Shown: one piece after another, positions 1 to 32,909 of the stretch
Position numbering within the stretch: position 1 is the first letter of the stretch
Layout of the letters: every line of letters begins with the position of its first letter
Source: Pacificibacter marinus
GTDB lineage: Bacteria > Pseudomonadota > Alphaproteobacteria > Rhodobacterales > Rhodobacteraceae
Direction of reading: 5' to 3'
NCBI RefSeq assembly: GCF_018860665.1
Contig: NZ_JAHKPK010000019.1
Span: 1 to 32,909, forward strand
DNA length: 32,909 nt
The notes under the pieces: generated by a model
Databases searched by the model: none
What the model was told of the DNA's origin: nothing
The model's input: the letters and a program-made list of their open reading frames with translations, nothing else
Made by a program: the position numbers and the translations under genes

Positions 1-388
1 CACATCGCCTAGCCTTACTGAAAGCTAGGACTTTCTGTTTCTCGTGCTGAAGTTATCCAAAGATAACAAAAGCCGACAAACAGTGAAGCTGACACTCTAT
101 AATCGGTAGCGGCCTAAACCAGTCCCTAAGAGCGCGATATACAGACGTTCGATCCATCGAATGAACCAAACCGCCCACATATCTCTTCAGTAATTATCAA
201 TGTCAAAGAGCGCTAAATCAACCTAAGCCAACCTAGACAGCGACAAAAACCAGACCAGTGCGCCAAATCTCTCCAGCGCGCCCGCCTAACTTAAACCTCT
301 GATTTTACTTCCAAACTTCCCTTCGCAACCTCTCAGCCGCTCCGCTCCGTCCGTCCCGCAGTCAATTGCTCGCTGCCGGTAGAGGGGG
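1..388 (-). other. Leader of an rRNA operon running out of the left edge (predicted)
   Basis: There is no protein gene here. Read on the minus strand, the segment has the layout of a Rhodobacterales 16S rRNA leader: a promoter-like block at 389-416, a GC-rich discriminator, then a boxA-like element (201-214), directly followed by the CTGAAGAGATATGTGGGCGG block that I remember as conserved upstream of 16S genes in this group. Short inverted repeats follow (TTCGAT/ATCGAA near 149-162; CCTAGC/GCTAGG near 8-28), as expected for processed leader RNA. The 16S gene itself would start left of position 1 and is not visible. The identification rests on remembered similarity and layout, not on a search. 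Confidence 0.6.
201..214 (-). promoter_or_regulatory. boxA-like antitermination element
   Basis: On the minus strand this reads AGCGCTCTTTGACA, close to the bacterial rRNA boxA core (TGCTCTTTAACA) bound by NusB/NusE. It lies about 175 bases downstream of the predicted rRNA promoter, a normal position for boxA in an rrn leader. Confidence 0.5.
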
Positions 389-416
389 TTCTAAGGTTAC
401 ATCCAGCAAGCCGCAA
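389..416 (-). promoter_or_regulatory. Candidate rRNA promoter with upstream AT-rich element
   Basis: On the minus strand, TTGCGG (411-416) and TTAGAA (389-394) are separated by 16 bases. The hexamers are followed by a run of C (ACCCCCTC), the GC-rich discriminator expected of stringently controlled rRNA promoters. The DNA upstream on that strand (about 421-520) is markedly AT-rich, like an UP element. The same bases form an interrupted GGGGTT/AACCCC repeat followed by T on the plus strand, so a plus-strand terminator is an alternative reading. Confidence 0.4.
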
Positions 417-539
417 CCCCTTTTTATGGTTTTCGATACATTAACTGCATTTTTCTCTCTAACCCCCTTATTTTATAGGCTTTATTGCTCAATAAAACTT
501 CAATTTATTATCTGATTTGAGTGTAAAATTGCGATCTTC

Positions 540-577
540 ACGACCATTTCATATGAATCACATGAGAAAATGGTCGT
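540..577. repeat. 10-bp inverted repeat upstream of the acyl ligase gene
   Basis: The arms ACGACCATTT (540-549) and AAATGGTCGT (568-577) are perfect inverted repeats around an 18-base spacer. It lies between the rRNA promoter region and the AMP-forming ligase, so it could be an operator or an RNA hairpin in the ligase leader. No T-run follows on the plus strand. It does not resemble the BioR site (TTATMKATAA-like). Confidence 0.45.
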
Positions 578-677
578 CCCCGTATCAAACAGGCATAAAT
601 GCGAGTCGGAGATCCTTTATTTGCACTGAGCCGAGGTAGACGACCTCACAACCGTTTGCCAATGTTCTTGTGCTACG

Positions 678-1910
678 GTGTCTGGTATCAAGAACCGCCT
701 TACCGTGATTTTGTTTTGGACAAACATGCCTCAATCCCAGCCGCATTTTTCTTGGTCGCCCTTTTGTCGCATTCGCCTGCCCGCGCGGATGGGCAAACAA
801 AACCAAACCCATCGCGAGGCTGTGGTTACATTGCGGGACTGCATCCAAACAGGTCAGTCGATCCGCATGACAAAAGAGCAACCAAGCGCAATCCAAACAG
901 TCACACCGCAATTGTTTTGCGAAACAGGCGGCAGCACCGGCGCGCCCAAAGTTATCAAGCGCAGCCATGCATCGTGGATCACCAGCTTTGATATCAACCA
1001 AAATCTGTTCGGTATCACACAGCAAGATTGCACCGCAGTGTTTGGCGACATCGGATATTCATTGGCGCTTTACGGCGTCATCGAAGCCGCGCATATCGGT
1101 GCCGATATTTGTATGCTGGCTGGCCTTCGCCCCGATACGCAATGTAAAGAGCTGCAGCACCAACACGCGACACTGCTCTATATCACCCCGACACAACTGG
1201 CGATGCTCTGCGCCACCAATACAATCTGCCCGTCCGTGCGTCATATCATCATCGGCGGGGGCGCTTTGCCTGATAACTTACGAGGCCCAGCGCGCATGAG
1301 CTTTCCAAACGCAGTATTGACCCAATTCTATGGCGCATCGGAAACCAGCTTCATCACTATGGCGAATACGCAAACGCCAAACGGTTCTGTTGGCGCACCC
1401 TACCCCAATGTAACTTTGCGCTTCACCGATCCTTTGGGCAATGAGACCCAAAACACAGGCGAGGTCTGGGTCAAAAGCCCTTATCTGTTTAACGGTTACG
1501 ATCAAGGCGACAGTATGGACACAAAAATCCAAGACGGGTTTGTTACCATCGGCGAATTCGGCCGCTTGGATAAGGCAGGCCACCTGTTCTTGCTGGGACG
1601 CAAAAGCCGTATGGTCACTGTGGCAGATCAAAATGTGTTTCCAGAGGAAATCGAAAGCTTTGTCGCAAGCCAATTTGCGCCAGAACATGTCGTCGTTTTG
1701 GCACAAGCCGATGCTTTGCGAGGCCACAGATTGACCCTAATCGTCCAAGGTGCCATGGCATCGCAAGACATTATATTAAAAGCCTGTCGCGATGCATTTG
1801 GTCCGCTCAAAGCCCCACGTCGCCTGTTAGAAATCGACCATTTACCATTGCTCACCTCGGGCAAACCCGATCTGATCACTTTGGCGAAATGGCTGGAGAC
1901 CCAAGCATGA
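678..1910 (+). CDS. AMP-forming acyl-CoA ligase-like protein, N-terminus short or frameshifted
   Basis: This is an ANL-superfamily enzyme that would activate a carboxylate as acyl-AMP and then acyl-CoA. The ATP-binding A3 motif reads TGGSTGAPKV (residues 83-92) followed by KRSHASW, the A5 motif is YGASE, the hinge region is IGEFGRLDKAGHLFLLGRKS, and SGKPD near the C-terminus supplies the A10 lysine. The family usually has about 150 or more residues before A3; here there are only about 83, and the first 60 do not look like an ANL N-domain. An overlapping frame (599-991) carries DPLFALSRG and PAAFFLVALL, which look more ANL-like, so a frameshift near 800 is possible. The stop overlaps the thiolase start (ATGA). 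A ligase-thiolase pair beside BioY recalls Bacillus yhfT-yhfS-yhfU. The substrate is unknown. Confidence 0.75.
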   Translation: MSGIKNRLTVILFWTNMPQSQPHFSWSPFCRIRLPARMGKQNQTHREAVVTLRDCIQTGQSIRMTKEQPSAIQTVTPQLFCETGGSTGAPKVIKRSHASWITSFDINQNLFGITQQDCTAVFGDIGYSLALYGVIEAAHIGADICMLAGLRPDTQCKELQHQHATLLYITPTQLAMLCATNTICPSVRHIIIGGGALPDNLRGPARMSFPNAVLTQFYGASETSFITMANTQTPNGSVGAPYPNVTLRFTDPLGNETQNTGEVWVKSPYLFNGYDQGDSMDTKIQDGFVTIGEFGRLDKAGHLFLLGRKSRMVTVADQNVFPEEIESFVASQFAPEHVVVLAQADALRGHRLTLIVQGAMASQDIILKACRDAFGPLKAPRRLLEIDHLPLLTSGKPDLITLAKWLETQA

Positions 1911-3013
1911 CACGCGTCTTTATCATTGGAGCGAAACGCAGCGCGGTTGTGCCGCGTGGTGGAGCCTTTGCAGAATACGCTTTGCACGATATCGCAGCCC
2001 CTGTGATCATTGAGTGCCTCAAAGCTGCGGGAATTGCGCCCATCCAAGTGGATGAACTGATCGCGGGAAATGCGCTTGGCGCTGGCGGCAACCCTGCGCG
2101 TCATGTGGCCTTGGCCGCAGGACTGCCCGAACATGTTGCGGGGCTAACGTTAGACAGGCAATGTTGTGGTGGTTTGGATGCGCTCAATCTGGCGGATGCT
2201 TTGGTGCGATCTGGGCAGGCAAATGTTGTGATCGCGGGAGGTGTTGAAAGCTATTCACGTGCGCCTATTCGCCATGAAACATTCGCCGATGGTCGCCCTC
2301 CGCGTCCTTACCTGCAAGCGCGCTTTACGCCTTGGCCCGATCGTGACCCCGCGATGCATGATGCCGCCGCGACCTTGGCACGCAGGCTTGGCATTTCACG
2401 CGCAGACCAAGATGCTTGGGCGATTTCCAGTCACCAAAAGGCACTGGCTGCGCAAAGCCGCATGAGCCAAGAAATTACCCCAATCAACGGTCAAAATGTT
2501 GATCCGTTTGCCCGCACGTTAACAGGTGCGATCACAGCGCGCGCCAAGCCTTTGTCGGGATCGATTACGGCAGCCAATACAAGCGTGGCCGCTGATGCAG
2601 CCGCCTTTTGCCTTGTGGTGTCTGAGGATATTGCCAAGACTTATGACGGGCCAAAAGCCGAAATCGTCGCAGGGTGCACCTTGGGCGACACGCCCGATAT
2701 GCCAGGTTTAGCGCCTATAAAGGCAATCAAACGCGCCTTACGTCACGCCCAAGTCACCGCAGAACAGCTTGCAGTGTCCGAAATCATGGAAGCCTACGCA
2801 GTGCAAGCCATGGCATGTGTACAAGGTGCTGGATTGGACGAGGCACGGGTGAATATCGGTGGGGGATCATTGGCGCGTGGGCACCCGATTGGCGCATCCG
2901 GCGCGATCAATGCAGTGCGGTTGTTTCATGAGCTGACCAAAACAGGCGGACATGGATTGGCGGCCATTGCAGCGGCAGGTGGGCTTGGCACGTCCATGAT
3001 CTTGCGTGCTTAG
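1907..3013 (+). CDS. Thiolase-family protein with altered catalytic motifs
   Basis: A 368-residue thiolase-superfamily protein started at the ATG that overlaps the ligase stop (ATGA), implying coupled translation; an upstream in-frame ATG at 1889 would lie inside the ligase. The nucleophile region DRQCCGGL gives Cys86, and GHPIGASG gives His326. Two canonical elements differ: NEAF is MEAY (294-297), and the C-terminal CxGG acid/base motif reads AAAGGLG, so the second catalytic cysteine is Ala355. Conventional Claisen condensation or thiolysis may therefore be impaired. With the ligase it resembles the yhfT-yhfS pair linked to biotin uptake genes in Bacillus. Its TAG stop overlaps the TAA stop of the convergent nitroreductase gene. 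Confidence 0.85.
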   Translation: MTRVFIIGAKRSAVVPRGGAFAEYALHDIAAPVIIECLKAAGIAPIQVDELIAGNALGAGGNPARHVALAAGLPEHVAGLTLDRQCCGGLDALNLADALVRSGQANVVIAGGVESYSRAPIRHETFADGRPPRPYLQARFTPWPDRDPAMHDAAATLARRLGISRADQDAWAISSHQKALAAQSRMSQEITPINGQNVDPFARTLTGAITARAKPLSGSITAANTSVAADAAAFCLVVSEDIAKTYDGPKAEIVAGCTLGDTPDMPGLAPIKAIKRALRHAQVTAEQLAVSEIMEAYAVQAMACVQGAGLDEARVNIGGGSLARGHPIGASGAINAVRLFHELTKTGGHGLAAIAAAGGLGTSMILRA

Positions 3014-3696
3014 CCGCTGGTGTCAAAGCCGCGAAATGTTGTGAACTGATCCAAATCGTCTCGCACCGTGCGAAACCGGTTCACGGGGGCAGATGTGTCT
3101 TCAACCCCCAGCGCCACTCCGCAAACCACCAGCTCGTCATCGTTCAACCCCAAAGCGGCATGTGCTACAGGGCCATATTTTGCAATCGCGCCAATGCCTG
3201 TCGTGCCATATCCAAGGTCATGTGCAGCCATAAACAGCGCCATCAGTGACATCCCCAAATCCATAAAACAGCCCTTGCCCATGTCTTTGTGGATGGTCAC
3301 GATAATCCCCACAGGCGCATCAAAGAAGCGATAGTTTTTATCGAACTGCTGTTTGCGGCCTTCAAAATCGCGACGATCAATCCCAAGGGCTTCGTACAAC
3401 GCATAGCCTGCGGCACGCTGTTTTGTTTTCAAATCCGCGGGCATAGGCTGTGGGAAATAGGAATATTCGGACGTGGGGTCTTGAAACATCGCGGCTTCAT
3501 TTAAAGCCTGCGACAAATCCAAAAGCGCTGTGCCGGTCAGGGCGTGAAAGCGTCCGGGCTGCAAATTGCCACCACTTGGTGCCAAACGTGCGGCCCTTAA
3601 AATGCGCTCAACATCAGTTTGCGGTAGGTTCTTTGGCAAATACTGACGTACAGATTTCCGCGACCCTAGAGCCTCTATGATCGCGGAAGTCTTCAT
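3010..3696 (-). CDS. Nitroreductase-family FMN oxidoreductase
   Basis: A 228-residue protein with the nitroreductase fold signature: an N-terminal SRKSVRQYLPKNLP block (FMN phosphate contact), a central MALFMAAHDLGYGTTGIGA stretch, and the C-terminal VVCGVALG with a following R-rich segment. Members are homodimeric FMN enzymes using NAD(P)H to reduce nitro groups, quinones or similar acceptors; the natural substrate cannot be told. The ATG overlaps the bioY stop (ATGA), so it is translated from the bioMNY operon as its last gene. No canonical biotin pathway step requires a nitroreductase, which makes the link noteworthy. The stop overlaps that of the convergent thiolase gene. Confidence 0.85.
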   Translation of the reverse strand: MKTSAIIEALGSRKSVRQYLPKNLPQTDVERILRAARLAPSGGNLQPGRFHALTGTALLDLSQALNEAAMFQDPTSEYSYFPQPMPADLKTKQRAAGYALYEALGIDRRDFEGRKQQFDKNYRFFDAPVGIIVTIHKDMGKGCFMDLGMSLMALFMAAHDLGYGTTGIGAIAKYGPVAHAALGLNDDELVVCGVALGVEDTSAPVNRFRTVRDDLDQFTTFRGFDTSG

Positions 3697-4238
3697 GCGC
3701 GTGACAACACGCTTTTGGGCCGTGCAGTGTAGAGCGCTGAAGTCACAACGCCCGCCAAGATGGCTTTGATCAAATCACCCGGAATGAAAGCGACAACCAA
3801 CAAAGTTGCTTCAATAATGGTTTTATCCAATACGATCGACATGCCAATCACGCCCGCAGCATAAACAACCAAGATTCCGCCCACGACGGATCCTAAAGCT
3901 GCCGTGACGCCCAACGATCCAAAGCGCAGCTTTTCTACGATCAACCCAGTCACAAATGCGCCGATAGGCCAGCCAACCAAGAATCCAACTGTGGGCGATG
4001 CAAAGACACCAAGGCCACCACGGCCGCCCGCCAACAAAGGCAGCCCCATGGCGATCAAAAGCACAACAAGCAACACCGCAAGAGCGCCGCGTTTTGCGCC
4101 CAATATAGTGCCACATAACATCACGCCCAATGATTGTGCGGTGATTGGCACGCCAAACCCTAAGGTGACAGCGGGGATCACTCCCAATGCCGCAATCAGT
4201 GCTGCAAACAATGCGATCAATGTTAAATTTCGTTCCAT
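3693..4238 (-). CDS. bioY: Biotin transporter substrate-binding subunit BioY
   Basis: BioY is the membrane S-component of the ECF-type biotin transporter; it binds biotin and, with BioM and BioN, imports it using ATP. The 181-residue protein is strongly hydrophobic with about six membrane segments, and carries typical BioY stretches: GVPITAQSLGVMLCGTILG, the AGGRGGLGVFASPTVGFLVGWP-type glycine-rich block, and a late FIPGDLIKA segment. Length matches the family (about 180-200). A GAGGAC ribosome-binding site precedes the ATG, 19 bases after the bioN stop. The nitroreductase gene overlaps its stop. Confidence 0.93.
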   Translation of the reverse strand: MERNLTLIALFAALIAALGVIPAVTLGFGVPITAQSLGVMLCGTILGAKRGALAVLLVVLLIAMGLPLLAGGRGGLGVFASPTVGFLVGWPIGAFVTGLIVEKLRFGSLGVTAALGSVVGGILVVYAAGVIGMSIVLDKTIIEATLLVVAFIPGDLIKAILAGVVTSALYTARPKSVLSRA

Positions 4239-4257
4239 GCTATGTCCTCAATCTAGT

Positions 4258-4854
4258 CTAAACTCCGCCACGCGCCTTGATGGCATCCGCGACATATTCT
4301 GCATCATCAATGGCCAAAACAGCAAGCGGTACAAGCGTCTGCCATTTAGGGTGTTTGCCCGAACGGGCGCGCCAAGCGTCAGAAAGCTGCGTGCCCTTGA
4401 ATGCTAGCACAGGTGTAAAGCGCACCGCCAAGGCAATGCCAAGCTCCAATTGTTTTGTGGGCAACCCAAAGCGGCGCAACGGCGCGGAAATCCACCGCAC
4501 CACCGCGATCATATCGGACAGTTTGGTGGTCAAGGTCACAAGATTAGCCATGGCCACAGCATTCAACAGTCTAAGCGATATAGTCGCCCCTAAAGCGGCG
4601 TCTTGTGTCAGGCTATGCCAGATCATCACCACCGCGATAAACGGCCACAAAGCGCGAAGACGCCCCACGCCATAACGGAAAAATACGCGCCCCGGCAAAG
4701 CATAGACCACCAGCACCAGCACAAATATACTCAGGTGAAAGACGATATTGCTTTGCGCAAACAACACCATCGTTGCAAAGCAAAGTCCCAAGAGTTTGGC
4801 GCCGGCAAGCCAGTTGTGGGCGCGGGTTCTAATCGGCGAGGTCAGCGATATCAT
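4258..4854 (-). CDS. bioN: ECF transporter transmembrane protein EcfT/BioN
   Basis: BioN is the T-component that couples ATP hydrolysis in BioM to BioY. The 198-residue protein has several membrane helices followed by a cytoplasmic coupling region. The two Ala-Arg-Gly/Ser-type coupling motifs of EcfT are visible as WRARSGKHP and, at the C-terminus, IKARGGV. A strong GGAGAGG ribosome-binding site lies six bases before the ATG, inside the 3' end of bioM; the genes overlap by 26 bases, so bioM, bioN and bioY are co-expressed. The protein is a little short for general EcfT proteins but normal for the BioN type. Confidence 0.9.
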   Translation of the reverse strand: MISLTSPIRTRAHNWLAGAKLLGLCFATMVLFAQSNIVFHLSIFVLVLVVYALPGRVFFRYGVGRLRALWPFIAVVMIWHSLTQDAALGATISLRLLNAVAMANLVTLTTKLSDMIAVVRWISAPLRRFGLPTKQLELGIALAVRFTPVLAFKGTQLSDAWRARSGKHPKWQTLVPLAVLAIDDAEYVADAIKARGGV

Positions 4855-5569
4855 CTGCCTCTCCGATCTTTTGCATCTGGTCTATAAACGCAGGCAACAC
4901 CACTTCTGGCACGCCCTGCTCACGCAAAGCACCTTCATCAATCCACAACACATGATCATATGCTTTGAGCACTTCAGGATCATGCGAAATATGAATGATG
5001 GCAGATGTGATGCGCTCGAAATACCGTGCAAGCTGCATCTTAGTGGGCAGATCTAGGCCAGAAAACGGTTCGTCCAAGATCACGACGCTTGGCTTCATCG
5101 CCAGCACCGACATCAAGCAAACAAGTTGTTTTTGTCCCTGTGACAACTGATGAATGGCGGCCTTGGCCCAATGTGACTTACCGAATTCTGCCAGTGTTTT
5201 GGCTACAACGTCTGCCGTCTCGACTTTGCCAAACCCTTGTTGCAACAATCCAAAAGCGATCTCTTCTTCGACTGTTGGAAAAATGATTTGGTGATCAGGA
5301 TTTTGAAACAGAATACCCACAGTGTTGATGGCTGCTTTGCGATCGTTTGCTGGATCAATACCGCCAACCTGAACCGTGCCAGAACTCGCTGCGACCAAGC
5401 CCGCCAAAACCCGCGCAAGAGTGGTTTTTCCCGATCCATTGCGCCCCACAATTCCGATGCGCCGCGCGGTGACTTGCACCGAAATATCCCGCAAGATCGA
5501 TTTCTCATCGCGCATAACGACGACGTTTTCCAACGCAAACGTGGGCATATCTGGGGACTGTTTCACCAT
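4829..5569 (-). CDS. bioM: ECF transporter ATPase BioM
   Basis: The ATPase of the biotin ECF transporter. It shows Walker A (GRNGSGKTT), a Q-loop (FQNPDHQI), the ABC signature (LSQGQKQLV), Walker B with catalytic Glu (VVILDEPFSG) and an H-loop (HISHD). I placed the start at 5569 because the family homology begins shortly after it (FALENVVVM) and because the TGA of a small upstream ORF with a strong ribosome-binding site overlaps this ATG; the longer frame reaching 5647 (GTG) adds 26 residues unlike any ABC ATPase N-terminus. The start has no good ribosome-binding site of its own, which fits translational coupling. Confidence 0.9.
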   Translation of the reverse strand: MVKQSPDMPTFALENVVVMRDEKSILRDISVQVTARRIGIVGRNGSGKTTLARVLAGLVAASSGTVQVGGIDPANDRKAAINTVGILFQNPDHQIIFPTVEEEIAFGLLQQGFGKVETADVVAKTLAEFGKSHWAKAAIHQLSQGQKQLVCLMSVLAMKPSVVILDEPFSGLDLPTKMQLARYFERITSAIIHISHDPEVLKAYDHVLWIDEGALREQGVPEVVLPAFIDQMQKIGEADDIADLAD

Positions 5570-5622
5570 AGCGCCGTACAAATCAGCAATTCGTAAGATG
5601 GGCAACAGGATTTTGCAGACAT
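5563..5622 (-). CDS. 19-codon upstream ORF coupled to bioM
   Basis: A short ORF, MSAKSCCPSYELLICTALW, begins at an ATG preceded by GGAGGTG (5624-5630), the best ribosome-binding site in this leader. Its TGA lies one base from, and interlaced with, the bioM ATG (ATGGTGA). bioM lacks its own good site, so ribosomes finishing this ORF probably re-initiate on bioM. The peptide may have no function beyond coupling; alternatively it could be a regulatory leader peptide. The neighbouring MGG-less N-terminus does not resemble ABC proteins, arguing against a simple frameshift in bioM. Confidence 0.45.
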   Translation of the reverse strand: MSAKSCCPSYELLICTALW

Positions 5623-5647
5623 GCACCTCCAAGCAAAGCGACGTCAC

Positions 5648-5712
5648 CTGATATGTAAGATAAATCCATCTATGATTAAACTAAGTGTCGTCCCCGTTTT
5701 ATGCGCCAACAC
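5648..5712 (-). promoter_or_regulatory. Presumed promoter region of the bioMNY operon
   Basis: This AT-rich stretch upstream of bioM must contain the operon promoter. On the minus strand it includes TCATAGATGG, which matches 7 of 10 positions of the alphaproteobacterial BioR operator (TTATAGATAA-like) as I remember it. That match is too weak to call a site, and no other regulator site is evident. Confidence 0.25.
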
Positions 5713-6030
5713 TTAGCGAACGGTTTCTCTGCCACAGTTTTTACCACCACAAGGGCTCGTTAAAACCTCTTTACGCTTAAAAACGATGAGGCTTATTTCA
5801 GTCCGACGTCCTTGTGTTACTCGGTCAATAAGCTGATCAATACCGATCACAGTGTCTGCGTGGACGTTGAAGACACGAGATCGCTTCGGCAAGCAATTCC
5901 GCCACAACGTTTCTGGCCCAATTAGAGACCCGCAAACTCTCAGACTTTTTGCCAACCTGCCACCGAGTTCAGCTCTGGCCTGAAGCATCCAGCGGCGCAG
6001 TGAAGCAAAACCAGAGATTATATTAACACA
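5713..6030 (-). pseudogene. Eroded ISL3-family transposase fragment (possible)
   Basis: A minus-strand frame through this 500-base gene-free stretch contains ARAELGGRLAKSLRV and, 40 residues on, VIGIDQLIDRVTQGRR followed by ISLIVFKRKEV. The order and spacing match the ISL3 transposase core (GGxAGARLAxxL..., then VIGIDDWAxRRGxxYGTxxVDLExR). The catalytic-domain continuation and the zinc-finger N-terminus are absent, and the second Asp of GIDD is missing. I read it as a decayed insertion-sequence remnant between the bio and ars operons. The rest of 6031-6160 shows nothing recognisable. Confidence 0.35.
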
Positions 6031-6168
6031 ATAGGCACGCAAACCCGTTCTACACATGAAAACCAAGGCGATGCGGGCATTTTGGACACAAAGACAATTC
6101 TGGTGGTCCACCCTCATATCTTGGCCCTTTCATGGAACTTTTACAAAAACTTCACTTTTTCTGCGTAT

Positions 6169-6190
6169 TAATTCTGTTATTCGTGAATTA
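6169..6190 (+). promoter_or_regulatory. Candidate ArsR operator over the arsRC start
   Basis: TAATTC (6169-6174) and GAATTA (6185-6190) form an inverted repeat with a 10-base spacer. The right arm runs into the ATG at 6190. ArsR-family dimers bind AT-rich imperfect dyads of about this size. There is no Shine-Dalgarno sequence in this space, and TATTAA at 6166-6171 could be a -10 box, so transcription may start very near the ATG. Confidence 0.35.
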
Positions 6191-7038
6191 TGGAACAACA
6201 AATCATCACCCGTTTCTCGACCCTTGGCCACCCACAACGTTTGGCCCTATTTCGGCTGCTCATGCGTCGCTATCCAGATCGTGTCCCTGCAACTGAATTG
6301 GCGCAAGCCCTTGGGCTAAAGCCAAACACGCTTTCGGCCTATGTCAACGCCCTTATGCAAGCCGGCTTAGTGACACAAGAACGAGTGGGAACATCATTAC
6401 GCTATGCGATCAACTTAGATGCTGCTCGCGAAACCATTGGCTACCTCTTGCATGAATGTTGCAGGGGGCGCCCCGATATCTGCCTTCCCAATGCCACCCC
6501 CACCTCAATCGGAGACAGTCCTATGACCGACCGTAAACTCAACGTCCTGTTCATTTGCACCGGAAACTCTGCCCGCTCGATTTTCGCGGAAGCTATCTTG
6601 CGAGACCTCGCCGGTGACCGCATTGAAGCCTATTCTGCCGGCACAAAACCGCGTTCAGAACTCAACCCATTCGCACTGCAAGTGTTACAGCAAAAAGGCC
6701 ACGACATCTCGGCGTTACGTTCTAAAAACATATTAGAATTCCAAGGGGCCGAGGCACCTGACTTTGATTTTGTCTTCACCGTCTGCAATCAAGCCGCAAA
6801 TGAAGAATGCCCCTCATGGCCGGGTCAGCCAATCAGCGCACATTGGGGACTTATCGACCCTGTCAGCATTGACGGCACAGACGCCCAAAAAAGCCTTGCA
6901 TTCCAACAAACCTACGGTGCTTTGCGCAATCGCTTGATTGGCTTTACTGCTCTGCCCCTCGCGTCACTGGACCGGATGTCATTACAAAAAGCAGTCGACG
7001 AAATCGGGCTATCGACAGAAGAAGGAGCCTCCACATGA
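6190..7038 (+). CDS. ArsR-type repressor fused to thioredoxin-type arsenate reductase (ArsR-ArsC)
   Basis: A 282-residue fusion. Residues 1-100 are an ArsR-family winged helix ([33 protein letters not shown] as the recognition region; RYAINLD wing) ending in a cysteine cluster, Cys90, Cys91 and Cys98, suitable for binding arsenite. Residues 113-270 are a low-molecular-weight phosphatase-like ArsC: P-loop [10 protein letters not shown] (Cys123, Arg129), HWGLIDPV with the general-acid Asp223, and further cysteines 199 and 207 ([17 protein letters not shown]) for the disulfide relay. A methionine at 112 could start a separate ArsC, but the frame is continuous. It heads the operon with the GAPDH and ArsJ genes (ATGA overlap). 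The reductase could supply the arsenite sensed by the repressor half. Confidence 0.9.
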
Positions 7039-8033
7039 CCGTTTACGCCCTCAACGGTCTTGGCCGCATCGGCAAACTCGCGCTGAAGCCTTTGCTTGCG
7101 CGAGGCGCCAAGATCGCTTGGATCAACGATGCCGTTGGTGATCCCGAAATGCACGCGCATTTGCTAGAGTTCGACACGGTTCACGGACGGTGGGATGCTG
7201 ATTTTTCATACGACGCAAAGAGCATCACAATCGACGGTTTGCGCCTGCCATTTATCGGCACAAGCGATATTTCATCACTGCCCTTGGAAGGCGTCGATGT
7301 TGTGATCGATTGTACCGGTGTCTTTAAGACAGAAGCCAAAATTGCCCCCTATTTCGATGCGGGTGTAAAAAAGGTGGTTGTGTCAGCGCCGGTGAAAGAC
7401 GGGGACGCCGCCAATATCGTCTATGGCGTCAATCACGATATCTACGAACCTGATCGCCATCGCATTGTGACCTCCGCCAGCTGCACGACAAACTGTCTCG
7501 CGCCGGTCGTAAAAGTCATCCATGAGAACTTAAAGATCAAACATGGCTCCATCACGACAATTCATGATGTGACGAACACGCAGACCATCGTGGACCGGCC
7601 AGCCAAAGACCTGCGTCGCGCGCGGTCTGCATTGAACTCTTTGATCCCGACCACGACGGGCAGTGCGACTGCGATCACACTGATCTACCCCGAGCTGACA
7701 GGACGCCTAAACGGCCACGCAATTCGCGTGCCACTGCTCAACGCATCCTTGACGGACTGCGTGTTTGAAGTGGAACGCGAAACGACCGCCGATGAGGTCA
7801 ACGCGTTATTTAAGTCTGCATCACAAGGCCCCCTTAAAGGTATCTTGGGGTATGAAGAACGCCCATTGGTGTCTGCTGATTACACCAATGATGAACGGTC
7901 CAGCATCATCGACGCACCTTCCACCATGGTCGTCAACGGCACACAGGTGAAAATCTACGCATGGTATGACAACGAAATGGGATATGCGCATCGACTGGTT
8001 GATGTCGCCAACATGGTAGGAAACAGCCTGTGA
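7035..8033 (+). CDS. ArsJ-associated glyceraldehyde-3-phosphate dehydrogenase
   Basis: A 332-residue GAPDH: Rossmann motif NGLGRIG (7-13), catalytic [12 protein letters not shown] (Cys150) and His177 in [10 protein letters not shown]. Beside arsJ, such enzymes use arsenate instead of phosphate on glyceraldehyde-3-phosphate to make 1-arseno-3-phosphoglycerate, the ArsJ substrate. Starts overlap on both sides (ATGA from arsRC, GTGA into arsJ), so all three proteins are translationally coupled. Acting in the cytoplasm, it is a detoxification isoform rather than the glycolytic enzyme, judged from context. Confidence 0.93.
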
Positions 8034-9292
8034 TCAAGACCTCCGCGCGCCCTGAGGGTTTATCTGCTTACATTGCGGTCACGGCCTCTTATTGGGCCTT
8101 CATGCTCACCGATGGTGCCTTGCGCATGTTGGTGCTACTGCACTTTCATATGATTGGGTTCACCCCTGTTCAGCTTGCCTATCTGTTCGTGCTTTACGAG
8201 GTTGCGGGCATGGTGACCAATCTGTGCGCAGGCTGGATCGCTGCGCGGTTCGGCCTCACATCAACACTTTACGCTGGTCTTGGTCTGCAAATTCTCGCGC
8301 TTATGGCCTTGGCGCAACTCGACCCGACTTGGACCATCGGTGCATCTGTTGTTTATGTGATGCTTGTTCAAGGAGCGAGTGGAGCCGCAAAGGATCTCGC
8401 TAAGATGTCGTCCAAATCCGCGGTGAAACTGCTTGCTCCGTCGCAAGACGGCGGACTCTTTCGTTGGGTGGCCTTCCTCACAGGGTCCAAAAACATGGTT
8501 AAGGGTTTGGGCTTCCTTCTTGGTGCGGGATTGCTGGCAACGCTTGGGTTTGTCTGGGCGGTCCTCGGTATGGCGGCAATCTTGACAGTGATCCTGCTGG
8601 CTGTCTTGTTCGCGATGCCTTCGGGTCTGCCAAAAGGGCGCAAAGGGGCTAAGTTCTCAGAGGTGTTCTCCAAATCTCACAACGTGAACGTTTTAAGCGC
8701 TGCGCGGGTTTTCATATTCGGCGCGCGGGATGTCTGGTTCGTCGTGGGCATCCCGATCTACTTTTATGCCGTGCTTTCGGATGGCAGCAGTGAGGGCAAC
8801 CGTGCTGCGTTTTTCTTGATCGGGACATTCATGGCGGGCTGGGTGATACTATATGGTTTGGTGCAGGCCAATGCGCCACGCATTTTGCGAGCAAAAACCC
8901 GCCCTGAGGCAGACCTGATCACGGCGGCACACAGATGGTCATGGGCCCTTGCCATCGTACCAGCAGGCCTGACCTTAGCGTCCATGTTCGCTGATGGTCC
9001 CCAGATGTGGCTGACCACAACCCTCATCGCCGGATTGCTCATATTCGGCGCAATTTTTGCTGTGAATTCCTCTTTGCATTCCTATCTAATCCTCGCTTTT
9101 ACCAAGGCGGAGCGCGTGACCATGGATGTGGGGTTCTATTATATGGCCAATGCGGGCGGTCGATTGGCGGGAACGCTGCTGTCAGGCCTGACCTACCAAA
9201 TCGGCGGACTGACCCTGATGTTCGGCACTGCTGCGATTTTGGTCGCGCTATCGTCGATCACGGTCAGATCCTTAAAGTCAGGTCAAGGCTAG
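8030..9292 (+). CDS. arsJ: Organoarsenical efflux MFS transporter ArsJ
   Basis: A 420-residue MFS-type membrane protein with about 12 hydrophobic segments. It starts at a GTG overlapping the GAPDH stop (GTGA). Family-typical stretches include the N-terminal [20 protein letters not shown], the [19 protein letters not shown] loop and [13 protein letters not shown]-like sequence in the middle. ArsJ expels 1-arseno-3-phosphoglycerate, which then decays outside to arsenate, so the gene pair gives arsenate resistance without an arsenite pump. No arsB or acr3 gene is visible in the window. Confidence 0.93.
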
Positions 9293-9344
9293 CGAATTCA
9301 CGCAGCACGCGTGACAGAAATCTGACCTGCGTCGACCATTCAAC

Positions 9345-9384
9345 ATAGCCGCCATTCGCTGTGCCCAGCGCCAATGGCGGCTAT
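9345..9384 (+). terminator. Strong hairpin after arsJ
   Basis: ATAGCCGCCATT (9345-9356) and AATGGCGGCTAT (9373-9384) are perfect 12-base inverted arms; inside, CGCTG (9357-9361) pairs with CAGCG (9366-9370), leaving only a CC bulge. It lies 52 bases after the arsJ stop and probably ends that transcript, though no T-run follows on either strand, so it may instead stabilise the 3' end or be a mobile-element end. Confidence 0.5.
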
Positions 9385-9534
9385 ATAAAATCACACGAGA
9401 ACCGCGACTGCTGCGCGAGATCCCCTTCTGACGCGCGCAGCACTGCCCTTGTGGATGCCGAACCTCATCGTCATCGAAGTGCTTTGATGGCGTGATTTAG
9501 AACCGCCGATTTACGCTTGGTCAAAACAGATATC

Positions 9535-9668
9535 CCAGATCACTGGTGCCACTGGGGGAAGGTGACGACGATCCGCACAGGTTCATCACTCCATTTTCAG
9601 GGCTCGGCGTAGGCATGGGCTGCGGCAAGTGTCGAGGCAGTAAAGAGGAGTATAGCTGAGGTTTTCGT
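9535..9668 (-). pseudogene. Dead 5' fragment of a TctC/Bug-type periplasmic binding protein gene
   Basis: On the minus strand the frame reads a lipidless signal peptide (KTSAILLFTASTLAAAHAYAEP), then a TGA where Trp is expected, then KWSDEPVRIVVTFP. Two bases missing shift the frame before GTSDL. The consensus (PVRIVVTFPPGGTSDL) is the start of tripartite tricarboxylate transporter binding proteins. The start codon position holds ACG. So the gene has lost its start, has a nonsense change, a frameshift and everything after about residue 45. The rest of 9385-9534 and 9669-10086 contains no recognisable gene; a 108-codon plus-strand frame (9745-10071) matches nothing I know. Confidence 0.55.
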
Positions 9669-10086
9669 AACGTCAGGAAACCTTTCAGTTGAGTGAATTA
9701 AGACCGTCGCCGAAACTGGCAAGGCATTTCGTGGCGCTATATAAGTGATCTGCAGCATCGATGAACGATACTATCTCAATACGGCTCTGCAAAAAGTGAA
9801 AATGACGGGTTACAGTTCGCTGCTATCACCCGAAATAACCGCAAACTGGCTAAGGTATTTCCCGCATCACAGAAAATACGTAAAGCCTGATAAAAAGGTG
9901 CTCGCCCCTGGTCAGACCACTAATTTTTGCACCCGCGACGCGGATCGGAACTTGGTTGCATGTGCAAACTTTGGCCGTCAATCCGTCCAATTCTGCGGCC
10001 CATACAAACGATCATCGTGTATGACTGAACGTCGATTTTCAATAAAACCAATGGGCCGCAGCTTTGAATGATAGATCCGATGAAGC

Positions 10087-11052
10087 CTAGCTACAGTGCC
10101 CCACATCTGCCCCGTGTAGAACCCGTGGACCACAACGGGTCCAAGGTTCTGCACCGATGGCATCAACGAAGACACAATACACAGAAGTCGTCGCTGTGAT
10201 GAACAGGCGTTGACCATCTGTACCGCCAAAGCACAAGTTCGATACGTTTTCGGGCAATAAGATCTTGCCCAAAAGTGTGCCGTCTGGCGCGAAGCAATGC
10301 ACTTGATCGCCCGCGGATGTCCACAGGTTTCCGGTTATGTCGAACCGAAACCCATCGGGAAACCCGTGATCGAGCGTGCAAAACACGCCAGCATCCACAA
10401 CCTTTTTGCCCGTCACATCAAACTGACGGATCACAGCAGGAACGGACGGATCGTGGCTGAGCCCACTTTCGGCAACATACAATCGTTTTTCATCAGGCGA
10501 GAACGCCAAGCCGTTCGGCTGGGTAAAGTCGGAAATGACCGCCTCTAAGTCTCCCGTTTCAGGGTCGAGGCGGAACACGTTGCGCCTGTCTTGTTCGGGC
10601 TCTGCGCGATATCCTTCAAAGCTGGACATAATGCCATAGGTCGGATCGGTGAACCACACGGCCCCATCAGAGGACACCACAACATCATTGGGGGAATTCA
10701 ACCGACGCCCCTCAAAGGCATTGGCCAAAACAGTCAGCGAGCCATCATATTCTGTACGCACCACGTCGCGCGCACCATGGCGACAGCCGATCAATCGCCC
10801 TTGGTGATCGCGGGTGTTGCCGTTGTTGAAATGGCTCGGCGCGCGATAGACAGACACGCCATCACGTTCTGACCAACGCATCAACCTCTGGCTTGGAATA
10901 TCAGAAAAAATCAGACAGTCATGATCGCCAAACCAAAGGGGGCCTTCGGTCCAAGTGAACCCTGTCGCAAGCTGTTCCAGCTTTGATGTTCCGTGAACCA
11001 AAGAGCCAAAACGAGGGTCTATCATTTGTAGGTGTGGTGAAATCATGGTCAT
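10087..11052 (-). CDS. SMP-30/gluconolactonase-family lactonase
   Basis: A 321-residue six-bladed propeller lactonase that would hydrolyse a sugar lactone. Metal-ligand motifs of the family are present: TEGPLWF (Glu), RLNSPNDVVV (Asn) and LDHGFPDGFRFD (Asp). The ATG overlaps the upstream permease stop, so it is the last gene of the ABC operon, suggesting that the imported ligand is a sugar or sugar acid whose lactone form is opened here. A second ATG two codons on is an equally possible start. The last 20 residues (after FVDAIGAEP) look unlike the family and run into the decayed region, so the native C-terminus may have been altered. Confidence 0.9.
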   Translation of the reverse strand: MTMISPHLQMIDPRFGSLVHGTSKLEQLATGFTWTEGPLWFGDHDCLIFSDIPSQRLMRWSERDGVSVYRAPSHFNNGNTRDHQGRLIGCRHGARDVVRTEYDGSLTVLANAFEGRRLNSPNDVVVSSDGAVWFTDPTYGIMSSFEGYRAEPEQDRRNVFRLDPETGDLEAVISDFTQPNGLAFSPDEKRLYVAESGLSHDPSVPAVIRQFDVTGKKVVDAGVFCTLDHGFPDGFRFDITGNLWTSAGDQVHCFAPDGTLLGKILLPENVSNLCFGGTDGQRLFITATTSVYCVFVDAIGAEPWTRCGPRVLHGADVGHCS

Positions 11053-11996
11053 AAGCGCCCCCTCCGACTGCTTGCTGCAATCACGATGAAAATAATGATT
11101 GTTCCCGTCAGAACCATGCGCAATCCGGCCCCTGCGCCGTATGAGTTAAGCATGGAGACCACAAGGAACATGAACAATGACGCGCCCCAGATGCCGGGCA
11201 CATTTGAAAACCCGCCAGCAACCGACGTGCCGCCGATGACGACCACGGCGATGGACATCAGCAGGTATTCTGACCCCATATTCAAAGCCGCACCGCCTGA
11301 AAAACTGGCCAACAAGTATCCTGCAACAGAGGCAAGAATCGCCACGACAATATAGGTCACTGCGCGGACAGATTGGACTGGAACGCCCGCCAATCGCGCG
11401 GCACGCAAGTTTTGCCCCGAGGCCAAAAGCCAACGTCCCCAAAGGCTGCGTTCAAGCACAATCCAGATGATGATCGATAGAATGAGCGCAACCCAAGCAA
11501 CGTTCGGCACGCCGATCAATCGCCCTGTGGCGAAATCCGCGAGCGTCTCTGGCGGTTTGATCCTGAGGCCACGGTTCGACCAAATCGCAACCGATTGATA
11601 GACCAATGACGCGGCCAATGTCGCGATAATCGGTGGCAAACGCAGCAAGAAGATCAAAAGCACATTCATGCCACCAGTCAGCAGCCCCGCCAACAAAGCC
11701 ACACCAAGTCCGAGCATCGCGTTGCCAGGCTCACTGTTCATAACCTTCAGCCCCAACGTGGCCGCCAAGGTCATCGTCGCAGGAATGGACAGGTCAACAT
11801 TTCCGGGCCCTAAGGTCATCACCAGCATTTGGCCCAACCCAACGATCGCGGCAAAACTGCCAAAGCTAAGCGCTGCGTAAGCCAGACCGCCTGCGCCCTG
11901 CCCTTTGGTCAAGAGCAGCGTCATCGTAAACACCAGACCAGCCGCCAACCAAGACCAAATCCAAGGACGGGTGAAAATTTGCATCGAATTTTTCAT
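11049..11996 (-). CDS. Sugar-type ABC transporter permease (second)
   Basis: A 315-residue permease of the RbsC/BPD_transp_2 type with 8-10 membrane helices; the motif GxTSVAGGFSNVPGIWGA near the C-terminus is the family EAA-like coupling region. I start it at the ATG at 11996, which overlaps the stop of the preceding permease (ATGA); the much longer open frame reaching 12554 is a shadow of that gene. It pairs with the other permease to form the heteromeric membrane channel. Its stop overlaps the SMP-30 gene start. Confidence 0.93.
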   Translation of the reverse strand: MKNSMQIFTRPWIWSWLAAGLVFTMTLLLTKGQGAGGLAYAALSFGSFAAIVGLGQMLVMTLGPGNVDLSIPATMTLAATLGLKVMNSEPGNAMLGLGVALLAGLLTGGMNVLLIFLLRLPPIIATLAASLVYQSVAIWSNRGLRIKPPETLADFATGRLIGVPNVAWVALILSIIIWIVLERSLWGRWLLASGQNLRAARLAGVPVQSVRAVTYIVVAILASVAGYLLASFSGGAALNMGSEYLLMSIAVVVIGGTSVAGGFSNVPGIWGASLFMFLVVSMLNSYGAGAGLRMVLTGTIIIFIVIAASSRRGRL

Positions 11997-12916
11997 GTCC
12001 GTGCCTCTCGTTTTGCAAACAACAGGCGCGCGGTCAAAACAAGTATCAAGATCGCCCCCTGTGCGCCAATTTGCCAATCTGGGTTCAAGCGCATGAAGTT
12101 CAAGAATGACGAGGCCAAGGTCAAAGTCAGCGCGCCAATCACGGCCCCAGTGGGAGAGACCTTGCCGCCGATAAATTCGCCGCCACCCAATATTACGCCA
12201 GCGATGCTGAGTAACGTATAACGCAAAGCGATATTGGCATCCGCCGAGGTGGTCAGGCCGACCAAGGCCATGCCCGCCAAGACTGCAAACAATCCCGCCA
12301 AACCATAGGCCAATGCTTTGAGCCAAATCACCGACCAGCCCGCGCGCTGTACTGCACGTGTGTTGCCGCCAACGCCGCGCAAAACAGTTCCAATGCCTGA
12401 GCGCATGATCAACAGGTGGGTCACGATTGAGAACAAAATCGCAGCCACGACAGCCATAGGCATCAGTGGTGGTTTTGACGTCATCAACGCGCGCAACCAA
12501 CCGGGTGACGCGCCTCCGGGGGACGGCAGAATGAACAAAGCCAAGCCGCCCCAAACAAATGACATGCCTAAAGTGACAACAATGGCTGGCAGCTCAAGGC
12601 GATGAATTAACGCGCCCATGGCTGCGTAACTCAGGATCAAGCCGATCAACATAATCGTCCCCAGAACGGGTGTGTCTTGCAAAAACGTTGCAACGACACA
12701 GGCCACAAGGCTCACGAATGCCCCCATGCCCAAATCGATGTCATTCACCATGATAATCATCATCTGTGCGATGGTCGCCAGTGCGATCGGTACGGCAAGA
12801 TTGAACAAAAGGTTGACCCCGAAATAGCTCATCGTGCGGGGCTGCATCCAAAATGTTGCAGCCAGCAAAACAGCCAGTGAGATCAACGGCAGCAGTATTC
12901 TATATTTCGTCTGCAC
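11993..12916 (-). CDS. Sugar-type ABC transporter permease (first)
   Basis: A 307-residue RbsC-type permease, hydrophobic throughout, with the characteristic MIIMVNDIDLGMGAFVSL segment (family: LxxGGIDLSVGxxxxL) and the C-terminal GVILGGGEFIGGKVSPTGA coupling loop. It begins at a GTG five bases after the ATPase stop; a GGAGG ribosome-binding site lies inside the end of the ATPase gene. It is translationally coupled to the second permease. Substrate not deducible. Confidence 0.93.
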   Translation of the reverse strand: MQTKYRILLPLISLAVLLAATFWMQPRTMSYFGVNLLFNLAVPIALATIAQMMIIMVNDIDLGMGAFVSLVACVVATFLQDTPVLGTIMLIGLILSYAAMGALIHRLELPAIVVTLGMSFVWGGLALFILPSPGGASPGWLRALMTSKPPLMPMAVVAAILFSIVTHLLIMRSGIGTVLRGVGGNTRAVQRAGWSVIWLKALAYGLAGLFAVLAGMALVGLTTSADANIALRYTLLSIAGVILGGGEFIGGKVSPTGAVIGALTLTLASSFLNFMRLNPDWQIGAQGAILILVLTARLLFAKREART

Positions 12917-12921
12917 GTTGG

Positions 12922-14364
12922 TTATGCCTCCTGCATTTCAAAGGATGCGGCAAGAATTTTATCTTCGGTGATGTCATCACCGGTCAATTCAGCTGAAATT
13001 TCATGGTTGCGATAGACAAACACACGGTCGCATTCACAGACTTCTGCTGTCTCGGTGGAATACCAAAGAAACGTGCGCCCCCGTGCGGCCTCTTCGCGGA
13101 TCATGCGGTAGACATCGCGTTTGGTGCCCACATCAACGCCGCGCATCGGATCATCCATGATCACCACAGGCGCGTCTGAAGCCAATGCGCGGGCAAACAA
13201 GACCTTTTGTTGGTTGCCCCCTGACAGCGATAGGATCGGGTTGTCTATATTGTCGGTCCTTATCCCGACACGGTCTTTCCATGTCTCACCAAATTCGGCT
13301 TCTGCTTTGCGATCAAGCAACCATTTGCCTTGCCCTAACACCGTGATCGATGCGTTGCGTAAGATTGACCAAAGGGGCAACACGCCGTCGCGTCCGCGGT
13401 CACCGGCAACAAAGACCATTTGAGATTTAGAGCCCAAGCTGCGCCATGAGGATGTGGACTCAAAATACAAACGGGCAAGCGCTTCGGCTTGTCCGTGGCC
13501 CGCCAGCCCTGACAGGCCAACAATTTCGCCGCGATGTGCGCTCAGGCCTTGTGACGTGCGGAGTATTTCTTCTGTCAGAACGCGTTTTTCAGTTTGGGTT
13601 TCGGGATCGCTGTTCGCGGCCACATGACCCATAGCGTCAACCAAACCCTGTCGGGTAAAGTCTGTCGTCGGCTTATCGGCCACAACTTTACCGTCGCTCA
13701 TGACCACAATGCGCGAGGCTGTGGCAAAAATTTCGCCCATCATATGTGTGATGAAAATCACCGCACCGCCTGCTGCGCAAAATGTGCGAATATGATCAAG
13801 AAGTTGTTCCGCGATCCCTGCGTCAAGTGACGATGTGGGTTCATCAAGAATGACCAACCGTGCGGTTGAACCACGCGGAGAAAAACCGATAGCGATTTCT
13901 ACCATTTGTCGTTGTGCGATGCTCAGCTGATCGACCTCAATGCCTGCATCAATCCCGTGACCTGGGAACACTTGATCCAATGCTGCGCTGATTTCTTCGC
14001 GTGCGCGTCGTCTCCACCCTGCCCCTTTCAAGTCAGAATGTGAAATACGCAGGTTCTCTGCGACTGTCAGATTAGGACAGAGCGACAATTCTTGAAAGAC
14101 CGATCGAACGCCTGCGGACATCGGGTTCAACGTGTCTTTTCCGGAACCGTCTGTATAGGTGATCTGTCCCGCTGAAGGCGCCAAGCCCCCGTTGATCAAA
14201 TTAACGAGTGTTGATTTACCCGCACCGTTATGACCAACGAGACCCAGACATTCGCCCGGTGAGATAGAGAGGCTGACCCCGTCAAGAGCCCTGACCGGGC
14301 CGAAATGTTTTTCGGCATCGGTCAGGGTGACGATGGGGGCGTTGCCAGAGGCGACGTTTTCCAT
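12922..14364 (-). CDS. Sugar-type ABC transporter ATP-binding protein (tandem ATPase)
   Basis: A 480-residue RbsA/MglA-type ATPase with two ABC domains. The first has a complete Walker A (GHNGAGKST, 44-52), signature [12 protein letters not shown] and Walker [13 protein letters not shown]. The second is degenerate, as is usual in this family: no Walker A, but [15 protein letters not shown] and [12 protein letters not shown] are kept. It energises the two permeases downstream. It lies five bases after the binding-protein gene on the same strand. Confidence 0.94.
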
Positions 14365-14369
14365 GAAGT

Positions 14370-15380
14370 TTACTTCGCTCCAGCGATGACAGCTTTTGCA
14401 TCTTCCAGAGTGTAAGCCACGTTCGCGACTGAACCGACCGGCGTTGAGGCCAGCTGTTCATCCAGCGTGTCTTGCGTGATTTTCAGGAATGGCACGGTCA
14501 GGTCTTTTGGAACTTCTTCACCGTCAAGGATTTGTTGAGCTACCCAGAATGCCAATGACGCAACGCCCGGCGCGATAGAAAGCGAAAGCGTTTCATACCC
14601 ATTGGCATCGCGCTGTTCAGCCCACCAAGCCATCTCGTCTTGACGGTTGCCAAGAATGATCAAGGGCGTTTCACGTCCAGCGGCTGCAAAAGCCTGTGCG
14701 GCACCGTAACCATCACCACCTTGGGTCACAACGCCGACAACTTCGGGCAGAGACGGCAAAATGCCTGAAACCGCTTTTTGTGCAACGTCTTGGGCCCAAT
14801 CACCGTGAACGGATCCGACGACTTCAAACTGCGGAAATTCTTCGACGCCGTTGTGAATGCCTTGGCTGATCGCGTCATCTGTTGACACGCCGGCCAGTCC
14901 GCGAATTTCCAAAAGCTTACCACCTTCAGGCAGGCGCTCACTCAGGTATTCAACTTCTTGGCGTCCCATTTCAACGAAATCAACCGCAATACGGTAGGCA
15001 CATGGCTCGGTTACGATGCTATCAAAGCTCACAACCAAAACGCCTGCATCACAGGCTTCTTTTACCGCGCCGTTCAACGCAGTCGGAGATGCGGCATTCA
15101 GCAAAATAGCATCATAGCCTTGCAAAATCATATTCTGAATTTGCGCCGCTTGCTCGGTGGTTTGATTTTCAGATGTTGTATAGGCGTCTGCCGCAGCAAC
15201 CACACCGTCAGAAACAGCTTGGTCTGCCGTTTCCTCGAATGTTTTCAACATCGCTTGTCGCCAAGAATTCCCAGCGTAGTTGTTGCTCAACGCGATACGT
15301 TTGCCTGAGGTATCAGCCATAGCTGCGCCCGCGGATAGTGCCAAAGTTGCTGTAGTCAGCAACATTACTGCAGTCTTCAT
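14370..15380 (-). CDS. Periplasmic sugar-type substrate-binding protein
   Basis: A 336-residue Peripl_BP_4-type receptor. It has a clear Sec signal peptide ([22 protein letters not shown], cleaved before DTSG), followed by the type-I binding-protein pattern: [40 protein letters not shown], and a late [10 protein letters not shown]. It delivers the ligand to the permeases. An AGGAGG site sits six bases before the ATG. The ligand is likely a sugar-like compound given the SMP-30 partner, but amides cannot be excluded since an amidase is encoded nearby. Confidence 0.92.
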
Positions 15381-15587
15381 GTTTCCTCCTTTGGGCGCCT
15401 AATTGGCCACCCCTCCCTATAGTGCGCCATTATTTTGTGCACTGCGATAACAGTAGGTGAGACGAGGCCCCTGTATAGTGATCCGCCCGCACATTTTCTG
15501 CGGGAACCCGCAATGGCGCAGTGGGCACCCCCATTCACAGCAATGAAAAATAGAGTTACGGTCAATTGAAACCGTCTGGGAGGCCCC
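15381..15587. promoter_or_regulatory. Divergent promoter region between ABC operon and kinase genes
   Basis: This 207-base gap separates the leftward ABC operon and rightward kinase-regulator pair. It must hold both promoters. I see no convincing hexamer pair or operator dyad. The divergent layout suggests that the response regulator controls the ABC operon. Confidence 0.35.
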
Positions 15588-16814
15588 GTGAACATCAATC
15601 AAACCCAGCCAGCCGATCCCACGCGCAATGTATACTTGCGGATTTGCGGTCATCTCGCAGAGGAAACCGATATTCGCTCGGCTCTCGGCGCTGTTGCAGG
15701 TGAAATCGCGGAACTCATTCCTTTTACCCATGCCGACATCTGCCTGCTTGAAAATAAACATTGGACGACCAGTTACGAGGTCGGCATTAAAACACGCTGG
15801 TCACGCAGGCGCACACAAATCCGATATTCTCCCGTACGACAGATTTTACACAAGCAAACCGATGCGATGCTCACCACAAATGCGATGGAGGACCTGCGCT
15901 ACGTCTTCGCCGGAGCCACGTGTGAACCGATATTTGAACATCAACTGCGGTCGCGTGTGAATGTCAGAATGAAAGCGATGGGGAAACTGATTGGCACATT
16001 TAACCTCTCTCATAGTGAGGAAGGCCTTTATGACGCTGACAGTATCCAGATCGCGTATCAATTGGCCGATGTTTTAGCACCGTATTTTAATGCCCTGCAC
16101 AATGCAGATCAGATGCGCCAAGCGACCTATCAAGGTGCAGAAGCGCGCGCCCGCGAAGAGGGTTTGCGCCAAGGTGCGCTGGATCTGACCCAAACATTAG
16201 AACAAGAACGTCAACGCATTGGCATGGACCTGCATGATCAAACACTCGCAGATTTGACGCGGATTTTGCGCGATCTTTCCGGAGATGCTCCGGCGCCGAC
16301 GATTCCGATGTTGACCACGCGAGTGAGTGATTGCATCGATGACCTGCGCCGCATCATCGATATGGCCGTTCCCACCCTGTTAGAGCTGTTCGGTTTCACC
16401 CATGCCCTGCGGGTGCATCTTGAACGCGCATCAAATACGGATTTGATTCAGACCGAGGTCATTGATCACACAGGAGGTATGCCTGACAGATTGAACACCA
16501 TGACCCGCACAGCCCTTTACCGTATCGCCCAAGAGGCGATCAATAATGCGGCACGTCATGCCGAACCAAGCCGTATATCTGTCGTCATTGAAATTGATTC
16601 CAACGATCACCTATTGCTGAAAATCCGCGATAACGGGTGTGGCTTTAGCTCGGATCGCGACAACGTTCCGTCTGGATTGGCACATATGCGCACCCGCGCA
16701 CGGCTGATTGCGGCACAATTCGAGATTATTGAAGACGCAGGCACCTGTGTCGTGGTCACTTTGCCGCTGTCCGCAAACGACACCTTGACCGAACCTTTGG
16801 AGTATCAACGATGA
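15588..16814 (+). CDS. Soluble GAF-domain histidine kinase (NarX-like, HPK7)
   Basis: A 408-residue kinase without membrane segments. Residues 15-170 look like a GAF sensor (SALGAVAGEIAELIPFTHADICLL ... IGTFNLSHSEEG). The HisKA_3 box is ERQRIGMDLHDQTLADLTRI with His216, and the ATPase part shows the N-box QEAINNAARHAEP, G1 IRDNGCGF and G2 GLAHMRTRARLI. It would phosphorylate the coupled response regulator (ATGA overlap). It starts at GTG with GGGAGG upstream. A cytoplasmic sensor next to an uptake system suggests it reads an imported ligand or its metabolite. Confidence 0.9.
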   Translation: MNINQTQPADPTRNVYLRICGHLAEETDIRSALGAVAGEIAELIPFTHADICLLENKHWTTSYEVGIKTRWSRRRTQIRYSPVRQILHKQTDAMLTTNAMEDLRYVFAGATCEPIFEHQLRSRVNVRMKAMGKLIGTFNLSHSEEGLYDADSIQIAYQLADVLAPYFNALHNADQMRQATYQGAEARAREEGLRQGALDLTQTLEQERQRIGMDLHDQTLADLTRILRDLSGDAPAPTIPMLTTRVSDCIDDLRRIIDMAVPTLLELFGFTHALRVHLERASNTDLIQTEVIDHTGGMPDRLNTMTRTALYRIAQEAINNAARHAEPSRISVVIEIDSNDHLLLKIRDNGCGFSSDRDNVPSGLAHMRTRARLIAAQFEIIEDAGTCVVVTLPLSANDTLTEPLEYQR

Positions 16815-17515
16815 AAGTTCTCGTCGTCGAAGACGATCAGTTTCACGCCCGCTATGTTTTGGATGCCATATCCGAAGAACTGCCCGAAGTGACTGAAATC
16901 GCCCATGCTATCAATCGCGATGAGGCCGAAATCGAGGCGCGCACCGGCGGATTTGAAGCTATCGTGATGGATTTGCAAATGGAGCAAGGGAATGGGATCG
17001 ACGCCGCCCGTGCAATCTGGGCGCATAGCCCGCAAACGCGAATACTATTTTGGTCGAACTACGCGGATGAGGCCTATTTGCGCGGTATTTCGCAGATCGT
17101 TCCTGAGGCAAGCGCATACGGTTACGTGCTGAAAACGGCCACACGCGACAGATTGAAACTTGCGCTGCGCGCGGTGCTTTTTGAAGGTCAAATCATGATC
17201 AGCCGTGAGCTGTATCAATATCAACGCCACAGACAGCCAAGCAGCGCGTTAGACAAAAGCGAATATGCCGTTTTGCTTGACCTTGCTTTGGGGCTGCAAG
17301 ACAAAATGATCGCTGAACGTCAAAACCTGTCGCTGCGCACGGTCCAAAACCGCTTACAATCCCTTTACGATAAATTGGGTATCGACGAGGAAGATGGTCC
17401 AGCTTTGAACAAACGCGTGCGCGCGTTGAACTGCGCGATCCGTAAAAAGGCGTTGAACTTGCAAACCCTAGAAAGCGCTGAGGCAGAATACCAAAGGTGG
17501 CGCGAAACCCAATAG
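16811..17515 (+). CDS. NarL/FixJ-type response regulator
   Basis: A 234-residue two-domain regulator. The receiver has VVEDDQ, phospho-acceptor Asp54 (VMDLQME) and Lys108 (YVLKTATRD). The C-terminal LuxR-type helix-turn-helix is LDLALGLQDKMIAERQNLSLRTVQNRLQSLYDKLGI. Its ATG overlaps the kinase stop. The last 45 residues form a charged helical tail longer than usual. Likely targets are the divergent ABC operon or its own promoter. Confidence 0.92.
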   Translation: MKVLVVEDDQFHARYVLDAISEELPEVTEIAHAINRDEAEIEARTGGFEAIVMDLQMEQGNGIDAARAIWAHSPQTRILFWSNYADEAYLRGISQIVPEASAYGYVLKTATRDRLKLALRAVLFEGQIMISRELYQYQRHRQPSSALDKSEYAVLLDLALGLQDKMIAERQNLSLRTVQNRLQSLYDKLGIDEEDGPALNKRVRALNCAIRKKALNLQTLESAEAEYQRWRETQ

Positions 17516-17645
17516 TCCGTCCCCGTGGGTGCAGGACAAAACGTGCTAGAAAAAACTGCGGTATGACAGGCCCATCCACCCCTTTTTCGAGGGAGATCAG
17601 GCCAAAATAGATGTCGCCGCAGGTTTGTTCAGACGGTGTAATATG

Positions 17646-17675
17646 ATGCGCGGCAGGGATTGCCGCGCATTTCTA
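17646..17675 (+). terminator. Rho-independent terminator of the kinase-regulator operon
   Basis: Perfect 10-base arms ATGCGCGGCA (17646-17655) and TGCCGCGCAT (17661-17670) enclose a 5-base loop, followed by TTTCTATATG and then TTTTT on the plus strand. It sits between the convergent response-regulator and amidase genes and could work for both. Confidence 0.75.
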
Positions 17676-17691
17676 TATGTGTTTTTACAAG

Positions 17692-19143
17692 TCAAGCACG
17701 ACCAGAAAATATCTCTTTCTTGATGATCGCATGGACGCCCCAGTTACCATCGACAACCTGCGTGATCCCAAAATCAACCCCGACAGACATGAGCGAATGC
17801 GCCTCATCTTCTGTCAGTCCTTTTGTGCTCATCAAAAATTTTCGCATTTTACGGAAAGCATCTCGCATAGCATCGTCAATCGAGGCTTTATTGTAGATTT
17901 CTGACTGCGCATCCTTTCCAAGAGTGGCAAGGTAGTTCGGCACAGAGAAGCCATGAACCAGCCATTCTGTTTGCGTTTCCAGCATCGGGTGATCCATTTC
18001 TTCAAGCGAGGTTCCTGCAAGATCCGCTTTTTTATGCAAGATCAATTGGAATGTGCCAGTCAACGAACATTCAATGGCAGTGCCGCAAAGCTCACTGTCC
18101 CCTTGAGAGGCATGAGGATCACCAACCGACATCAAGGCTCCGTCAACCGCTACTGGATAGTACATTGTCGCCCCCTTCCCGATCCGCCAGTTATCGATAT
18201 TGCCACCGGTATAGCTGGGCGGCACAGAGTCTACGAAATCAGCTTCTGCTGGTGCGACGCCCAAAGTGCCAAAATGTGGCCGGATCGGCACCCGAATACC
18301 CTTTAAGACATCGTAATTGCGCGCAGTCAAAGAGTGGTCAACCGGCACACCGGGGTAGTCGATCGTGGGATGGGTTACGCCATATGGGTCAGTCTGGGGC
18401 ACCCATTTGAAATTATAAACGGCCTCAGCCCAACTCTTTTGACCCGTCGCATCGACTTCATAGATGGTAATGACTTCCCGTTTGTCATCGGTAATCATGT
18501 CATTGTAATGAAAGCCCCACCATGCAGCAGCGTTGGACCCATAGGTTTTGCCGGAAAAGTCAGGATTGGCACTGGGGCGAGGAACGCAGTCGAGAATACG
18601 CACCTCCAAAACATCGCCCGGTTCTGCGCCGCGCACATAGACCGGTCCGGTCATGATATGGACGCCTTTGCCATCACCAGAGCCGATTTGGTAGACGCTG
18701 GGATCAGTAGAGCCCGCGCCACGGCGTTCGACGCCTTTCTTGTCCTTTGTCCAAAGGTATACGCTTTCAGCCCCTTCATCCCCTTGAACCATGCGTTCCA
18801 GATCGTCGCCTGCGTGGTGAGTCAGGGTCTCGATCGTGACGATATCGCCGCTGTCGATTTCGATCTGTGGCTTTAAGGTCTTGCTGAAATAGCCCCAATG
18901 AACGGTGTCGGAGGTGGCGGGCAAATAGTGATCGGACGGGGTTGCAGGACCGTTTTTCGCACTTGCCTGAGCCAGTGCTGGCGTGACCAAAGACAATCCA
19001 CCCACGGCCCCCACAGCAGCCAGACCGCCTGCGCCAAGGACCCCATTGCGCAAAAAGTCGCGACGTCCCGGATTGATATCTTCTTTGAATGTTTTGAAAT
19101 GGGCCTCAAAATTCGGGCAATTTACATCATCTCCACGACACAT
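17692..19143 (-). CDS. Tat-exported acetamidase/formamidase-family enzyme
   Basis: A 483-residue FmdA/AmdA-family (PF03069-type) protein expected to hydrolyse a short amide to acid plus ammonia. A twin-arginine signal, GRRDFLRNG with Arg27-Arg28 then a Gly/Ala/Val-rich segment ending ALAQA, implies folded export to the periplasm. Family blocks: TVHWGYFSK (80-88), TLTHHAGDD, GVHIMTGP, GSNAAAWWG, TIDYPGVPVDH and GDPHASQGDSELCGTAIE (341-358). It is longer than cytoplasmic formamidases (about 400). The 26 residues before the Tat motif contain Cys2 and Cys9. A GGAGA site precedes the ATG. The divergent neighbour carries a close copy of this domain. Confidence 0.88.
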   Translation of the reverse strand: MCRGDDVNCPNFEAHFKTFKEDINPGRRDFLRNGVLGAGGLAAVGAVGGLSLVTPALAQASAKNGPATPSDHYLPATSDTVHWGYFSKTLKPQIEIDSGDIVTIETLTHHAGDDLERMVQGDEGAESVYLWTKDKKGVERRGAGSTDPSVYQIGSGDGKGVHIMTGPVYVRGAEPGDVLEVRILDCVPRPSANPDFSGKTYGSNAAAWWGFHYNDMITDDKREVITIYEVDATGQKSWAEAVYNFKWVPQTDPYGVTHPTIDYPGVPVDHSLTARNYDVLKGIRVPIRPHFGTLGVAPAEADFVDSVPPSYTGGNIDNWRIGKGATMYYPVAVDGALMSVGDPHASQGDSELCGTAIECSLTGTFQLILHKKADLAGTSLEEMDHPMLETQTEWLVHGFSVPNYLATLGKDAQSEIYNKASIDDAMRDAFRKMRKFLMSTKGLTEDEAHSLMSVGVDFGITQVVDGNWGVHAIIKKEIFSGRA

Positions 19144-19476
19144 GGCGTTTCTCCTGTTGTGAGTTTTAAGTGCTGATGCTCATCATTGAGCCCGACGTGA
19201 GCCGCCAAACAAGAGGGCCCGCGGATTGCCTTGAAGAGGCTGAGTCTGGAATGGAATTCAAATATTATTAATAAAAATCAATTACATAATGGACTATACA
19301 AACACACAAAAAACATCGTGGTCAAAGGCGCACGTCGCATCCGAACAATAGATTGTGCGTATGTTGGACAATGATCCCTGATACAAATGCATGAAAAAAA
19401 GGCATAATTGATGAAAGTCACCGAAGCTGGGGCGATTACGCTGCCGGATGTGTAGGTTCCTAAGATATGTTGAGCA
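19144..19476. promoter_or_regulatory. Divergent promoter region between amidase and AraC-FmdA genes
   Basis: 333 bases without a supported gene, very AT-rich around 19255-19320. It must contain the promoters of both divergent genes and, if the AraC-type protein regulates the amidase, its binding sites. I could not find a convincing pair of direct repeats by eye. Confidence 0.4.
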
Positions 19477-21813
19477 ATGACCATGATAGTAAGCCCCAAA
19501 CATCTGGATCTTTCGACGTTTCCCGAGGACAGCAAGGCCGAGAGTTGGCGCGAGGCTCTGGCAGAGTTGGGCCTGCGCCCCGCATCAGAGGAGCCGATAC
19601 CCTCGACCGGATTGCTGAGCGTGATCGAAGCTGGAAACGGTTTGCGTATTGCACGCCTTATTGGCCCAGCCCAAGTCATACGCCCCATTCCAAACCCACG
19701 ACGATTGGCACCTCTGCTTTTGGTTTTGACACTCCGAAGCCGCGGCAGACTATCTGCGGATGGCCAAGTAAAATCCTTTGCGCAAAACGACCTCGCAGTG
19801 GTCAATCAGGGCCAAGATTGGCGGTTGCGCTGGTTCGATAATACCAAAGTGATCCTACTGGAACTTCCACATGAGGTGATCACAAGACGCCTTGGACACC
19901 AGAAACCGAAACTCCCATTGGTGCTGGGCAACTCGATTGCGACAGACATGGTGCGGGCGATGCTGACGATACTGGGAACGCAGCTCGACGATCTCAATCA
20001 AAGCAATTTAAGCATTAGCGAAACGGCACTGGTGGATTTGATCTGTAGCGCCTTATCGGATGAGGCTGATTTTGCAGAGACCACATTTACCCAAGTTCAG
20101 GTGGCGCATTTTCAGAGGGTCTCAATGACGGTCGACGAGCATTTATCTCGTCACGAATTGTCGATTGCTGAGGTTGCAAAGCAAGTCGGGCTTTCAGTGC
20201 GCTATGTACAACGGCTGTTCGAACTCAACGGCGTTAGCTTTTCGCGATATGTGAGGCGGAAACGATTGGAACGCAGCCGTTCTGATCTCATGGATCTGAC
20301 AAAAATGTCCCTCGGTGTCGCGCAGATTGCCCATAGCTGGGGGTTCAGCAACTCTGCGCATTTTAGCCGCGCGTTTCGGGACGAATTTGGTATTTCTCCA
20401 CGCGAGTTACGTGACGCCAGCCGTGATACGCCTTTATCCTATACCTTTCGCGGTCATCCAGGCAACATGTCTGCCCCACTGCTGATCACACCCTCGCGTC
20501 GAGTGTCACAGGGGCAATTTGAACCCAATGCCGACCTGCCAGTCCCAGCGCCGGGAAACGACAATACGATCGACTTTGTCCTACCAGTACGCGCCGATAC
20601 GGTGCATTGGGGCCATATTAGCAAAGCAAACCAGCCAGCTCTTTTTGTACCCTCAGACTCGGTCGTGAAAATCGAAACCCTAACCCAGCATGGCGGTGAT
20701 GACTATGCGCGCTTTATCCAAGGGGACCCAGGCGCGGAGAGTATTTTCATGTGGACGGATGAAGCAAAGGCAATCGACCGGCGCGGCGCGGGTCCGATGA
20801 ATGCGTCGATCTTTGGACGAGGGGCTGGTGAAGGGTTCGGCGTACATATCTGCACCGGTCCGATCCATGTCATTGGCGCTGAACCCGGCGATGTCTTAGA
20901 GGTGCAGATTCTGGATATTGCGCCGCGGCCTTGCGCCAATCCGCAGTTCCACGGCAAAGCTTTTGGCAGCAATGCTTCGGCGTGGTGGGGGTATCAGTAT
21001 AATGATCCACTAAAAGGAACGGCTCGGCACGAAACAATAACTATTTTCGAAGTCGACCTTGCAAATCCGAACGAAGCGCGTCCGCTTTACCAATACCTTT
21101 GGACGCCACAGACCGACCCCTTTGGTGTTGTCCATACGACCATGGACTATCCCGGCATTCCCGTTGATCATAAAAGCATAGATAAGCGCAGGTCAGCTTT
21201 GGATGGGGTGACAGTGCCAGCGCGCCCCCATTTCGGCTTTGTCGGCGTCGCACCGCGCGAGGCAGAGATTGTCGACAGTATCCCACCCGGTTATTTCGGG
21301 GGGAATTTTGACAACTGGCGCGCGGGGCCCGGCACGCGCATCTACTTGCCGGTTGCCGTGGCCGGCGCCTTATTGTCTATCGGTGACGGGCATTTCAGTC
21401 AGGGCGATGGCGAAGTCAACGGAACGGGGTTGGAGATGTCTTTGACCGGAACGGTACGGCTGCGATTGCACAAATCCGGCGAGACCACACAACCGCACCT
21501 GCGCGGTTTATGCAGCCCACTGGTTGAAACATCAGATTTATGGGTGATCCAGAGTTTCAGCTTTGAAAACCATCTCAGAGATTTAGGAAGCAGCGCGCAG
21601 ACAGATGTTTATACCCAGTCAACCGTGGACCTTGCCATGCGTAACGCCTTTCGCCAGACACGACGCTTTCTCATGGATACTTACAATATGAGTGAAGATG
21701 ATGCGCATGCGCTCATGTCTGTTGCCGTCGACTTTAGCGTTACGCAAGTGGCTGACGGGAACTTTGGTGTGCATGCGACGGTGCGAAAGTCTCTTTTTAA
21801 CACAACTGGATAA
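19477..21813 (+). CDS. AraC-type regulator fused to a full acetamidase/formamidase domain
   Basis: A continuous 778-residue frame with two parts. Residues 1-200 resemble the AraC_binding_2 (FeaR-like) sensor domain; 213-313 are a complete AraC DNA-binding domain with both helix-turn-helix units (LSIAEVAKQVGLSVRYVQRLF; VAQIAHSWGFSNSAHFSRAFRDEFG then SPRELR). Residues 370-778 are a whole FmdA-type domain aligning end to end with the divergent amidase: TVHWGHISK (375-383), TLTQHGGDD, GVHICTGP, GSNASAWWG, TMDYPGIPVDH and GDGHFSQGDGE (636-646). The presumed active-site His/Gln/Asp/Glu block is kept; the CGTA that follows in the enzyme is NGTG. There is no signal peptide, so it is cytoplasmic. The C-terminal domain may sense, or still hydrolyse, the amide. 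Confidence 0.9.
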   Translation: MTMIVSPKHLDLSTFPEDSKAESWREALAELGLRPASEEPIPSTGLLSVIEAGNGLRIARLIGPAQVIRPIPNPRRLAPLLLVLTLRSRGRLSADGQVKSFAQNDLAVVNQGQDWRLRWFDNTKVILLELPHEVITRRLGHQKPKLPLVLGNSIATDMVRAMLTILGTQLDDLNQSNLSISETALVDLICSALSDEADFAETTFTQVQVAHFQRVSMTVDEHLSRHELSIAEVAKQVGLSVRYVQRLFELNGVSFSRYVRRKRLERSRSDLMDLTKMSLGVAQIAHSWGFSNSAHFSRAFRDEFGISPRELRDASRDTPLSYTFRGHPGNMSAPLLITPSRRVSQGQFEPNADLPVPAPGNDNTIDFVLPVRADTVHWGHISKANQPALFVPSDSVVKIETLTQHGGDDYARFIQGDPGAESIFMWTDEAKAIDRRGAGPMNASIFGRGAGEGFGVHICTGPIHVIGAEPGDVLEVQILDIAPRPCANPQFHGKAFGSNASAWWGYQYNDPLKGTARHETITIFEVDLANPNEARPLYQYLWTPQTDPFGVVHTTMDYPGIPVDHKSIDKRRSALDGVTVPARPHFGFVGVAPREAEIVDSIPPGYFGGNFDNWRAGPGTRIYLPVAVAGALLSIGDGHFSQGDGEVNGTGLEMSLTGTVRLRLHKSGETTQPHLRGLCSPLVETSDLWVIQSFSFENHLRDLGSSAQTDVYTQSTVDLAMRNAFRQTRRFLMDTYNMSEDDAHALMSVAVDFSVTQVADGNFGVHATVRKSLFNTTG

Positions 21814-21907
21814 CCACAGATATGTGTTCATCACTCATTGTTTTCGACATCGGAAAAGTCGCCAACACTTCAAATTCTCCCCTTAGCCAAGCCAAGAAAC
21901 AGCGCAT

Positions 21908-22090
21908 TTAGGACATAGGATACGCTGTGACACGCGCAAATAATTTTCTCTTCAAATCGTACTCAAACACTTGAACAGCATCCCCACTAGTAAATACTGG
22001 CGCAGGGCCACAATCTCGCCACATTTGGAACGCATCAAAGCCCAAATAACCAAATCTTCCGCCGGATTCGTACTTTATGGTCTTTCTCAT
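21908..22090 (-). CDS. Possible 60-residue small protein, unrecognised
   Basis: A minus-strand frame starting at an internal ATG (MRKTIKYESGGRF) has a protein-like mix of aromatic and charged residues (YLGFDAFQMW, VQVFEYDLKRKLFARVT) and fills the otherwise empty gap 21814-22076. It overlaps the start of the plus-strand M50-like gene by 14 bases. No family is recognised and it may be chance or a gene remnant. Confidence 0.25.
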   Translation of the reverse strand: MRKTIKYESGGRFGYLGFDAFQMWRDCGPAPVFTSGDAVQVFEYDLKRKLFARVTAYPMS

Positions 22091-22856
22091 TTTCGCTCTC
22101 GCTCTAACCGCTATGGGCGCACCTTTGTTGCGATCGACACAAGCGGTGAATGGGCGGATCACCACGAGCGGATTTGATGGTACGGGTGTGATTGTTGGTT
22201 TTATTGTAACGGTTGGCGTCGCTGCGACGACATCGCCGTTGATGGGGTTTGGCTTTGTTTTTGCTGTCTTATTGCATGAATTTGGCGCTGCGAAGGCCTG
22301 TCAATTTGTAGGGCATGATCTTGCACGCGTGCGTTTGGTGCCCCTGCCCTACATGGCACCGCCCCGCTCAGACAACGATTTCGACGATGCATTAAATGAA
22401 AGCTATGCTGCTCTTTATGCGCCCGCCTTGGCAATTTCACCCATGATTGTGGCCTTTAGCCTGTTCCATGCCAGCGCTGCGACCTTTCCATTGTTTTCAG
22501 ATTTTATGCGTGCGGTTGGCATCATGATCGGCACATTTAATTTCGTAATGCTATTGCCGTTTTTGCCCTTTGCAGGCGGACGCGTTGTACAAGCGGTTTC
22601 CGACAGCTTTTGGCCCAGCCTGTCCACCTGGGTGACACTATTTATGATCGCAGCCTTTACGGCAGCGGCGCTTAGAGATCATTCGATTGCAATGGGCATC
22701 TTGGCCACAGCGGGCGTGCAGAGTCTGCTGCGGCCCAAGCGCACCAAGCATAAGCGCCTATCACCGAACACTGCTCTGGTCGTCTTATCGGCCTACGCGT
22801 TTTGTATATGCGTTCATTTCACCGCAGGCTGGTGGCTGTTGCAAGATTTGCTCTAA
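22077..22856 (+). CDS. M50 (site-2 protease)-like membrane protein with degenerate active site
   Basis: A 259-residue protein with about six membrane segments. It resembles M50 intramembrane metalloproteases: a LLHEFGAAKA segment at the position of the HExxH zinc motif, followed by the VGHDLARVRLVPL strand region, and NFVMLLPFLPFAGGRVVQA where the family has the NxxPxxxxDGGR third-ligand motif. The second histidine of HExxH is Ala and the Asp of DGG is Ala, so two of three zinc ligands appear lost. It may be a pseudoprotease binding a membrane protein. An ATG at 22113 is an alternative start. Confidence 0.6.
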   Translation: MVFLIFALALTAMGAPLLRSTQAVNGRITTSGFDGTGVIVGFIVTVGVAATTSPLMGFGFVFAVLLHEFGAAKACQFVGHDLARVRLVPLPYMAPPRSDNDFDDALNESYAALYAPALAISPMIVAFSLFHASAATFPLFSDFMRAVGIMIGTFNFVMLLPFLPFAGGRVVQAVSDSFWPSLSTWVTLFMIAAFTAAALRDHSIAMGILATAGVQSLLRPKRTKHKRLSPNTALVVLSAYAFCICVHFTAGWWLLQDLL

Positions 22857-22926
22857 CGCTTTGCCTCTGCGCCACAGGCATGGCAAGATCATTTAAACCT
22901 ATATAAATTTCAAGGCACAGGCAGTT

Positions 22927-23784
22927 ATGCTGAACTCCGAGCGTGGCACAGTCACAACCACCGACGGGCTAAAATTAGCTTATGACGTCCATGGGACAGG
23001 CACGCCTATTTTGTGTTTGGCTGGCCTCACTCGCAACATGGATGACTTTGATCCGGTGCTTGCCAATTTTTCAAACCGCGCGCAGATCATCCGCCTAGAC
23101 AGTCGTGGGCGCGGCGCGTCTGACTTTGATCCAAATCCGCAAAACTATACCATCCCACAAGAAGCCAGCGATGCATTGGCACTGTTGGATCACCTAAATC
23201 TTGAACGTGCCGCCATAATTGGCACCTCGCGTGGTGGGTTAATCGCGATGGTTTTGGCGGCCACAGCGAAACATCGCTTGTCGGGGGTTTTACTCAATGA
23301 CATTGGCCCCAAACTGAATCCTGCTGGTTTGGCGTATATAATGGATTATCTTGGTCGCCCTTGCGCCTTCACCTCCTTTGAAGATGCCGCTGAACGATTG
23401 CCGCGCGCTTTGGGAGCGCAGTTCCCAAATGTTAGCCACGCTGAATGGCTGGCTTATGCGAAACGCAGTTGGACGGCAGGTCCAGATCGGTTGCAACTGC
23501 GCTATGACTCCAAATTGCGAGAGGCCATCGAGACCCAAGGCGCCTCTGGAGAAACACCTGATTTATGGCCCTTGTTTCATGCGCTCAGCGGTTTGCCTTT
23601 AGCTGCATTACGCGGCGCACATTCTAATATTTTAACGCCAGAGTGCTGGGGCAAAATGCAGACCTCGCGTCCAGACATGATTGCGACTGAAATTCCAGAT
23701 CGAGGTCATGTGCCCTTTTTGGATGAGGCTGAAAGCATAGAAACGATCACGCGCTTCATCGCTGAATTGCCGATAGGCGCTTAA
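22927..23784 (+). CDS. Alpha/beta hydrolase
   Basis: A 285-residue alpha/beta hydrolase. The nucleophile elbow is GTSRGG, the oxyanion region CLAGLTRNMDDFD, the DSRGRGASDFDP loop is typical, and the catalytic histidine is in IPDRGHVPFLDE. These enzymes cleave esters, lactones or C-C bonds; substrate unknown. A second, smaller hydrolase follows 55 bases later on the same strand, so they may be co-transcribed. Confidence 0.85.
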   Translation: MLNSERGTVTTTDGLKLAYDVHGTGTPILCLAGLTRNMDDFDPVLANFSNRAQIIRLDSRGRGASDFDPNPQNYTIPQEASDALALLDHLNLERAAIIGTSRGGLIAMVLAATAKHRLSGVLLNDIGPKLNPAGLAYIMDYLGRPCAFTSFEDAAERLPRALGAQFPNVSHAEWLAYAKRSWTAGPDRLQLRYDSKLREAIETQGASGETPDLWPLFHALSGLPLAALRGAHSNILTPECWGKMQTSRPDMIATEIPDRGHVPFLDEAESIETITRFIAELPIGA

Positions 23785-23839
23785 CACAAGATACTGGCGA
23801 CATCCCATGTGGGATATCACCTCAGCCCCATGAGAGACC

Positions 23840-24628
23840 GTGATGCACGTCCAAGTGAATGACATTGCCTTAAACATTTTGGATGACGGCCCCAAGGATG
23901 CACCTGCGGTCGTGTTTGCTCATCCTCTTGGCACCAATATGCGGATATGGGACGCCGTTTGCGATCACCTGCCCAAATCCTTGCGGCGCGTTCGGTATGA
24001 TGCGCGCGGTCATGGAGCGACGGATGTGACACCTGCGCCGTATCGCATGGGACAGTTGGTGACAGATGCCGAACAGCTTTTGGATCATCTCAACATCAAA
24101 GACTGCGTTTTTGTAGGGGCGGGATATGGCGGCTTGATCGCGCAAGGGTTGGCCGTCAAACGTCTCGATCAAATTCGCGCCATGGTTTTATGTGGCACGG
24201 CAGCCAAGCTGGGCCCGCCAGCAGTGTGGGACAGACGTATCGCGCAGGTGAAAGCGGGCGGCACAGAGGCGCTGAGTGCGATTACAACTGAACGCAGTTT
24301 TACGCGCTCAGGTCGTGACAGCGAGGTGGCGCGTCAATGGATCAATGTCCTGCGCGACATGTCGGATGAGGGTTATATCGGCAACTGCAACGCGATTTCT
24401 GGCACCGATTTTTACACGCCCACTTCTGGTCTACGCCTGCCCAGTCTAGGGCTATGCGGCATTGATGACCGTATCACCCCACCCGATTTGATGCGCGAGA
24501 CACTTGAGCTGATCCCCGGCGCAAGATTTGAATTGATAAGGCGCTCTGGGCATTATCCGATGTTAGAAGCACCAGAGACTCTTGCGGCACTGTTGCGTGA
24601 TTTTCTAACCGAGATAAGCCACGCCTGA
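23840..24628 (+). CDS. PcaD-like alpha/beta hydrolase lacking the nucleophile serine
   Basis: A 262-residue protein resembling 3-oxoadipate enol-lactonase (PcaD): VVFAHPLGTNMRIWD, RYDARGHGATDV, and late RRSGHYPMLEAPE. The nucleophile elbow, GxSxGG in the family, reads GAGYGG, with a GGA glycine codon in the serine position. The acid (GIDDRITP) and the histidine are kept. Unless another residue acts as nucleophile the protein should be inactive or have a different reaction. No other beta-ketoadipate genes are present nearby. Confidence 0.82.
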   Translation: MMHVQVNDIALNILDDGPKDAPAVVFAHPLGTNMRIWDAVCDHLPKSLRRVRYDARGHGATDVTPAPYRMGQLVTDAEQLLDHLNIKDCVFVGAGYGGLIAQGLAVKRLDQIRAMVLCGTAAKLGPPAVWDRRIAQVKAGGTEALSAITTERSFTRSGRDSEVARQWINVLRDMSDEGYIGNCNAISGTDFYTPTSGLRLPSLGLCGIDDRITPPDLMRETLELIPGARFELIRRSGHYPMLEAPETLAALLRDFLTEISHA

Positions 24629-24731
24629 CGCAGCAAGCATCAACGCGCAAAATCGCCCAATCGGGATTGCAATGCAGACCAACTGGCTTACAACACCGTA
24701 ACGCTAAACGTTCTTGTCATCGGATTCAGCC

Positions 24732-25937
24732 ATGCGCGCTCGCTTGCCCATTATTTTTATTGTTGTGACCATTCTGATCGATGGCATCGGTGCTGGGCTG
24801 ATTTTCCCTGTCTTGCCTGATCTTATCTTAGAAGTCACAGGTAAGCCTTTGTCAGAGGCCGCAATCTGGGGCGGCGTTTTGGCGACAGGCTATGCCGTGA
24901 TGCAATTCGTTTGCGGCCCGATTGTGGGCAATCTGTCGGATCGCTATGGGCGCAAACCGATCTTGATCGCAGCCCTTTTTGTGCTGGCGATAGACTATGC
25001 GATCATGGCCGTCGCCGGCTCAATTTGGCTGTTGTTATTGGGCCGCATCATCGCAGGGTTGATGGCCGCGACCTATTCCACGGCTTCTGCCTTTATGGCG
25101 GATATTTCAAAGCCAGAAGACCGCGAAAAGAACTTTGGTATCATCGGGGCCGCAGTGGGGATTGGCTTTGCCTTGGGTCCGGTCATTGGCGGTTTCTTGG
25201 CCGAAGTTGACACACGCGCACCGTTTTGGGTGGCAGGGGCTATGGCCTTGGCCAACGGAATTTTTGGCCTTTTGGTGATGCCCGAGTCTTTACCCCAAGA
25301 CAAACGTCGCCCGTTTTCCATGAAACGCGCCAACCCTTTAAACTCGTTCAAATCAGTCAGTGAATTGGGTGGCGTACGCACGCTGCTTGTGGTGTTTTTC
25401 TTGTACCAAGTGGCCTTGTTCGTCTATCCCGCCATTTGGGCCTTTTACGGCCGCGAACAATTCGCCTTTTCAGCACGCGATATCGGGCTGACTCTCTTTG
25501 TATTTGGCGTCTCGATGGGGCTCTCGCAAGCCCTATTGGTTGGCCCCATCGTGAAACGCTTTGGCGCTTATAAAACGGCTGTGTTTGGCATGACATTGGA
25601 ACTGTTGATTTTTGCCACTTTCGCTGTGCTGACCCAAATTTGGCTTGTGTGGATGCTTGTTGCGCTCTCAGGTTTGGGGTCCATCGTGATGCCTGCTCTG
25701 CAAGGTATCATGAGCCGTGCCGCAAACGATGACCAACAAGGGGAACTGCAAGGCGTGCTCGGGTCCATCGCAGCACTGGCAACCATCGTCAGCCCCTTGG
25801 TGATGACCATGGTCTTTGCGCAATTTTCGCGCCCTGATACGAACTTCTATTTGCCGGGGGCACCATTTGCAGTCTCCGCGATTTTGATCGTCGCTTGCGC
25901 TGTGCTTATGCTCAACTGGCGCAAGGCCAATCGCTGA
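24732..25937 (+). CDS. MFS transporter, TetA-like (DHA1 family)
   Basis: A 401-residue, 12-helix drug:proton antiporter-like protein. Motif A is GNLSDRYGRKPIL after helix 2, motif D-like sequence is TILIDGIGAGLIFPVLPDLI in helix 1, and motif C is GIGFALGPVIGG in helix 5. The pattern is close to tetracycline exporters TetA, though the real substrate is unknown. I chose ATG 24732 over an upstream TTG at 24714 because it starts just before helix 1. Confidence 0.88.
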   Translation: MRARLPIIFIVVTILIDGIGAGLIFPVLPDLILEVTGKPLSEAAIWGGVLATGYAVMQFVCGPIVGNLSDRYGRKPILIAALFVLAIDYAIMAVAGSIWLLLLGRIIAGLMAATYSTASAFMADISKPEDREKNFGIIGAAVGIGFALGPVIGGFLAEVDTRAPFWVAGAMALANGIFGLLVMPESLPQDKRRPFSMKRANPLNSFKSVSELGGVRTLLVVFFLYQVALFVYPAIWAFYGREQFAFSARDIGLTLFVFGVSMGLSQALLVGPIVKRFGAYKTAVFGMTLELLIFATFAVLTQIWLVWMLVALSGLGSIVMPALQGIMSRAANDDQQGELQGVLGSIAALATIVSPLVMTMVFAQFSRPDTNFYLPGAPFAVSAILIVACAVLMLNWRKANR

Positions 25938-25967
25938 TCTCATCGCTGCACCTTTTGGCACAATAAG

Positions 25968-25979
25968 CGGGTCGACCCG
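25968..25979. repeat. 12-bp perfect palindrome between MFS and glycosylase genes
   Basis: CGGGTCGACCCG is self-complementary over 12 bases, 42 bases before the glycosylase start. It might be an operator; it is too short for a terminator and has no T-run. Confidence 0.3.
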
Positions 25980-26020
25980 TATCTATCAGTATGGCAGGTT
26001 GTTCAAAAAGTGGAGCAACC

Positions 26021-27193
26021 ATGAGCGATCTGAAAATATCAAACCGTGACGCGCGGCATCTATGGCTGGCGGTCAATGGATTGGCTGATCTCCCTGTTGG
26101 TCAGTTGGATACCATGGGGAATATTGACGCGCTTGGATTTGTGCAACTCGACACGATTCAAGTCGTATCGCGCGCGCATCATCACATTTTATGGAGCCGC
26201 AATCAGGCCTACCGCGAACCGATGATGGACGATCTGTTGGGACAAGGTCACGGCGTATTTGAACATTTCACCCATGACGCCTCGGTCCTGCCGATGAGCA
26301 CACTGCCTCTGTGGCAAAGGCAATTTCGGCGCATGAAAGAAAAGGTCGCGCGCTCTTCGTGGTATGGTGATGCTTTAGATGCGCGCCTGCTGGACGAGGT
26401 GATGCGCCGCATCGCGGACGAAGGCCCTCTGTCCACCCGAGACTTTGACACGAAAATCACTGGTTCCAAAGAGATGTGGAAGCGCCCGCCGCATAAAAAA
26501 GCGCTGGATTATCTGTGGTATTCTGGCGCATTGGCCACAAGCCATCGCACAGGGTTCACCAAGTATTACGATTTGGCAGAAAACGTCTTTCCGGCGGATT
26601 TGCGCATACAAAAACTGGATGACTTGGAACAGATCGATGGGCTTTGCACAATGGCATTGGACCGCATCGGCATGGGCAGCCTAACTGAAATCCGCAAGTT
26701 TTGGGACGCGACTGAGGTCAAAGAGGTCTCGAACTGGGCCAAACTCCAAGGAGCCGATTTGATCCCTGTCGAGGTACAAGCCTTTGATGGCAGTTGGAGC
26801 AAATCTTTCACCCGCGCAGATATAGAGCAGCGCTTAGACGCACTTGAACCGCCTGCGCCACGCCTGCGCATTCTCAGCCCGTTTGATCCAGCCATCCGTG
26901 ACCGCAAACGCTTAAAGCGCCTGTTCGGGTTCGATTACACCGTGGAAATGTTCGTGCCCGCCGCCAAACGGCAATGGGGATATTACGTTTATCCTGTGCT
27001 AGAGGGCGACAAGTTTATCGGTCGGATCGAGGCCAAAGCAGATCGCAAAATTGGCGTGCTGAATGTGCTCAATTTTTGGTTGGAACCTGATGTAAAACCA
27101 ACCAAAGCCCGTACCCAAAAGCTGGACGCCGAACTAGGCCGCTTTGCCAAACTTGCAGGGCTGAGCAAAGTCAACTGGATCTGCGCGCGTTAG
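26021..27193 (+). CDS. ycaQ: YcaQ-family (HTH_42) DNA crosslink-repair glycosylase
   Basis: A 390-residue protein of the AlkZ/YcaQ family, winged-helix glycosylases that unhook interstrand DNA crosslinks and alkylated bases. The catalytic QxD motif is present in GFVQLDTIQVVSRAHHH (Gln42, Asp44). Other family blocks are WKRPPHKKALDYLWYSGALA and LRILSPFDPAIRDRKRLKRLFGFDY. I start at ATG 26021 because GGAG lies ten bases upstream; the in-frame ATG at 25991 lacks one. The stop overlaps that of the convergent ligase gene by four bases. Confidence 0.9.
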   Translation: MSDLKISNRDARHLWLAVNGLADLPVGQLDTMGNIDALGFVQLDTIQVVSRAHHHILWSRNQAYREPMMDDLLGQGHGVFEHFTHDASVLPMSTLPLWQRQFRRMKEKVARSSWYGDALDARLLDEVMRRIADEGPLSTRDFDTKITGSKEMWKRPPHKKALDYLWYSGALATSHRTGFTKYYDLAENVFPADLRIQKLDDLEQIDGLCTMALDRIGMGSLTEIRKFWDATEVKEVSNWAKLQGADLIPVEVQAFDGSWSKSFTRADIEQRLDALEPPAPRLRILSPFDPAIRDRKRLKRLFGFDYTVEMFVPAAKRQWGYYVYPVLEGDKFIGRIEAKADRKIGVLNVLNFWLEPDVKPTKARTQKLDAELGRFAKLAGLSKVNWICAR

Positions 27194-28359
27194 CGCGGCA
27201 ACAAATAGGCAGCTTGCGGCACCGGATCGTCAAAAGATTTGATACTGTCGCTCAAGGCCTCATGCATCAAATGCTCGGCCAATTGTGAAAACAATATCTG
27301 TTCTTTTGCGGCTTCCCACAAGAAGAACCCGTAAGAGCCAGGAATAGGATTGATCTCATTGAACCACAGCTCGCCCGTCTCGGTATTATGCATGAAATCC
27401 ATCCGCGGCGCACCGCGCAGACCCAAGATAGTGAACGCCTTAGACGCAAAATCATATAGCCTCGCTTGCAGGTCAGGGTCGATGTCAGGATTGATGTCAC
27501 GCGTCAGCGACAACATGCCTTGCGAGGGCACGGCCGTATTGCCAAGTTTGCCACTGCCCGTACTGCCCACTTCGGCAGAGGACAGGTATTTTTCTCTAAA
27601 GTCGAGCAATTCGGCAGAGGATTTAGGCCGTTCAATTGCAGAAAATTTGATCTCGCCCTCACGGTACATCACCGCGATGTTGAGTTCTTCAAGGTTTTGC
27701 ACTTGCGGTTCGACCAAAGCAAAGCTGTCTTCTTTCAGCGCGCCTTGCAAATGCACCAGCAATTCATCGCGCGATTTGGCCAGACCAACGCCGATGCTAG
27801 AGCCCAGATTGGCGGGCTTGATGATCAAAGGATAGGACAGTTCCGCTTCGACGCGAGCGCAGACAACATCCGCGTGTTTCATTTCTTTGGCGTTGACCAC
27901 CACATGCGACAACACATTGACGCCGACTGAGGCGACCAGCGACTTGGTGGCGTCTTTGCGCATCGCCAAAGCTGAATTGATCGCGGAAAACCCCGTGCAA
28001 GGAATGCCAACCGTTTCCAGCAGACCTTGAATGCGGCCATCTTCGCCAAAAGGGCCGTGAAACACAGGCAAAGCGCAATCGATTTGTTTGGTCCAACTGC
28101 CATCCACCGATGTCAAACAAGGCCCCATATCGCCCCAAGCAAACACTACTTCGCGCAGACCTTTGGGGGCGGGTCGAAAGCGGTCCAATTGGCGCAAAGT
28201 GGCCCCATGCAAAAAGCGACCATCGAACCCCATATACACCGGTACGACGTTGATTTTACGGACATCAACCGCGTCCATCAATTGTTGTGCGCTCACAACA
28301 CTGACGTCGTGTTCTTGGCTCGGTCCGCCGAAAATGACGGCTAAGTTCAGCTTATTCAC
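27190..28359 (-). CDS. D-alanine-D-alanine ligase-like ATP-grasp enzyme
   Basis: A 389-residue Ddl-family protein, longer than DdlB (about 306). It has the N-terminal IFGGPSQEHDVSVVSA motif, PVFHGPFGEDGRIQGLLE, the ATP-grasp core YPLIIKPANLGSSIGVGLAKS, and Mg-binding MDFM...LWFNEINPIPGS. The usual NEINTxPGxT reads NEINPIPGSYGFFLW, a change next to the second amino-acid site, so the product may not be plain D-Ala-D-Ala. It begins at GTG. The divergent hydrolase and MurF-like ligase suggest a common pathway. Housekeeping ddl is normally in the dcw cluster with ftsQ and murC, which are not here. Confidence 0.87.
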   Translation of the reverse strand: MNKLNLAVIFGGPSQEHDVSVVSAQQLMDAVDVRKINVVPVYMGFDGRFLHGATLRQLDRFRPAPKGLREVVFAWGDMGPCLTSVDGSWTKQIDCALPVFHGPFGEDGRIQGLLETVGIPCTGFSAINSALAMRKDATKSLVASVGVNVLSHVVVNAKEMKHADVVCARVEAELSYPLIIKPANLGSSIGVGLAKSRDELLVHLQGALKEDSFALVEPQVQNLEELNIAVMYREGEIKFSAIERPKSSAELLDFREKYLSSAEVGSTGSGKLGNTAVPSQGMLSLTRDINPDIDPDLQARLYDFASKAFTILGLRGAPRMDFMHNTETGELWFNEINPIPGSYGFFLWEAAKEQILFSQLAEHLMHEALSDSIKSFDDPVPQAAYLLPR

Positions 28360-28399
28360 GTGTTTGCCTACAATCCATATGGAGTTTGCTTAATCGATA

Positions 28400-28431
28400 C
28401 ACTAGAAACAGATAAAGCACCATATCTAGTG
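28400..28431. promoter_or_regulatory. Interrupted inverted repeat in the divergent ligase/hydrolase promoter
   Basis: CACTAGA (28400-28406) and TCTAGTG (28425-28431) are exact inverted repeats with 18 bases between them, central in the 110-base gap between the divergent Ddl-like and hydrolase genes. A dimeric regulator bound here could control both directions. Confidence 0.35.
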
Positions 28432-28469
28432 GTCGACCAAGCGAATATCAGCAGAGTAGGCGAACATCC

Positions 28470-29219
28470 ATGTTCTATGAAAAGAGCGGCGCAGAAAATG
28501 GCACTCCGATCGTTTTTGCGCATGGATGGGGTCGCGATCATACGGATTTTGTACCAACAGCTGAACTGATCGGGCAAGCTGCGCCCACCGTGTTGCTGGA
28601 CCTTCCCGGCTTTGGCAAATCACCCCGTCCTGAGGTCGACTGGACCACGCAAGACTACGCTATTGCCGTACGCGACTTTTTGAAAACCGAACTGGGCATC
28701 ACGCGGTTTATCTGGGTTGGGCACAGCTTTGGCGGGCGCATTGGCCTGCGTCTGGGCGCCATGGCGGACTCACCTGTTGAACATCTGCATATCGTTGGCG
28801 GCGCAGGTATAAAACTGCCCCGACCATTGATAAAGCAGATCAAAGGCAAATGGCGCGGCTGGCAGTTTAACAAACAAAAAGCCTCCGCCACATCCGAAGA
28901 CGCATTGATCGCGCTTGAAGAACAATTTGGCAGCGCGGATTATGTGAGCAGCCGCACGCTTGGCCTGCGCGACATTTTCATTCGCACAGTTGAAGAAGAT
29001 CAAACGCCGATGCTGCCCAAGATCACCTGCCCCACAACCCTGTTGTATGGCGGCAAGGATACCGAGACGCCGCCCGCCATGGGCAAGGCACTGCATCAAG
29101 CCATTCCAAATTCCACCTATGTTGAATGTCCAGAGTTTGATCACATCTCGATCCTGTCCCGCGGCAGACATCAATTGACGACCCACATTCTTGAGACGTT
29201 GAAGCGGGGCCAAGTATGA
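28470..29219 (+). CDS. Alpha/beta hydrolase of the Ddl/MurF-like module
   Basis: A 249-residue alpha/beta hydrolase. VFAHGWGRDHTDF gives the oxyanion loop, GHSFGG the nucleophile Ser86, YGGKDTETP the acid and EFDHISI the histidine, so the triad is complete. Its TGA overlaps the ATG of the membrane-anchored MurF-like ligase (ATGA). Function within the module is open; an amide- or ester-hydrolysing step on a peptide product or proofreading of ligation would fit. Confidence 0.87.
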   Translation: MFYEKSGAENGTPIVFAHGWGRDHTDFVPTAELIGQAAPTVLLDLPGFGKSPRPEVDWTTQDYAIAVRDFLKTELGITRFIWVGHSFGGRIGLRLGAMADSPVEHLHIVGGAGIKLPRPLIKQIKGKWRGWQFNKQKASATSEDALIALEEQFGSADYVSSRTLGLRDIFIRTVEEDQTPMLPKITCPTTLLYGGKDTETPPAMGKALHQAIPNSTYVECPEFDHISILSRGRHQLTTHILETLKRGQV

Positions 29220-30793
29220 TCCTTATCGCCACAGTTTTGCTGATCGCTGCGCTTGCCTGTTTGGTTGTACAGCGCACCACCACCTTGCTGACCTATTTTC
29301 AGCAAGAGGAATATGACGGCACACGGTTCGTTGCCTCAAGCCGTGATGTGCGTCTGTTCGATATTCGTGCATCGGCTGCTGTCGTTATCATCCTGCTTGC
29401 GGGGCTGGCCCTGCCCAAAGCACTGAGCCTGATTTTGCTCGCGGCAGTTTTTGTGATCATCGCTTACATGGAGCGTCAGTATCGTTACAAAAAGCCACTG
29501 GCAAAAACACAACGCGCTCTGCGGATTTGGCGTTTGGCCTTGGTCCCTTTGGGCCTTGGCGCTTTGCTGGTTTTCGTGCACCCCATTTTCGCAATCCTCG
29601 TGTTACAAGCGGTGCCTTTTGCCTTGATCGGCGCGAATATGATCCTGAAGCCCTTCCAAGATCGCATCAACGAAGGCTTTGTCGATCAAGCTCGCACAAA
29701 ATTGGAAGCCCTTGATCCCATTCGCATCGGCATTACAGGATCGTTTGGCAAAACCACGGTCAAACACATGTTCGCAGAAATTTTGGAAACATCTGGTCCG
29801 GTGTTCTACAGCCCCGGATCGATCAACACCGTGCTAGGTCACACCCGCCACATCCGTCAGCGCCTGCAACATGCGCACACATATTTTGTGGCTGAAATGG
29901 GCGCCTACGGCATCGGATCGATCAAACGCCTGTGTGACTTCATCCATCCGCAATACGGCATCGTCACAGCCGTTGGCGACGCCCATACAGAACGCTTTGG
30001 CAGCATCGAGGCCATAGCACAGGCAAAATCCGAACTGGCGGCTGAGGTCTGTGCTGCGGGCGGCACCATGGTGATCAACGCGGATGTGATGCAATACGCA
30101 CCATTCAAAGCCTTGAAAGACACATATGGCGATAAGATCGTCACCGTTGGGCTGCAGGACGCTAACGTCACCATTGACGCTGTTGAAATTGAAGGTGGGT
30201 CTTGGTCGATCACGCTTAAGTCTGCTGATGCCCGCATCCCCACTTTGACGTTTGAGTTGCCATTGATTGGCGATCACAACGTAATGAATGCCGCTTTGGC
30301 CGTGACACTTGCGCTGCTGATTGATCCAAGCACCGCCGACCAAATCCCGTATTTCACAAAGACCATTTCGCAAATTCCGCACCGTTTGCAAAAGATCGAC
30401 ACACCTGGCTCAGCTCTCATCCTTGATGATGCCTATAATTCCAATGAACTTGGCTTTATGTCTGCCGTATCGGCCTTGGATAAATTGGCGAAACACCGTG
30501 GTGGACGCCGAATACTTGTGACCCCTGGCATTGCAGAACTCGGGTTAGAACATGACCGCGTTCATGATCGTTTGGGCCACTATTCTGGCACACGCTGCGA
30601 TGTGATTTACGCTGTAAACCCAAGCCGTATTGACAGCTTTGTGACTGCCGCGAAACGCGAGACGGCTGAGGTGATCGAAGTGCCAACATTTTTCGCCGCC
30701 CGCGCAGCAATTGCAAAAACGCTCACCAAGGATGACGTCGTTCTCTATGAAAACGACCTGCCAGACCTGTTGGAAGAAAAACGGTTTTTGTAA
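29216..30793 (+). CDS. Membrane-anchored MurF-like Mur ligase
   Basis: A 525-residue Mur ligase. Residues 1-145 hold about four hydrophobic segments, absent from housekeeping MurF. The ATP P-loop is GITGSFGKTT (172-181), followed by AEMGAYGIGSIKRLCDFIHPQYGI, the carbamylated-lysine region AHTERFGSIEAIAQAKSEL, the central-domain PLIGDHNVMNAALA and the C-terminal DDAYNSNELGFMSAV, all MurF-like. The family joins D-Ala-D-Ala to UDP-MurNAc-tripeptide; the membrane part and partners suggest another acceptor, perhaps membrane-bound. Translation is coupled to the hydrolase. Confidence 0.88.
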   Translation: MILIATVLLIAALACLVVQRTTTLLTYFQQEEYDGTRFVASSRDVRLFDIRASAAVVIILLAGLALPKALSLILLAAVFVIIAYMERQYRYKKPLAKTQRALRIWRLALVPLGLGALLVFVHPIFAILVLQAVPFALIGANMILKPFQDRINEGFVDQARTKLEALDPIRIGITGSFGKTTVKHMFAEILETSGPVFYSPGSINTVLGHTRHIRQRLQHAHTYFVAEMGAYGIGSIKRLCDFIHPQYGIVTAVGDAHTERFGSIEAIAQAKSELAAEVCAAGGTMVINADVMQYAPFKALKDTYGDKIVTVGLQDANVTIDAVEIEGGSWSITLKSADARIPTLTFELPLIGDHNVMNAALAVTLALLIDPSTADQIPYFTKTISQIPHRLQKIDTPGSALILDDAYNSNELGFMSAVSALDKLAKHRGGRRILVTPGIAELGLEHDRVHDRLGHYSGTRCDVIYAVNPSRIDSFVTAAKRETAEVIEVPTFFAARAAIAKTLTKDDVVLYENDLPDLLEEKRFL

Positions 30794-30853
30794 GCGCTTA
30801 AGTCAAGATGGACCCAATTCAATAAAGGTGGGATCGATAGGCATCACTGCGTT

Positions 30854-30884
30854 AAAAAGCCATAGCTTAAAGCGCTATAGCTTT
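30854..30884 (-). terminator. Terminator of the DHA2 exporter gene
   Basis: On the minus strand AAAGCTATAGC and GCTATGGCTTT form an 11-base stem with one mismatch and a 7-base loop, ending in TTTTTAA. It lies about 60 bases after the exporter stop, and may also stop the plus-strand MurF-like transcript. Confidence 0.65.
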
Positions 30885-30940
30885 CTGTCGAAACAAGCTT
30901 GATGCATTTTGACCCACACAGGACCGCTACAACGGACTGT

Positions 30941-32449
30941 TTAGCTGATCTGTTCACTCACAGGCATGGTTGTAGGCCGCAACATAATCGCCGCAGTCAG
31001 CCCTATCATCGAGACCCCAGCAGCCACCATATAAAGCCATGTGAATGCATCGGAAAACAAAATGCTGACCGCGATGCGGCTTGCCTCAGGCAAGCCAGCA
31101 AGTGCCTCGGGCGAAAGGCTGGAAGGATCGGGCACACCTACCACGCCATCGCCCCCTGCCATCAACCGCGCTGACAGAACTGCACCGTAAGTTGAAATGG
31201 CCAATGAAGCCCCTGCCATCCTACACAGCGTCACCGCGCTGGTTGCCGCGCCGATATCGGCTTGCGGAGCAATCAATTGCACGCCAATGATCGGTGATTG
31301 CTGCGCGAGACCAATCGCAAGGCCACTTACAGCCAGCACGCTTCCGATCACCCAAAGTGAAGTCCCCACCTGAATTTGTGACACTGCGATCAAGGCAAGT
31401 ACGGACAACGTGGTGCCGGTGATCAAGAACGGCTTATATTGACCGCTCCGTGCAATCAAACGGCCAGCCGTCAATGAACCAACAGCGATGCCACCGGTGA
31501 TGGCGATAAAGAACAGACCGGCATGCGCGGGCGACAGACCTGTGGTCATTTGTAAAAACAGCGCATGATAGTTGACCAGACCAATGCCGACACCGCCCGA
31601 AGTGAGCGCTACAATCAGCAAGAGTGGAAAGTTTTTATCGTTGAACAGGCTCAGCGGGATGATCGGCTCTGGCGCACGGCGCTCTATACGCACCCAAACG
31701 ATTGCAGATATTGTGGCGAGTATCAAAATCCCAAAGGTGACCGGCGTAAACATCCCGCCGAAAATATGAGAGCCATCTGCCCATAATACGATCAATCCAA
31801 TTGTGATCGCTAAAGTCGTAGCACCCGCGTAATCTATTTTAGGTTGGCGGTTCGGACGCACATAGGGCAGCAACAAGAAGATGCTGGTCAGTACCAAAAT
31901 CCCGATCGGTAAATTCACTAGAAAAATTGAGCGCCAGCCTAAATATTGGCTCATAACTCCGCCCAGTGTTGGTCCGATGGAGCCGGATGCCATCAAAACC
32001 AAGCTGGAGAAGCTTTGATACCGTGCGCGTTCACGCGGCGCGAAAAGATCGGCATTAATTGAGAAAATCGACACCATAATGCCGCCTCCGCCCAAGCCCT
32101 GCAAAACACGCGCGGCGATCAGGCTTTCCATCGACCATGCCAATCCGCAGCTTAACGATCCGATGACAAACAACGAAATCGCGAACATCATTACATATTT
32201 TCGCCCGAACAAGTCGCCCAGCTTGCCATAGACGGGCATGATCGCACTTTGCGCCAACAGATACGCGGCACTGACCCAGCCGAAGCGTTCAATCGACCCC
32301 AATTCCGCAACAATTGTGGGCAGCGCCGTGGAAACGATCTGATTGTCCAGCGTCGCCATGAACAGCGCCAGCATCATAAATACATAAATAAGAATCCTGC
32401 GACGACGGGAGAGGTTAGCGAGTGGCGCAGCAGAAGACATTGCGATCAT
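30941..32449 (-). CDS. DHA2-family (EmrB/QacA-type) MFS multidrug exporter
   Basis: A 502-residue, 14-helix drug:H+ antiporter. Helix 1 carries LDNQIVSTALPTI, motif A is GKLGDLFGRKYVMM, motif B RVLQGLGGGGIMVS and motif C SGSIGPTLGGV. Substrates are usually hydrophobic or cationic toxins. An alternative ATG lies three codons on. The promoter region carries a palindrome over a TTGACA box, indicating a repressor, but none is encoded inside the window. Confidence 0.92.
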   Translation of the reverse strand: MIAMSSAAPLANLSRRRRILIYVFMMLALFMATLDNQIVSTALPTIVAELGSIERFGWVSAAYLLAQSAIMPVYGKLGDLFGRKYVMMFAISLFVIGSLSCGLAWSMESLIAARVLQGLGGGGIMVSIFSINADLFAPRERARYQSFSSLVLMASGSIGPTLGGVMSQYLGWRSIFLVNLPIGILVLTSIFLLLPYVRPNRQPKIDYAGATTLAITIGLIVLWADGSHIFGGMFTPVTFGILILATISAIVWVRIERRAPEPIIPLSLFNDKNFPLLLIVALTSGGVGIGLVNYHALFLQMTTGLSPAHAGLFFIAITGGIAVGSLTAGRLIARSGQYKPFLITGTTLSVLALIAVSQIQVGTSLWVIGSVLAVSGLAIGLAQQSPIIGVQLIAPQADIGAATSAVTLCRMAGASLAISTYGAVLSARLMAGGDGVVGVPDPSSLSPEALAGLPEASRIAVSILFSDAFTWLYMVAAGVSMIGLTAAIMLRPTTMPVSEQIS

Positions 32450-32477
32450 CCGTGTAATGGCGGCTATGGGGTGTACG

Positions 32478-32504
32478 AGTATGCCGATGTCACATATGTG
32501 TCAA
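32478..32504 (-). promoter_or_regulatory. Promoter and palindromic operator of the DHA2 exporter
   Basis: On the minus strand TTGACA (32499-32504) is a consensus -35 box; CATACT (32478-32483) 15 bases on is a fair -10. The perfect 10-base palindrome CACATATGTG (32491-32500), extended imperfectly to GTCACATATGTGTC, overlaps the -35 box. This is the usual position for a TetR- or MarR-type repressor of an efflux pump. Confidence 0.5.
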
Positions 32505-32509
32505 CAGCA

Positions 32510-32750
32510 CATTTATTTATCTTAATTTCATGACACTTTGGGGTGAAAGATGCTTGTCCTCACCACTGCCCTACAAAGCCTGTCGTGAATTGAAGCCGTC
32601 CCTTTGAAAGCCTTTGCTGCATGTATGGATGCCCCCATTGGTGCAAGAGATTTCTGAACGGTTTGAGTGTGTGATCGGATGCATGTAGATATGCCGTTAC
32701 TCGCGAGACCTTTCCGTTAACCTCCCAGACTTGGACAGAAGGAGATGTTC
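32510..32750. other. Gap between exporter and transposase genes
   Basis: No gene is seen. It should contain the left end of the IS481-type element; TGTGATCGG at 32670-32678 has the TG start typical of that family, but the other end is outside the window, so the terminal repeat cannot be confirmed. Confidence 0.3.
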
Positions 32751-32909
32751 ATGAACAAGGATCAACGCGAGATTCAACGTAAGCTGCGGATTTTGCGCTA
32801 CGCTGAAGAGATTGGCCATGTTGCGAAAGCTTGTCGCTATTTTGGGATTGGCCGCGCCAGTTTTTACCGGTGGCGCAAGGCCTACGCCGAGCGAGGCGAA
32901 GCAGGCCTG
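32751..32909 (+). mobile_element. 5' end of an IS481-type transposase gene, cut by the window edge
   Basis: The last 53 codons read MNKDQREIQRKLRILRYAEE, then HVAKACRYFGIGRASFYRWRKAY and ERGEAGL. This is the N-terminal helix-turn-helix of IS481/IS3-like transposases that binds the element ends; the DDE catalytic domain lies beyond the window. A strong AAGGAG site is eight bases before the ATG. No frame break is seen, so the element may be intact. Confidence 0.8.

Follow-up and report, generated by a model that had tools for sequence, protein, structure and literature searches.

An AraC-type regulator fused to a complete FmdA-type amidase domain, a probable enzyme-derived sensor in proteobacteria

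The question raised by this locus is whether an amidase can be reused as the sensing part of a transcription factor. In the 32,909-nucleotide stretch of the Pacificibacter marinus genome analyzed here (hereafter the window), one gene couples an AraC-type regulator with an FmdA-type domain, and the gene diverging from it encodes a free amidase of the same type. We examined how the protein is built, how widely the architecture recurs, how the fused domain differs from its free counterpart, and which DNA element accompanies the gene.

Architecture of the fusion protein and its divergent partner

The main features of the fusion gene and its partner are listed below with their positions in the window, the strand, and the basis of each assignment.

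19477..21813, forward strand: AraC-FmdA fusion gene, 778 aa (open frame and translation; Pfam)
19552..20055, forward strand: AraC_binding_2 N-terminal domain, residues 26-193 (Pfam PF14525, 37.5 bits)
20176..20415, forward strand: AraC DNA-binding domain HTH_18, residues 234-313 (Pfam PF12833, 73.7 bits)
20431..20571, forward strand: linker, residues about 319-365, variable except for R325, G326, and P328 (two alignments)
20572..21801, forward strand: complete FmdA domain, residues 366-775 (BLASTP to the free copy; 3b9t; PF03069)
20686..20688, forward strand: codon 404, specifying Gln in fused but His in free copies (97 fused rows compared)
20794..20859, forward strand: fusion-specific conserved loop, residues 440-461, GRGAGEGFGVHICTG region (block conservation comparison)
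21382..21414, forward strand: FmdA signature GDxHxxQGDxE, residues 636-646 (invariant in 100 fused rows)
17692..19143, reverse strand: divergent free FmdA-type amidase, 483 aa, with a twin-arginine-like signal (RRDFL at residues 27-31)

The fusion gene (19477-21813, forward strand) is a single frame of 778 codons with zero internal stops, and Pfam, BLASTP, and phmmer bear out the sequence-only reading that it joins an AraC regulator to a complete FmdA domain. All three Pfam matches (AraC_binding_2, HTH_18, and FmdA_AmdA) exceed their curated cut-offs. The helix-turn-helix region is matched by PF00165 (55 bits) as well as by PF12833, which places the protein in the AraC family, and the FmdA_AmdA match (PF03069, residues 456-760) reaches 103.6 bits against a cut-off of 27 and includes the GDxHxxxGDxE signature of that family. 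The nearest solved structure to the enzyme part is 3b9t, a 484-aa chain named as a Tat-pathway signal protein; because phmmer aligns it along residues 361-774, the enzyme domain is complete. At the finer level of NCBIfam, the best match is FeaR (NF007243, residues 82-314), whose 118.1 bits lie under the cut-off of 199, and the 500-bit cut-off of the formamidase FmdA equivalog NF045496 is missed by the fusion (68.5 bits) and the free copy (68.4 bits) alike.

BLASTP aligns the fused domain (366-775) with the divergent amidase at 54% identity (220/411) across the GDxHxSQGDxE block, in agreement with an earlier by-eye estimate of half or more, and the RRDFL motif of the amidase is consistent with the Tat signal proposed for it. 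Between the sugar ABC transporter genes and the amidase pair, the window (15588-17515) also encodes a GAF/histidine kinase and a response regulator of NarL type, closest in NCBIfam to MctS/MctR but below cut-off.

Recurrence and distribution of the fusion

The sequence-only reading would have been undermined by a stop or frameshift separating the two parts, or by absence of the architecture from related genomes. The window has no such interruption, and among 100 fusion loci examined, spanning alpha-, beta-, and gammaproteobacteria by organism names, 99 encode the whole fusion in one ORF; this count includes at least three pairs of duplicated records (L075/L112, L076/L095, and L084/L133). The exception is L065, where the N-terminal part is encoded as a separate frame. 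An origin by frameshift or chimera was rejected on the same count.

In genome samples, the fusion was recovered from 4 of 394 genomes of the family, 4 of 385 of the class, and 8 of 398 of the phylum, each count including the genome under study and the three samples overlapping (E-value limit of 1e-60, two candidates scored per genome). A free copy is also carried by all four family genomes and by seven of the eight in the phylum sample, in which eight other genomes have a free copy only. A scan of GTDB genomes yielded at least 80 loci with a fusion match. In a plasmid collection, 18 records matched the fusion query, 16 of them over at least 80% of its length, and plasmid records annotate such proteins either as AraC regulators or as amidases. 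Within the genus, only one of 19 other genomes (G009) gave a full-length match, located in a stretch that we consider artefactual; the distribution of the fusion is therefore patchy.

The apparent fusion of G009 is full of stops, which we put down to a sequence artefact. It lies in a 23-kb stretch (G009:C26, about 250000-273000, loci L037-L052) with sharp edges and a strong one-strand base skew (T about 0.05). Substitutions relative to the window are confined to one strand and fit a rule by which, of two letters, the one standing later in the order A, C, G, T is kept; A becomes about uniform, whereas T remains at 0.93. We read the stretch as two overlaid sequences whose ambiguity codes were each reduced to a single letter, and hence as an assembly or database artefact imitating hypermutation. 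Hypermutation itself was rejected, and only gene order was taken from G009. Separately, contig G000:C13 (L036, 3538-3822) preserves the C-terminal part of another such FmdA in a 94-aa frame. This fragment is 55% identical to fusion residues 699-774, its frame overlaps one resembling a transposase by eye, and it is probably a relic of a gene that an insertion element cut.

Gene layouts and partner genes

The sequence-only reading had proposed checking whether the fusion recurs next to a free FmdA gene, and this proved to be so in 84 of 97 loci. These 97 loci, which exclude L141, L162, and L065 and also served for the comparisons of position 404 and of invariant positions, fall into five layouts.

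Layout A, 33/97 loci: divergent Tat-type free amidase, as in the window
Layout A', 11/97 loci: Tat-type amidase upstream on the same strand, in beta- and gammaproteobacteria
Layout B, 30/97 loci: SBP_bac_3, fused permease/ATPase, signal-less amidase, fusion, and often RidA
Layout C, 10/97 loci: shorter FmdA
Layout D, 13/97 loci: free copy absent from the locus

Among 75 free copies, a set that excludes 12 short FmdA proteins, 43 have a Tat-like signal only, 31 an ABC importer only, none both, and one neither (with a cruder Tat pattern the counts were 38, 31, 0, and 6; the signal of L149 is doubtful). The two attributes are mutually exclusive, and therefore either the enzyme is exported or its substrate is imported. 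The periplasmic partner envisaged earlier is thus one arrangement among others, predicted for the 43 copies with a Tat-like signal but not for the 31 that are signal-less and sit beside an importer. Because of its AraC DNA-binding domain, the regulator is expected in the cytoplasm in every layout.

In several layout D loci, TRAP transporter and gamma-glutamyltranspeptidase genes lie nearby, as identified by Pfam runs on one representative of each neighbor gene. Across the fusion-only loci L108, L113-L116, L118-L123, and L129, many of them in Ancylobacter, a gamma-glutamyltranspeptidase gene is common to seven and TRAP DctQ or DctP to seven; these neighbors raise the possibility of a gamma-glutamyl substrate. 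At the level of whole genomes, 17 fusion-bearing ones were checked: G793 and G795 match with the fusion only, the sole further match in G796 is a distant copy of 41% identity, and G807 and G808 have a shorter FmdA.

Origin of the fusion and shared history of the fused and free copies

A phylogeny was reconstructed by a quick search under LG+G4 from 98 FmdA domains, a redundancy-reduced subset of 204 rows without those shorter than 280 aa. The 47 sampled fused domains occupy one side of a single branch (SH-aLRT 96), with the free copies outside. Because these domains form one clade, the AraC-FmdA fusion is, as judged from the sequences, old and arose once. The tree rejects a recent local duplication of the FmdA pair in the window, so that the duplicated enzyme of the sequence-only reading stands as a paralogous pair but not as a recent local event. 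Furthermore, distances between fused partners correlate with those between free partners (Mantel r 0.74 over 70 loci, with L075, L095, L073, L074, and L071 omitted from the divergence comparison), as expected if the pairs travel together, and we conclude that fused and free copies were inherited or moved together across alpha-, beta-, and gammaproteobacteria.

Divergence of the fused FmdA domain

Eight residues of the catalytic motif (N610, D612, D637, H639, Q642, D644, E646, and E653) are each conserved at 1.0 in 100 fused rows, in an alignment from which the distant FmdA gene of L077 (6151) was dropped at an E-value cut of 1e-15; an active fused enzyme is therefore possible. Literature searches found no usable account of the chemical roles of FmdA catalytic residues, and PMC5341072 deals with kynurenine formamidase, a different type.

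Around this motif, the fused copies have changed. At position 404, the His of the free copies is replaced by Gln in 95 of 97 fused rows (H404Q). Of 160 positions invariant (>=97%) across the 75 free copies, 30 carry a different residue in the fused copy of the window, and A640F, S645G, and A651G are among the changes beside the motif. Pairwise comparison of 30 divergent loci shows greater divergence in the fused domain than in its free counterpart for 433 of 435 pairs. The region N-terminal to FmdA, linker included, is the least conserved part of the protein, with a mean distance of 0.663 against 0.357 for fused FmdA over 70 loci. One block runs counter to the faster divergence: residues 440-461, alone among ten blocks, show higher conservation in fused copies (0.92) than in either free set (0.71 and 0.83). 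The kept motif, the changed residues, and this loop would together suit a sensor that has preserved its pocket and gained a contact surface.

A predicted operator accompanies the fusion

Two further features were assigned in the divergent intergenic region of the window.

19344..19371, forward strand: predicted operator with a pair of directly repeated CAA half-sites (19346 and 19369) around TTGTGCG (motif comparison)
19380..19388, forward strand: possible, weak -10 element GATACAAAT for the fusion gene (by eye, position analogy with related loci)

A scan of this intergenic region for consensus promoters and terminators found nothing. The divergent intergenic regions of the fusion loci share the block GnCAAgAnTTTGTGCGCaTG, at 19344-19363 of the window. 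A matrix was built on 31 divergent intergenic regions (L075 and L095, the same records as L112 and L076, were omitted), and its leave-one-out score exceeds the shuffled 95% level in 30 of them; L097 lies at the threshold, and L125 has no significant site. Of the 30 significant sites, 29 point toward the fusion gene. In the divergent layout, the evidence therefore favors autoregulation, and control of the Tat amidase from the same predicted site is plausible.

With this divergent-trained matrix at a score of at least 12, forward matches in the other layouts were found upstream of the first gene: before SBP genes in 11 of 34 loci, before the free gene in 9 of 19 SBP-less loci, and before the fusion in 12 of 14 loci without a free copy, the corresponding reverse matches numbering one, zero, and zero. 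At the same score, free genes behind an SBP gene had none (0/33 forward, 0/33 reverse), and fusion genes in loci with a free copy had 0/52 forward and 1/52 reverse. Although 23 of 34 ABC operons score below 12, the element found there independently is similar: a motif search upstream of SBP genes, which forces one site per region, recovered the same element from 29 non-redundant regions (687 against 298-316 in shuffled sequences). The second CAA, which sits just outside the trained matrix, follows the first by 22 bp in 70 of 78 sites, where the other spacings have a median count of 1, and by 23 bp in the window. Here, as for the -10 comparison below, the best site of each divergent region was used and, elsewhere, best sites scoring at least 5. 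These cross-layout, -10, and spacing counts include duplicate records and close relatives, and kinship within groups such as Ancylobacter and Bradyrhizobium makes the P values of the cross-layout comparison overstate independence. Sites of AraC-family regulators usually consist of tandem direct half-sites about two helical turns apart, and the predicted sites have this spacing.

The element was absent upstream of ten out of ten free genes lacking a fusion, each region being scanned over 780 bases (best score 4.7, against up to 7.2 in a null of 130 blocks; one of them, L066, is a plasmid and was judged fusion-less on the plasmid alone). Four fusion loci had been held out of training. L175 is the same record as L115, and the three others, from records outside the training set but with relatives in it, score 28.8-32.5; the held-out loci, L177 and L178 included, were scanned whole (11-13 kb). 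Taken together, a conserved, predicted operator accompanies the fusion across layouts.

In the genome under study, the exact operator pattern occurs once, at the window site; allowing up to two mismatches gave 30 matches against 15 in a reversed control, with no second target evident. Second motifs flanking the operator are weak (310 against 247-260 shuffled on the free-gene side; 302 against 230-239 on the fusion side). Operator-like sites also lie just downstream of the fusion in L063 (9412, score 18.1) and L163 (6842, score 21.8); the former precedes a polysaccharide deacetylase family gene, a possible extra target. An 18-nt direct repeat, 78% alike (19296-19313 and 19381-19398), flanks the predicted operator and may be due to chance.

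Proposed mechanism and alternative readings

We consider it probable that the fusion is a one-component AraC regulator using an amidase-derived FmdA domain as the ligand sensor for an amide-use module. In this view, an ancestral proteobacterium acquired an FmdA-type amidase domain a single time, and the domain became an extra module for sensing ligands. The cytoplasmic fusion protein would bind the tandem operator, with its two CAA half-sites about 22 bp apart, ahead of the transcription unit carrying the fusion gene, and would thereby control itself and a small amide-use module whose free amidase is either Tat-exported, as predicted in the window, or intracellular alongside an amino-acid-type ABC importer. 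An amide or related compound, or its product, would reach the cytoplasm and occupy the FmdA domain, and the resulting change of state would most likely activate transcription. By eye, many loci have -10-like sequences about 26 bp downstream of the second half-site, a spacing that suggests activation from a site next to or over the -35 region. Operator binding, amide sensing by the FmdA domain, and activation by the fusion are what we infer from these observations in combination.

That the fused domain is a sensor rather than a spare enzyme is argued for by its faster divergence (433/435 pairs), H404Q, the fusion-specific loop, and the kept pocket motif. The same full conservation of all eight motif residues in 100 fused rows could also serve a bifunctional trigger enzyme, in which the fused amidase hydrolyzes its own inducer and the regulator switches off as the amide is depleted, and the fusion would then be the sole enzyme of the subfamily in G793, G795, and G796 among the 17 genomes checked. 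We regard this as a credible but unlikely alternative, given H404Q in 95 of 97 fused rows and the departure of the window copy from 30 of 160 free-invariant residues, several of them beside the motif. The bolder form of the idea, in which the fused domain is still an amidase and the protein a transcription factor destroying its own inducer, an ancient self-resetting switch coupling turnover to production of a paralogous enzyme, is one that we put forward tentatively and rather doubt.

Ligand sensing could instead fall to the N-terminal AraC_binding_2 domain, which could be the real sensor, leaving FmdA as an oligomerization or protein-contact module only, for example one holding free amidase subunits. 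Loop 440-461, the one block whose conservation in fused copies exceeds that in either free set, would suit such a contact surface, but the whole pocket motif is kept, the region preceding FmdA is the least conserved (0.663 against 0.357 over 70 loci), and the free enzyme of the Tat layouts is predicted to be in another compartment; we therefore judge this reading improbable. Finally, the conserved element might be a promoter or the site of another regulator of the same operons, and by eye its distance to likely -10 sequences is much the same across many loci. This is quite improbable in our view: the element follows the fusion through several layouts and three classes, fusion-only loci included, is missing from all ten fusion-less free-gene regions, and has the tandem two-turn spacing expected of AraC-type sites. 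The regulator with an amidase-derived sensor thus remains our preferred reading.

Relation to known systems and significance

FeaR is not known to contain an FmdA domain. FeaR-type AraC regulators (NF007243) share the AraC helix-turn-helix with the fusion, which falls below their 199-bit cut-off. By sequence, the joining of a DNA-binding domain to a whole enzyme domain is of the kind found in BzdR and MocR regulators. BzdR (PMC3602430) combines HTH-XRE with a shikimate-kinase-like domain; there too a linker connects the DNA-binding domain to an enzyme-derived effector domain that senses a compound of the controlled pathway, as proposed for the fusion. The DNA-binding family and the enzyme differ, kinase activity was undetectable in the enzyme-like domain of BzdR whereas the catalytic motif of the fusion is intact, and a related free enzyme is usually encoded near the fusion. 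MocR, GabR, and EnuR (GntR HTH with an aminotransferase-like sensor; PMC8739950) likewise reuse a whole enzyme fold as a sensor, as proposed here, and the MocR type keeps the cofactor-binding lysine; they are GntR rather than AraC proteins, rely on PLP cofactor chemistry, and are described as lacking enzymatic activity. On the enzyme side, FmdA/AmdA amidases, 3b9t, and the Methylophilus methylotrophus fmdCABDEF cluster (PMC10781810) represent enzymes and separate regulators, in contrast to the fused protein of the window.

Literature searches, covering titles and the starts of abstracts, returned no description of an AraC-FmdA fusion among the matches listed. Enzyme-derived sensors are already known from BzdR and MocR/EnuR, and the combination of AraC with FmdA is new as far as searched. 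Annotations that name such fusion proteins plain amidases are corrected accordingly. The predicted operator, the diagnostic H404Q, and the swap between Tat signal and importer are open to direct tests, and the regulator may add an amide-responsive switch to the AraC toolbox. The family provides a naturally recurring example of what is probably an enzyme turned sensor, with its paralogue usually encoded nearby, and comparison of fused and free pairs within one genome gives access to the transition from catalyst to sensor. If the fused domain were still an amidase, a self-resetting switch would drive a paralogue that works elsewhere, in the Tat layout, or alongside an importer, in the ABC layout.
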